From NCBI GenBank assembly GCA_002862095.1, contig PHSQ01000004.1, positions 244,261 through 308,260 on the forward strand: a stretch of DNA of 64,000 nt. Direction: 5' to 3'. Source of the DNA: Methylocystis sp. KS32. Lineage in GTDB: Bacteria; Pseudomonadota; Alphaproteobacteria; Rhizobiales; Beijerinckiaceae. How positions within the stretch are numbered: position 1 is the first letter of the stretch; the number at the start of each line of letters is the position of its first letter. The position numbers and the translations under genes were made by a program. This document shows positions 1 to 64,000 of this stretch, piece by piece. The notes under the pieces are model-generated. The model worked only from the letters and a program-made list of their open reading frames with translations. It searched no databases and was not told the origin of the DNA.

Positions 1-2
1 CG

Positions 3-3025
<3,023 letters not shown>

Positions 3026-3038
3026 AGGCGCGCGCGCC

Positions 3039-3704
3039 TCACACTGCCTTCGCCCCCGGCGTGTCGCCCTTTTGATAGGCGGTGCCGAACGCATAGTCCC
3101 ACCATATCGCGTGTACGCCAAAGCCCTTGGTCGCGTCGCGGAAGTGATGCAGCATGTGCAGCCGGCGCACGAGATGGCCCAGGCGGGACTTGGGTTGTCC
3201 GTGATGGGTCCAGTAGTGGACGCAGTCGTAAATCACATAGCCGATCATGAAGCCCGCCAGGACAGGCCAGGCGAAGGTTGCGCCAAAGAGCAGCCGGATG
3301 ATCGACAGGGCGATCAACATGATGGGACCCGACAACAGCGGCGGCATCACGAGGCGCAGCGGATCGTTGGGATAGATGTGATGCACGCCGTGGATGAGAA
3401 ACTGAAAGCGCGGCCCAAGCCCGAAGGGCAGGGGGAACACGGTATGAAAGAGGAATCGGTGGCCGAAATATTCGGTGAGAGTCCAGGCGAGATAGCCGAC
3501 GAACAGCCCCAGCGCCACGATGCCCGGACTTTGTAGCGTCAAGGAGAAAATCAGCAGGCCGACGACGATCGGAGTATAGACGATAATGGGCGTGAGATGA
3601 TGCACGCGCGAAAGCTTGTCGAGCAGATCGCTGTCGAACAGGCGGGGCGAGGCGCTCAGCTGGTCGGGGGCCGGGCCATTGGCATTATTGGCTTCGAAAC
3701 TCAT
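3039..3704 (-). CDS. FA2H/Scs7-like fatty acid hydroxylase (membrane di-iron)
   Basis: A membrane protein of about 221 residues in the fatty acid hydroxylase / sterol desaturase superfamily. The histidine motifs are complete: EYFGHRFLFH, FLIHGVHHIYPNDPLRLVMPP, YDCVHYWTHHG and HMLHHF followed by GFGV....WDYAFGT. The HGxHH..P.D..RLV.PP and GFG...WD..FGT patterns match fatty acid 2-hydroxylase (FA2H/Scs7) better than sterol desaturases. The cytochrome b5 domain of the eukaryotic enzymes is absent. It is the last gene of a minus-strand operon, 4 nt after the DEGS-like desaturase. From this context I infer hydroxylation of a ceramide or of its acyl chain; the substrate cannot be read from sequence. 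The ATG at 3704 is preferred over an upstream in-frame start that would run into the desaturase gene. A carotenoid- or hopanoid-related hydroxylase remains possible. Confidence 0.85.
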   Translation of the reverse strand: MSFEANNANGPAPDQLSASPRLFDSDLLDKLSRVHHLTPIIVYTPIVVGLLIFSLTLQSPGIVALGLFVGYLAWTLTEYFGHRFLFHTVFPLPFGLGPRFQFLIHGVHHIYPNDPLRLVMPPLLSGPIMLIALSIIRLLFGATFAWPVLAGFMIGYVIYDCVHYWTHHGQPKSRLGHLVRRLHMLHHFRDATKGFGVHAIWWDYAFGTAYQKGDTPGAKAV

Positions 3705-3708
3705 GGCC

Positions 3709-4701
3709 TCACTCCGCCGGTTGAGCGACGACGTCTGTCGCGTGAGCCGCATGTTCGACATTCTCCGAGCGCGTGCTCAGGGAATATCTTGGATCGAAGA
3801 TGAAGGTCACCAGCAACGCGACCCAGGACCGATGGCAGCCCAGCGTGTCATAAAATTCGGGCGCCATCGCTTTCAACCGTGGCAGGCGCGTCCAGGGGAT
3901 CTCGTGAAAGTCGTGATGCTCGTTGTGATAGCCGATATTGAGCGCCAGCGTGTTGAGTGGGCCATAATAATCGAAAGTGCCCTGATCCGGACCGAAAGCG
4001 AAATGCTCCTGCAGCCAGCGGGCGCTTAACGGATGTAGTCCGCCGACCGAAAACCAGAACGAGAGGAATAGGTAGAGCAAAGCGTTGGGGCCGAAGGCCC
4101 ACAGCACCAAAATATCGAACACGACGATGATGGCGATGTTGATATAGGTCCACTTTCCCATGATCGGCACCGTGCCCTTCAGGCGCGAGAGGCGGGCGAG
4201 TTGTATGGCGGGAAAGAAAAACAGCCACAAAGCCTTGCGCCACGCGCTGTCGCCCACGAACGCCACTTCCCATCGGCTCGGCACGTCGGCGTCGTAATCA
4301 TAGGCCGAAAGATGCGAATGGTGCTTGATATGGTAACAGCGAAAGCCCATGGCCGTTGGAAAGCCATTCGACAGATCGGCCAGGATCGCATTCAGCTTGT
4401 TGAGAAGATTGCTTTCAAAAACGCAATTGTGAATCGAATCGTGAATAATGACGAAATTCGCGTGATTGGCGAAGGCGCCGACGCAGATGGCGAAAAGAAA
4501 CGTCAGCGGCCAATGCGCCAGTCCCAGCCAGCCGAGGAAGGCGGCGATCGCTATCTGGACGGCGAAAATCGCGACCGTGATCTTGAACGTAATTATATCT
4601 CGTCCGAAGAGATCGCGGACTTGCGGATATTTCTCAAGGATCGCCTTGCGCCGCTCGATGTGCGAGCGATCCGCGCCAGAGCGGGTGACCGATATCGTCA
4701 T
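3709..4701 (-). CDS. DEGS1-like sphingolipid delta-4 desaturase homologue
   Basis: A 330-residue membrane fatty acid desaturase. The three His boxes are HDSIH (87-91), HIKHH (124-128) and HNEHH (259-263). The surroundings are strikingly like eukaryotic dihydroceramide desaturase DES1/DEGS1: HHSHL.A.DYDADVPS after box 2, a GLHPLSARWLQEH segment near 221, YYGPLN near 245, and GYHNEHHDFHEIPWTRLP with a downstream PEFYD. By family knowledge, DEGS1 puts the delta-4 double bond into dihydroceramide, using electrons from cytochrome b5 or ferredoxin. No electron donor gene lies beside it here. It sits between a ceramide-synthase-like GNAT gene (29 nt upstream) and a FA2H-like hydroxylase (4 nt downstream), which supports a sphingolipid substrate by inference. 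The start is ATG; several hydrophobic helices flank the boxes. Confidence 0.88.
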   Translation of the reverse strand: MTISVTRSGADRSHIERRKAILEKYPQVRDLFGRDIITFKITVAIFAVQIAIAAFLGWLGLAHWPLTFLFAICVGAFANHANFVIIHDSIHNCVFESNLLNKLNAILADLSNGFPTAMGFRCYHIKHHSHLSAYDYDADVPSRWEVAFVGDSAWRKALWLFFFPAIQLARLSRLKGTVPIMGKWTYINIAIIVVFDILVLWAFGPNALLYLFLSFWFSVGGLHPLSARWLQEHFAFGPDQGTFDYYGPLNTLALNIGYHNEHHDFHEIPWTRLPRLKAMAPEFYDTLGCHRSWVALLVTFIFDPRYSLSTRSENVEHAAHATDVVAQPAE

Positions 4702-4730
4702 GTCTTTGCATTCCTTGGTTTCGCCCCCGA

Positions 4731-5870
4731 TTACAGGCGCTTCTCGTAAATGCGATGAATCTTGTCGACTTTTCCGCCGAACATTTCGATGGGGCGGCGC
4801 ATCGCCATATTATCCTCGAGCACCCAACCGGCCTCGATCTTCTCGAGGTCCTTCCTCGCCGCCCGACGGTGCATCTCCTCGACGATGGCGAGCAGGATCG
4901 CGCCCCCCGTCGAGCTGCTTTGCAACTCCTTGCGCGTGCCAAGCAGCAGAATTCTGCCGGTCTTGTATTTGTGCTTGCGAAACCTGGAAATGACGCGCGC
5001 GAGGCCGAACGGCAGCAGGCGTCCGTCGAGATCGCCAATGATTTCGAAGAGGTTGGGCAACGCCACCGCGAAGGATTTAGGCTCGCCGTCGAGTTCGACG
5101 ACCAAAGTGAATTCCGGAGGCGTCACGAAGGCGAGCGCATCCGCGATGGAGTCGAACTCCTCCTTGGTGAAGGGAACGAAGCCCCAATTGTCGCGCCAGC
5201 CGTCGTTGAAGAGATCCGACATCAACTGTGTCTCGCCTTTCTTGAGGCGGGAAAAGTCCATCTCGCGGATTTTCAGGCGATCTTTCCATTCCGGGCGGGT
5301 GGAGATGCGCGCCGGCTTGTTCAGTTCCTCGGGAGTCAGTTCGATCATGTAGGAGACGAGATCGCGGGCTTTCGTATAACCGAGCGCTTCGACATGACGG
5401 CTGAGATAGGGCGGATGCCAGGGCGTGAGGAACATCGGCGTCGTCTCGAAACCCTGAATCAACATGCCGCATTCGCCGTTGATCGTGGGCGAGAAGGGGC
5501 CATTGACGCGATCGGCTCCCCGCTCTTTGAGCCAGGTTTCGGCGGTTTGGGTCAAGGCGCGAACGATTTCGATATCATCCACGGCGTCGAGCGAGCCGAA
5601 CTGGAAGCGCGACGCGCCGACGGGCGCGTATTCCGGCTTATAGACCTGGGCGAGAATGCGTCCAACCCATTGACCGTCTCGCCGGGCGAGAAACTCCTGG
5701 GCCTCGACAAGCTTGAAATGCGGGTTGAGCATGTGGCCATGCAGCGTCCAGCGCTCGACGTCGAGCGGGGGCGCAAAACCCTTCGCTCCCGTGTAAAGCA
5801 AACGCGGCAGCTTATTATAGGTCAGGAAGCGCTTTAGACCGGTTGCCGGCAAGATTGCGATTTGCGCCAT
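4731..5870 (-). CDS. GNAT-fold acyltransferase, bacterial ceramide synthase (bCerS)-like
   Basis: A protein of 379 residues. It resembles the long GNAT-like proteins once annotated as 'dATP pyrophosphohydrolase' in alphaproteobacteria; a member in Caulobacter was shown to be the bacterial ceramide synthase that N-acylates the long-chain base. Visible marks are an N-terminal YTGAKGFAPPLDVER segment, GPFSPTINGECGMLIQGF near 125, and a C-terminal half ending in an AGWVLEDNMAMRRPIEMFGG acetyl-CoA-transferase-like segment. The family match is from memory of these motifs, not from a search. The ATG at 5870 was chosen over a TTG two codons upstream. It lies 80 nt downstream of the SPT-like gene and 29 nt upstream of the desaturase, all on one strand, so its proposed role is amide-bond formation between a long-chain base and an acyl group. 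Confidence 0.75.
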   Translation of the reverse strand: MAQIAILPATGLKRFLTYNKLPRLLYTGAKGFAPPLDVERWTLHGHMLNPHFKLVEAQEFLARRDGQWVGRILAQVYKPEYAPVGASRFQFGSLDAVDDIEIVRALTQTAETWLKERGADRVNGPFSPTINGECGMLIQGFETTPMFLTPWHPPYLSRHVEALGYTKARDLVSYMIELTPEELNKPARISTRPEWKDRLKIREMDFSRLKKGETQLMSDLFNDGWRDNWGFVPFTKEEFDSIADALAFVTPPEFTLVVELDGEPKSFAVALPNLFEIIGDLDGRLLPFGLARVISRFRKHKYKTGRILLLGTRKELQSSSTGGAILLAIVEEMHRRAARKDLEKIEAGWVLEDNMAMRRPIEMFGGKVDKIHRIYEKRL

Positions 5871-5950
5871 TTTCAAAGCCTAATGCGGTTCGGTTGCGAT
5901 AAAAGGCGGCATAACAACGCGGCGGCGCCGTCTCCCTCGGGCGGAAGCTT

Positions 5951-7186
5951 TCAGGCTCCCGCCATCGCCGCGGCTACAATCCGGTGCGCCTCCTCCGAGA
6001 CGGGGGGCATTTCCTTAAGCGCGGCGATCACGCCGTTAATCTCGTCGTCGGTGTGATTGGCGGAAATGAAAAAGCGTAAGCGCGGCTGATCCTTGGGGAC
6101 GCCGACCTGAACGATGGGCGGCACATAGAACCCTTTTTCGAGGAGATGCTGCGACGCCCACATGGTCTCGACGCTGTCCTGGAAGAGGATTGGCACCACG
6201 CCTCGGCCGATGGCCGGCCCCGTGGACAGCCCGGCCGCGTTCGCGGCGTCGCGGAAAAATTCGGCGTTATGCGCGAGTTTTCCGATTCTCCAGGTCTCTT
6301 CCTGCATGAGGGCGAGAGCGGTCCGCGCCGCGGTGAGAATGAGGGGCGACAAGCCAACGCTGTAGACGAAACCCGGCAGGGTGTAGCGAAACCAGTCGAT
6401 CACCTGTTTCTTGCCACAGATATAGCCGCCGCAGGAGGCCAGGGTCTTCGACATGGTCCCGACGATAAGGTCGATTCGCGACGGGTCTACGCCCTGATGC
6501 TCTGCGAGGCCGCGCCCGGTCGCGCCCAGGACGCCGAGCGAATGCGCCTCGTCCAGCATCAGCCAGAACTGGTGCTTGTCTCTCAGTTGCAGCAGGCCCG
6601 GCAGATCGCAGGTGTCGCCGTCCATGCTGTAGAGGCCTTCGACCACGACGAGCACATGACGGTATTCCTCGCGATGGCGCGCGAGCAGATGGTCGAGGTG
6701 ATCGAAATCGTTGTGGCGGAACTTTATTGTCTTGGCGTCGGAGCCGTCGGTCCCCGCGACGATGCTGTTATGCGCCAACTCGTCGATGAAAATGGCGTCG
6801 CGCTTGCCCATCAGCCACGAGATGGTGGTGACATTGGCGAGATAGCCGGAAACCAGCGTGAGCGCGCTCTCGTAGCCCAGAAACCGAGCGATTTCCATCT
6901 CGAGGGCCTTATGCGTGCTGCGCTCGCCGCCGACAAGACGGGAGGCCAGCGCGCCGACGCCGAGATTGTCGAGTTCGCGCTTGGCCTCCTCGATGATTCG
7001 CGGGTGATTCGCGAGGCCGAGATAGTCGTAATTGGCGAAGCTGACAAAATGTTTGCCGGCCGCCTCCATTTCTTTTTTCAGCCTGTCGATCTGAGCGAAG
7101 AAGGGGTCCGAAAATTCGAGCAGAGCGTTGCCCGCGAAACGGAATCTGCGCGCGGCGTAGTCCGAGAGGCTTCTGTGCTTGGTCAC
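5951..7186 (-). CDS. spt: serine palmitoyltransferase-like alpha-oxoamine synthase (PLP)
   Basis: A 411-residue fold-type I PLP enzyme of the alpha-oxoamine synthase family (SPT, KBL, BioF, ALAS). Visible residues are DELAHNS (H139, the PLP-stacking His), the LDEAHSLG motif (D212 and H215) and the Schiff-base Lys in GTMSKTLASCGGY (K247). The family condenses an amino acid with an acyl thioester and releases CO2. Sequence alone does not separate SPT from glycine-using paralogues. The adjoining ceramide-synthase-like, DEGS-like and FA2H-like genes make serine plus a long acyl thioester the best inference. The start is a GTG at 7186; the next Met is too far inside the conserved N-terminus. It is the first gene of the minus-strand operon, with a 272-nt divergent gap before tRNA-Ala. 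No 3-keto reductase or dedicated acyl carrier protein gene is present nearby. Confidence 0.82.
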   Translation of the reverse strand: MTKHRSLSDYAARRFRFAGNALLEFSDPFFAQIDRLKKEMEAAGKHFVSFANYDYLGLANHPRIIEEAKRELDNLGVGALASRLVGGERSTHKALEMEIARFLGYESALTLVSGYLANVTTISWLMGKRDAIFIDELAHNSIVAGTDGSDAKTIKFRHNDFDHLDHLLARHREEYRHVLVVVEGLYSMDGDTCDLPGLLQLRDKHQFWLMLDEAHSLGVLGATGRGLAEHQGVDPSRIDLIVGTMSKTLASCGGYICGKKQVIDWFRYTLPGFVYSVGLSPLILTAARTALALMQEETWRIGKLAHNAEFFRDAANAAGLSTGPAIGRGVVPILFQDSVETMWASQHLLEKGFYVPPIVQVGVPKDQPRLRFFISANHTDDEINGVIAALKEMPPVSEEAHRIVAAAMAGA

Positions 7187-7358
7187 TTAGTCTGTCGTCC
7201 CAGGATTGTGACGCCCGGCGGCGCCGGCGGGTCAAGGATAACAGGCGCCTTTCGGCGGCGGGCGCCCAGGGAATGATCGCGCTCCTTAACATTCTTACGC
7301 ATCGCCGCGCCAGTGCGCCGACTTTTCGGACCCGGCGAACAAAATTCACGCAACGGAC

Positions 7359-7387
7359 TTGCGGGGCCGGGCCGGCTCAACTATACA
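7359..7387 (+). promoter_or_regulatory. possible sigma70-type promoter for tRNA-Ala
   Basis: TTGCGG (7359-7364), a 17-nt spacer, then TATACA (7382-7387). It lies about 70 nt before the tRNA, which would leave a leader of ordinary length. Assigned by eye only. Confidence 0.35.
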
Positions 7388-7458
7388 ACCCCCCATCGAG
7401 ATCGGCCACGCCGGTCGCGCTACCGGGCTTGACCCAAAAAGCCGGTAAAAACAAGAGT

Positions 7459-7534
<76 letters not shown>

Positions 7535-7860
7535 AAATCCTCCCCAAACAAGACATTAGAGCAGCGCGGGTGGTTGCGCCTCGGCTGCGCGTGCGCCCGT
7601 CTTATTCAGCTCGGCCTGATTTCCATTCCGCCCCCATCGGCGAAGAATTCGAAGCCGGCCCGGCGTCCCCTCCGCGTCGCGGGCTTTTCGCCACGGCGAC
7701 GGGATGCGGCGGAGATGTTTTCCCAAAGACTTGCTCCGGGAGCAGACTCGGCTTAAAAGCTGCTTGCGTCGACGGGTTGTCCCGTAAGGGCGCTTTTTTC
7801 GCTTGCCCGCCTTCAAGAGGCGTGGCTGCTGCAAAGTCAGAAACCAGGATCGCCCTCGCC
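7535..7860. other. gap between tRNA-Ala and the DUF2232 gene
   Basis: No coding region is supported. A small hairpin ACGGG-TTGT-CCCGT (7772-7785) lies shortly before a T-run (near 7793-7799) and could be a weak terminator on the plus strand. Otherwise nothing is recognised. The rpsF-rpsR genes that commonly precede DUF2232-rplI are not here. Confidence 0.5.
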
Positions 7861-8865
7861 GTGCCCGACAGAAGCGTCTTCAACTGGACCAGTATCGGGA
7901 TTTCGGTCTGCGGCGGACTCGCCGGAGCGGCGGTTTTCGCCGTTTTGACCAAGGGGACCATGGCGGGCGTCCTTCTCGCTCATCTCTCTTCCCTGCCGAT
8001 CGTCATCGTCGCGCTCGGGCTCGGCGTTCGGCACGGCGCGACGGCCGCCATAATCGGGACCGTCGCGCTGACGTTCTGGCCGAATTATCTCTTCGGAATG
8101 ACTTACGGTCTGCTGGTCGCCCTGCCGGCATGGCTCGCCTGCTACGCCGCGGCTGGCGCTCCCTGGGGGCGCCGCGACCTGCTGGCCGCGAATTTGTCTG
8201 GCTGGGCCGTGACGGGGATCTGCGTCGCCCTAATCCTGGGGATTGTTTTCTTCCTCGGGCTGACGGCCTTTTCGCGTGGCGCCATCGACGAGCCGCTGTC
8301 CTACATTCAGGGGCAGATTTACTTCACGGTCGACGCCCTGATGAAAGAGCACCAGGCGGGCGAGGGCGTGACGACCGAACAACTGGCGCGCTTCGTGCAG
8401 TTCTTTCTGCCCGCGATCTTCGCGACCTATGGTCTGTTGTTGCATGTATTCAATCTCTGGGCGGGAGGGCGTCTGGCGCAAATCTCGGGGATGCTCAAGC
8501 TTCCCTGGCCGGACATAGCGGCGGATTTCGTCTTGCCGCGCGCCGTCGGCGTCATCTTTGTGCTTGGCGCCGTTTTCGCCGCTATCGCGCTTACGGACGG
8601 CCTCGCCCTCCTGAAAGGATTCCCAGGCGTCGCCGCGCTGGTCGTCTCGTCGACTCTCGGGGTGGCGTTGGGCTTTCAGGGTTTGGCCGTCATGCACTAT
8701 TGGGCGCGCGGTTCGAAGTCCGGCGTGTTGACGCTATCGATCCTCTATTTCTTTCTCGGCGTGCTTGGCGTGCCGATGATCCTGCTTACGCTGCTTGGCG
8801 TCGCCGATATGGGGCTGCATTTTCGCGAGCGAAAATCCGCCGCGCAGGCGGCCGACAGCCCATGA
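7861..8865 (+). CDS. DUF2232 multi-spanning membrane protein
   Basis: A polytopic membrane protein of about 334 residues, with eight or so hydrophobic segments (for example around VVIALGLGVRHG, LILGIVFFLGLTAF and FVLGAVFAAIAL). It resembles the DUF2232/YybS-type proteins that sit just before rplI in many alphaproteobacteria; function unknown. The frame is open back through the tRNA, so the true start must lie after 7534. I chose GTG 7861, which leaves a short tail before the first helix; an ATG at 7960 would lose that helix. rplI follows after 38 nt. The fit to the family rests mainly on context. Confidence 0.72.
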   Translation: MPDRSVFNWTSIGISVCGGLAGAAVFAVLTKGTMAGVLLAHLSSLPIVIVALGLGVRHGATAAIIGTVALTFWPNYLFGMTYGLLVALPAWLACYAAAGAPWGRRDLLAANLSGWAVTGICVALILGIVFFLGLTAFSRGAIDEPLSYIQGQIYFTVDALMKEHQAGEGVTTEQLARFVQFFLPAIFATYGLLLHVFNLWAGGRLAQISGMLKLPWPDIAADFVLPRAVGVIFVLGAVFAAIALTDGLALLKGFPGVAALVVSSTLGVALGFQGLAVMHYWARGSKSGVLTLSILYFFLGVLGVPMILLTLLGVADMGLHFRERKSAAQAADSP

Positions 8866-8903
8866 CCAACCCGGAAACAGACTGAAAGACCTGGAGAAAA
8901 ACA

Positions 8904-9470
8904 ATGGAAGTCATTCTGCTCGAGCGCGTGGCCAAGCTCGGCCAAATGGGCGAAACGGTTCGTGTCCGCGACGGCTACGCCCGCAATTTTTTGCTCGCCC
9001 GCAAGAAGGCGCTGCGCGCGACGGAAAACAACAAGAAGCATTTCGAGAGCCAGCGCGCCCAGATCGAGGCCCATAATCTCACCTTGAAGATAGAGGCCGA
9101 AGCCATCGCCGAGAAGCTTAATGGCCAGACCTTCACGGTGATTCGTCAGGCGGGCGAGAGCGGCCATCTCTATGGCTCGGTCGCGACGCGCGACATCGCC
9201 GAAGCCGCCACCGCAGGTGGATTCACCGTTGAACGCAACCAGATCGTGCTGGTGCATCCGATCAAGGCGCTAGGGCTCCACTCGGTTCCGGTGCATTTGC
9301 ATCCGGAAGTGGACGTCAAGGTCGTCATCAATGTCGCCCGGTCGGCAGAAGAAGCCGAGCGCCAGGCGCGGGGCGAATCCACCATCGAAGCGCGCGAACA
9401 TGCGTCCATGGACGACCTCGGCCTCGAGGTCGGCGCGGCGCTCGCGGAAGCGGGCGACGTCGAACTCTAA
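8904..9470 (+). CDS. rplI: 50S ribosomal protein L9
   Basis: 188 residues. The N-terminal domain is classical ([37 protein letters not shown]), followed by the long connecting helix and the C-terminal rRNA-binding domain ([24 protein letters not shown]). It has the extended acidic C-terminal tail common in alphaproteobacterial L9. A purine-rich GGAGAAAA Shine-Dalgarno lies a few nt before the ATG. An intrinsic terminator follows at 9491, so L9 ends the transcript from DUF2232, and dnaB probably has its own promoter. Confidence 0.97.
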
Positions 9471-9490
9471 GCAGCGGCATGTTTTTTCAA

Positions 9491-9526
9491 AATCCCGGCG
9501 GACAGCGATCTCGCCGGGATTTTTTG
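9491..9526 (+). terminator. intrinsic terminator after rplI
   Basis: AATCCCGGCG and its complement CGCCGGGATT form a GC-rich stem around a loop of about 11 nt, directly followed by a run of T. Placed 20 nt after the rplI stop. Confidence 0.88.
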
Positions 9527-9677
9527 TGTCCGCGCGACTCGATTCCGTCGCCGTGCGCAAGGGTTATTTGTAATATTTCCGAACATTATCCGACGTGGCT
9601 GTGAATAAGACTCATAAGGCGGCGCCCGCGCCGGGGCGTAAGCGGAAATTTAATTTCTCCCGTTGCCGCCTGGCGTT

Positions 9678-9695
9678 CGAACATGCGAATGTTCG
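9678..9695. promoter_or_regulatory. palindrome upstream of dnaB
   Basis: CGAACAT-GCGA-ATGTTCG, a perfect 7-bp inverted repeat with a 4-nt centre, 70 nt before the dnaB start. It could be an operator. It does not fit the alphaproteobacterial LexA direct repeat GTTC-N7-GTTC. Confidence 0.35.
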
Positions 9696-9764
9696 CCCGT
9701 CATCGATTGGCCTCCGCGTCGCGTCAGCAGGCATCGAAGACGCCAACTCAAAACTCGAGAAACG

Positions 9765-11273
9765 ATGCCCGCAATCGAAACCTTGCCGGGCCGGCGCCTG
9801 TATCAAGTCGCCGAGCCCAAGGAAAGCAATCCGCGCGTTCCCCCGCACAACATCGAAGCCGAACAGGCTCTGCTCGGGGCGCTTATAGTCAATAACGACG
9901 CCTTCGACCGCGTCTCCGATTTTCTTCGTCCCGAGCATTTCTCGGAGGAGTTGCACCGACGCATCTTCGATGTCTGCGGCCAGTTGATCCGCGCGGGCAA
10001 ACTCGCGACCGTGGTGACGCTGAAGACCTATCTCGCTAGCATCGAATTGCCGGAAGGAGTGACGATACAAGGCTATCTCGCCAGATTGGCGGGCGAGGCG
10101 ACGACGATCATCAACGCCGAAGATTATGGCCGTACAATTCATGATCTCGCGGTTCGGCGCGAATTGATCAATATCGGCGAGGATGTCGTCAACGCCGCCT
10201 TCGACGCTCCGGTGGACTCCTCGCCAAGGCGACAGATCGAGGAGGCTGAGCGTAAGCTTTATGCTATCGCCGAGACGGGACGTTACGACGGCGGCTTCCA
10301 ACGTTTCTCGGACGCGCTCGTCACCGCTATCGATATGGCCAATAGCGCCTATCAGCGCGATGGCCATCTTTCCGGCATGGCGACGGGTTTGATCGACCTC
10401 GACGAAAGAATGGGCGGGTTGCAGAAGTCGGACCTCATCATCATCGCGGGACGCCCCGGCATGGGCAAGACGTCGCTCGCGACTAATATGGCGTTCAATA
10501 TCGCGAAGGCTTATCAGTTCGAGGCGCAGCCAGACGGATCGCACAAAGCGATAAATGGCGGGATCGTCGGCTTCTTCTCGCTCGAAATGTCGGCCGAACA
10601 ATTGGCGACGCGCGTCATCGCGGAGCAGGCGGGGGTTCCGAGCTCCAAGATTCGACGCGGCGACATTACCGAGGAAGACTTTCGCCGCATCACCGACGCC
10701 GCGCGCGAGATGCAGAGCATTCCCTTGTACATTGACCAGAGCGGCGGAATTTCGATCGCCCAACTCACGGCGCGCGCGCGGCGCCTGAAGCGCCAAAAAG
10801 GGCTCGATCTGCTGGTGGTCGATTATTTGCAGTTGCTTGTGGGCTCAAAGGCGCGCTCGGAAAACCGGGTGCAAGAATTGACCGAGATCACGACAGGTCT
10901 CAAGGCGCTGGCCAAGGAGCTGGCCGTGCCGATCCTCGCCCTGTCGCAGCTTTCGCGTCAGGTCGAGTCGCGCGACGACAAGCGTCCGCAGCTATCGGAC
11001 TTGCGTGAGTCAGGCTCGATCGAGCAGGACGCCGACGTGGTTCTCTTCGTTTATCGAGAGGAATACTATCTGAAGAATCGCGAGCCGCGCGAAGGCACCG
11101 AAGAGCATATCTCCTGGATGACCGAGATGGAACGCGCTCACGGCCGGGCCGAGGCGATCATCGGCAAGCAGCGCCATGGTCCGACCGGCACGGTGTCGCT
11201 CGCGTTCGAGGCGGAGATAACCCGCTTCTCCAATCTCGCGGAAGAAGATCATCTGCCGGTCCGCATGGATTAG
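9765..11273 (+). CDS. dnaB: replicative DNA helicase DnaB
   Basis: 502 residues. The N-terminal DnaB domain starts at PPHNIEAEQALLGALI. The RecA-like helicase domain follows, with Walker A GRPGMGKTS, the LLVVDYLQLL Walker B strand and the LSQLSRQVESRDDKRPQLSDLRESGSIEQDADVV segment that includes the arginine finger region. It unwinds DNA ahead of the replication fork as a hexamer loaded by DnaC/DnaA partners. The frame is open further upstream, but ATG 9765 gives the normal N-terminus. The ribosome-binding site is weak. No intein or insertion is seen. Confidence 0.96.
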   Translation: MPAIETLPGRRLYQVAEPKESNPRVPPHNIEAEQALLGALIVNNDAFDRVSDFLRPEHFSEELHRRIFDVCGQLIRAGKLATVVTLKTYLASIELPEGVTIQGYLARLAGEATTIINAEDYGRTIHDLAVRRELINIGEDVVNAAFDAPVDSSPRRQIEEAERKLYAIAETGRYDGGFQRFSDALVTAIDMANSAYQRDGHLSGMATGLIDLDERMGGLQKSDLIIIAGRPGMGKTSLATNMAFNIAKAYQFEAQPDGSHKAINGGIVGFFSLEMSAEQLATRVIAEQAGVPSSKIRRGDITEEDFRRITDAAREMQSIPLYIDQSGGISIAQLTARARRLKRQKGLDLLVVDYLQLLVGSKARSENRVQELTEITTGLKALAKELAVPILALSQLSRQVESRDDKRPQLSDLRESGSIEQDADVVLFVYREEYYLKNREPREGTEEHISWMTEMERAHGRAEAIIGKQRHGPTGTVSLAFEAEITRFSNLAEEDHLPVRMD

Positions 11274-11366
11274 GACGCGTTCTGGCCGGCAATGGTCCAG
11301 GCGCGTGGCGCATTGCTGGCGCCCGGCCGCGAATGTTAAGAGCGGGGGTCCCCGCGGAGAAGTTTT

Positions 11367-12692
11367 GTGACTCCCCCCACGCGCTCCACCAGCTATTCGC
11401 TCGCTCGCGAGCCGGGCGATCTGCGCGGGTCGATCGAAACGGCGACGGGCGGCTCGACGCTGCGCCGGTTTTTCGTTTTCCTTGGACCTGGCTATCTCGT
11501 CGCCACGGGCTACATGGACCCCGGCAATTGGGCGACCGCGCTGGCGGGAGGGTCGAAATACGGCGCCGCGCTTCTCTTCGTGGCCGTGCTTTCCAGCCTC
11601 ATGGCCATCGTTTTACAAGCGCTCGCGGCGAGGCTCGGGCTCGGCGCGGGCCTCGATCTGGCGCAGGCCTGCCGGGCGCAATTTTCGCGACCAACCGCCC
11701 TGGCGCTCTGGCTGGTGGCGGAAGCGGCCATTCTGGCGACCGATCTTGCGGAAATCATCGGCACGGCGATTGGGTTGCAATTGCTTTTCGGTTTGCCGCT
11801 CGCCGTCGGGATCGTCGTCACGCTCCTCGACACATTTCTGGTGCTCGCCTTCGAGCGCGCCGGCTTTCGTAAGATCGAACTCTTCGTCGTCGCATTGCTG
11901 GGGGTGATAGCCATTTCCTTCGCCGCGCAACTCGCCTTGGCGGATGTGGACCTGGCATTTGTCGCGCGCGGCCTGCTCCCGACCCCCGAATTCTTCTCAA
12001 ACCCCGAGATGCTTTATCTCGGCCTCGGCATCATTGGCGCGACAGTCATGCCGCACAATCTCTATCTGCACTCCTACATCGTGCAAACCAGAGCCGTGGG
12101 CGCCTCCGCCGCCGAGAAGCGCGAGGCCATTCGTTTCGCGGTGATCGACAGCACCGTCGCGCTGTTTTTCGCTCTGCTGGTCAACGGCGCCATCCTCGTG
12201 CTCGCGGCTTCGGTGTTTTTCACCAGCGGGCACAGGGAGGTTGTGGAGCTTGGCGAGGCCTATCGGCTGATCGCGCCTCTCCTTGGAGCCCCCGCCGCGT
12301 CCACGCTTTTCGCGGTGGCGCTCATCGCTTGCGGACTGAACTCGACCGTAACGGCTACGCTCGCGGGCCAGGTGGTCATGGAGGGCTTTCTGCGCCTGCG
12401 CCTGAAGCCGGCGGTCAGAAGATTCGTCACCCGCCTGATCGCTATCGCTCCGGCGGTGGCTCTTACGCTTTACGCCGGGGAATCCGCGACGGGACGCCTT
12501 CTCGTTGCGAGCCAGGTGGTCCTGAGTTTGGCCTTGCCCTTCGCCGTCTTGCCGCTACTGCGGTTCACTTCGTCGCGGCGCTTCATGGGCGAATTCGTTG
12601 CTCCGCCGCTCTTGAGCCTGCTCGCGGCGGCCATTGCGGCGACGATCATAATCCTCAACGCCAAACTGGTTTATGACGCTGTCGCGGGCTGA
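11367..12692 (+). CDS. mntH: Nramp-family Mn2+/Fe2+ transporter
   Basis: 441 residues with about eleven hydrophobic segments. The metal-binding motifs of Nramp are intact: DPGNW in helix 1 (near residue 50) and MPHNLYLHS in helix 6 (near 228). By family knowledge it imports Mn2+ (and Fe2+) with protons across the inner membrane. The start is GTG 11367, well placed behind GCGGAGAAG. No Mur or MntR box was recognised upstream. It stands alone between dnaB and the methyltransferase gene. Confidence 0.93.
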   Translation: MTPPTRSTSYSLAREPGDLRGSIETATGGSTLRRFFVFLGPGYLVATGYMDPGNWATALAGGSKYGAALLFVAVLSSLMAIVLQALAARLGLGAGLDLAQACRAQFSRPTALALWLVAEAAILATDLAEIIGTAIGLQLLFGLPLAVGIVVTLLDTFLVLAFERAGFRKIELFVVALLGVIAISFAAQLALADVDLAFVARGLLPTPEFFSNPEMLYLGLGIIGATVMPHNLYLHSYIVQTRAVGASAAEKREAIRFAVIDSTVALFFALLVNGAILVLAASVFFTSGHREVVELGEAYRLIAPLLGAPAASTLFAVALIACGLNSTVTATLAGQVVMEGFLRLRLKPAVRRFVTRLIAIAPAVALTLYAGESATGRLLVASQVVLSLALPFAVLPLLRFTSSRRFMGEFVAPPLLSLLAAAIAATIIILNAKLVYDAVAG

Positions 12693-12768
12693 GGCGGCGC
12701 GGCGGCTTGCCTTTATCCTTCTCAAATCGTAAGCCAATCCGACTGCGGCGCCGGATCGCCGAGAGTCG

Positions 12769-13587
12769 GTGGCGAAGATAGGTTTGGAGTCAACTGGTCG
12801 AATGTTGCCGCGCTTTATTCAAAAAATGCATAATCGGCTCAAGCGTAACCTCTGGCAGTTGCCCCACGCAGCCGTGCCGGCTCCTTTTCGAACCGAGGCA
12901 AAAAGAGACGCCAATCTCGCTGGAGAAATCGCAGCCTATGAAAAATCCGCTGGCCTTGCTCATGGCGCGGGTTCGCTGCCGCTCCGAACGCTGCTGCGAA
13001 TCGAACAACTGCTGCCGGCGCGAGAGATTAGCTCGGCTGAGACGGGCTGCGGCAAGTCGACCATTTTCTTCTCCCGGATTTCGAAAAAACACCGGGTCTT
13101 TTGTCTTGACGACCGAGACGCCGGCCCGTCTTCGAGCGTGCGATATTTTATGAATTGCCCTGCCACCCGGATTGGGGCGGTTGAGGTTGTTTATGGGCCC
13201 ACCCAGTCGACATTACCGGCCTTCAAGGCCCATGATCCCTATGACATGGTCTTGATCGACGGACCGCACGGTTTCCCCTTTCCCGAACTCGAATATTATT
13301 TTTTCTATCCTCATCTCAGGACAGACGGTCTTTTGGTCCTCGACGACATTCATATCCCGACCATCGGGCGGCTCGCCGACTTTATCGCCGAAGACAGCAT
13401 GTTCGAGATGATCGAGCGCATCGGCGCCACCGCGATCTTCCGTCGCACCGGCGCCCCTGTTTTCGATCCTTTCGGCGATGGTTGGTGGCTGCAGAATTTC
13501 AACCGTCGCCGCGCCGACTTCAACAAGGACGTTCATCTCAAGGACGGCGGGCGCAGAAAGCCATTTTCCTTCGAGGGGCGGTTTTAG
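12769..13587 (+). CDS. class I SAM-dependent methyltransferase-like protein
   Basis: 272 residues (GTG start; an ATG at 12802 is an alternative). The core looks like a Methyltransf_24-type Rossmann fold: AETGCGKSTIFFSR in place of the usual ExGxGxST motif I, then FCLDDRD, a DMVLIDGPHGFPFPELEYYFFYP strand and LVLDDIHIPTIG. Such proteins often modify glycans or small molecules, but the substrate is unknown. An aromatic, basic C-terminal tail (WWLQNFNRRRADF) follows. No operon partner is evident. Confidence 0.65.
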   Translation: MAKIGLESTGRMLPRFIQKMHNRLKRNLWQLPHAAVPAPFRTEAKRDANLAGEIAAYEKSAGLAHGAGSLPLRTLLRIEQLLPAREISSAETGCGKSTIFFSRISKKHRVFCLDDRDAGPSSSVRYFMNCPATRIGAVEVVYGPTQSTLPAFKAHDPYDMVLIDGPHGFPFPELEYYFFYPHLRTDGLLVLDDIHIPTIGRLADFIAEDSMFEMIERIGATAIFRRTGAPVFDPFGDGWWLQNFNRRRADFNKDVHLKDGGRRKPFSFEGRF

Positions 13588-13611
13588 GCGAAGAAACCGC
13601 AGCGAACGCTG

Positions 13612-14226
13612 TTAAAACTCGATGCCCTCCTGCGCTTTCACGCCGGCGGCGAAATGATGCTTCACCGGCGTCATTTCCGTTACGAGATCGGCGGCGGCGA
13701 TCATTTCCGGTTTGGCGTTTCTGCCGGTGACGACGACATGCAAATCGCTCCGTCGCGCCCGCAAGGCCGAGATGACTTCCTCCAGCGGCAGATGTTCATA
13801 TCGCAAGGCGATATTGAGTTCGTCCAGCACGAGGAGGCGGACGGCGGGGTCGGCCATCAGTTCCATAGCCGTGTTCCAGGCGCGAAGGGCCGCCGCCTCG
13901 TCGCGGACGCGGTCTTGCGTTTCCCAGGTGAAGCCTTCGCCCATGGTGCGCCAGGAGACGAGATTTTCCCCCAATTTCTCCAACATGGCTCGCTCGCCGC
14001 TTCGCCAGGCGCCTTTGCCAAATTGCACGACGCCAATTTTCCACCCATGACCGAGCGCTCTCAGCGCCAGGCCGAAAGCCGCGGTCGACTTGCCTTTGCC
14101 GGGGCCGGTGTGGACCATGAGCAGGCCTTTGGAGGTTATGGATTTGCCCGCGACCTCCGCATCCTGCATGGCTTTTCGCTTTTGCATTTTCGCGCGGTGA
14201 CGCGCGGCTTCTTGCTCGTCCGTCAT
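13612..14226 (-). CDS. cobO: cob(I)yrinic acid a,c-diamide adenosyltransferase
   Basis: 204 residues, typical of CobO/BtuR/CobA-type corrinoid adenosyltransferases. The P-loop is GPGKGKSTAAFG, followed by VVQFGKGAWRSGE, LVLDELNIALRY and VTGRNA, and the C-terminal VKHHFAAGVKAQEGIEF is a family signature. It attaches the 5'-deoxyadenosyl group to the corrin cobalt. The MTDEQEAARH start (14226) was chosen; an upstream in-frame Met would add 25 uncharacteristic residues. It points away from the other cob genes, so it is not under the cobalamin riboswitch at 14.8 kb. Confidence 0.95.
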   Translation of the reverse strand: MTDEQEAARHRAKMQKRKAMQDAEVAGKSITSKGLLMVHTGPGKGKSTAAFGLALRALGHGWKIGVVQFGKGAWRSGERAMLEKLGENLVSWRTMGEGFTWETQDRVRDEAAALRAWNTAMELMADPAVRLLVLDELNIALRYEHLPLEEVISALRARRSDLHVVVTGRNAKPEMIAAADLVTEMTPVKHHFAAGVKAQEGIEF

Positions 14227-14473
14227 GCGTTCTCCGTCGGCGGCGCCGGCCAGTTGGCGAGGATAGCCCGATTTCTCGTGAAGCGAGCATTCCGCCGCCA
14301 TCCGCTTTTATGGCTGTCGATGGGCCAATTGAAGGGCCATGTTGCGGCCTGGTCATTTTTATTGATGAAGCAACCTATATCGCTGGGGCTAGTTGTAGTG
14401 ACGTCGCTCCTGGCGCGGCGGGAAGCGTAGTTATGGCCACGGTATGATTTTCACGGCGGCAGGGGAGGAACGG

Positions 14474-14713
14474 ATGACAAGAGGATTTATGATTCTGGTG
14501 ATTTTATCGTTCGCGTTTCTCGCCGCGCCTCTGAAGGCGCAAGCCGCTGGCGGCGCATTGATGACCTATTGCAAGGCCGATGTCGCGAGGCTGTGCGCCG
14601 GGGTCGAGCCGGGCGGCGGCCGGATGATCAAATGCCTCAAGTCGCACAAAGAGGAAATGAGCGTCGGCTGCGCTCAAGCCTTGATGAAGCTCAAGGGCGA
14701 GATGGGAAAGTAA
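14474..14713 (+). CDS. small secreted Cys-rich-repeat protein (GLG1-like repeat)
   Basis: 79 residues. A clean signal peptide (MTRGFMILVILSFAFLAAPLKAQA) precedes a short mature part with four cysteines in the spacing C-x9-C-x12-C-x11-C (YCKADVARLCAGV...MIKCLKSHKEEMSVGCAQAL). This resembles the cysteine-rich repeat of Golgi apparatus protein 1, found singly in small periplasmic bacterial proteins of unknown role. A strong AGGGGAGGA Shine-Dalgarno supports ATG 14474. The gene lies between cobO and the cobalamin riboswitch; a metal-related role is conceivable but not shown. Confidence 0.8.
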   Translation: MTRGFMILVILSFAFLAAPLKAQAAGGALMTYCKADVARLCAGVEPGGGRMIKCLKSHKEEMSVGCAQALMKLKGEMGK

Positions 14714-14799
14714 ACGGGCGCGCCCGCTTGCGGTTTTGGGTGGGGGCGGGAAATCGCGCTTCAGTTTGACGCGGCTTCTCATCCCGCTTATGAGAATTG

Positions 14800-14967
14800 T
14801 GACGGTTCTTCGAGAGAAGTGAAAAGGGAATGTGGTGAGGAGCGATCCAAATCCACGGCTGCCCCCGCAACTGTGATCGGCGAGGCCGCGTCATCAGCCA
14901 CTGGAGCCCAGGCTCTCCGGGAAGGCGGCGCGTTCCAACGACCCGGAAGCCAGGAGACCTGCCGTCC
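14800..14967 (+). promoter_or_regulatory. cobalamin riboswitch
   Basis: Conserved elements appear in order: GGGAATGTGGTG (from about 14825), CCACGGCTGCCCCCGCAACTG (from about 14853), a GCCACTGG arm, GGGAAGG, and the B12 box AGCCAGGAGACCTGCC (14948-14963). It precedes cbtB by about 46 nt. By known mechanism, adenosylcobalamin binding should reduce expression of the cbtBA-cobW-cobN operon. Confidence 0.95.
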
Positions 14968-15012
14968 ATGATTGCAACGCATCGTCGCCGGTGGGGCGAC
15001 AGGGAGTCGACC

Positions 15013-15204
15013 ATGATCCTTTCGAATCTGACCAGCGGCGCTGGCGTCAATATCTCGGGCGAACGCATTCAGGCGCTCAAGGCGGCCTTCGTCGCGCTGT
15101 GCCTCGGCGTGGGCCTCGTTTACCTCACCGGCTTCGCGGCGACCGAAGCGGCGCACAACGCCGCGCACGACACGCGGCATTCGCTGTCGTTCCCCTGCCA
15201 CTAA
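15013..15204 (+). CDS. cbtB: cobalt transporter subunit CbtB
   Basis: 63 residues with one transmembrane helix (AFVALCLGVGLVYLTGF) and a His-rich C-terminus, AAHNAAHDTRHSLSFPCH, the metal-binding mark of CbtB. It works with CbtA in cobalt uptake and is characteristically found behind B12 riboswitches. ATG 15013 was chosen over an upstream ATG at 14968 that falls just behind the riboswitch; AGGGAG lies close upstream. It is the first gene of the corrin operon. Confidence 0.9.
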   Translation: MILSNLTSGAGVNISGERIQALKAAFVALCLGVGLVYLTGFAATEAAHNAAHDTRHSLSFPCH

Positions 15205-15210
15205 ACAGGC

Positions 15211-15888
15211 GTGATACAGCGCGTCCTGGCGATCGGTCTGATCGCCGGGCTTGTCGCGGGGCTTGCGGTTGCGGCCCTGCAACATGTCACGACGACGCCG
15301 CTCATTCTCGCGGCCGAAGTCTATGAGACGGCGCAGCACGGCCACGATGAGGACGAAGGCTGGAAGCCTACGGAGGGATTGCAGCGTACTGCCGCGACGA
15401 GCGTCGCCACGGTCGCGACCGCCTGCGGATACGCGTTCGTCCTGATCGGTCTGATGCTTGCGGCGGGAGAGGCCATCGAACCCAGGCGAGCGGTGGCGTG
15501 GGCGGCCTGCGGTTTCGCCTCGACCGGACTAGCGACAGGATTGGGCCTCGCGCCGCAATTGCCGGGCGCGGCCGAAACCGATGTCGTCATGCGCCAAATC
15601 TGGTGGGTTTTCGCCGCAGGCGCGACGAGCGCCGGACTCTTTCTCTTGCTGCGCCGGGAGGGTGCGATCGCCAAGATCATTGGCCTATTGGCGATGGCGG
15701 CGCCGCATCTCGTCGGCGCGCCGAAACCGGCGACGCCCGAAAGTGCGGTTCCGGCGGAACTCGCGGCGCGTTTCGCCGCATCGTCGCTTGCGGTTCACGC
15801 TGTGGTCTGGGTTCTCACTGGCGCGCTTGTCGGACTGCTGTGGCGCGAGTTCTCCGGGCGCGAAAGCAAAGCGGCGTCGGAAGGATGA
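15211..15888 (+). CDS. cbtA: cobalt transporter subunit CbtA
   Basis: 225 residues with about five hydrophobic segments. His and acidic residues between helices 1 and 2 (YETAQHGHDEDEGW) are typical of CbtA, and HLVGAPKP lies in a later loop. GTG start, 6 nt after cbtB. By family knowledge, cbtAB encodes a B12-regulated cobalt transporter. cobW begins 1 nt after its stop, so translation is probably coupled. Confidence 0.92.
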   Translation: MIQRVLAIGLIAGLVAGLAVAALQHVTTTPLILAAEVYETAQHGHDEDEGWKPTEGLQRTAATSVATVATACGYAFVLIGLMLAAGEAIEPRRAVAWAACGFASTGLATGLGLAPQLPGAAETDVVMRQIWWVFAAGATSAGLFLLLRREGAIAKIIGLLAMAAPHLVGAPKPATPESAVPAELAARFAASSLAVHAVVWVLTGALVGLLWREFSGRESKAASEG

Positions 15889-15889
15889 T

Positions 15890-16921
15890 ATGAGCGCGAA
15901 GATTCCATCGACCATCATCACGGGCTTTCTCGGCGCCGGCAAAACCACGCTCATTCGCCACCTTTTGGAGACGACGCGCGATCGACGCCTCGCGCTCGTC
16001 ATCAACGAATTCGGCGACGTCGGGGTGGACGGGGAAATCCTGCGATCCTGCGGCGTCGAGAATTGCCCCGAGGAGAATATCGTCGAACTGGCGAACGGCT
16101 GCCTCTGCTGCACGGTGGCCGATGATTTCGCGCCCGCGATCGAAGCGCTGCTGGCGCATGAGAAGCGTCCGGAGCACATCATCATCGAGACGTCCGGCCT
16201 CGCGCTGCCAAAGCCGCTGGTCAAGGCGTTCGATTGGCCCGCGATCCGCTCCAGCCTGACAGTGGATGGCGTCATCGCCGTCGTCGACGGCCGCGCGGTC
16301 GCGGACGGGCGATTCGCCGACGATTTGGAAGCCGTCGCCGCGGAGCGAGCGCAGGTCCAGACGATAGATCACGACAATCCGCTGGAAGAGGTCTTCGAGG
16401 ATCAGCTCGCCTGCGCCGATCTGATCATCCTCAACAAGACCGACCTCTTGAGCGAAGAGGAGGAAGCAAGCGTCCTGCAAACCTTGTCCAACGGCGCGTC
16501 GCGCGGCGTCAAGGTCGTGCGGGCGCGGCGGGGCGTCGTGGATTCGAGGCTCGCGCTCGGTCTTTCGGCCGCCGCCGAGGACGACCTCGCCAATCGTCCG
16601 TCGCATCACGACGGGCTCGATGAACACGACCACGAAGATTTCAAGAGCTTCGTGGTCGAGATAGCTCCCGTTCACGGCGCCGCCGAAATCGTGTCGCGGC
16701 TGGCGGAGGTCGCCGCGTCGCATGACGTGCTGAGAATTAAGGGTTTCGTCGAGGTCGTCGGAAAGCCGATGCGACTGCTGGTGCAGGGCGTGGGGGCGCG
16801 GTTTCAGCATCGGTTCGACCGGCCGTGGTCCCCCGGCGAGACACGTTCCAGCCGCCTGGTGGTGATCGGGCGAAAAGGTCTCGACCGGGAGGCGATCCTC
16901 GCCGAACTGGCGACGACTTAG
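15890..16921 (+). CDS. cobW: CobW GTPase, metallochaperone of cobalamin synthesis
   Basis: 343 residues. The G3E GTPase motifs are present: Walker A GFLGAGKTTLI, the metal-binding NGCLCCTVADD (CxCC), the IIETSGLALPKP switch and NKTD for guanine. A His-rich patch (HHDGLDEHDHED) lies before the CobW C-terminal domain. CobW is thought to deliver Co2+ to the CobN chelatase. The ATG at 15890 is used; the frame opens upstream within cbtA. cobN follows after 4 nt. Confidence 0.95.
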   Translation: MSAKIPSTIITGFLGAGKTTLIRHLLETTRDRRLALVINEFGDVGVDGEILRSCGVENCPEENIVELANGCLCCTVADDFAPAIEALLAHEKRPEHIIIETSGLALPKPLVKAFDWPAIRSSLTVDGVIAVVDGRAVADGRFADDLEAVAAERAQVQTIDHDNPLEEVFEDQLACADLIILNKTDLLSEEEEASVLQTLSNGASRGVKVVRARRGVVDSRLALGLSAAAEDDLANRPSHHDGLDEHDHEDFKSFVVEIAPVHGAAEIVSRLAEVAASHDVLRIKGFVEVVGKPMRLLVQGVGARFQHRFDRPWSPGETRSSRLVVIGRKGLDREAILAELATT

Positions 16922-16925
16922 CGCC

Positions 16926-19900
16926 ATGCATCTGCTCGCCCGCGATCTTCACGGTCTCGACGACGCCGGCGTTGCGGTCGATCTCGAGCAGACTCCCGCG
17001 GAGATCGTTTTTCTGTCCTTCTCGGATTCGGAACTTTGTCAGCTCGCGCGTCAACATGAGCAGGCATTTTCCGCGAGCGTCACCTTGCGCTGCGCTTCCC
17101 TTGCGCAACTCAAGCACCCTTTCTCGGTCGATCTCTATCTCGAAAAAGTGGCGCGCCACGCGCGGCTCGTCGTCGTTCGCCTGCTCGGCGGAAAAGACTA
17201 CTGGTCTTATGGCGTCGAGCAACTCGCGGCGGCGGCGCGAACTTGGCGGTTCTCCCTTGCGATCGTGCCCGGCGACGATTTGGACGATGGGCGGCTGCGC
17301 GAGGCCTCGACCCTGTCGGAGCGGGATTGCGCGCGAATATGGAGCTATTTCCAGGACGGCGGCCCTGAAAACCTGGCGAATTTTCTTGGCTTTGCGGCGA
17401 GTCTCATCGGCAAGGAGATAGCCTGGCGGGAGTCTTCGCCCTTGCTGATCGCGGGCTATTGTCCCGATGCGAAAAGAATGGCGGGGCTCGGCGCCGCGCG
17501 CGCCTTGATCGTTTTCTATCGCTCTATTTTTCTCGCCGACGACATCGCGCCGATTATCGCTTTGGCCGACGCCCTCGCGGGGCGCGCTTTCGCCGTGGAG
17601 GCCGTGTTCGTCGCAAGCCTGAAGGAGGGAGCCTGCGGACGGCTTCTGAAAGAAACCATCGCGAAGTTCAGACCTGACGTCATCGTGAACACTACCGCTT
17701 TCTCGGCCCGAGGCGCCGAGGGCGGCGTTCTCGATCTCGCCGACGCTCCCGTGCTGCAAGCGGCGCTCGCGACGTCGACGCGGGAGGCCTGGGCGGCGTC
17801 GAAGCGAGGCCCCAATGGCGCCGACCTCGCGATGAATGTCGTCCTTCCGGAGGTCGACGGCCGGATTTTCGCGGGGGCGATATCGTTCAAGGGCCAAAGC
17901 GCGTCGCGGCTTCAAAGCGAATTCGTCGAAATGCGCCACCTGCCGGAGCCGTCGCGGGTCGAATTCGTGGCCGATCTGGCCTCGAATTGGGCGGCGCTGA
18001 GACGCAAGCGCAACTTCGACAAAAGCCTGGCGCTGGTCTTGTCCGATTATCCCGCGCGGCGGGGAAGAGGCGGCTACGCCATCGGTCTCGATACGTCCGC
18101 AAGCGTCACGGCTATCGCCGGCGCTTTGCGAGACGCCGGATACGATCTTGACGATCTTCCCGGCGACATCATGCGAGCGCTCGAAGAGGGAGTCTACCAG
18201 GCGCGATTGTCGCTCGTGGATTATCGCCGTCTCTTCGCGGAGTCGCCACAAGATTTCGCGGCCCGCGTGCGCGAGGCCTGGGGCGAGGCGCAGGACGACC
18301 CGCTTTGCCGGGATGGCGTCTTTCGCTTCTCTTGCGTCGATGCCGGAAAACTCGTCATCGCCCTGCAACCCGATCGCGGCGCGAGAGCGGAGAGGCGCGA
18401 GACCTATCATGACGCCGACGCCCCGCCGCGGCATTCATATCTGGCCTTCTACCTTTGGCTGCGCCATATCCGCGAAATCGACGCTTTGATCCATCTCGGC
18501 ACGCACGGCACGCTGGAATGGCTGCCGGGAAAATCGACGATGCTTGGGCAAGATTGCGCGCCGGAAGCCGTATTGGGTCCGACGCCGTTGATCTATCCCT
18601 TCATCGTCAACGATCCGGGCGAAGCGGCGCAGGCCAAGAGGCGGACTGGCGCCGTCGCCATCGGCCATCTGACCCCGCCGCTGGAACGAGCGGAGCTTTA
18701 CGACGACGCGGCGCGCATCGAGAACATGCTCGACGAATATTCCAACGCCGCCGCGCTCGACCCGCGCCGCGCCAAGCTGATCGCGGGGGCCATACTGGAC
18801 GAGGCCGAGCGGGCGGGACTCGCGGAGGAATGCGGGGTCGCGAAAGGCGCGGACATGGGCGAGGCCCTCGCGCGGCTCGACGCCTGGCTTTGCGATATAA
18901 AGGAAATGCGGGTCGGAGACGGGTTGCATGTTTTCGGCGTCGCGGGATGCGACGACGATCCCACCCGAAAGGCCTGCGCCTCGGCGGAAATGCGCTCCTT
19001 GCTGCGGGCGCTTGAGGGGCGCTTCATCGAGCCGGGACCTGCGGGCGCGCCCTCGCGCGGACGGACCGACGTGTTGCCGACCGGCCGCAATCTCTTCTGC
19101 ATCGATCCGCGTCACGCGCCAACGAGAACCGCTTACGACATCGGCCGGCGCGCCGCCTGGGAGGTGATGACCCGCCATGCACAGGAGCATGGCGAGTGGC
19201 CGCGCGCGATCATGCTGGACCTATGGGGCAGCGCGACGATCCGCACCGGCGGCGAGGATTTCGCGCAGGCGCTCGCATTGCTCGGCGTCATTCCGCTGTG
19301 GGACGCCGCCACGGCGCGAGTGATAGGTTTCGAGATCGAGCCGATGTCGAAGCGCGATTTTCCTCGCGTCGACGTCACGCTCCACATATCGGGCCTCTTC
19401 CGCGATATGTTTCCGGGCTTGATCGGCCTCTTCCATGACGCCGTGAACGCCGTCGCGGCGCTCGACGAAGACGACGAAGCGAACCCGCTCGCACAACACA
19501 ATGGCGGCTCGATTGACCGAATTTTCGGCGTCGCCCAGGGCGTCTATGGCCTCGGACTGAACGAAACGATTTCCCGGGGCGAATGGGCCGCGCGCGACGA
19601 ATTGGGCCGAGCTTTCATTGCGGCGGGCGGCAACGCCTATGATCGGACCGGCGAAAGCCAGCCTGCGCGCGACGCCTTCGCCGCGCGCGTCGCCGATGTC
19701 GACGCTCTGGTGCATGTCCAGGACATGGCCGAGGTCGACGTGCTGAGCGGGCCGGCTTTCGCCGAATTCGAGGGCGGATTCGCCGCCGCCAATCGCACTC
19801 TGGGCGGAAAGGCCACGATAACCCATCTCGATGCGACGCGGCCCGAGGGGATGGTGGCGCGTCCGCTCGACCGGGAAATCGCCCGCGCGCTGCGCGGGCG

Positions 19901-20213
19901 CCTCGCCAATCCACGCTGGATAAAGGGACAAATGCGTCACGGCCATCGCGGCGCCGCCGAAATCGCCGAGGCCATCGATAATCTGTTCGCCTTCAGCGCG
20001 CTGGGCGATCTCGTCGCCAACGAGCAGTTCGACCTGGCCTTCGACGCGACGCTCGGAGAAGAGGCGGTGCGCGACTTCCTTCTACGGGAGAATCCTCGCG
20101 CCTATGAAGCCGTGAGGCGCGTATTCGACGAAGCCCTGCGGCGCGGCCTTTGGCGAAGCCGACGCAACAGCGTGCATCTCTTGATGGAGGCAGGCGATGC
20201 GCGACGCGCCTGA
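16926..20213 (+). CDS. cobN: cobaltochelatase subunit CobN
   Basis: 1095 residues, somewhat shorter than the roughly 1270-residue Pseudomonas denitrificans protein. It is the large, Mg-chelatase-H-like subunit that inserts Co2+ into hydrogenobyrinic acid a,c-diamide with CobST and ATP. Conserved blocks include LAFYLWLRHIREIDALIHLGTHGTLEWLPGKSTML, TGRNLFCIDPRHAPTRTAYDIGRR, LDLWGSATIRTGGEDFAQALALLGV and RGEWAARDELGRAF. CobS and CobT are not in the window. cobG begins inside its last codons with a 17-nt overlap. Confidence 0.96.
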   Translation: MHLLARDLHGLDDAGVAVDLEQTPAEIVFLSFSDSELCQLARQHEQAFSASVTLRCASLAQLKHPFSVDLYLEKVARHARLVVVRLLGGKDYWSYGVEQLAAAARTWRFSLAIVPGDDLDDGRLREASTLSERDCARIWSYFQDGGPENLANFLGFAASLIGKEIAWRESSPLLIAGYCPDAKRMAGLGAARALIVFYRSIFLADDIAPIIALADALAGRAFAVEAVFVASLKEGACGRLLKETIAKFRPDVIVNTTAFSARGAEGGVLDLADAPVLQAALATSTREAWAASKRGPNGADLAMNVVLPEVDGRIFAGAISFKGQSASRLQSEFVEMRHLPEPSRVEFVADLASNWAALRRKRNFDKSLALVLSDYPARRGRGGYAIGLDTSASVTAIAGALRDAGYDLDDLPGDIMRALEEGVYQARLSLVDYRRLFAESPQDFAARVREAWGEAQDDPLCRDGVFRFSCVDAGKLVIALQPDRGARAERRETYHDADAPPRHSYLAFYLWLRHIREIDALIHLGTHGTLEWLPGKSTMLGQDCAPEAVLGPTPLIYPFIVNDPGEAAQAKRRTGAVAIGHLTPPLERAELYDDAARIENMLDEYSNAAALDPRRAKLIAGAILDEAERAGLAEECGVAKGADMGEALARLDAWLCDIKEMRVGDGLHVFGVAGCDDDPTRKACASAEMRSLLRALEGRFIEPGPAGAPSRGRTDVLPTGRNLFCIDPRHAPTRTAYDIGRRAAWEVMTRHAQEHGEWPRAIMLDLWGSATIRTGGEDFAQALALLGVIPLWDAATARVIGFEIEPMSKRDFPRVDVTLHISGLFRDMFPGLIGLFHDAVNAVAALDEDDEANPLAQHNGGSIDRIFGVAQGVYGLGLNETISRGEWAARDELGRAFIAAGGNAYDRTGESQPARDAFAARVADVDALVHVQDMAEVDVLSGPAFAEFEGGFAAANRTLGGKATITHLDATRPEGMVARPLDREIARALRGRLANPRWIKGQMRHGHRGAAEIAEAIDNLFAFSALGDLVANEQFDLAFDATLGEEAVRDFLLRENPRAYEAVRRVFDEALRRGLWRSRRNSVHLLMEAGDARRA

Positions 20214-21471
20214 AATCAAGGGCTGGTGTCCGGGCGCGCTGGCGCCGATGCAAAGCGGCGACGGGCTTCTCATGCGGGCCAAGATCGTCGGCTCGCGATT
20301 GACGCTGCGAGAGGCGCGCGAGATCGCGGCCATCGCCGAGGAATACGGCAATGGCTTGCTCGACCTCTCGCAGCGCGCGCAGCTTCAGATGCGAGGCATA
20401 AGCGAGGCGAGCCTCGACGAAGCGCAAAGCCGCTTGAAAGCGATGGGGCGCCTCGCGTCCGACGCCGCGTCCGAAAGCGTCATGAACATCATGGCTTCAC
20501 CGCTTAGGGGCGTGAACTTTGACGCCAATGCAATCGCGTCGCGACTGGCGCGCGCTCTCATGGAGGAGCAGGCGCTTCGCGCCTTGCCGGGAAAGTTCCT
20601 TTTCCTCGTCGATGATGATGGTCCTCTTGGCCTCTTGGGTGTCGAAGCCGACATAAGGCTCGAGGCGAGCGACGAAAAAATCGCTATTGTGTTAGGGGGC
20701 GCGCGAGAAGTGGCGGCGCTCTCGTCGCCGGATGCGGCTGTAGACGCCGCCATCGCCCTGGCGCGCGCGTTCGTCACATTGCGCGAGGGCCGTTTCGAAC
20801 GGCGTCGAATGCGCGCGCTGGTGGAAGAATTCGGCGCAACAGCGATATTTCGCGCGGCGGGCCTCGAGTGCGAGCCCTATCGGTCGCGCTGTTCATCGCC
20901 CCCGATCGAGAAGGTTCTCGCCGCCCAGACGGCTGGCGGGGTCTTCTTCGCCGGCGTCTCATCGGCGTTCGGTCGTTGGCGCGCCGCCGACATCGCGGCT
21001 CTCGCCGAAACGCTCCAGAAAGAGGGAGTCGAAGAGCTTCGGCTGACGCCCTGGCGGACCATACTGGCCTTTGCGCCGTCGCTAGAATCCGCTGTACGCG
21101 TCGCGACGGCGGCGCGTGAGTTGCATCTCGTCGTTGACAAAAACGACGCCCGTCTCGCCGTCGCGGCGTGTCCTGGCGCTCCGGAATGTCCGCAAGCCAG
21201 AGGCGCGACCAGAGGCGATCTTTCGCGCCTTGCGCCGATCGCCGCGAAAATGGCGCGGCGCGGCGTCGGTCTGCATATTTCGGGCTGCGCCAAGGGTTGC
21301 GCCAAGCCTTCTGCGACGCCAGTCACTTTGATCGCCAACGCGGGAAATTTTGATTTGATCCTCGACGGTTGCGCCAACGCGCCGCCCGCGGCCGTCAATC
21401 TTTCATTGGCGGAAGTCGAGCGCGCGCTCGTCGCCCACGCCGGAAAGGAGGCGCCATGTCCGGCGCATTAG
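20197..21471 (+). CDS. cobG: precorrin-3B synthase CobG
   Basis: 424 residues in the sulphite/nitrite reductase-like fold. Nir/Sir half domains (IKGWCPGALAPMQSGDGLLMRAK and LSQRAQLQMRGI) precede the Fe-S/sirohaem-type cysteines in CPGAPECPQ and HISGCAKGCAKP. CobG is the oxygen-using ring-contraction step of the aerobic cobalamin pathway, so its presence marks that pathway. It overlaps cobN by 17 nt and cobH by 16 nt. Confidence 0.94.
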   Translation: MRDAPEIKGWCPGALAPMQSGDGLLMRAKIVGSRLTLREAREIAAIAEEYGNGLLDLSQRAQLQMRGISEASLDEAQSRLKAMGRLASDAASESVMNIMASPLRGVNFDANAIASRLARALMEEQALRALPGKFLFLVDDDGPLGLLGVEADIRLEASDEKIAIVLGGAREVAALSSPDAAVDAAIALARAFVTLREGRFERRRMRALVEEFGATAIFRAAGLECEPYRSRCSSPPIEKVLAAQTAGGVFFAGVSSAFGRWRAADIAALAETLQKEGVEELRLTPWRTILAFAPSLESAVRVATAARELHLVVDKNDARLAVAACPGAPECPQARGATRGDLSRLAPIAAKMARRGVGLHISGCAKGCAKPSATPVTLIANAGNFDLILDGCANAPPAAVNLSLAEVERALVAHAGKEAPCPAH

Positions 21472-22088
21472 ATTACATTCGCGACGGCTCCGAGATTTAC
21501 AGGCGTTCCTTCGCGACCATTCGTTCGGAGGCGCGGCTGGATCGTTTCACTCCGGCGGAGGAGCGCGTCGCGGTAAGGATCATCCACGCCTGCGGCATGA
21601 CCGAAATCGCGGACAACGTCATTTTTTCGCCGGGCGTCGTGCAAGCGGCTCAATCGGCTCTCCGAGGCGCCGCGCCAATTTTCTGCGACGCCAATATGGT
21701 CGCTTACGGCGTCACCCGCGCGAGACTGCCCGCCAACAACGAGGTCATATGTTCGCTCGCCGACCCTCGGGTTCCCGGCCTCGCCGAAGAAATTGGAAAT
21801 ACCCGCAGCGCGGCTGCGCTTGAACTGTGGCGCGAGAAATTGGGCGGCTCCATTGTCGCCATAGGCAACGCGCCGACGGCGCTGTTCCGCTTGCTGGAAA
21901 TGTTGGTTGAAGGCGCGCCGACGCCGGCCGCGATTATCGGGATGCCGGTCGGCTTCATCGGCGCCGCGGAATCGAAGCAAGCGCTGATGGAATTTGGCCG
22001 CGCGCCCTTTATCGTCGTGACTGGCCGCAAGGGCGGCAGCGCAATGGCGGCGGCGACCGTCAACGCGCTGGCGAGCGACAAGGAATGA
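21456..22088 (+). CDS. cobH: precorrin-8X methylmutase CobH
   Basis: 210 residues. It carries the family's RIIHACGMTEIADNVIFSPG segment with the catalytic His, followed by FCDANMVAYGVTR, GNAPTALFRLLEM and PAAIIGMPVGFIGAAESK. It moves the C-11 methyl to C-12, giving hydrogenobyrinic acid. ATG 21456 is preceded by GGAAAGGAGG, and the frame's upstream opening lies within cobG. It ends in an ATGA overlap with cobI. Confidence 0.96.
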   Translation: MSGALDYIRDGSEIYRRSFATIRSEARLDRFTPAEERVAVRIIHACGMTEIADNVIFSPGVVQAAQSALRGAAPIFCDANMVAYGVTRARLPANNEVICSLADPRVPGLAEEIGNTRSAAALELWREKLGGSIVAIGNAPTALFRLLEMLVEGAPTPAAIIGMPVGFIGAAESKQALMEFGRAPFIVVTGRKGGSAMAAATVNALASDKE

Positions 22089-22825
22089 GCGTCTTGCGAA
22101 GCGGCGGCGTGCTTTATGGCGTGGGACTTGGCCCCGGCGATCCCGAACTCGTGACCGTGAAAGCGGTGCGATTAGTCGGGGCCGCGCCGGTCGTCGCCTA
22201 TTTCGCCAAGCGAACGCGAGAGAGTCACGCGCGCAGGATTGCGCAGGCTTATCTGCGGCCGGGATGCGAGGAACTGCTGCTCGCTTATCCGATGACGACC
22301 GAGCGCCCCTTTTACCAGCCCGAATATGTCGAGGCCTTGCGCGGCTTTTATGCCGAGAGCGCCGAGCGCATTGCGAGATTTCTGGAGCAGGGTCGGGATG
22401 TCGCGCTGCTTTGCGAGGGCGATCCCTTGCTCTACGGGTCTTTCATGCACATATTCGTGCGGCTCAAGGGGCGATTTCGCACCGAGATTTGCGCCGGGGT
22501 CTCCGGCATGTCCGGCTGTTTCGCGGCCGCCAAGCAGCCGATGACCTGGGGCGACGACGTCTTGACCGTGGCGCCCGCGACTCTCGACGAGGAAATTCTT
22601 GCAGGGCGTTTGGCCGGAGCCGACGCCGCCGTGGTGATGAAACTTGGCGGCAATTTTCCCAAGCTGCGCAGAGTGCTCTCGCGTCTCGGCCTCGTCGAGC
22701 GCGCGATTTATGTGGAACGCGGAACGATGGCGGATCAGAAGATCATGCCTTTCGCCGAAAAACTCGACGACTCGGCGCCCTATTTTTCCATGGTGCTGTC
22801 GCCGGGGAAGGGGAGGCGGCCGTGA
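22085..22825 (+). CDS. cobI: precorrin-2 C20-methyltransferase CobI
   Basis: 246 residues of the tetrapyrrole methylase family: GVGLGPGDPELVTVKAVR at the N-terminus, the LLCEGDPLLYGSFMHI SAM-binding loop and GVSGMSGCFAAAKQPM. It uses SAM to methylate C-20 of precorrin-2. It starts in an ATGA overlap with cobH and ends in a GTGA overlap with cobJ. Confidence 0.95.
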   Translation: MSVLRSGGVLYGVGLGPGDPELVTVKAVRLVGAAPVVAYFAKRTRESHARRIAQAYLRPGCEELLLAYPMTTERPFYQPEYVEALRGFYAESAERIARFLEQGRDVALLCEGDPLLYGSFMHIFVRLKGRFRTEICAGVSGMSGCFAAAKQPMTWGDDVLTVAPATLDEEILAGRLAGADAAVVMKLGGNFPKLRRVLSRLGLVERAIYVERGTMADQKIMPFAEKLDDSAPYFSMVLSPGKGRRP

Positions 22826-23583
22826 GCGCAGGGCAGGGGCGCCTTTACGTCATAGGACTTGGTCCCGGCGACGCCGGTTATTTGACGCATGACGTCGAGG
22901 CCGCGCTCGCAGAGGCGGGGGACATCATCGGCTATGCGCCTTATGTCGCCCGCGTTCCGGAGCGCGAAGGGCAGACGAGACTGACGAGCGACAACCGCGT
23001 GGAACTCGATCGCGCGCGAGAGGCGTTGTCGCGCGCGACGGCGGGGCGGATCGTCGCCGTTGTCTCGGGCGGAGACCCCGGCGTTTTCGCGATGGCCGCC
23101 GCCGTCTTCGAGGCCGTCGACAACGGCGATCCCGCCTGGCGCGAATTGGATATTCGCGTGCTGCCTGGAATTTCGGCCATGCAAGCGGCGGCTGCGCGGC
23201 TTGGCGCGCCTATCGGCCAGGACTTTTGCGCGATCTCGATTTCGGACAACCTAAAGCCCTGGACCACGATCGCCAACCGGCTCGAATGCGCCGCGCGCGG
23301 CGATTTCGTGATCGCGCTTTACAACCCCGCCTCAAGATCGCGTCCTCGGGGAATTCGTGACGCCTTCGCCATTTTACGCGGCGTGCTGAGCCCAAGCACG
23401 ATCGTCGTTTTCGCGAAATCCATCGGACGTCCCGAGGAGCGGATCATCGCATCCAATCTCGCGGAAGCGGACCTTTCCCTGGTCGATATGTCGACGCTCG
23501 TCATTATCGGCGCGCAAGGCACAAGGCTCATAGAGCGCGGCGCGGCGACGCCCTACGTCTATAGCCTGCGGAAATCGTCGTGA
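22822..23583 (+). CDS. cobJ: precorrin-3B C17-methyltransferase CobJ
   Basis: 253 residues from GTG 22822: LYVIGLGPGDAGYLTHDVEAAL, VVSGGDPGVFAMAAAVFE, LPGISAMQAAAARLGAPIGQDF and VIALYNPASRSRPRG are the tetrapyrrole methylase and CobJ signatures. It methylates C-17 with ring contraction. The open frame runs further upstream, but only the GTG gives the family N-terminus and the 4-nt GTGA overlaps on both sides. Confidence 0.95.
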   Translation: MSAGQGRLYVIGLGPGDAGYLTHDVEAALAEAGDIIGYAPYVARVPEREGQTRLTSDNRVELDRAREALSRATAGRIVAVVSGGDPGVFAMAAAVFEAVDNGDPAWRELDIRVLPGISAMQAAAARLGAPIGQDFCAISISDNLKPWTTIANRLECAARGDFVIALYNPASRSRPRGIRDAFAILRGVLSPSTIVVFAKSIGRPEERIIASNLAEADLSLVDMSTLVIIGAQGTRLIERGAATPYVYSLRKSS

Positions 23584-24773
23584 GCGGGCGCTGGCTTTCA
23601 TTGATCGGAATTGGCGAAGATGGCGCCATCGCGCCGTCCGCTCGCGCCTTGATCGACGCGGCGACGAGTATCTTTGGCGGCGCGCGGCATCTCGATCTCC
23701 TCGGCTCCGTAAGCGCGCAAAAACTTCGATGGCCGTCGCCCTTCTCGATTGAAGGCCTGCTTGCGCGGCGCGGCCAGCCGACGGTCGTGCTCGCCTCCGG
23801 CGATCCGTTTTTCTATGGCGTGGGCAGGTTGATCGCGGCGCATGTCGCGGCGGAAGAGATCTTCTGTCTGCCCGGTCGATCCGCGTTCTCTCTGGTCGCG
23901 GCGCGCCTTTGCTGGAACGCGCAGGATTGCGCCTTGTTGTCGCTGCATGGCCGCGCCTTCGAGCGGCTCACGCCGCATCTGCAACCGGGACGCCGACTGA
24001 TCGCGCTCTCTTGGGACGAAACCACGCCCGCGCGCGTCGCCGAACATCTCGCGGGATTGGGGTTCGGGCAATCGATCATTCATGTGCTGGAAAACCTTGG
24101 CGGCCCGAGAGAGCGCGTGCGCGCGGCGCGCGCGGAGGGTTTTTCCCTCGACGACATCGGGCCCTTGAACACAATTGGAGTCGAAATGATCGCCGCCCCC
24201 GAGGCGCGGGTCATTCCGCTGACGCCGGGGCTGCCGGACGACTGGTTCGAGCATGACGGTCAGCTCACCAAACGTGACATCCGCGCGGTGACGCTCTCGG
24301 CGCTCGCGCCGCGTAAAGGCGAGATATTGTGGGACATCGGAGCCGGATCGGGCTCCATCGGGATCGAATGGATGCTGGCCGATCCCGCAAATCGCGCCAT
24401 CGCAATCGAGTGCGAACCCCAACGCGCGGCGCGGGCGGCGCGCAACGCGGCGAGCCTTGGCGTTCCCGATCTTCGCGTCCTTGGCGCGCGCGCGCCCCAG
24501 GGGCTTCTCGATCTTCCCGCGCCGGACGCGATTTTTATTGGCGGCGGCGCCAACCCCACCGTTATCGAGGCGGCGTGGAGCGCTCTTCCGCATTACGGAC
24601 GCATTGTCGTCAATGCGGTGACGCTCGAGACGCAGACGCTGCTGGCGCAGGCGTTCAAAGAACGCGGCGGCGACCTCACCCATATTCAGATCGCGAAAGC
24701 GCGTCCGGTCGGGCGTTTCAATGCGCTCGACCCTGCAATGTCGGTGCTGCAATGGCGGGCGATGAAACGATGA
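23580..24773 (+). CDS. cobL: precorrin-6Y C5,15-methyltransferase (decarboxylating) CobL
   Basis: 397 residues, a natural fusion of two enzymes. The N-terminal CbiE-like tetrapyrrole methylase (LIGIGEDG, VVLASGDPFFYGVG) is followed by a C-terminal CbiT-like Rossmann methyltransferase/decarboxylase (LSALAPRKGEILWDIGAGSGSIGIEWML, then AIECEP). This matches CobL of the aerobic pathway. GTG start in a GTGA overlap with cobJ; ATGA overlap with cobE. CobK (precorrin-6A reductase), often located next to it, is not present here. Confidence 0.94.
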   Translation: MSGRWLSLIGIGEDGAIAPSARALIDAATSIFGGARHLDLLGSVSAQKLRWPSPFSIEGLLARRGQPTVVLASGDPFFYGVGRLIAAHVAAEEIFCLPGRSAFSLVAARLCWNAQDCALLSLHGRAFERLTPHLQPGRRLIALSWDETTPARVAEHLAGLGFGQSIIHVLENLGGPRERVRAARAEGFSLDDIGPLNTIGVEMIAAPEARVIPLTPGLPDDWFEHDGQLTKRDIRAVTLSALAPRKGEILWDIGAGSGSIGIEWMLADPANRAIAIECEPQRAARAARNAASLGVPDLRVLGARAPQGLLDLPAPDAIFIGGGANPTVIEAAWSALPHYGRIVVNAVTLETQTLLAQAFKERGGDLTHIQIAKARPVGRFNALDPAMSVLQWRAMKR

Positions 24774-25168
24774 TCCGCTATGCGATTGGAGTCGGTGCGC
24801 GGGCGGGGGTGGACGGCGAGGCGCTCGTCGCGCTGGCGCTGGAAGTCGCGGGCGAGTTCGGCGTTGAGCTTCGTCGGGCGCGGCTCGCGACCATCGACGC
24901 GCGCGCGAACGAAGACGGGATTCACGCGGCGGCGAAAACTCTCGGCATGGAGCTTTTGTTTTTTCCAATCGAAATTCTGCGCCGACGCGGCGCCGAAGGT
25001 CTTACGCGCTCGCCTCGGATCGAGGAATTATTCGGCGTGGGCAGCATCGCCGAAACGGCGGCGCTTACTGGAGCCGGCGAAAGGAGCGTTCTGCTCGCGC
25101 CTCGAACCGCCGCGAAGAAATTGACCTGCGCCATCGCGCGCGGCCGTTGGGGAGGCGCAGAGGATTGA
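24770..25168 (+). CDS. cobE: CobE / CbiG C-terminal domain protein
   Basis: 132 residues matching CobE, equivalent to the CbiG C-terminal domain ([60 protein letters not shown]). Its exact biochemical role is not settled; it is part of many aerobic cob clusters. ATG 24770 lies in the ATGA overlap with cobL; the frame's upstream extension lies inside cobL and is not used. It ends in a TTGA overlap with cobM. Confidence 0.87.
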
Positions 25169-25938
25169 CCGTGCATTTCATTGGCGCCGGCCCCGGCGCC
25201 GCCGATCTTCTCACACTGCGGGGACGCGATCTCATCGCCGCTTCGCCCGTGTGTCTTTACGCCGGCTCGCTGGTGCCGCGGGGCGTGCTCGCCCATTGCC
25301 CGAAAGGCGCCAGGATCGTCGACACGGCGCCAATGTCGCTTGACGCCATCATCGGCGAAATGGAGGCTGCGCAGAGCGCCGGGCTCGACGTGGCGCGCTT
25401 GCATTCGGGGGATATTTCCATCTGGAGCGCGGTCGGCGAACAAACGCGGCGCCTCGACCGCCTCGGCATTCCCTATACGCTGACACCTGGCGTCCCCTCA
25501 TTCGCCGCCGCGAGCGCCGCCCTGAGGCGAGAGCTGACCTTGCCAGAGGTCGCGCAATCGCTCGTTCTGACCCGCACCAGCGGACGCGCGTCGGCCATGC
25601 CCCCGACCGAGACCTTGAGCGCCTTCGCCGAGGCGCGCGCGACGATGGCGATTCATCTCTCGATACATGCGCTGGACCGCGTCGTTTCGGAATTGAAGCC
25701 CCATTATGGCGAGGACTGTCCGGTCGCGATCGTTTATCGCGCCTCCTGGCCGGACGAGCGCGTCATTCGCGCGACCTTGGGAGCGATCGAAGCGCTGGCG
25801 GCGCAGGCGCCGATGGAGCGAACCGCATTGATCCTCGTCGGGCCGGCCTTGGGCGCCGATGATTTTCGGGAAAGCGCGCTCTACGACGCCGGCTACGATC
25901 GTCGGTTCCGTCCGCGCGGCGGGGGAGAAAATCCTTGA
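25165..25938 (+). CDS. cobM: precorrin-4 C11-methyltransferase CobM
   Basis: 257 residues: [55 protein letters not shown] and [14 protein letters not shown] are diagnostic for CobM/CbiF. It methylates C-11. TTG 25165 is preferred because it continues the NTGA 4-nt overlaps of the operon and yields [14 protein letters not shown] 25171 is the alternative, with a better-spaced AGAGGA. It ends in a TTGA overlap with cobB. Confidence 0.93.
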
Positions 25939-27236
25939 CAGCGCGTGGCCTCGTCATTGGCGCGGTTCGTTCCGGTTCGGGCAAGACGACAATCGCGCTC
26001 GGACTTATGCGCGCGTTGACGCGGCGCGGAATGCGGGTGGGCGCGGTCAAATGCGGACCCGACTATATCGACCCCGCGTTCCACGCGGCCGCGACGGGGC
26101 GGGAAAGCCTCAATCTCGATAGCTGGGCCATGTCGGCGGAGCTGATCGTTCGGCTGGCGTCGCTGGCCGGAGCGCAAACCGATATCGTGATCGCGGAAGG
26201 GGCGATGGGGCTTTTCGACGGCGCGCCAAACCTGCCCGGCCGCACCGGAGCCTCGGCGGACATAGCCGCCATCATGGGATGGCCGGTTGTTCTGGCGCAC
26301 GACGTTTCGGGCCAGGGCCAAACGGCGGCGGCGATCGTTCGCGGCGTCGCGTCGCACGATCCGCGCCTGAAAATCGCTGGCGTCGCGCTGAACAAGGTCG
26401 GCTCCGAGCGTCACGGACGTCTTGCCGGCGACGCCATCGAAGCTGTGGGCGTTCCTGTGTTTGGCGCAATTCCGCGCGACAAGGACCTTGCTTTGCCCGA
26501 GCGTCACCTGGGGCTCGTGCAGGCAAAGGAAACCAAGGGTCTCGACCGCATATTGGATGCGTTGGCGGATCGGGTGGAGGCGCATCTCGACATCTCCGCC
26601 CTTTGCGCCGCGGCAGGCGGCGACGCGCGCGCGGCGCCTTCAAGCGCCAGAGCGCGCCCCCCCGGTCAGCGCATCGCCGTGGCGCGCGACGAGGCCTTTT
26701 CGTTCTTCTATCCCCATCTCGCGCTGGATTGGCGCGCCGCGGGCGCCGAACTCGTCTTTTTCTCGCCGCTCGCCGACGAAGCGCCGTCTCCCGATTGCGA
26801 CCTATGCTGGCTGCCGGGCGGCTATCCGGAGCTTCATGCCGGCCGGATCGCCAGCGCCGTGCGGTTCCTCGCCGGTTTGCGCGACTTCGCGAAGTTGCGC
26901 CCGGTTCACGGCGAGTGCGGCGGCTACATGATCTTGGGGCGCGCTCTGGTCGATAAAGCGGGCCAGACCCATGAGATGGCCGGTCTACTCGGTCTGGAGA
27001 CGAGTTTTTCGCAGCGCAAACTCAATCTGGGATACCGGCGAGCGGTCCTGGCGGCGGATCATCGCCTCGGTTCCGCCGGCGCCCGCCTCTACGGCCACGA
27101 GTTTCATTACGCTACGATTTCGCGCGAGGAAGGAGAACCCTTCGCCTTTGTGCGCGACGCCTATTCGGAGGGCGAAAGTCCCGCTGGTCTGCGAGCTGGC
27201 GGCGTCTCGGGCTCGTTTTTTCACGTCATTGCATAA
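25935..27236 (+). CDS. cobB: hydrogenobyrinic/cobyrinic acid a,c-diamide synthase CobB
   Basis: 433 residues. The P-loop amidoligase domain ([31 protein letters not shown]) is followed by a glutamine amidotransferase domain with the nucleophile Cys in [12 protein letters not shown] and a family-typical [10 protein letters not shown]. It amidates the a and c side chains, giving the substrate for CobNST. TTG start in a TTGA overlap with cobM. It is the last gene of the operon; its TAA stop lies in the T-tract of a minus-strand sRNA terminator. Confidence 0.95.
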
Positions 27237-27265
27237 AAAAAGGGCCGCCGGAGAACCAGCGGCCC
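27235..27265 (-). terminator. intrinsic terminator of the candidate sRNA
   Basis: Minus-strand stem GGGCCGC/GCGGCCC (27242-27265) followed by seven T. The T-run covers the last bases of the convergent cobB gene. Confidence 0.85.
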
Positions 27266-27324
27266 AAGTCAAGGGAGGAAACGCCCAAGGAGGGCTACGA
27301 AGCAAGAGCAATCTCGCTGCGATG
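27235..27324 (-). ncRNA. candidate trans-acting sRNA, alpha-r15/AbcR-like
   Basis: About 90 nt, read on the minus strand. A well-formed promoter lies at 27331-27359. The RNA ends with an excellent intrinsic terminator: a GC-rich stem at 27242-27265 followed by seven T. Between them is a small hairpin, GCCC-UCCUU-GGGC (27283-27295), and a single-stranded UUUCCUCCC (around 27273-27280). Both UCCU and CCUCCC can pair with Shine-Dalgarno sequences. Two anti-SD stretches before a GC terminator stem are what I remember of the Hyphomicrobiales alpha-r15 (AbcR) RNAs, which silence ABC-transporter mRNAs with Hfq. The RNA assignment is good; the family assignment is tentative. The alternative is a distant terminator of kup read-through. 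Confidence 0.68.
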
Positions 27325-27330
27325 CACTCA

Positions 27331-27359
27331 ATTTAATGTTGCGCTGCACAACAGTCAAG
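27331..27359 (-). promoter_or_regulatory. sigma70-type promoter of the candidate sRNA
   Basis: On the minus strand: TTGACT (27354-27359), exactly 17 nt, then TAAATT (27331-27336). The transcript should start about 7 nt later, near 27324. Confidence 0.7.
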
Positions 27360-27481
27360 AGATTTTTTAATTGATGCGTAGCTTTTTTGGACGGGCGGCT
27401 TCTGAAAAGGAAGCCAAGGGCCTGCAATACCGGGAAAAATCAAGAACCCTAGAGTTCGTCTTATGCACCGACGTAAGCTTT

Positions 27482-27495
27482 TTGACAAGAGTCAA
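27482..27495. promoter_or_regulatory. FNR/FixK-like palindrome TTGAC-N4-GTCAA
   Basis: TTGACAAGAGTCAA is a perfect inverted repeat close to the FNR/FixK consensus. It lies about 125-140 nt upstream of the sRNA promoter, too far for classical activation. A GC hairpin (about 27524-27545) follows. The rest of this convergent gap (27366-27684) shows no gene. Confidence 0.35.
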
Positions 27496-27684
27496 ATTTG
27501 CTAAAAATCAAGCTTAACGAAATCGGCCGCCCATTGGGCGGCCGACCAGGGTATGTCATTCGGAGGGGAGCGCCTCGAAGTCGAGGTCAACTGTGGACAT
27601 AATCGGATTTTTCGGCCGAAACACAAATTAACCTTCGGTAAGGCGGGTTAACATTCGGCAATGACCCACCGCGATCGAGTGGAT

Positions 27685-29562
27685 TCAGACCTCCACCTGA
27701 CTGCCGAGCTCCACGACCCGCCCCGGCGGAATTTGGAAAAATTCGGTCGCCGGCAAGGCGTTGCGGTGCATGAACTCGAATACGCTCATTTTGAAGCGCC
27801 GCCATTTCGAGCGGGTTGCCGGCAGAATTGATAATCGTCCGACGAAGAACGACGTATCCATCATGTCGAAACGGAGCGGACAGCCGACCGATTCAATCGT
27901 CAGGGCGCGAGGAATGTTCGGGTATCCCATGAAGCCGTATCGGAGCGTCATGGCGTAAAATTCGTCGCCCAAATCCTTCGTTTCGAGGCGTTGCGAAATT
28001 TGCACGCGCGGAATTTGCGCCGTTACGACGTGAAGAATTACGATGCGCCGATGGAGCACCTTATTGTGCTTCAAATTATGCAACAGCGGCACGGGAACGA
28101 CATTGTGCCGGCTCGAAAGATACACCGCGGTCCCGGCGACACGAGGCTTACCGTGAAATTTCTCGATGAAATCATCGAGCGGAAAAGTGTCCCGCTCGAG
28201 CGCGGCGCGCATGGCGAGATAGCCCTGGCTCCAGCATGTCATCAGGAAAAAGATGATCGAGGCGACGACAAGCGGAATCCAGCCGCCCTCGAAAAACTTC
28301 ACCATATTGGCGGCGACGAAGGAGCCGTCCACGGTAATGAAAAGGCCCGACGCCAAAAGGCTGAGGGGAAGGCTCCAACTCCATACCTCGCGCATCGCGA
28401 CAAACATGAGGAAGCTCGTCAGCAGCATCGTCATCGAGACCGCGATGCCGAAGGCCGCCGCCAGATTGTCCGAGGATCGAAAGGTTATGGTCAGGGCCAG
28501 GGTCAGCGCCATGAGCGCCCAGTTGACGAAGCCGACATAAACCTGGCCGTAGCTATCCTCGGAGGTCTGGGAGACGTTGATGCGCGGCAGCAGGCCAAGC
28601 TGGATCGCCTGCCGCGTCATCGAGAAAGCGCCGGTGATGATCGACTGGCTGGCGATGACGGTGGCGAGGGTGGCGAGAGCGACCAGCGGAAGCTGCCAGG
28701 CCGGCGGGCAGAGATCGAAGAACGGATTGGCCTCCGGCTTTGTCGGCGCGCTCACGATGAGGGCCGTTTGACCGGCGTAGTTCAGCACGAGAGCTGGCAG
28801 AACCAGACCGTACCAGGCGAGCCGGATGGGCTGGCGGCCGAAATGCCCCATGTCGGCGTAAAGCGCCTCCGCCCCGGTGGCGCAAAGAAAGACCGCTCCG
28901 AGCACCAGAAAGCCGCTCGCGCCATGCTCGAAGAGATAACTTGCGCCGACAGCCGGGTTGAGCGCGAGCAAAACCTCGGGATGCTGGACGACGGCGAAAA
29001 GGCCAAGCGCCCCTATGACGAGGAACCAGACCGTCATCACCGGCCCGAATAGCCTCGAAATCTGGCCGGTTCCTTTCGATTGCAGACTGAAAAGTCCGAT
29101 CAGGACAACGACCGAAATCGGAACGATGTAAGGGCCTATGGCGGGGACGGGGATTTTAAGGCCCTCCAGGGCGCTCAGCACCGATATGGCTGGCGTGATC
29201 GCGCCATCGCCGAATAAAAGCGCCGCGCCGAGCATCCCGATGGCGATGATGGCGGCATGTCGTCCGCGCTTGATGCCAACCAGGGACATCAAAGCGAGAA
29301 TGCCGCCCTCGCCGTCGTTGTCGGCGCGCATGATCACGGCGACATATTTGATCGAGGTTATGATCAGAAGCGTCCAGAAGATGAGCGAGAGCATCCCCAG
29401 GGCTTCTTCCGGCGCGAATGCGCCCCCCGACCAGTCGATCGCGGTTTTGATGGTGTAGAGCGGGCTGGTGCCGATGTCGCCATAGACGACGCCGAGCGCG
29501 CCAAGAGAAAGGGCGCCGAGGCGTTGTTGCGAATGCAAGGCGGTTTCTGGCTCGGAGTTCAT
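27685..29562 (-). CDS. kup: Kup-type potassium uptake protein
   Basis: 625 residues, close to E. coli Kup (622). The N-terminal signature LGALSLGALGVVYGDIGTSPLYTIK precedes about twelve hydrophobic segments, with DNDGEGGILALMSL after helix 2 and a cytosolic C-terminal third. It is a K+/H+ symporter of the inner membrane, useful at low K+ or low pH. ATG 29562 (MNSEPET) is preferred to a TTG start 30 codons upstream. No K+-related neighbour is seen. A dispersed repeat and a transposable element lie behind its promoter region. Confidence 0.94.
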   Translation of the reverse strand: MNSEPETALHSQQRLGALSLGALGVVYGDIGTSPLYTIKTAIDWSGGAFAPEEALGMLSLIFWTLLIITSIKYVAVIMRADNDGEGGILALMSLVGIKRGRHAAIIAIGMLGAALLFGDGAITPAISVLSALEGLKIPVPAIGPYIVPISVVVLIGLFSLQSKGTGQISRLFGPVMTVWFLVIGALGLFAVVQHPEVLLALNPAVGASYLFEHGASGFLVLGAVFLCATGAEALYADMGHFGRQPIRLAWYGLVLPALVLNYAGQTALIVSAPTKPEANPFFDLCPPAWQLPLVALATLATVIASQSIITGAFSMTRQAIQLGLLPRINVSQTSEDSYGQVYVGFVNWALMALTLALTITFRSSDNLAAAFGIAVSMTMLLTSFLMFVAMREVWSWSLPLSLLASGLFITVDGSFVAANMVKFFEGGWIPLVVASIIFFLMTCWSQGYLAMRAALERDTFPLDDFIEKFHGKPRVAGTAVYLSSRHNVVPVPLLHNLKHNKVLHRRIVILHVVTAQIPRVQISQRLETKDLGDEFYAMTLRYGFMGYPNIPRALTIESVGCPLRFDMMDTSFFVGRLSILPATRSKWRRFKMSVFEFMHRNALPATEFFQIPPGRVVELGSQVEV

Positions 29563-29680
29563 CGAAAATCCATTTGGATGGGGTGGATCAGGGGGCGCGT
29601 CGCCGGTGGCTTGGCGGGGCGAGGGATGGGGTCTCGCCGCCGAAGTCGCCAATTTCTAACTCATAAATCCTAAGCGCCCA

Positions 29681-29798
29681 TTAGATGCGCTTTCCGACCA
29701 GACGGAATCGTCCGGTCGATAAAAAATCGCTCCAGGTTCAAAAGCTGGAGCAAAATCTAATCGAACAAGTCTATCAAGTTTTTTCCGATTTTGCTCTC
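29681..29798 (-). repeat. dispersed intergenic repeat, copy A (RIME-like)
   Basis: About 118 bp, inverted relative to copies B (51275) and C (60092). Read on the minus strand it begins GAGCAAAATCGG, passes GATTTTGCTCCAGC, and ends in a CCGGACGATTCCGTCTGG palindrome. Two internal hairpins can form. It sits between kup and the transposable element. Confidence 0.85.
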
Positions 29799-29803
29799 GT
29801 CGG

Positions 29804-29811
29804 GGCGGAAG
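29804..29811. repeat. left 8-bp target site duplication
   Basis: GGCGGAAG lies immediately outside the left inverted end and is repeated exactly at 30748-30755, immediately outside the right end. Confidence 0.85.
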
Positions 29812-29828
29812 GGTAGTGTCTCAGGCGG

Positions 29829-30077
29829 ATGCATAATCGCCGCTTCACGCGCCTCACCAATGCATTCTCGAAAAAATTCGAGAACCATGCTCACATGGTC
29901 GCGATCTATGCGGTTTGGTATAATTGGATTCGCATCCATAAGAGCCTTCGTGTTACCCCGGCGATGGCCGCTGGCATTTGTGATACGCTCATGACTTGGG
30001 AGCAGATTGTCGAGGCGATGGACGCGGACACGCCCAAGCCTGGAAAGCGCGGACCATATAAAAAAGCTCAGAATTAA
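29829..30077 (+). pseudogene. IS1-like transposase, C-terminal fragment
   Basis: 82 codons encode the end of a transposase: NRRFTRLTNAFSKKFENHAH, YAVWYNWIRIHKSLRVTPAMAAG and KPGKRGPYKK. This matches the last third of the roughly 300-residue transposases annotated as IS1 family in proteobacteria (family from memory). The helix-turn-helix and most of the DDE core are deleted; the left inverted end joins directly to this part. It cannot be active alone. Confidence 0.82.
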
Positions 30078-30140
30078 CCGCTTATAAGCCCTGGTGAGCT
30101 CGTAGTTGACGCGGTGGGACAGCTAGGGGAATATCCTCCC

Positions 30141-30413
30141 ATGGGAATTTTCGTCGTCTTTCGGGTTCACGACCCGCTTAAAATGAAGGCGGCCATAGAG
30201 GCGGCATTCCCAAACGACCATATCCAAGTCAACCCCGATGAATGGCTGATTTCCTCGGCAGGCACGGCAATAGGCATATCTGAAAAGCTTGGTATTTCAG
30301 ACGTCAAAAACGATCTGATCGGAATCGTTTTTGGAATGTCAGGATATTACGGTCGCGCCTCTAATGAGATTTGGGATTGGATAAAAGCCAAAGCGGAGTC
30401 GGCTGATGGCTAG
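30141..30413 (+). CDS. passenger protein 1 of the transposable element, unknown function
   Basis: 90 residues (ATG 30141). No recognised motif. It looks like a small soluble alpha/beta protein: a starting beta strand (GIFVVFRVHD), an amphipathic helix (MKAAIEAAF), a second strand (DEWLISSAG) and a C-terminal helix (NEIWDWIKAKAESAD). The next ORF begins 8 nt before its stop (ATGGCTAG), so the pair is translationally coupled. Both lie inside the inverted repeats. Base composition is visibly less GC-rich than the chromosome around it, in keeping with transfer. Confidence 0.62.
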   Translation: MGIFVVFRVHDPLKMKAAIEAAFPNDHIQVNPDEWLISSAGTAIGISEKLGISDVKNDLIGIVFGMSGYYGRASNEIWDWIKAKAESADG

Positions 30414-30726
30414 CAATCCGCGCCAAGATCCGCAAAATGAAACTACTCCATCGTCGTTCCCAGAGACGACGCCGCCGAGATTCGCGCAGCACGGACATGA
30501 TTTCACATTGCAAGCCGTTATGGAGATGCAGCGGAGTATTGGGGATTTGGCGGCTAAAACGGATCGCCTAATCGCCGACGTTAAGTCTCAAGGAGATAAA
30601 GTTGACGGCATTCGAACCACCATCGCGTGGTTCACCGGAGCCGCCGCCGCCATCGGCCTCATTGGAGGCATTTTTATATCATTCCTCATAAAGGCGTTCT
30701 CCGGTGGCTCTACGCCCGCTCCATAA
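30406..30726 (+). CDS. passenger protein 2, predicted single-pass membrane protein
   Basis: 106 residues. A polar, Pro-rich N-terminus (about 30 residues) leads into a coiled-coil-like stretch (LQAVMEMQRSIGDLAAKTDRLIADVKSQGDKVDGIRTT), then one transmembrane helix (TGAAAAIGLIGGIFISFLIKAF) and a short tail. Layouts with a coiled coil before a C-terminal anchor occur in many small phage or mobile-element proteins; no function is assigned. It overlaps passenger 1 by 8 nt and ends 8 nt before the right inverted end. Confidence 0.62.
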   Translation: MASNPRQDPQNETTPSSFPETTPPRFAQHGHDFTLQAVMEMQRSIGDLAAKTDRLIADVKSQGDKVDGIRTTIAWFTGAAAAIGLIGGIFISFLIKAFSGGSTPAP

Positions 30727-30747
30727 ATTTCAAACTGAGACACTACC

Positions 30748-30755
30748 GGCGGAAG
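30748..30755. repeat. right 8-bp target site duplication
   Basis: GGCGGAAG, identical to 29804-29811. Between here and the mutase start (30756-30947) there is one palindrome arm (30793-30802) and a CTCCGG-CTTTTC-CCGGAG hairpin, with no gene. Confidence 0.85.
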
Positions 30756-30947
30756 CGCTTGGCGCCCCGCGATGGCGGGCGCGACAATAGAGCGCTTCCG
30801 AATCTTTGCGCCGCGCGCGGCTGTGGGTTAAAGCACTGGCCTGCGAATTTTCAGACGAAGACTCCGGCTTTTCCCGGAGCGAAGGATAAAGTCTAAGACC
30901 TGAGTTTCTCCCCCGCCGGGGATGCTCTTTGCCAAGCCGAGGACCCG

Positions 30948-33113
30948 ATGGCCGTCATTCCCGACTTCACCAAAATTCCCTTCGCCCCCGCGACCACGAA
31001 GCAGGCGGAGCCGGAACCTCGGCTTTGGATGACGCCCGAGGGCATCGAGGTTAAGAATTTTTACACGCCCGCCGACATCGAGGGGCTTGCTTTCGTCGAC
31101 TCCTATCCCGGCTTGCCGCCTTACCTGCGCGGCCCCTATCCCACGATGTACGTGGCGCAGCCGTGGACCATCCGCCAATACGCCGGTTTCTCCACCGCCG
31201 AGGATTCGAACGCCTTCTATCGCCGCAATCTGGCGGCCGGACAAAAGGGCCTTTCGGTCGCCTTCGACCTTGCGACCCATCGCGGTTACGATTCGGACCA
31301 TCCGCGCGTGTCCGGCGACGTCGGCATGGCGGGCGTGGCGATCGACTCGATTTACGACATGCGCACCCTGTTCGACGGCATTCCGCTCGACCAGATGAGC
31401 GTGTCCATGACCATGAACGGCGCGGTTCTCCCCGTGCTGGCGCTGTTCATCGTCGCTGCGGAAGAGCAGGGCGTTTCGGCGGACAAACTCACCGGCACCA
31501 TTCAGAACGACATTCTGAAAGAGTTCATGGTGCGCAACACCTATATTTATCCGCCCGAGCCATCGATGCGCATCGTTTCGGACATATTCGCCTACACAAG
31601 CAAACATATGCCGAAGTTCAACTCGATTTCAATTTCCGGCTACCACATGCAGGAGGCGGGCGCCTCCGCCGATCTCGAACTCGGTTATACGCTGGCGGAC
31701 GGCATGGAATATGTCCGCGCGGGCGTCGCGGCCGGGCTCGACATCGACGCCTTCGCGCCGCGTCTTTCGTTCTTTTTCGCCATCGGCATGAATTTCTTCA
31801 TGGAGGTCGCCAAGCTGCGCGCCGCGCGGCTGCTGTGGGCGCGGCTGATGAAGGATCTCGGCGCCAGATCCGAAAAGAGCATGACCTTGCGCACGCATTG
31901 CCAGACTTCCGGCTGGTCGCTCACGGCGCAGGATGTTTACGTCAACGCCATTCGCACCAGCATCGAGGCGATGGCGGCGACACAGGGCCATACGCAGTCG
32001 CTGCACACCAATGCGCTTGACGAGGCGCTCGCTCTCCCGACCGACTTTTCCGCGCGCATCGCGCGCAACACGCAGATTGTATTGCAGCAGGAGAGCGGCA
32101 CGACGCGCATCATCGACCCTTGGGGCGGCTCCTTTTACGTCGAGCGGCTCACCGCCGAACTGGCCAAGCGGGCCTGGGAGCATATCGGGGAAATCGAGAA
32201 GCTTGGCGGCATGGCCAAGGCCATCGCGCTGGGCGTGCCGAAGCAGCGCATCGAGGAGGCGGCGGCGAAGACGCAGGCGCGCATCGACACGGGACAGCAA
32301 ATCGTCGTTGGCGTCAACAAATACCAGCCCCAGGAAGACGTTGCACCCGAAGTGCTGAAGATCGACAATTCGGCGGTGCGCGCGGCGCAATTGGAAAAAC
32401 TGCGTCGCCTGCGGGCCGAGCGCGACGAGTCGAGGACGCAAGCCGCGCTCGACGCGCTGACCGAAGGCGCCAAGTCGGGCGCCAATCTGCTCGATCTTGC
32501 CGTCAAGGCGGCGCGCGCCAAGGCCAGCGTCGGAGAAATCTCCTTCGCGCTCGAGAAAGTCTTTACGCGCCACAAGCCCAAGGCGAACGTCATCTCTGGC
32601 GTCTATGCGCGCGAGGCCGGCAAGGACGCGCCGGCGGTGGTGCGCGTGAAGGGCATGACCAAGGCGTTCGAGGAGAACGAGAATCGTAAGCCGCGCATCC
32701 TCGTCGCCAAGATGGGTCAGGATGGCCATGATCGCGGGCAGAAGGTCATCGCCTCGGCGTTCTCGGACCTTGGCTTCGACGTCGTGATCGGCGATCTCTT
32801 CGCGACGCCGGCCGAGGTTGCGAAAAGGGCCGCCGACGAGAATGTGCATGTCGTCGGCGTCTCGACCATGACGGCGGGACATCTGACCTTGACGCCGGAG
32901 CTGCGCGACGCGCTGAAGGCGGAAAAACGCGAAGACATCATGATGGTGGTCGGCGGCGTCATCCCCAAACAGGATTTCGACGCGCTCTATGATGCCGGCG
33001 CCAGCGCCATTTTCCCCCCCGGCACCAATATCCCCGATGCGGCGGAAAAGCTGCTGCACGAGCTGAATATCCGTCTGGGTTATGCGCAGCGGGAAGTTAA
33101 GGCGGCGAGCTGA
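30948..33113 (+). CDS. scpA: methylmalonyl-CoA mutase (single-chain, B12-dependent)
   Basis: 721 residues. The N-terminal TIM-barrel catalytic domain includes [33 protein letters not shown] and [17 protein letters not shown]. The C-terminal cobalamin-binding Rossmann domain has GQDGHDRG (the DxHxxG motif, whose His replaces the lower axial ligand of B12). It interconverts methylmalonyl-CoA and succinyl-CoA. In serine-cycle methylotrophs it belongs to glyoxylate regeneration (ethylmalonyl-CoA pathway). The long catalytic chain carries both domains. Its chaperone gene meaB and the small or alternative subunits are not adjacent. It depends on the coenzyme made by the cob operon upstream. Confidence 0.96.
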
Positions 33114-33167
33114 GAGGCGGGGCGCGCCAGATGGTTTCGGCGTGATCAATTTGGCTGGGCGCAAATC

Positions 33168-33186
33168 CCTCCCCGCAAGGGGGAGG
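33168..33186. repeat. GC hairpin after the mutase gene
   Basis: CCTCCCC-GCAA-GGGGGAGG, about 55 nt after the mutase stop. No T-run follows, so it is a REP-type hairpin rather than a proven terminator. Confidence 0.5.
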
Positions 33187-33290
33187 AATGGGGCCGGACA
33201 ATCTTCATTCGTGGTGTGGAGCGGGTAAGCATCTCGGCGCTGGGCGAAGCAATCGGGCGGATTTCGCGTCATTCCCCTCCACCGGCTCCT

Positions 33291-33377
33291 GTCATTCCCG
33301 CGCCAGCGGGTATCCAGACGCGGCAATGGACAAAGTCTCGGCCTTGGCTCCTGGATTCCCGCTGGCGCGGGAATGAC
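33291..33377. repeat. REP-type long inverted repeat
   Basis: An 87-bp element. GTCATTCCCGCGCCAGCGGG at the left pairs with CCCGCTGGCGCGGGAATGAC at the right, extended by TATCCAG/CTGGAT. It is the common GTCATTCCCGCG class of bacterial intergenic repeats. Nearby CCCCGG-CTCTG-CCGGGG (about 33458-33474) is a further hairpin. No gene is convincing between 33114 and 33816. Confidence 0.8.
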
Positions 33378-33816
33378 GCCGAACCAGTCAGCGAGTTTTC
33401 ATGTGGCTCGTGATGGAACCGCATGTCGGTAGGCGGCTAAAACGAAGTGAGAGTTCCCCCGGCTCTGCCGGGGCGGCCGTAGCAGTTTGACATTTCCTGC
33501 GGCACGCCTCTCACGATGTGCTGGCGCGCAGGGCTGAGTCGCCTCTTTCCGTGTAGCTTCCTGTCGTCACGCTCAAGCACATGGCGAACAAGCTGATCCG
33601 CCGCGCCCCAGGAAAGGACTCGCTGCGCCTCAAGCGCGTGACCGCGCGCTGGGACGACGACTTCCTTGCCAGCCTCATCAAAGCCTGAAATCCTTCACCC
33701 GATTCCCCTGGGGCCAGCGCCCCGCCACACTCGCCCCTCGGCGCTTCCCGGCGGTTCATATCGATTACAAATGAGCCTGATCGCCCCAGGAGTCGGCGCC
33801 CGCCAGGCCCGCGCCT

Positions 33817-34063
33817 GAGCGGCTCGCCGAAAAGACGGATCGCTCCCGCAACTGGCTCGTCGCCCGCGCCGTGGAGGATTTTGTCGCACTCAACGCTTGG
33901 CAGATCGGCAAGATCTTGGCAGATCGGCAAGATCGAAGCCGGACTCGCGGCCGCTGATCGCGGCGACTTCGCCGGCGAAAAAGAACTGGCGCGGGTCAGG
34001 AAGAAATTCGCGCCTCCATCCTCTGGCGACCCGCCATCTCCTCATCCCTCGCTCCAAAAATAA
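33817..34063 (+). pseudogene. ribbon-helix-helix (CopG/ParD-type) antitoxin, broken
   Basis: Frame 1 reads ERLAEKTDRSRNWLVARAVEDFVALNAWQIGKI. Frame 2, from 33881, continues EAGLAAADRGDFAGEKELARVRKKF. Joined, they match the second half of CopG-type antitoxins (L.E.T.RSRNWL..RA...F...N.WQI..IE.GL..AD.GDFA). The break is a perfect 19-bp tandem duplication, TTGGCAGATCGGCAAGATC at 33897-33915 and 33916-33934, which shifts the frame by one. The N-terminal strand is also unrecognisable, and no toxin gene follows. It looks like a decayed toxin-antitoxin locus. Confidence 0.72.
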
Positions 34064-34539
34064 TGCCACACGCCATCCGCGCCAAAGCCCATGCGCATGA
34101 CGCGGGGGCGGCCTTCCTCCTGCGAATGGGCGAGATCGGCGAAGCGCACGCAACTCCATTGAGCGCGCTCTTCCGCCTCGTTGGCGGGCGGCGCGGGGAA
34201 GGCGGGCCATTCGTAGATCGTCACCGGCCCGCGCAATATCTTCACATAGGGCGCCGCCAGCGCCGCGCGGACGATGTTGAGGATTTCGAAGCCGCGGCTG
34301 TCGAAGGACAGCGCGCGCAGCACCGCGATGGGGTCGGTCCCCGCTGGATGCTTATTGGGGCCGCGCTCGAACATGGGGCGGGTCTCGTTCCAGTCGATGG
34401 GAACGCGCAGCGCCTCCAACTCGCCCTTGTCGCAAGCGGCGAGAATCTTCTCTCTTATGGCCGACACCTGCGGCGGGAGGGCGGAGAGGTCGCGCGAGGG
34501 TGGGGAAACGCGGTCGGCGGCGGGCTTTTGTGGGGGCAT
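34042..34539 (-). CDS. conserved hypothetical protein, unknown function
   Basis: About 165 residues from ATG 34539 (ATG 34569 is an alternative). No family is recognised. The chain is soluble-looking with a Pro-rich start, a helical part (SAIREKILAACDKGELEALRVPIDWNETRPMF), and a C-terminal domain with VKILRGPVTIYEWPAF and VMRMGFGADGVWHYFWSEG strands, which looks like a small alpha/beta enzyme-like or NTF2-like fold. It is divergent from the TIGR02302 gene, with a short shared promoter region. Codon use matches the chromosome, so it is probably a real gene. Confidence 0.6.
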   Translation of the reverse strand: MPPQKPAADRVSPPSRDLSALPPQVSAIREKILAACDKGELEALRVPIDWNETRPMFERGPNKHPAGTDPIAVLRALSFDSRGFEILNIVRAALAAPYVKILRGPVTIYEWPAFPAPPANEAEERAQWSCVRFADLAHSQEEGRPRVMRMGFGADGVWHYFWSEG

Positions 34540-34602
34540 CGGGTGACACGAACTCCTTACATCGGCCATTCTATAGGATAAAGTGGCGCGCTTGGAGCGC
34601 TC

Positions 34603-37053
34603 ATGATCTTGAGGAAGCGAAACAAAGCCGATCGACCCGAAATCTCGACGCTGGAGATCATGGCTCGGCGATCGCGCGCGATGCTGCTCGTGGAGCGGGC
34701 TTTGCGCCTTGGCGCGGCGCTGGCCGCTCTTGCGTTGTTTTTCCTCGCGCTTTCCTGGTCGGGGATTTGGCTGCACACAGGCCCTTTGGCCCGCATGATT
34801 GGCGTCGCGCTGTTTTTGCAGGCGGCTTTAACGCTGACGATCAGGGAAATCCTGCGCGGCTGGCCCAGTCGCCGCCTCGCCTTGAAGCGACTCGACGCCG
34901 GCGACGACAGCGGCCTGCGCCCGGCGGCCTCGCTCGACGATCGCCTCGCCGCGGGGCGCATCCCCGACCCCGCGACGACGACGCTTTGGGAGCTTCACCG
35001 CCAGCGATTGGAGAAGGCGCTCGAGGCGCTGCCCATCGCCGCGCCGAAGCCGGAGATCGAAAAGCGCGATCCTTACGCATTGAGGGCGTTGGCGCTCGTG
35101 GCTGCGGTCGGGATGGCTTTCGTCGCCGGCGACGAGAAATCCCAGCGATTGGCGGCGGCCTTCGATTGGCGCGGCTGGAGCGCGGCGCGCGAAACGGTCA
35201 GGTTCGACGCCTGGATCGACCCGCCGCCTTACACGGGGCGACAGGCGCTGGTGCTGGACGACAAGGATATCGGCCAGGCGCGCGATGTTCCGGTCAACTC
35301 GGCGCTTCATGTGCGATTTTCCGGCGTTGTCGAGACCGAGGGCGCCCTGCGGCCGCTGGTTGAGCAGGCGAGTGGGCCGAAGCCCAAGCCAGGCGAACAT
35401 GATTACAAGCTCACCGGAGCAGCGCGTCTGAACTTGCCGGATGGGCGCGCTTTCCAATTCACGGTCATTCCCGACCAACCGCCCACGATCGAAATGTCGG
35501 GGCCGCCAAAAAGCAATCTGCGCGGTTCGATGACGCTCGCCTACAAGACCCAGGATGACTACGGCGTTGTCGGCGCGCAGGCGCTGCTGTCGCTCCCCAA
35601 CGGGGGCCGCGTTCTCTATCCTCCGCCCTCCTTGCCCTTGAGCCTCCCGCCTGAGCAGGGAGGACGAGGAGAGACGCAGACGACACTCGATCTCTCCGAC
35701 AGCCCATGGGCTGGCGCGGAAGCCATTTTGACGCTGGAGGCGCGCGACGAAGGCGGCAATGTCGGTGTGTCTCAACCTCTGGAAATCACCGTGCCGCGGC
35801 GCCATTTCCGCAAGCCGCTCGCGCGCGCCCTGGCGGAGCAAAGGCGAAAACTGGCGCTCGATCCCGATGACCGAGGGCGGGTGCGGCTGGCGCTCGAAGC
35901 TCTCTCCATCGCGCCGGATGCTTTCGACACGCCTTCGTCGATTTATCTGGGGTTGCGGATGGCGCGACGCGGGCTCGACGGAGATCGCGACGACGACCAA
36001 CTCAGAGAAGTCGCCGATCTGCTGTGGGCCATGGCCCTGAGTTTGGAAGACGGCGATTTGAGCCAGGCCGAGCGTGACCTGCGCGCGGCGCAGCGCAATC
36101 TGCGCGAGGCGCTCGCGCGCGGCGCCGACGACGAAGAGATCGCCAAACTCACCCAGGAATTGCGGGAGGCGATGGCGGCGTTCCTTCAGGGGATGTCGGA
36201 GCAGGCCAAGCGGGACCGGGACCCCGGCGCGGCGCGAAGCCAAGCGGGCGAGGGGCGCGAGGTCACCAAGGAAGATCTCGACAAAATGCTCGCGGAACTG
36301 GATCAGGCGTCGAAATCCGGCGATTCCGCCCGCGCGCGACAGCTTCTGGATCAATTGACCGATCTGCTCGAAAATCTGCAATCTTCCCAAGGATCGCAGG
36401 GCAAGAGCGCGCAATCCCGCGAGCGGGGGCGGGCTCTTTCGGAACTGGACCAACTCTCCCGCGAGCAGCAGCAATTGCGGGACGAGACTTATCGGGACGC
36501 GACCCAGGACGAAAATTCCGAGGCGCGCCCTCAGGCCGGGCGCAATGGCGCGCGGAAGGCCGCGGCCGAACGGCAACAGGCGCTACGCCAACGTTTGGAG
36601 CGGCAACGCGAAGCGCTGCGCCACTCGGGCGAAGGGGCGCCGGGCGAACTCGAGGAAGCCGACAAGGCCATGAAAGAAGCCGAGCAGGCGCTGGAACAGG
36701 GAAAAAGCGGGGCGAACAAAGCGCTGGAGGCCCAGGGACGCGCGCTGCAAGCCTTGCGGCGCGGCGCGGACGAACTCGCTCAACGCGGAAAGGACGGGGA
36801 GGGGCAAGGCGGGGCGGAAAGCGACGGCGGGCAGCCGGGTCAGTCGCAGGGGCGCTCTGGCTCGGGCCAGGACCCGCTCGGACGGACCCCGGGAGCGCAG
36901 GGCCAATATGATTCCCGCTCGCGCTACGATCCCCTGGGTCTGCCGCCGGCGCAACGAGCCCGGCGCGTTCAGGAGGAGGTTCGCCGCCGCCTTGGCCAGC
37001 CGGAGCGACCCGCCGAGGAATTGGATTATCTTCAGCGGCTGTTGAGGCGCTGA
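34603..37053 (+). CDS. TIGR02302/DUF4175 family membrane protein
   Basis: 816 residues. Two N-terminal transmembrane helices (AALAALALFFLALSWSGIWL and MIGVALFLQAALTLTI) are followed by a third near residue 165 and a beta-rich domain (FDAWIDPPPYTGRQALVLDD). The C-terminal half is very long, charged and coiled-coil, rich in Gln, Arg, Glu and Ala, with a Gly/Gln-rich linker (GEGQGGAESDGGQPGQSQG). The family is restricted largely to alphaproteobacteria and has no assigned role; an envelope position is inferred. The end motif (RRLGQPERPAEELDYLQRLLRR) is conserved as I recall it. The ATG at 34603 fits the first helix. Confidence 0.85.
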   Translation: MILRKRNKADRPEISTLEIMARRSRAMLLVERALRLGAALAALALFFLALSWSGIWLHTGPLARMIGVALFLQAALTLTIREILRGWPSRRLALKRLDAGDDSGLRPAASLDDRLAAGRIPDPATTTLWELHRQRLEKALEALPIAAPKPEIEKRDPYALRALALVAAVGMAFVAGDEKSQRLAAAFDWRGWSAARETVRFDAWIDPPPYTGRQALVLDDKDIGQARDVPVNSALHVRFSGVVETEGALRPLVEQASGPKPKPGEHDYKLTGAARLNLPDGRAFQFTVIPDQPPTIEMSGPPKSNLRGSMTLAYKTQDDYGVVGAQALLSLPNGGRVLYPPPSLPLSLPPEQGGRGETQTTLDLSDSPWAGAEAILTLEARDEGGNVGVSQPLEITVPRRHFRKPLARALAEQRRKLALDPDDRGRVRLALEALSIAPDAFDTPSSIYLGLRMARRGLDGDRDDDQLREVADLLWAMALSLEDGDLSQAERDLRAAQRNLREALARGADDEEIAKLTQELREAMAAFLQGMSEQAKRDRDPGAARSQAGEGREVTKEDLDKMLAELDQASKSGDSARARQLLDQLTDLLENLQSSQGSQGKSAQSRERGRALSELDQLSREQQQLRDETYRDATQDENSEARPQAGRNGARKAAAERQQALRQRLERQREALRHSGEGAPGELEEADKAMKEAEQALEQGKSGANKALEAQGRALQALRRGADELAQRGKDGEGQGGAESDGGQPGQSQGRSGSGQDPLGRTPGAQGQYDSRSRYDPLGLPPAQRARRVQEEVRRRLGQPERPAEELDYLQRLLRR

Positions 37054-37261
37054 ACGCGCCGAACCTTGTCCGTGGGCGTCGGCGGCGGGGAGGGCGGACG
37101 TCCGCCGCCGCTTCGAAAAGCGCTTTGCGCGAAGTGCGGCCGGGGGCGGCGATGGCGAAGGCAGCCGGTCGAACACAACCGGCGCGGCCATGATCTTTCC
37201 GCGCTTTTCGATCTCGCCGGCCCACGCGGCGGGTTCTCGGCGGCATTGGCTGGAGCAAAAA

Positions 37262-37291
37262 CAAAAACCCGGCCGCGAGGGCCGGGTTTCC
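37262..37291 (-). terminator. intrinsic terminator of the Omp gene
   Basis: Minus strand: AAACCCGGCC-CTCG-CGGCCGGGTTT followed by further T. It lies about 25 nt beyond the Omp stop codon. The DNA at 37054-37261 holds no recognisable gene. Confidence 0.88.
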
Positions 37292-37313
37292 GAAACTGTC
37301 GAGAGTTGATCGC

Positions 37314-38210
37314 TCAGTATTTGGCGACCACCGGAGCGGAGACGAAGGGGTTGAAGTGCCAGTTCAGGCCCGCGCGAACCGTGTGGAAACGGGTCTCCGA
37401 GGTGTGCGAGAAGCCGAAGACCGGTCCGCCGGCGGGGAAGCTGTTGAGGCTGATGCCCGAAAGGGTGGTGGAGCCCAGGTCCGTGTAGAGATATTCGACC
37501 TTGACGGAGAAGGCGGAAAACACCGGGGAAGAGATGAGCGGGAACCACTCGAGGCCTCCGCCGGCGGTCCAGCCGACCTTGGTGTCGTCATATTGAGCGC
37601 CGGGGCCACTGACGATGCCGCCAGAGAAGACGTCGCTGACGCCGAAGGACTGGTTAACTTGGCCATAGGCAAGACCGCCCGTGCCATACACCATCAGATT
37701 CGGCATGGAGGGGAGGGTGACGCCCAAACGGCCGCGCGCGGTTCCGAACCAGTCGACGCTCTTGGTCGAGTTGACGAAAGCGGAATGGGGGCCCCAGGGA
37801 GCGACGGGCGCGTCAACCGCGCCGCCGTTCGTCTGGCTGTGCAGGTCCGCAGCCTGGATGTCCGCTTCGAAGCCGATGACCAGCCACGGGTTGAACTGAT
37901 AATTGTAGCCAACCTGGCCGCCGCCGAGAACGCCTTGAATGTTGTTCTGCAGGCCCCAAGCCGCGCCGCCCGGCAGCGGCGTGCCGGCGGGCGCCCCGCC
38001 AGCGCCGAGATAGCTCAGGCCGCCCTGATCCTGGTCGCCATTGCCGAAACCATAGCCGACGTTGATACCGCCGTAGAGGCCGGTCCAGCTGAAGGGCGGG
38101 GGCGGGGGAGCGTAAACCGGCGCGGCCTTGCGTGAGGGAAGGTCGGCGGCGAAGGCCGATCCGGCGGCGAGCGCCAGTACGACGCTGGCGGCGGCAGTAA
38201 GTTTTTTCAT
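37314..38210 (-). CDS. Omp25/RopB-type outer-membrane beta-barrel protein
   Basis: 298 residues. A signal peptide (MKKLTAAASVVLALAAGSAFAADLP) is followed by a Pro-rich linker (PVYAPPPPPF) and SWTGLYGGINVGYGFGNG, the hallmark of Omp25/Omp31-like eight-stranded barrels of Hyphomicrobiales. The chain ends in an aromatic residue (VVAKY), as outer-membrane proteins do. It is probably an abundant structural surface protein. It has its own terminator, and a perfect FNR/FixK-type box about 206 nt upstream of the start. It stands alone. Confidence 0.92.
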   Translation of the reverse strand: MKKLTAAASVVLALAAGSAFAADLPSRKAAPVYAPPPPPFSWTGLYGGINVGYGFGNGDQDQGGLSYLGAGGAPAGTPLPGGAAWGLQNNIQGVLGGGQVGYNYQFNPWLVIGFEADIQAADLHSQTNGGAVDAPVAPWGPHSAFVNSTKSVDWFGTARGRLGVTLPSMPNLMVYGTGGLAYGQVNQSFGVSDVFSGGIVSGPGAQYDDTKVGWTAGGGLEWFPLISSPVFSAFSVKVEYLYTDLGSTTLSGISLNSFPAGGPVFGFSHTSETRFHTVRAGLNWHFNPFVSAPVVAKY

Positions 38211-38415
38211 TTTATTCGCCTCGTAAAGCTTGCTCAGCGGATTTGATTTGCGTTTGCATTCCGATCCGGGGTCTTAGCGACGAGTCGCTGAGACCGCGCC
38301 GATACACGAGCTTTAAGCGCTGCTTGGGAGAAGGGTCAATTCAAACGACCGCAAATCCGCGCCGGCGCCAGCGATTGTTGATCTACGTGACAAATCCGCC
38401 ACAGCATCGGCTCCG

Positions 38416-38429
38416 TTGATATTGATCAA
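38416..38429. promoter_or_regulatory. FNR/FixK-type box upstream of the Omp gene
   Basis: TTGAT-ATTG-ATCAA is a perfect match to the TTGAT-N4-ATCAA consensus. It lies between the Omp start (38210, minus strand) and the end of rarA. If used, it would put the Omp under oxygen control with a leader of about 165 nt. It could also act from within the rarA transcript end. Confidence 0.6.
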
Positions 38430-38449
38430 ATATAAATAATTACAATACT

Positions 38450-39763
38450 TTAAGAGGCGTCGTCGCGTTGCTTGCGCAATCGCTCCCAATAGTCCAGCCG
38501 CTTGCCGATTTCCCGCTCGAATCCCCGTTCGACCGGCTTGTAGAGTTTTCTCCGGCCCAACGATTCGGGCCAGTAGTTTTGTCCCGAAAAAGCGTCCGGC
38601 GCGTCGTGGTCGTAGTCGTATCCCTCGCCATAGCCTTCATTCCGCATGAGCCGCGTCGGCGCGTTGAGGATGATTTTCGGCGGCATGAGCGAACCATGCT
38701 CCCGCGCCAGTCGCTGCGCCGCCTTATAGGCGACATAGCCGGCGTTGGATTTGGGAGCCGTCGCGACATAGATCACGGCCTGGGCCAGCGCCAGTTCGCC
38801 TTCGGGGCTGCCGAGAAAGTCGTAGGCGTCCTTCGCCGCGTTGGCCACGACGAGCGCCTGCGGGTCGGCCAGACCGATGTCCTCCACCGCCATGCGCACG
38901 ATTCGGCGCGCGAGGAAGAGGGGGGCCTCGCCGGCGTCGAGCATTCGGGCGAGGTAGTAAAGAGCCGCGTCGGGGTCGGAGCCTCGCACGCATTTATGCA
39001 GGGCGCTGATGAGATTGTAGTGGCCTTCCTGGGCCTTGTCGTAGATCGGCGCGCGTCTCTGCACCACATCGGCGAGCTTGCGGCGATCGAAAATCTCGCC
39101 CGGCGCCGCGGCGCGCCACAGTTCTTCGGCGAGAGTTAAGGCGGCGCGGCCGTCGCCATCCGACATCGCGATCAAAGCTTCGCGGGCGTCGGCGTCGAGG
39201 GGCAGCGGTTTGCCTTCCACGCTCTCGGCGCGCGCGAGCAGTTTTCCGATCGCCTCTTCGTCGAGAGACTTGAACACCATCACCCGCGCGCGCGAGAGCA
39301 GGGCCGCGTTCAGCTCGAAAGAGGGGTTCTCCGTGGTCGCGCCGACCAGAGTCACGGAGCCGTCTTCGACGAAGGGGAGAAAGCTATCCTGTTGGGCGCG
39401 GTTGAAGCGATGTATTTCGTCGACGAACAAGAGCGTCCCCTGGCCGGTCGCGCGGCGCGCGCGCGCAGCCTCGAAGGTTTTTTTTAGTTCCGCGACGCCC
39501 GAAAAGATCGCCGAGAGCTGAACGAAGGCATAGGTTGTTTCGTGCGCCAGCAACCGGGCGACCGTGGTCTTGCCGCTGCCCGGCGGTCCCCAGAAGATCA
39601 GGGAGCCGAGCGTGTTGGCGCGCAACAGGCGGGCGAGCGCGCCGTCGGGCCCAAGCAAATGGTCCTGACCGACGACGTCGGCGAGCCGTTGAGGCCGCAT
39701 TCTGTCGGCGAGAGGCCGGGGAGCTTCCTTTTCCAATCCAGCGGCCCCGAAGAGATCGCTCAT
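38450..39763 (-). CDS. rarA: replication-associated recombination protein A (RarA/MgsA)
   Basis: 437 residues. AAA+ clamp-loader-like ATPase with RPLADRMRPQRLADVVGQDHLLG, Walker A GPPGSGKTT, Walker B LFVDEIHRFNRAQQDSFLP, a sensor 1 GATTENPSF, then the C-terminal tetramerisation domain (DPDAALYYLARMLDAGEAPLFLARRIVRMAVEDIGLADP). It acts at stalled replication forks with SSB. It is a stand-alone gene; the 238-nt gap to the ParA-like gene on the other strand (39764-40001) is probably a divergent promoter region. Confidence 0.95.
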   Translation of the reverse strand: MSDLFGAAGLEKEAPRPLADRMRPQRLADVVGQDHLLGPDGALARLLRANTLGSLIFWGPPGSGKTTVARLLAHETTYAFVQLSAIFSGVAELKKTFEAARARRATGQGTLLFVDEIHRFNRAQQDSFLPFVEDGSVTLVGATTENPSFELNAALLSRARVMVFKSLDEEAIGKLLARAESVEGKPLPLDADAREALIAMSDGDGRAALTLAEELWRAAAPGEIFDRRKLADVVQRRAPIYDKAQEGHYNLISALHKCVRGSDPDAALYYLARMLDAGEAPLFLARRIVRMAVEDIGLADPQALVVANAAKDAYDFLGSPEGELALAQAVIYVATAPKSNAGYVAYKAAQRLAREHGSLMPPKIILNAPTRLMRNEGYGEGYDYDHDAPDAFSGQNYWPESLGRRKLYKPVERGFEREIGKRLDYWERLRKQRDDAS

Positions 39764-40001
39764 CGAAAACCTCTCGCCAGCGTCTCCTTTTGCGCCGGAA
39801 GGGTTGGAGGCGGCCCACGGCGGCGGGCGCTCGAGATCGGCATGGTCATGTCCATATTAACCCCGGGTTAACCGATCGGCATTTATTAACACGATCCAGA
39901 CGACGTTGATTTTCATGGGAATCGCTTTCCGCGTCGCAACATGCCTCCGCGTTGGTTCGAGTTGGGCGTAAGACCGATAACTTCAGCTCGGGATCGAGAA
40001 C

Positions 40002-40745
40002 ATGCGCACAATCGCGTTCGTGACGCAAAAGGGCGGCGCCGGCAAAAGCACTCTTGCGAGCAATATTTCCGTCGCCGCGCAACAAGCAGGGGAGCGGGTG
40101 TTCATCATCGATCTCGATCCGCTGCAGTCGCTTGTCAAATGGTCGGAAATGCGCGGCCAGAGCGACATCCCGGTTGAGCATGTTCCGCTAACCAAACTGA
40201 GCAAGGCGCTCGACGCGCTGGAAAAGAAGGGCGTAACCCTCGTGGTGATCGACGCTCCGGGGCAGGATTCCGAGCAGAGCCAGGCCGCCATCCGCGCGGC
40301 CGATCTTTGCATCATTCCCGCGCGTCCCAACGTCTTCGATCTGTGGGCGAGCGAAGCGACCCGAGTGAAGGTTAAGGAAGCGGGCAAGGAATACGCCTTC
40401 CTTCTCAACCAATGTCCGCCCGCCCAGCAGAACGCGCGCGTCGAACAGGGGGCCAAGGCTCTACAGGCCATGGGCGGGCTCCTCGCGCCGCTGGTTTCGG
40501 CTCGCGTCGATTATCAGGAAGCCGCGAGGCAAGGGCTGAGCGTTGGGGAACTCAGTCCCTCGGGCGTCGCCGCCGTGGAGATGCGCGATCTGTGGTCCAG
40601 CGTGAAACGCCGACTGAAAAAACCCTCCACCTCCGCCGCTAGGCCGGCGCAAGGAAAGAGCGCCGCCGACAAGAGCGACGCGACGAAAGCCGCGCCGGCG
40701 AAACACGCGGCCAAGGCGCGGAAAGCTTCCGCCAAGGCGGCGTGA
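40002..40745 (+). CDS. ParA-family ATPase with a basic Lys/Ala-rich tail
   Basis: 247 residues. The deviant Walker A (VTQKGGAGKSTLASN) at the N-terminus marks the ParA/MinD family, with IIDLDPLQSLVKW and VVIDAPGQDSEQ as the further nucleotide motifs. The last 40 residues (after about 205) are almost only Lys, Ala, Ser and Arg, like histone H1-type DNA-binding tails. No parB gene is adjacent, so this is not the chromosomal parAB locus. It may position a protein or cargo on the nucleoid. ATG start. The GreA-like gene converges with a 3-nt gap. Confidence 0.85.
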   Translation: MRTIAFVTQKGGAGKSTLASNISVAAQQAGERVFIIDLDPLQSLVKWSEMRGQSDIPVEHVPLTKLSKALDALEKKGVTLVVIDAPGQDSEQSQAAIRAADLCIIPARPNVFDLWASEATRVKVKEAGKEYAFLLNQCPPAQQNARVEQGAKALQAMGGLLAPLVSARVDYQEAARQGLSVGELSPSGVAAVEMRDLWSSVKRRLKKPSTSAARPAQGKSAADKSDATKAAPAKHAAKARKASAKAA

Positions 40746-40748
40746 CCT

Positions 40749-41213
40749 TCAGCCAATGTCGATGATCTTCGCGTTTTCGTGGATGGCCTCCACGATGTCG
40801 CCGACGCTCTTGCCGAACAAATCCTTGGCGAGAGGCGCGACATGCGGCAGCAGGCCGCGGGCGGGGTCGGCTTCGTCTTCCCCGACGATGCGGAATGAAA
40901 GCTCCTCTCCGTTGGCGAGCTTCAACGTGACGCGATGCCCGAAGCGGACGTGCGACTTGTCGGCTATTGGCTGAACGATTTCCGCGTTTCCGCGCCGCGA
41001 AGTCCAATAGCGCAATTCCCTCTGGGCCAGAGCCAGAGCGTGCAGGTCGTCCGCTTTGGCGGCGCGCTCGATTTCCGCCTGTTGGCGCGCAATTTCGCCT
41101 TCGATTTTTGCAAAGCCATCCGGCGTCACCAGATTGCGGTGCGGGCTAACCGGCCGATCGGCCAAGTCTTCACGCACGATGTCGTCCTGTTCGCGAATGA
41201 AGGCGCTGCTCAT
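40749..41213 (-). CDS. GreA/GreB-family transcription factor-like protein
   Basis: 154 residues. The N-terminal half is a predicted coiled coil (FAKIEGEIARQQAEIERAAKADDLHALALAQRELRYW) and the C-terminal half an FKBP-like GreA_GreB domain (VRFGHRVTLKLANGEELSFRIVGEDEADPARGLLPHVAPLAKDLFGKSVGDIV). Such proteins bind RNA polymerase's secondary channel. The acidic tip residues of true GreA are not obvious here, so it may regulate rather than cleave. It is not the housekeeping greA by context. Confidence 0.85.
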   Translation of the reverse strand: MSSAFIREQDDIVREDLADRPVSPHRNLVTPDGFAKIEGEIARQQAEIERAAKADDLHALALAQRELRYWTSRRGNAEIVQPIADKSHVRFGHRVTLKLANGEELSFRIVGEDEADPARGLLPHVAPLAKDLFGKSVGDIVEAIHENAKIIDIG

Positions 41214-41451
41214 ATTTTTCTCGCTGCTTATTCCCTTTGCCCGCGCCGAATTGCGGCCAGGCGCATATTGGTGAGAATGGGCCTTAAGCCCCGATATCGC
41301 AATATGGGACGAAAGCCAATTTGCAGCGACAAGCTACATGCGGCGCCCGCGCGCCATGCGGGCCAAGATGCGATTTCAATTTGGCGGCGCGTCATTGGCG
41401 CGCTTTCGCTCCTCGGCAAAGCCTAGTAGAAGAACTTTCGATTGGCGGGCG

Positions 41452-41542
41452 TTGGAGCGCTTTCCGTTCGAACGGAAAGAAATCGCTCAAACTCTAAAGG
41501 CCGGAGCGCATCCCGACCGCGAAAGCGTATCAAGTTTTGCGG
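41452..41542. repeat. RIME-like repeat, related to copies A-C
   Basis: Contains GAGCGCTTTCCGTTCGAACGG, AAATCGCTC, and a later CCCGACCGCGAAAGCGTATCA that resembles 60270-60300. It is the typical mosaic intergenic repeat of Hyphomicrobiales. The gap before mch (41214-41615) holds nothing else convincing. Confidence 0.6.
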
Positions 41543-41615
41543 AAGTTGCTTTAGTCGCGCCGGGCGGAAGACGCCTGATTTCAAAAACGAAGGGGCGGAA
41601 GAAGTGAGCGGAGCA

Positions 41616-42581
41616 ATGGATTTCAGCGGACGCGCCACGGCGAGCGTCAATCGTCTCGCGGGTGAGATCGTGGACCGGCTTGTCGCGGGCGCGGATCGCT
41701 ATAGGGTTCTGGTTTCTCGGGGTTCCTGCGGCGAATTGCTGGTCGACGCCGGCGCCAAGGCGGCTGGCGGCCTGGAGGCTGGCCTGTTGCTGACCGAAAT
41801 CTGCATGGGAGGCTTGGGCCGGGTTGCCCTCGCTCACGCGCCGGGCGCCGCGAAATGGCCTTTCTGGCTCACCGTTTCGAGCAACGATCCTGTGGTCGCC
41901 TGCCTCGCCAGCCAATATGCGGGCTGGAGCCTGCAACACGAGAAATTTTTCGCCCTCGGCTCCGGCCCCGGCCGCGCTCAGGCCCGCGTCGAAAAATTAT
42001 TCGAGGAACTGCCCTACAGCGACAAGGCGGAGCGCGTCACCATCGTATTGGAGGGCGATCGTCCGCCGCCGCCGGAGGTGGTGAACAAGGTCGCCAACGC
42101 CGCGAAGGTTGAGCCGAAGAACGTCGCCTTCGTTTACGCGCCGACGCAGAGCCTCGCGGGAAGCGTGCAGGTGGTCGGGCGCGTGCTCGAGGTCGCGCTG
42201 CACAAGGCGCACGAGCTCAAATTCCCGCTCGAAAACATCGTCGATGGAATCGCCACCGCCCCATTGTCGCCGCCGCATCCGGATTTCATTCAGGCGATGG
42301 GCCGCACCAATGACGCGATTATCTACGCGGGCCGCGCCCATCTTTTCGTCAAGGGTCCGGCCGAGGCCGCGCGCGAGCTGGCGAAGAATCTGCCGAGCGG
42401 CAATTCGCGCGATTATGGCCGACCCTTCGCGGATGTTTTCAAGGCTTATAAGGGCGACTTCTACAAAATCGACCCTAGCCTGTTCTCGCCCGCCGAGGCG
42501 ATGGTGACGGCGATCGAGACCGGCGAAACCTTTAGAGGCGGCGCGATCGACGAGAAGCTGCTAGACGCCTCGTTCGGCTGA
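41616..42581 (+). CDS. mch: methenyltetrahydromethanopterin cyclohydrolase
   Basis: 321 residues. It matches Mch of H4MPT-using methylotrophs and archaea: RYRVLVSRGSCGELLVDAG, GLLLTEICMGGLGRVAL, SNDPVVACLASQYAGWSL, AFVYAPTQSLAGSVQVVGRVLEVALHKAHEL and MGRTNDAIIYAGRAHLFVKG. It interconverts methenyl- and formyl-H4MPT in formaldehyde oxidation. ATG 41616 is used; a GTG at 41604 is a possible start. Gene order mch - ATP-grasp - CitG-like - fae is the cluster known in Methylobacterium (mch-orf5-orf7-fae). Confidence 0.95.
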   Translation: MDFSGRATASVNRLAGEIVDRLVAGADRYRVLVSRGSCGELLVDAGAKAAGGLEAGLLLTEICMGGLGRVALAHAPGAAKWPFWLTVSSNDPVVACLASQYAGWSLQHEKFFALGSGPGRAQARVEKLFEELPYSDKAERVTIVLEGDRPPPPEVVNKVANAAKVEPKNVAFVYAPTQSLAGSVQVVGRVLEVALHKAHELKFPLENIVDGIATAPLSPPHPDFIQAMGRTNDAIIYAGRAHLFVKGPAEAARELAKNLPSGNSRDYGRPFADVFKAYKGDFYKIDPSLFSPAEAMVTAIETGETFRGGAIDEKLLDASFG

Positions 42582-42724
42582 CGGCGTTTTCCCTGATTCG
42601 TCGGGGCGCTCGACTGGCGCGGACCGGATTGTCGGGGCCGCGAAGGTTTCGCGAATTCAATAGGGGGTCGCCAGCGCGGCCCTCGTTCCGCCGGGCGCGG
42701 CGCGCCTGGATCAGCTTACCGTGC

Positions 42725-43657
42725 ATGCGGCTGTCCTTGACGTTTTCTCATCATATCCCACGCGTCGCGGTCTTTACCGACAAAATCGACTGGCATGTCG
42801 AGAGCCTGGCGAACGCCTTGAAAAAGGCGGGGGCGCTGCCCGTCGTCGTTCGGCTTTCGGCGTGCAAGATCGACACGACACGGCCCTATGGTCTGGCGAT
42901 ACCAGGCTTTCGCTCTGCGCTTCCGGATGGCGTCATCGTGCGCGCCATAGGCGACGGTTCGCTGGAAATGATCACCATGCGGCTTGGCGTGCTACATGCG
43001 CTCGGCGAACTCGGCGTTCCAGTGATCAATGACGCTCGCGCGATCGAGCGATGCACCGACAAGTCGATGGCGACTTTCTTGCTGCAACGCGCCGGGCTGC
43101 GCACGCCGGAGACTTTCGTCGCCCAGACCAGCGCGCAGGCTCGGGCCGTCGCGCGGCGGGAATTGTCGCGCGGGCCGCTTGTTCTCAAACCTCTTTTCGG
43201 CGCTCAAGGGTGGGGATTGCAGCTCATTCGCGAGGAAGCCGAACTGCCGTCGCCGCAGGAAGCGCGCGGCGTTTATTACCTTCAGCGCTTCGTTCCGCCG
43301 CGAGCGGGAGAGGGGCGCTTCGAGGATATGCGCATACTCGTTTCCGGCGGCGAGATCGTCGCAGCCATGCGCCGCTGTTCCGATCAATGGATCACCAATG
43401 TTCGGCAAGGCGCCAGGCCGGCCGGCGTGGAGCCGAGCGCGCAAGAAAAGGACGCCGCGCTGCGGGCGACCAGGGCCTTGGGCGCATTTTGCGCCGGAGT
43501 CGATTTAATCGCCGGAGAAGACGGCGCGCCCTTGGTGCTCGAGGTCAACAGCATGGCCGGTTGGAGCGGATTACAGCGCGTCACGGGCTTTTCGATCGCC
43601 GGACGGCTGGCCTCGGACGCGCTCGGCGTGATAACGTCGTCACGCGCGCATTTGTGA
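42725..43657 (+). CDS. RimK/MptN-like ATP-grasp ligase ('orf5' of the H4MPT cluster)
   Basis: 310 residues. The ATP-grasp fold resembles RimK and archaeal MptN (tetrahydromethanopterin:glutamate ligase): PVINDARAIERCTDKSMATFLLQRAGLRTPET, GPLVLKPLFGAQGWGLQLI, YLQRFVPP and LVLEVNSMAGWSGLQRVTG with the metal-binding EVN. Because it stands in the mch-fae cluster, a role in methanopterin side-chain completion is the usual inference; its substrate is not known. ATG 42725 was chosen. Its last bases overlap the next gene in GTGA. Confidence 0.85.
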   Translation: MRLSLTFSHHIPRVAVFTDKIDWHVESLANALKKAGALPVVVRLSACKIDTTRPYGLAIPGFRSALPDGVIVRAIGDGSLEMITMRLGVLHALGELGVPVINDARAIERCTDKSMATFLLQRAGLRTPETFVAQTSAQARAVARRELSRGPLVLKPLFGAQGWGLQLIREEAELPSPQEARGVYYLQRFVPPRAGEGRFEDMRILVSGGEIVAAMRRCSDQWITNVRQGARPAGVEPSAQEKDAALRATRALGAFCAGVDLIAGEDGAPLVLEVNSMAGWSGLQRVTGFSIAGRLASDALGVITSSRAHL

Positions 43658-44538
43658 GGCAGGTTCGCTTGACCGGCCCAGAACCACTCAGTCTCGCGCG
43701 GGCGTTCGTCGCCGCGTGCGAAGACGAGCTTAATGCTCCAAAGCCGGGAAATGTCCATGTATTCGCCGGCGGGCACGGCATGGAGGCGCGGGATTTCGTC
43801 GTCAGCGCCCACGCCGCGGCGGCGGCGCTGACGACGCCGGGCGTCGATGTCGGCTCCCGAATCCTCGCGGCGGTCGAAGCGACCTGGGCCCGCGTCGGCC
43901 AAAACACCAATCTCGGCATTGTTTTGTTGTGCGCTCCCATCGCGCACGCCGCCTTGGCCTTTCCTCGATTGGAGTTGCGCGCGGGGGTGAGCAAGACTCT
44001 CGTCGGTTTGACCCGCGCCGACGCCGAACTCGCCTTCAAGGCGATCTCCCGCGCCAATCCCGGCGGACTCGGAGAGGCGCCGCGGCACGATGTGACTAAG
44101 CCGGCTCGCGTGAGCCTCCTCGAAGCGATGCGCGCGGCCAGCGACAGAGACCGCATCGCGTGGCAATACGCCAACGGGTTCGAGGATATTTTCGACCTCG
44201 GCGCGAACGCTCTGGCGGCTTCGCGGCGCGAGGGAGATGAAAGACCCGCGTCCGTCCTTCGCCTCTATCTCGCCTTCCTTTGCGCCTTTCCGGACAGCCA
44301 CATATTGCGCAAATTCGGCGAGCCGGCGGCCTCGAACGTCATGTCGGAAGCTCGAGCTTTTTCCGCGTCGCTCGCGCGGACGAAGGACGCAAGGGCAATC
44401 CATGCCGACGCGCTCCGTTTCGATCAATCACTTAAGGCGAGGGGACTCAATCCGGGAACCAGCGCGGATTTGACCGTCGCGACTCTTTTCGCCGATTATG
44501 TGCGCGGCGTCTTGGCAAACGCTTGCAAAAATGGTTGA
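43654..44538 (+). CDS. CitG-like protein ('orf7' of the H4MPT cluster)
   Basis: 294 residues. It resembles triphosphoribosyl-dephospho-CoA synthase (CitG/MdcB): EDELNAPKPGNVHVFAGGHGMEARDFVVSAHAAAAAL, NTNLGIVLLCAPIAHAAL, GEAPRHDV and FPDSHILRKFG. In methylotrophs the homologue sits between the ATP-grasp gene and fae and is taken to help make methanopterin or methanofuran; this role is inferred from context. GTG 43654 overlaps the ATP-grasp stop by 4 nt; TTG 43669 is an alternative. Confidence 0.85.
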   Translation: MRQVRLTGPEPLSLARAFVAACEDELNAPKPGNVHVFAGGHGMEARDFVVSAHAAAAALTTPGVDVGSRILAAVEATWARVGQNTNLGIVLLCAPIAHAALAFPRLELRAGVSKTLVGLTRADAELAFKAISRANPGGLGEAPRHDVTKPARVSLLEAMRAASDRDRIAWQYANGFEDIFDLGANALAASRREGDERPASVLRLYLAFLCAFPDSHILRKFGEPAASNVMSEARAFSASLARTKDARAIHADALRFDQSLKARGLNPGTSADLTVATLFADYVRGVLANACKNG

Positions 44539-44682
44539 GTCCGCGCCGCGCGAGATGGTCTTGCGTGGAGCGAGGCGGTTCGCTGGGCGTTGGCCCCTTG
44601 CCGCAGCGATAAAAATGGGGGGCGCCCCGAATCCGAAAAAGGGTTCGCGGGACGCACAAAGTTTTCTCGAAAGGAAACGCAG

Positions 44683-45192
44683 ATGGCGAAGATCAACAAG
44701 ATGCTGATTGGCGAGTCGCTGGTCGGCGATGGCAACGAAGTCGCTCACATCGACCTGATCATGGGCCCGCGCGGCAGCGCGGCCGAAATGGCTTTCGCCA
44801 ACGCTCTTGTGAACAACAAGGACGGCTTCACGACGCTTCTCGCGGTCGTCGCGCCGAACCTGCTGGCCAAGCCGAACACGATTCTGTTCAATAAGGTCAC
44901 GATCAAGGGCGCGAAGCAGGCGGTCCAGATGTTCGGCCCGGCCCAGGCCGGCGTCGCCAAGGCGGTCGCGGACTCGGTGGCCGAGGGCGTGATCCCGGCG
45001 GACGAAGCCGACGATCTGTTCATCTGCGTCGGCGTGTTCATTCACTGGGACGCGAGCGACGACGCCAAGATCCAGGATTTCAACTATCAGGCCACCAAGG
45101 AAGCCATCGCTCGCGCCGTCAAGGGCGAGCCGAAGGCCTCGGAAGTCGTCGCCAAGCGCAACGACGCCAAGCATCCCTTCGCCGCCCACTAA
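44683..45192 (+). CDS. fae: formaldehyde-activating enzyme Fae
   Basis: 169 residues, the usual size. The N-terminus ...[16 protein letters not shown] places the catalytic His exactly at position 22, as in the Methylobacterium enzyme. It continues with the conserved [14 protein letters not shown] and [40 protein letters not shown]. It condenses free formaldehyde with H4MPT. An AAAGGAAA ribosome-binding site lies 8 nt upstream. A GGGGAAC/GTTCCCC hairpin follows at 45223. The most direct marker of methylotrophy in the window. Confidence 0.97.
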
Positions 45193-45222
45193 GGCTAGGG
45201 CGGGCCAAAAGGCTCTCTAAGC

Positions 45223-45244
45223 GGGGAACTCGCGTGGGTTCCCC
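45223..45244 (+). terminator. hairpin between the two fae genes
   Basis: GGGGAAC-8 nt-GTTCCCC, 31 nt after fae. No T-run, so it could be a weak terminator or an mRNA-stabilising end. The rest of the gap to the second fae (45245-45505) shows no gene. Confidence 0.5.
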
Positions 45245-45505
45245 GTATGATCCAAGACTTGACAGCGCAATCGGGATCGACGCGCCATCGGGACGAAGCG
45301 GCCGCCAGACCACCGACGCCGATCGGAGGAAGTGGTGGCATGGCGAAGCGTTCGTGCTGCAGCAGGGAACGTTCCCGCCCAAATAAAAATAATCGGGGCG
45401 AACCGGCCATTTTGGATCGGGAGACGCCGGAACGGAACAAGGCTCTCGATGGCCGAAGGGGACGGCGCTATCGAGACGCGACAACAGACCGGAAGGGATC
45501 GAAAC

Positions 45506-46072
45506 ATGGGCATTCTGGACACGATTTTAGGGGCGCTTTTTCCGAAGCCGGCCGCTGGCTTCGCTTCGAGCAGCGCCAAGTCGGGCGTGGGCGAGTCGCT
45601 GGTCGGCGAAGGCAATGAGGTTGCGCACATCGACCTGTTGATCGGGCCGCGCGGCAGCGCTGTCGAGAAGGCTTTCGCCAACGGTCTCGTCAACAACAAG
45701 GACGGCTTCACGACCCTTCTCGCCGTTATCGAGCCCAACCTCCTGGTCAAGCCCTACACGATGATGTTCAACAAGGTGACCATCAAGAACGCCAAACAGG
45801 CCGTTCAGATGTTTGGTCCCGCCCAATATGGCGTCGCCAAGGCGGTCGCGGATTCGGTGGCCGAGGGCGTGATCCCGGCGGACAAGGCCGACGACCTCTT
45901 CATCTGCGTCGGCGTGTTTATTCATTGGGACGCGAACGACGATCAGAAGATCCAGGATTTCAACTACGCCGCCACCAAGGAAGCCATCGCCCGCGCGCTC
46001 AAGGGCGACCCCACTGCTCAAACGGTGCTTCAGGCCCGCGCCACGGCGAAGCATCCCTTCGCCGCTCACTGA
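45506..46072 (+). CDS. fae2: second formaldehyde-activating enzyme (Fae paralogue)
   Basis: 188 residues. Very similar to the first Fae from [22 protein letters not shown] on, with the catalytic His kept (H41), but with an extra 20-residue N-terminus ([23 protein letters not shown]) that looks like a short hydrophobic extension rather than a signal peptide. It is a tandem paralogue that probably arose by duplication. The start has a GGAAGGGA ribosome-binding site, so the extension is real. A true intrinsic terminator follows at 46098. Confidence 0.93.
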
Positions 46073-46097
46073 GGTGTTTTTTCGGACCAAGGAAGAG

Positions 46098-46119
46098 GGA
46101 GCCGTTTCGGCTCCTTTTT
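46098..46119 (+). terminator. intrinsic terminator after the second fae gene
   Basis: GGAGCCG-TTT-CGGCTCC followed by TTTTT, 26 nt past the stop. Confidence 0.88.
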
Positions 46120-46177
46120 CGGACCCGTTTCTGTTCTGCTGAGTCACAACGCAGTAATCGGAGCGGTAAAGGGGAAC

Positions 46178-46207
46178 GTCATTGCGAGCGCGAGCCGAAG
46201 CAATGAC
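46178..46207. repeat. REP-type palindrome
   Basis: GTCATTGCGAGC... and GAAGCAATGAC flank a GC centre. It belongs to the GTCATTGCGAGCG class of short extragenic palindromes. Confidence 0.7.
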
Positions 46208-46228
46208 GGAACCTGCGGTCAAACTCGT

Positions 46229-46936
46229 TTATGACGCAATAGAACCGGTCGCCGCGACGCCGTCGAGATCGTGTCGCCCCAATTTTCCGTTATGAAGCGC
46301 CGAGGCCACAAGCGCCCCGCAAATCCCCAAATTCGCCAAAGAATCCAAATCTTCGACCCCCCGTACGCCGCCGGCGGCGAAAATCTCACGATTCCCCGCG
46401 CGAGCTTTAATGCTTTGCAAGGCGTTGTAATCTGGCCCTTGATCGACTCCAACCCGAGCCAGGGTCATGACAATGACCCGTTGCGGCCAGAGTTCGGGAG
46501 AGTTGGGCAAATCCAGCGGCCCCAAAAATTCCTGGCCACGAAAATCCAGCGATAGAATTCCATTAGGCGATCGCAGCGCCGCCGAACTTGCCGCGGGCGC
46601 GATCCGGGCGAGCGTTTCGCTGCCGATCACGGGGAGCACATTCGCCGCGACGCCAACCTCCGATTGCACTCCTGCGTCTCGCCAGAATTTCACCTGAGGG
46701 AAGGTCACGGCGAGGCGCCTCATGATGAGGATGTTCGCCTCACGCCCCTCGATCGCGTCCAGATCGGCGATATAGATCGTCGAAAAAGGGAAAAGTCCAA
46801 GGAAACCCGAAACCACATCTTCCGGCGCGCTGGAACTGCATAAGGGAGAGGCGAGCGGACGATATCGATCCCTTTGTCCGGCGAAGGCGCGCACGACTTC
46901 TCCGCCCATTATGTCGATTACTGGGATTACTTGCAT
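46229..46936 (-). CDS. HisA-like TIM-barrel protein of the H4MPT gene neighbourhood
   Basis: 235 residues. Half-barrel repeats like HisA/HisF: IPVIDIMGGEVVRA (beta-1 with the catalytic-type Asp), YIADLDAIEG, WRDAGV, ILSLDFRGQEF, VIVMTLARVGVDQGPDY and FAAGGVRGVEDL. It lacks the length of true HisA (about 245). HisA-like genes accompany fae/mch clusters in methylotrophs and in archaea, where they are linked by context to methanopterin biosynthesis. A role in histidine synthesis is unlikely. ATG 46936. It converges on the terminator of the second fae gene. Confidence 0.82.
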   Translation of the reverse strand: MQVIPVIDIMGGEVVRAFAGQRDRYRPLASPLCSSSAPEDVVSGFLGLFPFSTIYIADLDAIEGREANILIMRRLAVTFPQVKFWRDAGVQSEVGVAANVLPVIGSETLARIAPAASSAALRSPNGILSLDFRGQEFLGPLDLPNSPELWPQRVIVMTLARVGVDQGPDYNALQSIKARAGNREIFAAGGVRGVEDLDSLANLGICGALVASALHNGKLGRHDLDGVAATGSIAS

Positions 46937-47059
46937 GGCGTTCTGAATTATGGTTTTGACCGCGTGCCGGTTGGCGCGGCGTTTATCTAACCGTTTGAGC
47001 CGACATGCTCCAGCGGGCTTCTTTTTCAGTTGGCGAAGGCGAACCAGGGTCCGGATCAG

Positions 47060-47677
47060 ATGATGCGCAACACGGCGGTCGCCGGATTGGCTTTTTTCGT
47101 TCTTGGCGGGATCGCCACGGCGGCGCCGCCGGCGCCCCGCGACCAGGGCGATTGGCCATGCCGTCAAATCAAGGTGCCAGATCTGTCTCTTGCCGCGATC
47201 TGGAACGGACCCCCCATCGAGGCGGCGGCCAAAACATGGCGCGAAGACACCGAGGTAAGCGATCTGGCGTCGAGGCTCGCGGCGCGGCGGACGCCGACGG
47301 AAACGGCGCAAAAGCTGATCGAGGACTTCGCCCAAGGAGCGGGCGGGGCGCGCAAGGAGCGTCTGCTGCGGTTGTTCGCGGGGGTTTACGACAAGCTGGA
47401 TAGAGAGCGCGGCGAGGTCATTGCTGGCCTCGACCGTTATGGGCGGGCGCAAAAGGAGATGGCGGAGCAGTTGCGCGAGCGAACGCAAAAATTACGCGAA
47501 GCCCAGGACTCCCACGCCGGGGCGGATAAGCTCAAGGAGCTCTCGGACGACTTGCAATGGGAGATGCGCGTTTTCGAGGAGCGCCGCAAGGCGATGACTT
47601 TTGTTTGCGAAACTCCCGCCCTCATCGAGCAGCGGCTCGGCGCCCTGGCCCGTTCGATCCAGGGGGCGCTCGAATGA
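47060..47677 (+). CDS. predicted periplasmic protein, unknown function
   Basis: 205 residues. A short signal peptide (MMRNTAVAGLAFFVLGGIATAAPPAPRDQ) precedes a helical, charged mature part. One Cys (WPCRQI) near the start and one near the end (VCETPALIEQRLG) could form a disulfide. A coiled-coil-like stretch lies at about 110-180. No family is recognised; I have not linked it to C1 metabolism, although it stands next to the H4MPT block on the other strand to the HisA-like gene. ATG 47060 is preferred over 47063. Confidence 0.7.
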   Translation: MMRNTAVAGLAFFVLGGIATAAPPAPRDQGDWPCRQIKVPDLSLAAIWNGPPIEAAAKTWREDTEVSDLASRLAARRTPTETAQKLIEDFAQGAGGARKERLLRLFAGVYDKLDRERGEVIAGLDRYGRAQKEMAEQLRERTQKLREAQDSHAGADKLKELSDDLQWEMRVFEERRKAMTFVCETPALIEQRLGALARSIQGALE

Positions 47678-47678
47678 A

Positions 47679-47706
47679 AAATCCCGGCGCCGCTCCGCGC
47701 CGGGAT
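47679..47706 (-). terminator. intrinsic terminator of the DUF2076 gene
   Basis: Minus strand: CATCCCGGCGC-GGAGCG-GCGCCGGGAT followed by T-run (ttttt). Lies about 12 nt past the DUF2076 stop. Confidence 0.85.
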
Positions 47707-47717
47707 GTCGTTCCGAG

Positions 47718-48482
47718 TTAGACGTCGAATCCGCCGTCGCCGCCGTCGCCGCCGTCATAGCCGTCATCCGGCTCGTAGTCGGCGTCCTGGGTGTCGTTGG
47801 AGTCGTCATAGGCTTGATCGTCGCTCGCGTCCCGCTCCGCTCCGCTCGACGGGTCGTCGCCGTAATAGTTATTTACGATCGTCGTGTCGGACCCGCCAAA
47901 AGCGGATTTCTGGTAGCCCTGATCGATTCCGAAGCTGCTTCCCATTCCGCCGCCGTGGAATAGACTTCGAATGCCATCCGCGAGCAAGACGCCGCCGGCT
48001 ACGCCAGCCGCCGCGCCCAGCGCTCCTTTGAGAAAACCACCGGGAGCCGGGGGCGCGAAGCCAGCTTGGCCTGGAGCAAAACCGCCCGGTGGCGGCGCAT
48101 AGCCGGGACCCGGCTGCTGAGGCGCGGGGCCGGATCCCCACGGCCCCCCTTGCGGGTAAGCGGGAGGCGGCGCCATGGAGCGAGGCGGCGGCGCAGGGGC
48201 TTGGGTCCCTCCGCCGAAAAGTCCGCCGAGAAAACTCGTCGATTGCTTCGGCGCCGATTCGAGCTCGCGCAACCGCGCCTCCATTTGCTGAATCTTCTGA
48301 TTCGCCGACTGGAGCGCGAAATCCTGCACTATGACGGTCTGCGCAAGGAGATAAGGAGCCGTGGGCTGAACCTTCACCTGGTCATTGATAAAAGCTTCCG
48401 CCTCCTGGTCGCGCGGCGAGGATGCGGCGTTCTTGATGCGCTCGAACAGGCCGGCGAGGAGTTGGCGTTCTTCGGGTGACAT
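47718..48482 (-). CDS. DUF2076 family protein
   Basis: 254 residues. The N-terminal SPEERQLLAGLFERIKNAASSPRDQEAEAFINDQV and the coiled coil (QSANQKIQQMEARLRELES) are typical of DUF2076. A Pro/Gly-rich middle (PPPAYPQGGPWGSGPAPQQPG) follows, then a hydrophobic Gly/Ala segment (GALGAAAGVAGGVLLADGI) and an acidic, repetitive C-terminus (DDGYDGGDGGDGGFDV). Found in alphaproteobacteria and thought to be periplasmic or membrane-linked; role unknown. Terminated separately. Confidence 0.9.
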   Translation of the reverse strand: MSPEERQLLAGLFERIKNAASSPRDQEAEAFINDQVKVQPTAPYLLAQTVIVQDFALQSANQKIQQMEARLRELESAPKQSTSFLGGLFGGGTQAPAPPPRSMAPPPAYPQGGPWGSGPAPQQPGPGYAPPPGGFAPGQAGFAPPAPGGFLKGALGAAAGVAGGVLLADGIRSLFHGGGMGSSFGIDQGYQKSAFGGSDTTIVNNYYGDDPSSGAERDASDDQAYDDSNDTQDADYEPDDGYDGGDGGDGGFDV

Positions 48483-48606
48483 TGGTCTCTCCGATTTGGA
48501 GCCGGCCCGTGAGGCCCGGCGCGTCGAATATGGGAGCGAAGCCGCCCGGCGCCAAGAGGGCGTCTTCCGAATTCAAAAAGAACGAGCGGAAAATTGCGAG
48601 AAAGGG

Positions 48607-49731
48607 TTATTCCCCGACGAGCGCCATGTCGTCCCGGTGGATCAGCTCGTCTGGCCCCTTAAAGCCAAGCAAGCCTTGGATATCCTTGGATGAACGTCCG
48701 ATGATCCTTACCGCGTCAACGGCGTCGTAGGTGACGAGACCGCGGCCGATCTCGCCGCCGTGGGCGTCGCGGATCACGATGCAGTCGCCGCGCGCGAAAA
48801 CGCCTTCGACGCGTGTAACGCCCGCCGGAAGAAGGCTCTTGCCGTTGGCGAGCGCGCGCGCGGCCCCGGCGTCGAGATGGGCGGCCCCCTTGGGCTCCAG
48901 CGAGCCGGCGATCCATTTCTTGCGCGCGGTCACCGGGTTCGATGGCGTGAGGAACCAGCTGCATCGTCCGCCGGCGGCGATGCGCGACAGCGGGGCGGGC
49001 TCGCGGCCGTCCGCGATGATCATATGAGAGCCGCCGGTGGCGGCGATCTTCGCCGCCTCGATTTTGGTCCGCATTCCGCCGCGAGAGAAGATCGAGGCGG
49101 CGCCGCCGGCCATCGCCTCGATTTCGGCCGTCACTCGCGGCACTATGGGTATGAGCCGAGCGTCGGGGTTGTCGCCGGGCGGCGCTGTATAGAGACCGTC
49201 GACGTCCGAGAGCAGCACCAGCAGGTCGGCGCTGGCCATTGTCGCGACGCGAGCCGCGAGCCGGTCGTTATCGCCATAGCGTATTTCGGCGGTCGCGACC
49301 GTGTCGTTCTCATTTATGATCGGCACCGCACGCAAATTGAGCAGTCGATTGAGGCATTCTCGAGCATAAAGATAGCGTCGTCGCTCTTCGGTGTCGCCGA
49401 AAGTGACGAGGATCTGCCCGGCGATCATCCCTCGATCCCCGAGAACCTGCGCCCAGATGCGGGCCAGGGCGATCTGGCCGACGGCGGCGGCGGCCTGGCT
49501 ATCCTCCAGCGGAAGCGGTCCCGGAGGCAGACCAAGCACGCTGCGCCCCAGCGCGACGGAGCCCGAGGAGACCACCATGACCTCGGCGCCGCGCCGGTGC
49601 AGCGCCAGCAGATCGTCGGCGAGCCGCTCCAGCCATTCTTTTTTCACCGAGGCGGCGCTGGGCTCGACGAGAAGAGAGGAACCGACCTTGACGACGATGC
49701 GCTTGAAAGAATCGAGAGAGGGCGTGGACAC
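48607..49731 (-). CDS. proB: glutamate 5-kinase ProB
   Basis: 374 residues. The amino-acid kinase domain ([58 protein letters not shown] and [13 protein letters not shown]) is followed by a PUA domain ([40 protein letters not shown]). It catalyses the first step of proline synthesis, phosphorylation of glutamate. GTG start at 49731. The usual upstream partner obgE is not on this side, and proA is absent from the window. Confidence 0.96.
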
Positions 49732-49794
49732 GGCGAAAGCGCTATAAAGCCCGCCGAGCGGGCGCCGATGAGTGAATTTTGGGCTTTCTCGAAA

Positions 49795-49870
49795 TGGCAG
49801 GAGTGGCAGGGCTCGAACCTGCGACCCCCGGTTTTGGAGACCGGTGCTCTACCAATTGAGCTACACTCCT
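49795..49870 (-). tRNA. tRNA-Trp (CCA)
   Basis: 76 nt with encoded CCA. Acceptor stem AGGAGTG pairs with CACTCCT with discriminator G. The anticodon stem CCGGT/ACCGG encloses CTCCAAA, so the anticodon is CCA, reading UGG. D and T arms are canonical. It lies 63 nt upstream of proB on the same strand; the common neighbours secE and nusG are absent. Confidence 0.97.
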
Positions 49871-49998
49871 GCATGTCGCTACGCCCGTTTGGGAAACAGG
49901 CTCCAAGGGGTCGCCCTCTGGCGCGACGCGACTTCAATGCCGCAACCCCGGCCCGGATGCAAGAGGCCGACGCAAATTTTGCGTCAACCTCTCGCCAT

Positions 49999-50508
49999 TC
50001 AGGAGTTTCCTCCGTTCAACACGGTGACGGCGCGGCGGTTTTGCGACCAGCAGGAAATGTCGTCGCACACGGCGACCGGGCGTTCCTTGCCATAGCTGGT
50101 GGTGTGTATGCGCGAGACGGAGATCCCATGCGAAGCAAGGTAGTTCTTGACCGATTCCGCGCGCCTTGCGCCAAGCGCGAAGTTATATTCGCGCGTGCCG
50201 CGCTCGTCGGCATGGCCTTCGACGGTGAAATGATAACGAGGATAACGGCTTAGCCATTCAGCTTGTTTGTCGAGAGTCGACTGCGCCGTTGCGCTCAAAT
50301 CGGTCGAATCGGTGTCGAAGAACACGCGGTCGCCGACATTGACCACGAAGTCCTGCGGGCTGCCCGGAGCGGCGGCCCCCCGGGTGCCGGAGGCGAAACG
50401 ATCCGCTCCCGCCTCGTCGGCCGTGTTTTTGGCGCAGGCCGAAATCGCCAGGGTCGCGAGCAAGATTGTGACGATTTTTGCGGCGCGGAGCCTGCGGGCA
50501 AGCTGCAT
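49999..50508 (-). CDS. pal: peptidoglycan-associated lipoprotein Pal
   Basis: 169 residues. A lipoprotein signal ends at the lipobox LAISAC (Cys25). The OmpA-like domain (FFDTDSTDLSATAQSTLDKQAEWLSRYP, TVEGHADERGTREYNFALGARRAESVKNYL) binds peptidoglycan. In the Tol-Pal system it is the outer-membrane anchor. tolB, normally just upstream, is not present here; 446 nt without a long gene separate its start from the short ORFs at 50955. A paired 12-bp direct repeat lies 177 nt upstream of its start. Confidence 0.94.
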   Translation of the reverse strand: MQLARRLRAAKIVTILLATLAISACAKNTADEAGADRFASGTRGAAAPGSPQDFVVNVGDRVFFDTDSTDLSATAQSTLDKQAEWLSRYPRYHFTVEGHADERGTREYNFALGARRAESVKNYLASHGISVSRIHTTSYGKERPVAVCDDISCWSQNRRAVTVLNGGNS

Positions 50509-50684
50509 GATGTCAAACTCCTGTCACGGACTTGTATCGGCGTGGGGGCGGGGCGCCCGCCTCGCCCTCCAACGGACCGGCGGCGCGAGAGGCTCTCAGT
50601 CCTAGTCACGCAGGGTTAAGGGAAGGTTTTGGAAACCTTGATACGTTCTTCACCGAGGCTGTGGCATTTTCGCAAGTGGCCCTT

Positions 50685-50715
50685 TTGCTTAACAAAGGCT
50701 TAATTGCTTAACAAA
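50685..50715. promoter_or_regulatory. paired direct repeat TTGCTTAACAAA
   Basis: Two exact copies, 50685-50696 and 50704-50715, start 19 nt apart, nearly two helical turns. Each is partly palindromic (TTG-CTTAA-CAA). Such spacing suits a dimeric regulator. It lies 177 nt upstream of pal and 240 nt before the short ORF pair. The remainder of the gap (50509-50954) holds no recognised gene. Confidence 0.4.
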
Positions 50716-50954
50716 AGATGAATGGCGAATTTGCGGCTGTGGCGGCGGCGCGGATATGCCGCGCGCCGGCGGTGTAGCGCATTTTCTTTGCGCATAGTTT
50801 CTCGAAACACGCAAAGTGGCTAATATATTGTACAGCTTCGGCCTGTTTTGGCGGCATACCAACTAGCTTTACGCCTCACTGCCAAATTGCCGCACCGCGT
50901 AACTACTGTATTTTTGCGATCTTGCGACAAATAAACGCAGGGAGGCAGACTTGT

Positions 50955-51062
50955 ATGAAGTGGCAAAGGCATTGCATTTCCTCCGATACCGAAAGGGTGA
51001 TCGAGAAATATGAATCCGCTTGGCGTGGACGATGGCGTCCGTCAAGTATTATAGGAGTATGA
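50955..51062 (+). CDS. short ORF A (35 residues), unknown
   Basis: ATG 50955 follows an AGGGAGG Shine-Dalgarno with 9-nt spacing. The product is a basic, polar peptide with Trp at three places and one Cys (MKWQRHCISSDTERVIEKY...). Its end overlaps the ribosome-binding site of the next ORF, and its TGA stop is 3 nt before that ATG, so translation should be coupled. No family is recognised. It may be a leader peptide or a real small protein. Confidence 0.45.
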   Translation: MKWQRHCISSDTERVIEKYESAWRGRWRPSSIIGV

Positions 51063-51065
51063 CGC

Positions 51066-51182
51066 ATGATGAGACCCGACCAATTGTACGCTATTTTGCA
51101 GATTATGCGTTATGGCTCGCTTGTGCTGGCTATCTTGTTTGCGAGCAAAATCGTCGCCTACGCCGCGCACACGATGCACTGA
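51066..51182 (+). CDS. short ORF B (38 residues), predicted single-helix membrane peptide
   Basis: ATG 51066 follows AGGAG with 8-nt spacing; a second ATG is in frame. The product has a short polar start (MMRPDQLYAILQ), one hydrophobic helix (YGSLVLAILFASKIVAYAA) and a short His tail (HTMH). It begins 3 nt after the stop of ORF A. No family is recognised; it resembles small subunits or regulators of membrane complexes only in general form. Confidence 0.5.
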   Translation: MMRPDQLYAILQIMRYGSLVLAILFASKIVAYAAHTMH

Positions 51183-51274
51183 CCCTTTTTGCGTTTTCGC
51201 GGACCGTTAACGGCGCGAGGGCGTCTTTAACGCCGCGCGTTGAAGACCGATAATTCAAGAAATTTTTGACGCTC

Positions 51275-51388
51275 GAGCAAAATCCGAAAAAGTTGATAGG
51301 CTTTGTCGATTGGATTTTGTTCCAGCTTTTTGAACCTGGAGCGATTTCTTAATCGACCAGACGATTCCGTCTGGTCGATAAGCGCTCA
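51275..51388 (+). repeat. dispersed intergenic repeat, copy B
   Basis: GAGCAAAATCCGAAAAAGTT ... ATTTTGTTCCAGC ... ACCAGACGATTCCGTCTGGT. Close to copies A and C. The gap 51183-51707 otherwise holds the palindrome at 51580 and no gene. Confidence 0.88.
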
Positions 51389-51579
51389 AATTCCCTCCTC
51401 AACAGTTCATTTGGCCGAACGCTTCCGTCGGAGAGGACAAGGCGGCGGACTCATAATCCGCTCTTGGCCGGCGCGGCCGAGGCGATTCGCCCGATTTTGA
51501 GCAAAGGTCGCGCAGGGCGATGGCCGTTCGACGCCCTCCGCCGCCGCTAAAAAAGGCTTGAAAATTGGGACTTTAGCGT

Positions 51580-51592
51580 AAGCGTAACGCTT
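51580..51592. promoter_or_regulatory. palindrome AAGCGT-A-ACGCTT before the RND operon
   Basis: A perfect 6+1+6 inverted repeat (51580-51592), itself inside a longer symmetric T/A-flanked stretch (about 51573-51595), 116 nt upstream of the RND permease start. A likely operator for a TetR/MerR-like repressor. No regulator gene adjoins. A second imperfect palindrome ACCAT-GCCAT-ATGGT lies near 51623. Confidence 0.5.
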
Positions 51593-51707
51593 TAAAAATT
51601 ATTTAAATTTCCTGCCGTTCAACCATGCCATATGGTCGCACTCAAATCACGGAGGCCCCGTTCTCAGGGTTCTCTCCGCCGCCTTAACTGGAGCTGCGAT
51701 CTAAGTA

Positions 51708-54700
51708 ATGCTAGGCATCGTCCGAATTGCCTTGGAGCGGCCGTACACGTTCGTCGTCATGGCCATGTTCATCCTGCTCATGGGCGTTAAGGCGTGGTTG
51801 GGAACGCCGACAGATATTTTTCCCAATATCGGCATTCCGGTCATCAGCGTGGTTTGGACCTATAACGGCCTGCCGCCCGACGACATGTCGGGTCGTATTA
51901 TTTATTTCTACGAACGAACGCTGACGGCGCAGGTCAACGATATTCAGCATCTCGAGTCCCAGTCGCTGCCCGGCTATGGCGTCGTGAAGGTCTATTTTCA
52001 ACCGAATGTGAAAATAGACATGGCTATTGCCCAAGTGACGGCGGCTTCGCAGACGGTGTTGAAATATCTGCCGGCCGGCGTGACGCCGCCCTATGTGCTC
52101 TCGTTCAATGCGTCGAGCGTGCCGGTCCTCCAGTTGGCGTTGTCCAGCAAGACCTTGTCCGAAGCCGAATTGTTCGATTACGGACAAAACTTCATCAGGC
52201 CGCAACTCGCGACCGTGGCGGGCGCGGCGATTCCTTCGCCCTATGGCGGCAAGGTGCGTCAGGTGCAGGTCGACATCGATCAGGAGAAGATGCGCACCAT
52301 TGGCGTCTCGGCGCAGGATGTCGTCAACACCATCGCGGATCAGAACCTTATTACGCCTGTCGGCACCGAGAAGGTCGGCGAGTACGAGTACATTATCACT
52401 CTCAACGACTCGCCAATCGAAATCGCCGAACTGAACAATCTGCCGATCAAGAAGGCGGATGGAACCATCAATTATATCCGAGACGTCGCTTTCGTTCACG
52501 ATAGCTATCCGCCCCAGATCAACATCGTCCGGGTGGACGGCAAGGCCGCCGTTCTCATGACCATACAGAAGGTCGGCTCGGTCTCCACTCTGGACGTCAT
52601 CCAGGGCGTGAAGGATCTTTTGCCGAAGATTAGAGAATCCCTGCCCGAGGGGCTCGAACTGGTCGCGGTCGGAGATCAATCGGCCTTCGTTCAGGCCGCG
52701 GTGAACAACGTCATTCAGGAAGGCGCGACCGCCGCTGCTCTGACAGCCTTGATGATCTTGCTTTTTCTCGGCACATGGCGCTCGACGCTGATCATCACGG
52801 TTTCGATACCTCTGGCGATCCTGAGCGCCATCGCCGTTCTTTCCGCCTTCGGGGAAACCATCAACGTCATGACTTTGGGCGGGCTCGCGCTCGCGGTCGG
52901 CATTCTGGTCGACGACGCTACCGTCACCATCGAAAACATCGACCGGCATCTGGAGATGGGCGACCATATCGTCGATGCGATTCTCGACGGCGCGTCGGAG
53001 ATCATGATTCCCGCGACCGTGTCGTTGCTGTCGATGTCCATCGTCTTCGTTCCAACCTTTGGGCTTGGCGGAGTGGCCGGATACCTCTTCAGGCCGATGT
53101 CGGAAGCCGTCATCATCTCGCTCCTGGCGTCCTATGTGTTGACCTATACCCTGGTCCCGACGCTCGCGCGTTATCTTCTGGCCGACCAGGTCCATCATGG
53201 TCATGAAGCGCCGCCAAGCCGGAATCCGCTGGTTCGGTTTCAGCGCGGATTCATGCATCGATTTGAAAATGTGCGCGCAACCTATCGCCAACTGCTTTCG
53301 GCAGTGCTCGCGCGTCCATGGCCATTCGTCGTCGGCCTGATGGGTGCTGTCATTATCTCTTTCGGCCTCGCGCCGTTCCTTGGGCAGGGCTTTTTCCCGA
53401 CGGTGGAATCGACGCAAATAAAATTGCACCTTCGAGCGCCGATGGGGACGCGTATCGAAGAGGCGGGTTTGCTGTGCAATCGGGTCGAGAAGGAAATCCA
53501 CAAAATCATTCCTTCGGACGCGATCGATAGCATCGTCGACAACATTGGTCTGCCCATCAGCGGCATCAATATCGCCTATGGCAATTCGGGAACGATTGGC
53601 GTCGGCGACGCCGATCTGTTGATTACGCTCAAGAAAGGTCAGGAGCGGAACACGGAAGAATACATCGACGCCCTGAGAGACGAGCTTCCGAGGGCTTTTC
53701 CCGCAACGAGCTTCGCCATGCTTCCCGCGGACATCGTGACGCAAGTGCTCAATTTCGGCCTGCCGTCTCCGATCGACGTCCAGGTGGCGGGCAATCAGGC
53801 CGAGGCCAATCGCACCTACATAGACAAGATTTACAGGGAAATCGCTCTGGTCACCGGCGTCGCCGATGCGCGAATACAGGAGGTTTCCAATTATCCGACC
53901 TTCCTGGTGAACGTTAATCGCACGCTTTCGCTCGATGTCGGCTTGACCGAAAGGGACTTCGCCAATTCGATGCAAACCGAGCTTTCCGGGAGCATCCAAA
54001 CCGCTCCGACCTTTTGGCTCAACCCCAAGAACGGCGTTTCATATCCAATCGTCGTGCAGACTCCGCAATATTGGTTGAACAGCATGAACGCGCTCGTGAA
54101 CATGCCGATCACCGGCGCGAAGGGAAACCAATTGCTTGGCGCAATGGCGGATGTGCAGCGCAGTTGGAGCGACGCTGTCGTCGCGCACTACAACGTGCAG
54201 CCGGTCATCGACATTTACGCCAGCACTCACGGACGCGATCTTGGGGCGGTGGCGAAGGATATCCAGTCGATACTCACGCGTACGGCTTCGGAGGCTCCCA
54301 AGGGGTCGACCGTGGTGTTGCGCGGACAGGTGTCGACAATGATGAGCGCCTATTCGCAGCTCTTCACCGGATTGGCGCTCTCGATCGTGCTCATCTACAT
54401 GCTGATGGTCGTCAATTTTCAGTCGTGGCTCGACCCCTTCGTCATCATCACCGCGTTGCCGGCCGCCCTCTCGGGCATTGTGTGGGCGTTGTTCCTGACA
54501 TTCACCAACCTTTCGGTCCCTGCGCTCACGGGAGCGATCATGTGCATGGGCGTCGCCACCGCGAACAGTGTTCTGGTGGTCAGTTTCGCGCGCGAACGGC
54601 TGTCGGAAGGCGCGGACCCTATAACCGCGGCTCTGGACGCTGGTTTCACCCGGTTCCGTCCGGTGATGATGACGGCGCTAGCCATGATCATCGGCATGTT

Positions 54701-54857
54701 GCCGATGGCGCTCAGCGCGGAGCAAAACGCGCCTTTGGGACGCGCGGTGATGGGGGGGCTGTCTTGCGCGACGATCGCGACGCTGTTCTTCGTCCCCGTG
54801 GTCTTCAGTCTGGTACATGCTCGAAAGAGCGAAAGCGAAGCGCCGGAAGGCGTTTGA
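51708..54857 (+). CDS. RND multidrug/solvent efflux inner-membrane permease
   Basis: 1049 residues, the standard size. Twelve transmembrane segments with two large periplasmic loops. The helix 4 segment includes GGLALAVGILVDDATVTIENIDRHLE (the paired Asp of the proton relay), and helix 10 carries the equivalent polar residues. It starts IVRIALERPYTFVVMAMFILLMG, unlike AcrB's start but normal for the CzcA/HAE relatives. It exchanges protons for drug- or hydrophobe-like substrates. First gene of a complete three-part operon. Confidence 0.95.
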   Translation: MLGIVRIALERPYTFVVMAMFILLMGVKAWLGTPTDIFPNIGIPVISVVWTYNGLPPDDMSGRIIYFYERTLTAQVNDIQHLESQSLPGYGVVKVYFQPNVKIDMAIAQVTAASQTVLKYLPAGVTPPYVLSFNASSVPVLQLALSSKTLSEAELFDYGQNFIRPQLATVAGAAIPSPYGGKVRQVQVDIDQEKMRTIGVSAQDVVNTIADQNLITPVGTEKVGEYEYIITLNDSPIEIAELNNLPIKKADGTINYIRDVAFVHDSYPPQINIVRVDGKAAVLMTIQKVGSVSTLDVIQGVKDLLPKIRESLPEGLELVAVGDQSAFVQAAVNNVIQEGATAAALTALMILLFLGTWRSTLIITVSIPLAILSAIAVLSAFGETINVMTLGGLALAVGILVDDATVTIENIDRHLEMGDHIVDAILDGASEIMIPATVSLLSMSIVFVPTFGLGGVAGYLFRPMSEAVIISLLASYVLTYTLVPTLARYLLADQVHHGHEAPPSRNPLVRFQRGFMHRFENVRATYRQLLSAVLARPWPFVVGLMGAVIISFGLAPFLGQGFFPTVESTQIKLHLRAPMGTRIEEAGLLCNRVEKEIHKIIPSDAIDSIVDNIGLPISGINIAYGNSGTIGVGDADLLITLKKGQERNTEEYIDALRDELPRAFPATSFAMLPADIVTQVLNFGLPSPIDVQVAGNQAEANRTYIDKIYREIALVTGVADARIQEVSNYPTFLVNVNRTLSLDVGLTERDFANSMQTELSGSIQTAPTFWLNPKNGVSYPIVVQTPQYWLNSMNALVNMPITGAKGNQLLGAMADVQRSWSDAVVAHYNVQPVIDIYASTHGRDLGAVAKDIQSILTRTASEAPKGSTVVLRGQVSTMMSAYSQLFTGLALSIVLIYMLMVVNFQSWLDPFVIITALPAALSGIVWALFLTFTNLSVPALTGAIMCMGVATANSVLVVSFARERLSEGADPITAALDAGFTRFRPVMMTALAMIIGMLPMALSAEQNAPLGRAVMGGLSCATIATLFFVPVVFSLVHARKSESEAPEGV

Positions 54858-54875
54858 ACCAAGAGAAATTTGCTT

Positions 54876-56087
54876 ATGTCTAACGCTGACAAGGTCGAAC
54901 GCCGCAGCAACGACGAGAGTGCTCCGGTGTTGGTGCGGAAGGCCAAGCGCTGGCTGATAATTATCGCGGTAGTGGCTCTTGCGCTTGCAATATTCGGGAT
55001 CGTAACCCGCAAGATCGAGCAGGGGCGACTCGCGGAATGGACCCAAAAACAGGCGGTGCCGTCGGTAGCGACGACCTTGCCCTTGAAAGGGAGCGGCCAG
55101 CAGGAGTTAATTCTTCCCGCCGTGATCCAGGGTCTGTTCAATGCGGAAATACGCGCCCGCGTAAACGGCTACATCAAGGAATGGCGCTATGACATCGGCG
55201 CCCGCCTGAAATCCGGCGAAATTCTCGCGGTCATAGATGCGCCCGATCTGGATCAGCAGTTCGAACAGGCCAAGGGCGAACTGTCCCGGGCGGTCGCGCA
55301 CATGAATCTTGCGAAGCTGACTTCCAAGAGATGGGAGGCGTTGCGTTCGTCCACGGCGGTCTCGCAGCAGAGCGCCGACGAGAAGAGCGGCGACACCGAA
55401 GCAAAAGTCGCCGATTTGTCCGCTGCGAAATCGAACCTCGAACGGCTCAACGCGCTGGAAGGTTTCAAACAGATCATAGCGCCTTTCGACTGCGTGGTGA
55501 CGGCGCGCAAGATCGACATTGGCGTGCTGGTTGGCCCGGGAAACCAGCTTGAACTGTTCGATGTCTCCGACATTCATCAGGTCTATATTTATGTGCGCGT
55601 CCCGCAGGCTTACGCCTCCCAACTCGTCGAGGGCATGAAGACCACTTTGACCTTGCCGCAATACAAGAATCGGGTCTTCAACGCCCGCCTGCTCTCGACA
55701 TCGAGCGCCATCGCCGAAAGCTCGCGCACGCTCTTGGTCCAGCTTATCGCCGACAATCCCGACTACGCGCTTCTTCCCGGCGCTTATACGGAAGTCCACT
55801 TCTCGTTGTCTGGCAACCCGGGCGTGATGCGTGTGCCCTCGAATACGCTTTTCTATCGCAACAATGCTGTAAACGTCGCGATCGTCGGGCCGGATCAAAA
55901 AGTGACGGTGAAGAAAGTTGAAATCGTGCGCGATCTCGGGGAAGTGGTCGAGGTTACGGGCGTTTCCCCGTCGGATCGGCTGATCCAATATCCGTCGGAG
56001 ACGATCGGTAACGGCGACGTAGTGAAAATTGCGGAGAAGGAGCACGCGGAGAGCGGCTCCAGCGCAAAAAAAGCCGAGGCCAAGTAG
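54876..56087 (+). CDS. RND efflux membrane fusion (adaptor) protein
   Basis: 403 residues. One N-terminal helix (RWLIIIAVVALALAIFGIV) is followed by the lipoyl/biotinyl half-domains (IRARVNGYIKEWRYDIGARLKSGEILAVIDAPDLDQQFEQAKGEL, and IIAPFDCVVTARKIDIGVLVGPGNQLELFDVSDIHQVYIYVRVPQ) typical of HlyD/AcrA-like adaptors. A coiled-coil hairpin is in between. The ATG 54876 is preferred to a TTG two codons before. It starts 18 nt after the permease, and the outer-membrane gene follows directly. Confidence 0.93.
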   Translation: MSNADKVERRSNDESAPVLVRKAKRWLIIIAVVALALAIFGIVTRKIEQGRLAEWTQKQAVPSVATTLPLKGSGQQELILPAVIQGLFNAEIRARVNGYIKEWRYDIGARLKSGEILAVIDAPDLDQQFEQAKGELSRAVAHMNLAKLTSKRWEALRSSTAVSQQSADEKSGDTEAKVADLSAAKSNLERLNALEGFKQIIAPFDCVVTARKIDIGVLVGPGNQLELFDVSDIHQVYIYVRVPQAYASQLVEGMKTTLTLPQYKNRVFNARLLSTSSAIAESSRTLLVQLIADNPDYALLPGAYTEVHFSLSGNPGVMRVPSNTLFYRNNAVNVAIVGPDQKVTVKKVEIVRDLGEVVEVTGVSPSDRLIQYPSETIGNGDVVKIAEKEHAESGSSAKKAEAK

Positions 56088-57569
56088 ATGCGGCGCGGAT
56101 TCGCTTTGGCCCTGGCGTTTTCGCCAATGATTCTTGCCGGCTGCGATATGGCGCCGGAATACAAGCCTCCCGCGATGGAAACGCCGGTTAAATACAAGGA
56201 GGCCGAAAAATGGACCGAGGCCAAGCCAAAGGATGACCAACCACGGGGCGCGTGGTGGGCGGTTTTCAACGACAAGGTGTTGAACGAACTCGAACCGCAA
56301 GTCGGCATCGCCAATCAGGACCTCGCCGCGGCGCTCGCCGTGTTTGACGAGTCCCGCGCCTATGTCGCCAAGGCGCAGGCGGCCTTGTTGCCGTCGGTCA
56401 ATCTCGACAACAGCTATACTTCGATTAAAAGCTCCGCGCATCGTCCACACCGCAAGGCTGATACGCCGTTGAACGCCGCGGATCTGGCCCAATCCTTTCT
56501 GGACAACCGGCCCGTGAACGAGCCGGATCATTACGACAACAACATCCTGCAATTACAGGCGGGCTATGAAGTCGATCTTTGGGGGCGCGTTCGCGACAGC
56601 GTCGCCGCCGGGGAGGCGCGGGCTCAGGCGAGCGCGGCGGACCTCGAAACGATACGCCTTAGTCTCCAGGCTGAACTCGCACGCACTTACATCGGGTTGC
56701 GCGGTCTCGACGCCGAGGCCAAGCTATTGGCCGACACCGTGGACGCCTATGGGAAGGCGCTTGCGCTGACGCAAGCTCTGGTGCAGGGCATGATCGGCGC
56801 GCCGGCCGACGAGGCGCGCGCGGCCGCGCAATTGGAGATGGCTCGCGCCGAACTCTATGACGTGATGGCGCGGCGCGCGCTTTTGGAACATGCGATCGCC
56901 ACGCTGGTCGGCAAACCCGCGCCTTCGTTTTCTATCGCTCCATTCGCGCATCTCGGCTCGCCGCCAAATGTTCCTCCCGGCGTGCCATCGACGCTGCTGG
57001 AGCGCCGTCCCGACATTGCGGAAGCGGAGCGTCTGGTCGCCGCCTCAAATCAAACCATCGGCGTCGCTCGGGCCGCGTTCTTTCCGCGCCTGATCATCAA
57101 TCTGTCTGGCGGAACTCAAGACACCGGGCTCAGCCTGTTTAATATGCGCAACAGCATCTGGGCGCTGGGTCCATCCGTAACGCTCCCGATTTTCGATGGC
57201 GGAGCGCGACTGGCGGATCTGTCGGCGGCGGAGGCGCAATACCTTGAAACAGTGGCGCGATATCGCGCCGCCGCTTTGCGGGCGTATCAGGAAGTCGAGG
57301 ATAACCTGGCTTTGGAGCGCTGGCTCAGCAAGGAGACCAAAAGTTTGATCTTGGCGCGCGCTTCGACGGAAAAGGTTCTTAGCATATCGCTTACGCTCTA
57401 CCGCGACGGGGCCACGAACTTTCTGGACGTGGTTGTCGCTCAAACGGCCGCGCTCGAAGCAGCGAGAGCCGTGCTCGCCATCGAGACACGGCGGCTCGAG
57501 GCGAGCGTCGGATTGATCGTTGCGTTAGGTGGGGGATGGTCGTCGCAAGAACTCGCCAAGGTCGATTAA
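56088..57569 (+). CDS. NodT-family outer-membrane efflux lipoprotein
   Basis: 493 residues. A lipoprotein signal ends at LAGC (Cys19) with an export-type N-terminus (MRRGFALALAFSPMILAGC). The TolC-like coiled coils carry the family's duplicated pattern (GYEVDLWGRVRDSVAAGEARAQASAADLE, and LLERRPDIAEAERLVAASNQTIGVARAAFFPRL). It completes the pump with the two preceding genes. It starts directly on the adaptor stop (TAG ATG). Confidence 0.95.
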   Translation: MRRGFALALAFSPMILAGCDMAPEYKPPAMETPVKYKEAEKWTEAKPKDDQPRGAWWAVFNDKVLNELEPQVGIANQDLAAALAVFDESRAYVAKAQAALLPSVNLDNSYTSIKSSAHRPHRKADTPLNAADLAQSFLDNRPVNEPDHYDNNILQLQAGYEVDLWGRVRDSVAAGEARAQASAADLETIRLSLQAELARTYIGLRGLDAEAKLLADTVDAYGKALALTQALVQGMIGAPADEARAAAQLEMARAELYDVMARRALLEHAIATLVGKPAPSFSIAPFAHLGSPPNVPPGVPSTLLERRPDIAEAERLVAASNQTIGVARAAFFPRLIINLSGGTQDTGLSLFNMRNSIWALGPSVTLPIFDGGARLADLSAAEAQYLETVARYRAAALRAYQEVEDNLALERWLSKETKSLILARASTEKVLSISLTLYRDGATNFLDVVVAQTAALEAARAVLAIETRRLEASVGLIVALGGGWSSQELAKVD

Positions 57570-57609
57570 AGCCGACGAAATTCTGGTCTTCACACGTTCG
57601 GGTGCGAAT

Positions 57610-58053
57610 ATGCCTCAAAACCGGCTTACTGGATTTTCTTGCCAAACATGCGTGTTCTGGGATCAGTTCACCGATATCGAAGGCAGTTGCCGACGCAACG
57701 CGCCGCCGCCCGGCGGGGAGGTCGACGAGGTTGCTCGTTGGCCGCGAACCTTTCAAGAGTCGTTCTGCGGGGAGGGGATCAAACGGGAGGACGCCGACCT
57801 TAAGTCGGTACGATGTTCGGATTGCATCTTTTGGCGGCATCCGCGGGGCGGCCTCCAGCCCGTCGACTTTCTCGATCAATTGCCGGATTGGTGGGAGAAG
57901 GCGGGGCATTGCTATAGACTTGCCGCTGTTCCTAGCTCCATGTCGGGTTTCAAGGCGTGCTGGCGCGTAACCCACGCCAGCGACTCCTGCTTTGCCGGGG
58001 AGGCCCCAAGCGGCGCGACTAGAACGAAGACAGCGAACCGCTCCGTAGACTAG
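57610..58053 (+). CDS. Cys-rich protein with a duplicated C-x2-C module
   Basis: 147 residues. Two modules can be seen: FSCQTCVFWDQFTDIEGSC...FCGEG (about residues 13-57) and VRCSDCIFWRHPRG...GHCYRL...ACWRV...SCFAGE (about 70-125). Each starts CxxC(V/I)FW and ends in FCGE/CFAGE-like residues, so each may hold a Zn or Fe-S. No family name is known to me; short proteins of this kind occur in alphaproteobacteria. ATG 57610 follows the operon by 40 nt. Its end overlaps the CBS-domain gene by 4 nt (convergent). Confidence 0.72.
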   Translation: MPQNRLTGFSCQTCVFWDQFTDIEGSCRRNAPPPGGEVDEVARWPRTFQESFCGEGIKREDADLKSVRCSDCIFWRHPRGGLQPVDFLDQLPDWWEKAGHCYRLAAVPSSMSGFKACWRVTHASDSCFAGEAPSGATRTKTANRSVD

Positions 58054-58481
58054 GCGGTCGCTATATAGTGCCTGAGCGCCATGCGTTCCGCCTCGATCGC
58101 TTCGATCCGATATTTCACTATGTCCCCGATCGAAACGACCCCGGCAAGACGTCCATTGCGCATGACCGGAAGATGTCGGCAGCGTTCATCGGTCATGGTG
58201 TCGCTGGCCTCGTCGATGCTGTCGTGTTCATGCACGAACCTGCAATTGACCTGCATATGGCGACCGACTTCTTCCTGGAGAGCCGCGGCTCCGTGTCGCG
58301 CGACGGCCGTTATGATGTCGCGCTCGCCGATCAGGCCGAGGACTTCGCGGTCGGCGCCCAGCACGATAAGCGCCCCCACTCCCTTTTCAACGAGTTCCGC
58401 CGCGGCCTCTTGCAGCGTTTGATTTGGCGTCGCGGTATAGACATCGACGCCTTTCATCGCGAGAATGCGACCAATGCTCAT
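58050..58481 (-). CDS. CBS-domain protein
   Basis: 143 residues made of two CBS motifs: VDVYTATPNQTLQEAAAELVEKGVGALIVLGADREVLGLIGERDIITAV and VNCRFVHEHDSIDEASDTMTDERCRHLPVMRNGRLAGVVSIGDIVKYRI. Stand-alone CBS pairs sense adenine nucleotides in other bacteria. No target gene adjoins. The gene converges with the Cys-rich ORF. Confidence 0.92.
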   Translation of the reverse strand: MSIGRILAMKGVDVYTATPNQTLQEAAAELVEKGVGALIVLGADREVLGLIGERDIITAVARHGAAALQEEVGRHMQVNCRFVHEHDSIDEASDTMTDERCRHLPVMRNGRLAGVVSIGDIVKYRIEAIEAERMALRHYIATA

Positions 58482-58684
58482 CTTGCGTCCTCCGCTCCCT
58501 GGCGATTGTTTTCATTGGCCGGCGTCCTGCTTGCGTCAGCCTATATCCCCGCCGCCGGAAGCTCCGCCGCCGGGATGAAATAGTAATATTCCGAGTTGCG
58601 GATTGGTTCCCCGCCTAGGCGAGTTTTATTGAATTTGGCGCGGCCGGCGGCATTAAGCGGCGCCAATGCCCGACGAAGTGGCCT

Positions 58685-59962
58685 TTACGAATTCTCGCGC
58701 CCGAGTTCGGGCTCGCTCGCTGCGACCGAACAGAGAGCGGGACTCGCGGGCGAAGCGCTGGTCGCCGGGGTTGCACTGGGAGCAGCGATCGGGCGCCCCG
58801 AGGCCAAGGCGGTTCGCAAAAACGCCCGGAGCTTAGGTGTTCGCGCTTCAGTCAGGCGAGAAAATGCGTAAGCGAAGACGATCGCGATGAAGATCACCGA
58901 GAAGGCAAGGGTCCAGTGCAAAAGCGTCGGGAGATGCTTGTACCATTCGCGACCGAGTAGGCTGCCGGCGCCGGCCCAAACAAAAAACACTAGCGGCGCG
59001 TGAGTGGCGTAAAGAGAATAGGAAAAATCGGACAAGCGCCTGTGCAAGGGTCCAAGATTTGAAAATAGTCCATTTCCATCGCCAAGGCGCAGGCCGATCA
59101 ACAAATTCGCGAAAGTCGCCGTCGTCGCGATGTCAGCGAGCGTCGCGATAAAAGGATAGGCCGTCAGCACGGGGCCGCGAACAGCCAGGCGCACCGCGGC
59201 GATCGTGGCGAGGAAGAGACCAAGAGAGACGAGCGGTGATTTTATCGCCGGACGCGGGGCAAGACGCACGAGAGCGCCCGCGATCCAGGCGCAATATCCA
59301 AGGAGGAAGAAGCTTTTTGGAATCGCCATGAAAACCGTGGCCGCGACGCCGGCGGCGAAAGCGGCGAAGCGGAAGCTTTTCGAATAGGCGCTCGCGAAGG
59401 GAAGCAGTAGCAAAGGGAAGGTGACATAGTACCACATTTCGCAGGCCAAGGACCAAAGCGGGCCGTTGGAGCCCGCCTGGGTCGTCCATATGCTTTGTTG
59501 CTGCAACAGCGCCCAAAACATATTGAGAGGATCGAACACGCCTTCGAAAAAGGATGCGTCGTAAATTCCGGAATTGGGGAAAATTTGTCGTCCGACCGAG
59601 TCGACGATGAATCCGACCGCCAGCGCGGGGACCATAACGATGTAAATGCGGCTGAAGCGATTGATGTAATAGCCGAGCAAAAAAGGCTCGGCTCTGCGCC
59701 GACGCCGCAAAAGGTCGCCGCCGACAAGAAAACCAGAGATGACAAAAAACACCAATACGGCCTGATGCGAAAAGGCGGTGAGGAACCACCAGGCGTAGAC
59801 GCCGGGGCCGTGAGGCGCGACCATGATGTCGCTGATCTGGACCAGAACGGTAGCATGGCCGAGAAGCACCGCCAGGGCAGCGATCCAGCGGGCGAGGTCA
59901 AGGAAATTCGACAGAGCTTTATTCACAGCGATGCGCTCGACTCCAAGCCGCGAAAGAGACAC
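58685..59962 (-). CDS. acyltransferase family 3 (OafA/YrhL-like) membrane protein
   Basis: 425 residues (GTG start at 59962; GTG 59926 is an alternative). About ten transmembrane helices of the acyltransferase-3 fold, with the catalytic His in LGHATVLVQ, then FFVISGFLVGGDLL and YYINRFSRIYIVMVP, and GPLWSLACEMWYYVTFPLLL. It puts acyl groups on an exported sugar or glycan. The Pro/Ala-rich C-terminus (RPIAAPSATPATSASPASPA) is extra. No polysaccharide genes adjoin, so the acceptor is unknown. Confidence 0.88.
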   Translation of the reverse strand: MSLSRLGVERIAVNKALSNFLDLARWIAALAVLLGHATVLVQISDIMVAPHGPGVYAWWFLTAFSHQAVLVFFVISGFLVGGDLLRRRRRAEPFLLGYYINRFSRIYIVMVPALAVGFIVDSVGRQIFPNSGIYDASFFEGVFDPLNMFWALLQQQSIWTTQAGSNGPLWSLACEMWYYVTFPLLLLPFASAYSKSFRFAAFAAGVAATVFMAIPKSFFLLGYCAWIAGALVRLAPRPAIKSPLVSLGLFLATIAAVRLAVRGPVLTAYPFIATLADIATTATFANLLIGLRLGDGNGLFSNLGPLHRRLSDFSYSLYATHAPLVFFVWAGAGSLLGREWYKHLPTLLHWTLAFSVIFIAIVFAYAFSRLTEARTPKLRAFLRTALASGRPIAAPSATPATSASPASPALCSVAASEPELGRENS

Positions 59963-60091
59963 GTTATTCGCGAAAATCGACTTTATTGCGTGCTTAAAGC
60001 GATTCGCGGGCGAAGATATAGGATGGTCGAAGCGTCGCGGCGGTTTTTATTTAAATAATCGCATATTTTGAGTCGAGGGCTTTTCGCGCTA

Positions 60092-60205
60092 GAGCAAAAT
60101 CCGAAAAAGTTGATAGACTTTTCCGATTAGATTTTGCTCCCGCTTTTTGAATTTGGAGCAATTTCTTATCGACCGGACGATTCCGTCCGGTCGGAAAACC
60201 CTCTA
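60092..60205 (+). repeat. dispersed intergenic repeat, copy C
   Basis: GAGCAAAATCCGAAAAAGTT ... GATTTTGCTCCCGC ... GACCGGACGATTCCGTCCGG. Same family as copies A and B. A tail at about 60270-60300 also resembles the 41.5 kb repeat. Confidence 0.9.
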
Positions 60206-60375
60206 ACGCGGTCCTCCTTCGGGTGGGATCGAAGCGACAGGAAATCGCGCCATAGCGTGATGTTGGAGAGAATTCCGACCGCAAGGGTGTATCAACTTTT
60301 ATGTTAATTCGCTTTAAGGCGCGTGTTTGGGGGGCTGTTGCGCAGCGGCCGAACTCGTGGCTTCAAAAGAAGCTG

Positions 60376-60786
60376 ATGATGAAACGCAAACGCCTTGGCG
60401 GTTTTTTCGCGAGTTGCGCGACGGCGGCGATCTGCTGCGCATCGATCAGCCCTTCGCGCGCCGAAACATTGGAGCATGAAAGCAATCTACGCGCGCGCCC
60501 GAGCGCCGCGGCGCGCATGGTCGGCAAGCTCGACGCAGGGACGGAGGTCGCCGTCGAGCGTTCGGAACATGGTTGGAGCCTTGTGTCCGCGCCCAATATG
60601 CGGGGTTATCTTCCCAGCCGGGTCGTGCGGACAGCCACGCCGCAAATCGAGACCGCGCGGAACCCCAATTGCGATCTTGGCTACCCATATTCTGGCAGCA
60701 GCGCCTATTTTGGCGGCTTGACCGAACTTCGGACTTCCGGTCCGCTCGGCGCTCTCTTCGGCTATCATATCAGCAGGCCGTGCTGA
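60376..60786 (+). CDS. secreted SH3-domain protein
   Basis: 136 residues (MMKRKRLGG start). A signal peptide (FFASCATAAICCASISPSRA) precedes one bacterial SH3 domain (LEHESNLRARPSAAARMVGKLDAGTEVAVERSEHGWSLVSAPNMRGYLPSRVV) and a short Tyr/Gly-rich tail (CDLGYPYSGSSAYFGG) that ends in Cys. Such proteins bind peptidoglycan or act in envelope stress. The frame opens 25 codons further upstream without support. Confidence 0.85.
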   Translation: MMKRKRLGGFFASCATAAICCASISPSRAETLEHESNLRARPSAAARMVGKLDAGTEVAVERSEHGWSLVSAPNMRGYLPSRVVRTATPQIETARNPNCDLGYPYSGSSAYFGGLTELRTSGPLGALFGYHISRPC

Positions 60787-60997
60787 GGTTTTCCGAGCCG
60801 ATTCCACGCGGCGCGAGGCCCTCGCGGCATTTCGAATCGCCTGCGTCAAATTCGCGCGATTCCTGCCCATTCATTGCCAAAAATCATCACGGAAGCAGTT
60901 TGACCTTGGTTAAACCCGCGCCAGATCGCGCGAAAGACGGCCCCCGATAACCGCCGGTGTGACCTTTTCGCGCAGCAGGGTTGTACAGGATATTTTA
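60787..60997. other. gap before the ccoN promoter region
   Basis: No gene or RNA is supported here. The right part leads into the FixK/FNR box of the cco operon. Confidence 0.5.
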
Positions 60998-61011
60998 TTG
61001 ACTTTAATCAA
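60998..61011 (+). promoter_or_regulatory. FixK/FNR box of the cco operon
   Basis: TTGAC-TTTA-ATCAA fits TTGAT-N4-ATCAA with one change. It lies 130 nt before the ccoN start. As in other alphaproteobacteria, it is the expected site for oxygen-controlled activation, giving a leader of about 95 nt if the site is centred at -41.5. Confidence 0.85.
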
Positions 61012-61141
61012 AAAAATATCCGGCTGTGCGGCGTAGCATAATCGCGCGGTTTATCGACGTAGCGCGGGAGATTCGCGCGCTTTTCCCTTGTGATCCGGCG
61101 CTCTCGCGCGTGCACGCAAAATTTCGTGAGGACAAAACACC

Positions 61142-62797
61142 ATGGAGCGGCTGCCTTTAATTCCGAAACGGCGGACCTTCGGCGAGATATCGCTAACCGC
61201 GATATTTGTGGCGCTGGCCATCGCCACCGCTTTCATCGCCACGCGGGCCTATACGCCCGCTTACGCCTTCCACATGGCGCTGTTTTCCCTTGGCTCGGTG
61301 GTTGCGGTCGCCGCGATAAACATGCGCTATCAGGCGCGGCCGGTGGACCCGCCGCCGCTCTTCATCGACGGAAGGCCAAACTACAACTACGGCCCGGTCA
61401 AATTCGCCTCGCTTGCCTCCCTGTTATGGGGCACGGCGGGATTTCTGGTGGGACTTTACCTCGCGCTCGAGCTTGCTTTCCCAGCGCTCAATTTCGATCT
61501 GCCCTGGATAAACTTCGGCCGCTTGCGGCCGCTGCATACTTCGGCGGTGATCTTCGCCTTCGGCGGCAACGCTCTGATCGCGACGTCATTCTATGTCATG
61601 CAGCGCACCAGCCGCGCGCGTATCGCCGGCGAACTCGCCCCCTGGTTCGTGGTTCTGGGCTATAACTTCTTCATCCTGATCGCCGGCACCGGCTATCTGC
61701 TTGGCGTGACCCGCAGTCACGAATACGCCGAGCCGGAATGGTACGCGATTCTCTGGCTTGTCGTCGTGTGGGTGACCTATCTGCTGGTCTATCTGTTCAC
61801 GCTGGCGCGACGCACCGAGCCGCACATCTATGTGGCGAACTGGTTCTACCTGGCCTTCATCGTCACTATCGCCATACTCGTGCTCGGCAACAACACGGAA
61901 ATTCCGATTTCGATTTTCTCGCCGAAGTCGGTGGTGGTGTGGTCTGGCGTGCAAGATGCAATGATTCAATGGTGGTATGGACATAACGCGGTGGGTTTCT
62001 TCCTGACCGCGGGCTTCCTCGGCATCGTCTATTATTTCATCCCCAAGCGCGCCGAGCGGCCGATCTACTCCTATCGTCTATCCATTGTGCATTTTTGGGC
62101 GCTGATCTTCCTCTATATCTGGGCTGGCCCGCACCATCTGCATTACACGGCGTTGCCGGACTGGGCGCAGACGCTCGGCATGGTCTTCTCGGTTGTGTTG
62201 TGGATGCCCTCCTGGGGCGGCATGATCAATGGCCTCATGACCCTCTCGGGCGCCTGGGACAAGCTGCGCACTGACCCGGTGCTGCGGATGTTGGTGGTCT
62301 CGGTCGCTTTTTACGGGATGTCGACTTTCGAAGGCCCGTTGATGTCGGTGAAGGCGGTCAATTCTCTCAGCCATTATACCGACTGGGGAATCGGCCACGT
62401 CCATTCCGGCAGTCTCGGCTGGGTCGCTTTTGTTTCCTTCGGCGCGCTTTATTGCGTCATTCCCTGGATCTGGAATCGCAAGCTTTACTCGCTGAAGCTC
62501 GTCAATTGGCACTTCTGGATCTCGACCATCGGAATCGTGTTTTATATCTCGGCGATGTGGGTCGCCGGCATCATGCAAGGCCTGATGTGGAGAGCCTATA
62601 CGCCGCAAGGTTTCCTCGAATATTCCTTCGTTGAAACCACGGAAGCGCTGCATCCCGAATATCTGATCCGCGCGGCGGGCGGCGCTCTCTTCGTGGTCGG
62701 AATGCTCATCATGCTGGTGAATATCTACAAGACCATCACGACGCCTCGGACCGAACAGGTTCTCGAAGCGATACCGGCGCCTGCCGCCGCTGAGTGA
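61142..62797 (+). CDS. ccoN: cbb3-type cytochrome c oxidase subunit I
   Basis: 551 residues, with about twelve helices plus an extra N-terminal one. The haem/CuB histidines are in conserved places: [39 protein letters not shown] and [19 protein letters not shown]. It is the catalytic subunit of the high-affinity oxidase used at low oxygen. First gene of the ccoNOQP operon, behind a FixK/FNR box. Confidence 0.97.
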
Positions 62798-62808
62798 GGA
62801 CGAGAACC

Positions 62809-63561
62809 ATGTCTAACGCGACCCATCACGCTCCCCCATCGGGACTGCAAAAATTGATCGAGACCAATTCGATGATGCTGGTGCTCGGCATCCTGCTTAT
62901 GGTTTCAGTAGGCGGCCTGGTCGAAATCGTCCCCTTGTTCTACCTCAAGAACACGATCGAGAAAGTCGATGGCGTGCGGCCCTATACGCCGCTCGAACTT
63001 GCCGGCTTCAACATCTATGTTCGTGAAGGGTGCTATACCTGTCACTCGCAGATGATCCGTCCCTTGAGGGACGAAGTGGAGCGCTACGGCCACTACTCCC
63101 TGGCGGCGGAGAGCATGTACGACCATCCATTCCAATGGGGCTCGAAGCGAAACGGGCCGGATTTGGCGCGTGTCGGCGGCAAATATTCCAACGACTGGCA
63201 GCGCGACCATCTGCGCGATCCGCGTTCGGTGGTGCCGTCGTCGATCATGCCGGGCTACCCGTTCCTGTCCAAGACGCTGCTGAATGGAGAACATCTCGCC
63301 GAGCAAATGCGGGTGCTGCGTATCGTGGGCGTGCCCTATTCCGACGATCAGATCGACAACGCCGTCGCCGATCTCGCGGCGCAGGCCTCGTCGGACGACG
63401 CGGGTGGCCCCGATGTGCAAAAGCGCTATCCCAACGCGGTTCTCGGAGACGTCGCGGGCAAGACTTCCGTCACCGAGGAAGACGCTCTGATCGCATATTT
63501 GCAGCATCTCGGCGTGTCCGTGGATTTCAAACTCTACGACGACAAGGCGAACATCAGGTGA
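62809..63561 (+). CDS. ccoO: cbb3-type cytochrome c oxidase subunit II (monohaem)
   Basis: 250 residues. One N-terminal helix ([26 protein letters not shown]) is followed by the haem c motif CYTCH (75-79) with the ligand Met in SSIMPGYPF. The MSNATHH start at 62809 is preferred to an in-frame start 15 nt earlier that would overlap ccoN. It passes electrons from CcoP to CcoN. Confidence 0.96.
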
Positions 63562-63609
63562 GAGAGGCTTTGCGCCATTCCCAAAGCCTGATCGTTTAAG
63601 GAAAAAGCC

Positions 63610-63777
63610 ATGACCACCGGAGACGTGTCCGCCTACGAAGCCTGGCGCGAGTTCGCCGCTACCTGGGGCTCCGCCTATTTCGGGCTGATCTTTATCGCCG
63701 CGCTCGCTTATGTCTTGCGGCCCTCGCGCCGCAAGCATTTCGACGACGCCGCCCAAATTCCCCTGCGGGAGGACTGA
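63610..63777 (+). CDS. ccoQ: CcoQ small subunit
   Basis: 55 residues, too short for typical ORF finders. A single transmembrane helix (SAYFGLIFIAALAYVLRP) is followed by a basic stretch and an acidic end (RRKHFDDAAQIPLRED), the normal CcoQ layout. It lies between ccoO and ccoP, 2 nt before ccoP. It stabilises the assembled oxidase. Confidence 0.92.
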   Translation: MTTGDVSAYEAWREFAATWGSAYFGLIFIAALAYVLRPSRRKHFDDAAQIPLRED

Positions 63778-63779
63778 GA

Positions 63780-64000
63780 ATGTCGATCGATCAGCAAGTG
63801 AACAAAGTTCGTATCGACCCGCTCAGCGGCGTGCCCACGACAGGGCATGAGTGGGATGGAATCGAAGAGCTCAATACGCCGCTGCCGCGCTGGTGGGTGT
63901 GGACTTTCGCGGCGACGGTGGTTTGGAGCATCGCCTATTGCATCGTCTATCCCGCTTGGCCGCTGTTGCATGGCGCGACGGAAGGCCTCCTTGGCTGGCA
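63780..64000 (+). CDS. ccoP: cbb3 oxidase subunit III CcoP (3' end outside window)
   Basis: The first 73 codons only. HEWDGIEELNTPLPRWWVWTFAATVVWSIAYCIVYPAWPL is the typical CcoP N-terminus and membrane helix. The two haem c domains lie beyond the window. ATG 63780 is 2 nt after ccoQ. Confidence 0.95.
   Translation, partial: MSIDQQVNKVRIDPLSGVPTTGHEWDGIEELNTPLPRWWVWTFAATVVWSIAYCIVYPAWPLLHGATEGLLGW

Follow-up and report, generated by a model that had tools for sequence, protein, structure and literature searches.

Can a methane-oxidising alphaproteobacterium make ceramide, and if so, with which enzymes? The question is raised by four adjacent genes in a 64,000-nt stretch of Methylocystis sp. 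KS32 DNA (the window), which an earlier note had read as a ceramide pathway composed of a serine palmitoyltransferase (SPT)-like enzyme, a GNAT protein, a DEGS1-like desaturase (DES) and an FA2H-type hydroxylase (FAH). Alphaproteobacterial sphingolipids appear restricted to Sphingomonadales according to passages of one paper (PMC7179689), and the examined passages of an environmental lipid study (PMC10667739) do not name a methanotroph ceramide. We found no report of sphingolipids from this genus in the literature searched, which is not proof of their absence. Here we argue that the four genes, in cooperation with a second locus, are likely to provide a sphingolipid of this pmoA-bearing alphaproteobacterial methanotroph genus with its ceramide core.

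Results

The four genes are all intact open reading frames on the minus strand (Table 1), and the order and the gaps of 80, 29 and 4 nt given in the earlier note were confirmed when the likely start codons of GNAT and FAH are used; counted from 3761, the FAH frame overlaps DES. The block SPT>GNAT>DES>FAH is found on a single strand in all of the 17 genus loci that were fetched. DES is present in 36/37 genus genomes and the SPT-like gene in 27/28, with genome G023 yielding neither of the two, and DES occurs in only one of 384 other genomes of the class draw (E<=1e-30). The kept gene order together with the short gaps suggests that the four genes form an operon. As the SPT-like, DES and FAH proteins all score above Pfam cut-offs, we do not regard the operon genes as chance reading frames.

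Table 1. Genes of the putative operon, in positions of the window.
Gene	Position	Strand	Basis and assignment
SPT-like AOS	5951-7186	-	ORF, translation, Aminotran_1_2; proposed serine palmitoyltransferase, non-canonical AOS clade
GNAT	4731-5870 (ATG 5870; ORF opens 5876)	-	bCerS/YghO-family homologues
DES	3709-4701	-	DEGS-type membrane desaturase/hydroxylase; PF00487 and PF08557 (Lipid_DES)
FAH	3039-3704 (ATG 3704 likely; ORF opens 3761)	-	FA2H/Scs7-type fatty acid hydroxylase; PF04116

The SPT-like protein scores 159 bits with Pfam Aminotran_1_2 (cut-off 19.7), and its PDB matches include both an SPT (3a2b, 222 bits) and a KBL (1fc4, 220 bits). The GTMSK motif with the PLP lysine K247 and the DEAH motif (residues 212-215), both named in the earlier note, were located in the translation. 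In an alignment with 3a2b and the SPT of E. coli B, K247, D212, H215 and H139 coincide with identical residues, at positions common to the other aligned alpha-oxoamine synthases (AOS), as expected of an AOS-family member; the residues compared near the PLP do not single out one amino acid. No NCBIfam SPT equivalog cut-off was reached (SPT-BetaP 296 bits vs 500; the canonical SPT of locus L171, for comparison, has 588). The best NCBIfam model was bioF, at 347 bits (cut-off 426), but an identity as BioF, KBL or HemA was rejected, as the bioF, KBL (292/460 and 251/493 bits) and HemA (245/339 bits) cut-offs were all missed and these enzymes form separate clades in the tree.

In the AOS trees the protein is not part of the canonical SPT clade; it is most closely related to L234 and L236, with no PKS seen in 20 kb, and then to AOS linked to type I PKS. 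The joint clade with the PKS-linked enzymes (12 rows) has a support of 100/98. A clade of the genus AOS and canonical SPT alone was rejected (AU p 2e-54), whereas a wider clade that also takes in the PKS-linked rows was not (AU p 0.16). The main tree contains 61 of 76 rows after removal of 15 loci, mostly near-duplicates, and L168 is absent from it since its ORF exceeds the 2000-aa limit; the second tree and the AU topology test used picked sets of 58 and 35 rows, respectively. Drop lists were chosen by eye from identity tables, and overlong ORFs were trimmed to the homologous part. The SPT-like call thus holds as regards the AOS family, the PLP residues and the distinction from KBL and BioF, whose grouping with the protein the earlier note had named as a refutation, but not as regards membership of the canonical SPT clade. 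L234 (genome G394) combines an AOS of the genus-type clade with an SDR and a GNAT. Family mates of G394 (G218, G086, G316) each have a canonical-type SPT; in G394 itself three AOS were found; two of them have a place in the tree, both non-canonical, and the third was left unplaced.

The GNAT is below every Pfam cut-off (17 vs 20.7 bits), E. coli YghO is likewise without a Pfam match, and the protein was therefore identified through its homologues. It shares 36% identity (254 bits) with E. coli BL21 YghO and, in a tree from which 8 loci were dropped as near-duplicates, groups (95/99) with E. coli B YghO and the GNATs of canonical sphingolipid clusters. This bears out the proposed likeness to bacterial ceramide synthase (bCerS) and supports the assignment of the GNAT to that family.

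DES matches FA_desaturase (PF00487, 76 bits; cut-off 29.7) and the sphingolipid delta4-desaturase domain Lipid_DES (PF08557, 34.9 bits; cut-off 23), the latter also being above cut-off in 10/10 other bacterial DES proteins scanned. The translation contains GLHPLS, GYHNEHHDF and YYGPLN, the motifs reported earlier, and the eight histidines of the HxxxH, HxxHH and HxxHH boxes (H87/H91, H124/H127/H128 and H259/H262/H263) are invariant in 26 sequences. Together, Lipid_DES and the invariant histidines support the DEGS-type assignment. By record titles on a DES tree, which was built without eukaryotic DEGS sequences and from which 22 near-duplicate loci and one match below 100 bits were dropped, this bacterial family spans some eleven phyla, and an SPT-linked label requires at least six changes. 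No PDB relative was found at E<=1. The structure model gave weak fold matches that add little (Foldseek: FtsHi-motor chains, E 7e-5 and 1e-3; AlkB, 0.05), and its poor fit to SCD1 (E 0.3) was counted against the ceramide reading. That the substrates of DES and FAH are instead carotenoids, hopanoids or bulk fatty acids, and that the two genes just happen to adjoin an acyltransferase pair, is very improbable: DES does match carotenoid hydroxylase and ketolase models, but at 30 and 25 bits against cut-offs of 475 and 350, which leads us to reject the carotenoid identity that the earlier note had set as a refutation, and Lipid_DES, the match of FAH to Scs7 and the recurrence of the neighbourhood in unrelated phyla (see below) speak against it.

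FAH matches FA_hydroxylase (PF04116, 53 bits; cut-off 31) and the solved Scs7 (86 bits over 195 aligned residues), and its structure model fits 4zr0 with a Foldseek E of 6e-8 and a TM of 0.77. The histidines of the di-metal motif are invariant in 17 sequences, and the FA2H-type assignment is upheld by both sequence and model. FA2H and Scs7 carry a cytochrome b5 domain; in FAH (240 aa) no second Pfam domain is above cut-off.

A DES profile scan, in which 80 loci were kept with flanks of up to 10 kb, places DES alone in 48 loci, which we count against the ceramide reading, and near an SPT-like gene in 25. All four families occur together in 16 of the 80, under record titles of Verrucomicrobia, Acidobacteria, Bacteriovorax and Gammaproteobacteria, and in these loci the SPT-like partners of DES and FAH belong to other clades. 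This recurrence in other phyla supports the joint function that had been proposed for the four genes. The sphingophosphonolipid of Bacteriovorax stolpii combines a 4-hydroxylated base with a 2-hydroxylated acyl chain. For the 55 DES loci without a nearby SPT, 34 genomes were tested: 24 have an AOS of at least 437 bits to the SPT-CFB model, a line placed at a gap in the score list without a control distribution, and 4 exceed the model's cut-off. As 8/14 control genomes also match SPT-CFB at E<=1e-50 (1/14 above cut-off), the presence of an AOS is as such no evidence.

The earlier note had found a 3-ketosphinganine reductase and an acyl carrier protein (ACP) to be missing, which is true of the window only. 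No AcpR lies beside the operon (locus L175). A CerR-type reductase was rejected for this genome, with no match at E<=1e-6, and AasR gave none at E<=1e-20, whereas canonical CerR was detectable in G040 and G042, and AasR gave 45/43% there; across the genus, 7/16 genomes have weak CerR matches (best E 4e-9, 23-34% identity). A second locus on the same contig does encode an ACP, an RkpH-like SDR as candidate ketoreductase, and a homologue of ceramide glucosyltransferase (GT21). Its order ACP-KS-hotdog-MaoC-SDR-GT21-GT2 is kept in 3/3 genus genomes fetched. The SDR and GT21 lie about 190 kb from the operon and are tied to it by family and conservation only. GT21 scores 150 bits with PF13506 and 124 bits over 357 residues with the solved ceramide glucosyltransferase; its match to the hopanoid enzyme HpnI (151 bits, below the cut-off of 310) was counted against the ceramide reading.

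Discussion

The best reading of these data is a mosaic, eukaryote-like (gluco)ceramide pathway. From gene content, homology, trees and synteny, which were observed directly, we infer its reactions, their order and the cooperation of the two loci as follows. The PKS-related AOS would produce a 3-keto long-chain base by condensing an acyl thioester with an amino acid, most probably L-serine; the RkpH-like SDR of the second locus would reduce this base and the GNAT would N-acylate it. We propose that the DEGS-type enzyme then acts at C4, by desaturation or hydroxylation, and the FA2H/Scs7-type enzyme would hydroxylate the N-acyl chain, after which GT21 probably adds a hexose. We favor this reading because DES, the SPT-like gene and the block are conserved throughout the genus, the GNAT groups with YghO, DES has Lipid_DES and FAH fits Scs7, and also because four-gene sets recur in other phyla, L234 holds AOS, SDR and GNAT, and the second locus carries GT21. 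On the other side we count the lack of an NCBIfam SPT equivalog, the distance between the operon and the second locus, the lack of sphingolipid reports for the genus in the literature searched, and the placement of the AOS with PKS-linked enzymes.

That placement, in a sister group of PKS-linked AOS, could also mean that the AOS serves a surface polysaccharide by making the amino-lipid that carries or anchors it, and that GNAT, DES and FAH tailor this lipid rather than a membrane sphingolipid. The PKS-linked loci include RkpH-like SDR genes in 8/13 and KpsS-like genes in 7/13, one of them (L235) has a bCerS-like GNAT inside, and the second locus of the genus holds ACP, KS, dehydratase-like genes and glycosyltransferases. 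We nevertheless consider such a carrier unlikely, as no PKS or KpsS homologue was found in 20 kb around the operon, L234 has its AOS, SDR and GNAT without a PKS in its 20 kb, and in other phyla DES and FAH occur alongside SPT-like genes that belong to different clades. Its product could still be ceramide-like, so that it is partly the same explanation as the ceramide pathway.

The distance from canonical SPT and the PLP-site residues, which leave the amino acid unfixed, would also suit an AOS that uses alanine, glycine or cysteate and thereby gives 1-deoxyceramides or sulfonolipids; many 1-deoxyceramides appear in passages of Black Sea work (PMC11334938). We find this quite improbable, since the GT21 homologue of the genome would presumably need a C1 hydroxyl.

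Returning to the ceramide pathway, we tentatively suggest, with somewhat less than even confidence, that a PKS-type AOS displaced SPT, AcpR, AasR and CerR, that the mosaic of bCerS, DEGS, FA2H and glucosylceramide synthase types yields hydroxylated glucosylceramides, and that the DEGS family marks many unrecognised makers of modified sphingoid bases. Glycosphingolipid-type membranes are then predicted for a genus of methane oxidisers, and the operon offers a testable case of non-orthologous SPT replacement. The DEGS, FA2H and bCerS gene set could help to recognise bacteria that make ceramides of the sphingosine or phytosphingosine type, lipids that might be taken for eukaryotic in environmental data. 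The bacterial DEGS family is also relevant to the origin of the eukaryotic enzyme.

The canonical rhodobacterial ceramide pathway of Caulobacter and E. coli B (aasR, cerR, acpR, spt, cerS) shares the AOS first step with the operon and has its N-acyltransferase in the same GNAT group, but its AOS is of another clade, its AasR and CerR were not found in this genome, and DEGS and FA2H types are inside the operon here. With the alphaproteobacterial PKS-linked loci, which presumably resemble rhizobial rkpA/rkpG/rkpH/rkpJ, the genus has the AOS clade and the SDR type in common, whereas the operon is without a nearby type I PKS or capsule gene and has DES and FAH. The verrucomicrobial cluster L083, DES-FAH-SPT-(CDP-alcohol transferase)-GNAT, comprises the same four families, with DES and FAH adjacent and in the order of the operon, but its SPT-like gene is of another clade and it includes a CDP-alcohol transferase gene. 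With eukaryotes, finally, Lipid_DES and the three histidine boxes are common to DEGS1/DES2 and DES, the Scs7 fold and histidines to FA2H/Scs7 and FAH, and UGCG is similar to the GT21 of the second locus; the differences are that the genes form a putative bacterial operon, that FAH has no second Pfam domain above cut-off, and that a GNAT takes the place of the eukaryotic-type ceramide synthase.

Results

The four genes that the earlier note had described as an operon are intact ORFs on one strand and carry the motifs that it named. The same order, an SPT-like gene, a GNAT-type N-acyltransferase, a DEGS-type desaturase (DES) and a FA2H/Scs7-type hydroxylase (FAH), on one strand within 4.1–4.7 kb, was found in all 17 genus loci fetched; a desaturase match occurs in 36 genus genomes (own genome included), from which these loci were drawn. 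DES is present in 36 of 37 genus genomes and an SPT ortholog in 27 of the 28 searched; the sole genome without DES, G023 (89% complete), yielded neither. Among 24 genomes from other families of the order one had a strong DES match (G055, 50%), and five further ones had matches at E 1e-9 to 5e-4. At E≤1e-30, the draw from the class contained DES in 1 of 384 other genomes (G401, two copies), and the three same-family genomes listed in it had none. The genus can be taken as methanotrophic since 21 of 28 genus genomes, the own one among them, carry the Pfam AMO family (pmoA), against none of the 18 other-genus genomes searched. The own genome has two pmoA copies of equal score. Because it encloses a tRNA gene, the first part of the long ORF upstream of the operon is probably non-coding.

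Features in the window and elsewhere in the own genome (C3 and C6, contigs; L287, fetched stretch around the second locus)
Feature	Position	Strand	Remark
Four-gene operon	window 3039-7186; C3 ~247-251 kb	-	
tRNA-Ala (GGC)	window 7459-7534	+	directly upstream of operon, within long ORF 7273-8865
tRNA-Trp (CCA)	window 49795-49870		
Second locus	C3 ~49-55 kb		
Hydroxylase reading	L287 10002-10897		same contig as operon, outside window
pmoA	C3:199279		
pmoA	C6:918014		

Single scores leave the identity of the SPT-like protein ambiguous (solved SPT 3a2b, 222 bits; E. coli KBL, 220 bits; NCBIfam bioF, 347 bits with a cut-off of 426; SPT-BetaP, 296 with a cut-off of 500), and it is sequence trees that settle its nearest kin. 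The alpha-oxoamine synthases (AOS) of the genus form one clade with those of loci L234 and L236 (support 100/99), and the sister group is 12 AOS adjoining type I PKS genes (joint clade 100/98, and 100/100 in a second tree with 3a2b, KBL and BioF references). A separate clade (99/94) holds the canonical SPTs together with 3a2b and Bacteriovorax. A topology joining genus AOS and canonical SPT without the PKS clade was rejected (p 2e-54). A larger clade of all three was not (p 0.16, or 0.32 with Verrucomicrobia added), which makes it possible that genus AOS and canonical SPT share SPT ancestry. The 13 PKS loci seen, with an RkpH-like SDR in 8 of 13 stretches and a KpsS-like gene in 7, look similar to rhizobial rkpA/G/H/J.

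The window GNAT is 36% identical (254 bits) to YghO of E. coli BL21, where a fatty acyl-AMP ligase, epimerase, ACP and spt adjoin yghO; PMC9386255 names the YghO gene aca and assigns it the role of acyl-CoA N-acyltransferase in the dihydroceramide set. In an unrooted tree it groups with YghO and canonical-cluster GNATs (95/99), as sister to those of L234 and L252 (100/99). L234, in genome G394, is therefore among the nearest outside relatives for both AOS and GNAT; it holds AOS, SDR and GNAT together, with no PKS within its 20 kb. G394 has three AOS at E≤1e-35, namely the window type, one outside canonical SPT (L274) and one outside the tree sampling, whereas its family mates G218, G086 and G316 each have a canonical-type SPT (L265, L266, L269), a hint that the AOS types stand in for each other. 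In G219, the PKS/KpsS locus L235 has a bCerS-like GNAT flanked by its PKS-linked AOS and its SDR, and the genome also carries a canonical SPT cluster with a second GNAT ~6.5 kb away (L253).

The Lipid_DES domain scored above cut-off in the window DES and in all ten other bacterial DES proteins scanned (lowest 24.4 bits, cut-off 23). Among the best 80 of at least 570 relatives from a profile scan of genome contigs (own locus, L044, included), tblastn placed an SPT-like gene at 25 loci and all four families at 16; at 48, DES was the sole family within the flank, whose length is limited in some records. Genomes were searched for 34 of the 55 loci without SPT nearby. Each of the 34 contains an AOS at E≤1e-50, a finding of little weight given that 8 of 14 control genomes share it. 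At least 437 bits to the SPT-CFB model were reached in 24 of 34, and its cut-off of 640 in 4 of 34 and in 1 of 14 controls; the AOS of the other 10 score 332–367, a range that cannot separate SPT from other AOS because canonical L171 scores 334.

In the DES tree, whose eleven phyla were assigned by record titles and may partly reflect misbinned metagenome-assembled records, the window DES falls in one clade (100/99) with Verrucomicrobial and Acidobacterial SPT-linked DES, a few Bacteroidota and L024 of G055, apart from alphaproteobacterial L025; L024 is its sister (93/92). The FAH aligns with Scs7, histidine motifs matching, and its predicted model superposes on it (TM 0.77, mean pLDDT 77). 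It is 35–40% identical (100–154 bits) to the aligned Verrucomicrobial and Bacteriovorax rows, against 20–45 bits for the other FAH-type proteins found, including those of canonical alphaproteobacterial clusters, and the DES-FAH pair has identical order in Verrucomicrobial L083. The pair could possibly have been transferred into the genus, a reading weakened by L024. L083 and other Verrucomicrobial loci have a DES-FAH-SPT-CDP-alcohol transferase-GNAT cluster, which suggests phospho-headgroup ceramides bearing the same tailoring. In Bacteriovorax (L062), SPT, GNAT and a CerR-like gene are on one strand, a PAP2-type phosphatase and FAH on the other, and DES ~5 kb off.

The earlier note had described a 3-ketosphinganine reductase and a dedicated ACP as missing from the window. 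In the own genome no CerR was found at E≤1e-6 (canonical CerR of G040 and G042 were recovered at 30–31%), and no AasR at E≤1e-20 (the same controls matched at 45 and 43%); AasR relatives of 28–37%, mostly within open frames of ~950–1050 aa, occur in 13 of the 18 other genus genomes searched. An L234-like SDR is present in all 19 genus genomes searched and, in the three fetched (own, L287; G005, L288; G010, L289), lies within an ACP-KS-hotdog-MaoC-SDR-GT21-GT2 set, in the own genome on the contig of the operon and outside the window, so that an ACP and a candidate reductase are lacking only in the window. This SDR, of a large family, shares 45% identity with its counterpart in PKS locus L169 and 36% with the L234 SDR. 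Against Pfam Glyco_transf_21 the GT21 scores 150 bits; its match to a solved ceramide glucosyltransferase spans 357 residues (124 bits), and its HpnI score of 151 bits stays under the cut-off of 310. Homologues of this GT21 lie ≤4 kb from DES in 2 of the best 80 DES loci (L046, GT21 by Pfam, and L067). A fatty-acid-hydroxylase-superfamily reading beside the GT21 locus, seemingly split over two ORFs, looks decayed; one piece gives 25.7 bits to PF04116, below cut-off.

Discussion

The operon probably serves ceramide synthesis, with the caveat that its SPT-like enzyme is of a different AOS lineage, and we infer that it may work jointly with the second locus. The AOS would make a 3-keto base, the SDR would reduce it and the GNAT would convert the base to dihydroceramide; DES would bring a change at C4, FAH a 2-hydroxy acyl chain and GT21 a hexosylceramide. 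For Caulobacter it is left open whether N-acylation precedes reduction (PMC11324152), and here too either step may come first.

According to two papers, bacterial cerS is always in a different operon from the de novo genes, hydroxylation of the acyl chain of ceramide in Caulobacter is tentatively assigned to a DesA-family enzyme (PMC11324152), and in Rhodobacteria spt, whenever present, co-occurs with ACP and acyl-CoA-synthetase-like genes (PMC9386255). The window operon departs from these generalisations on bacterial sphingolipid genes, which fits a separately assembled pathway.
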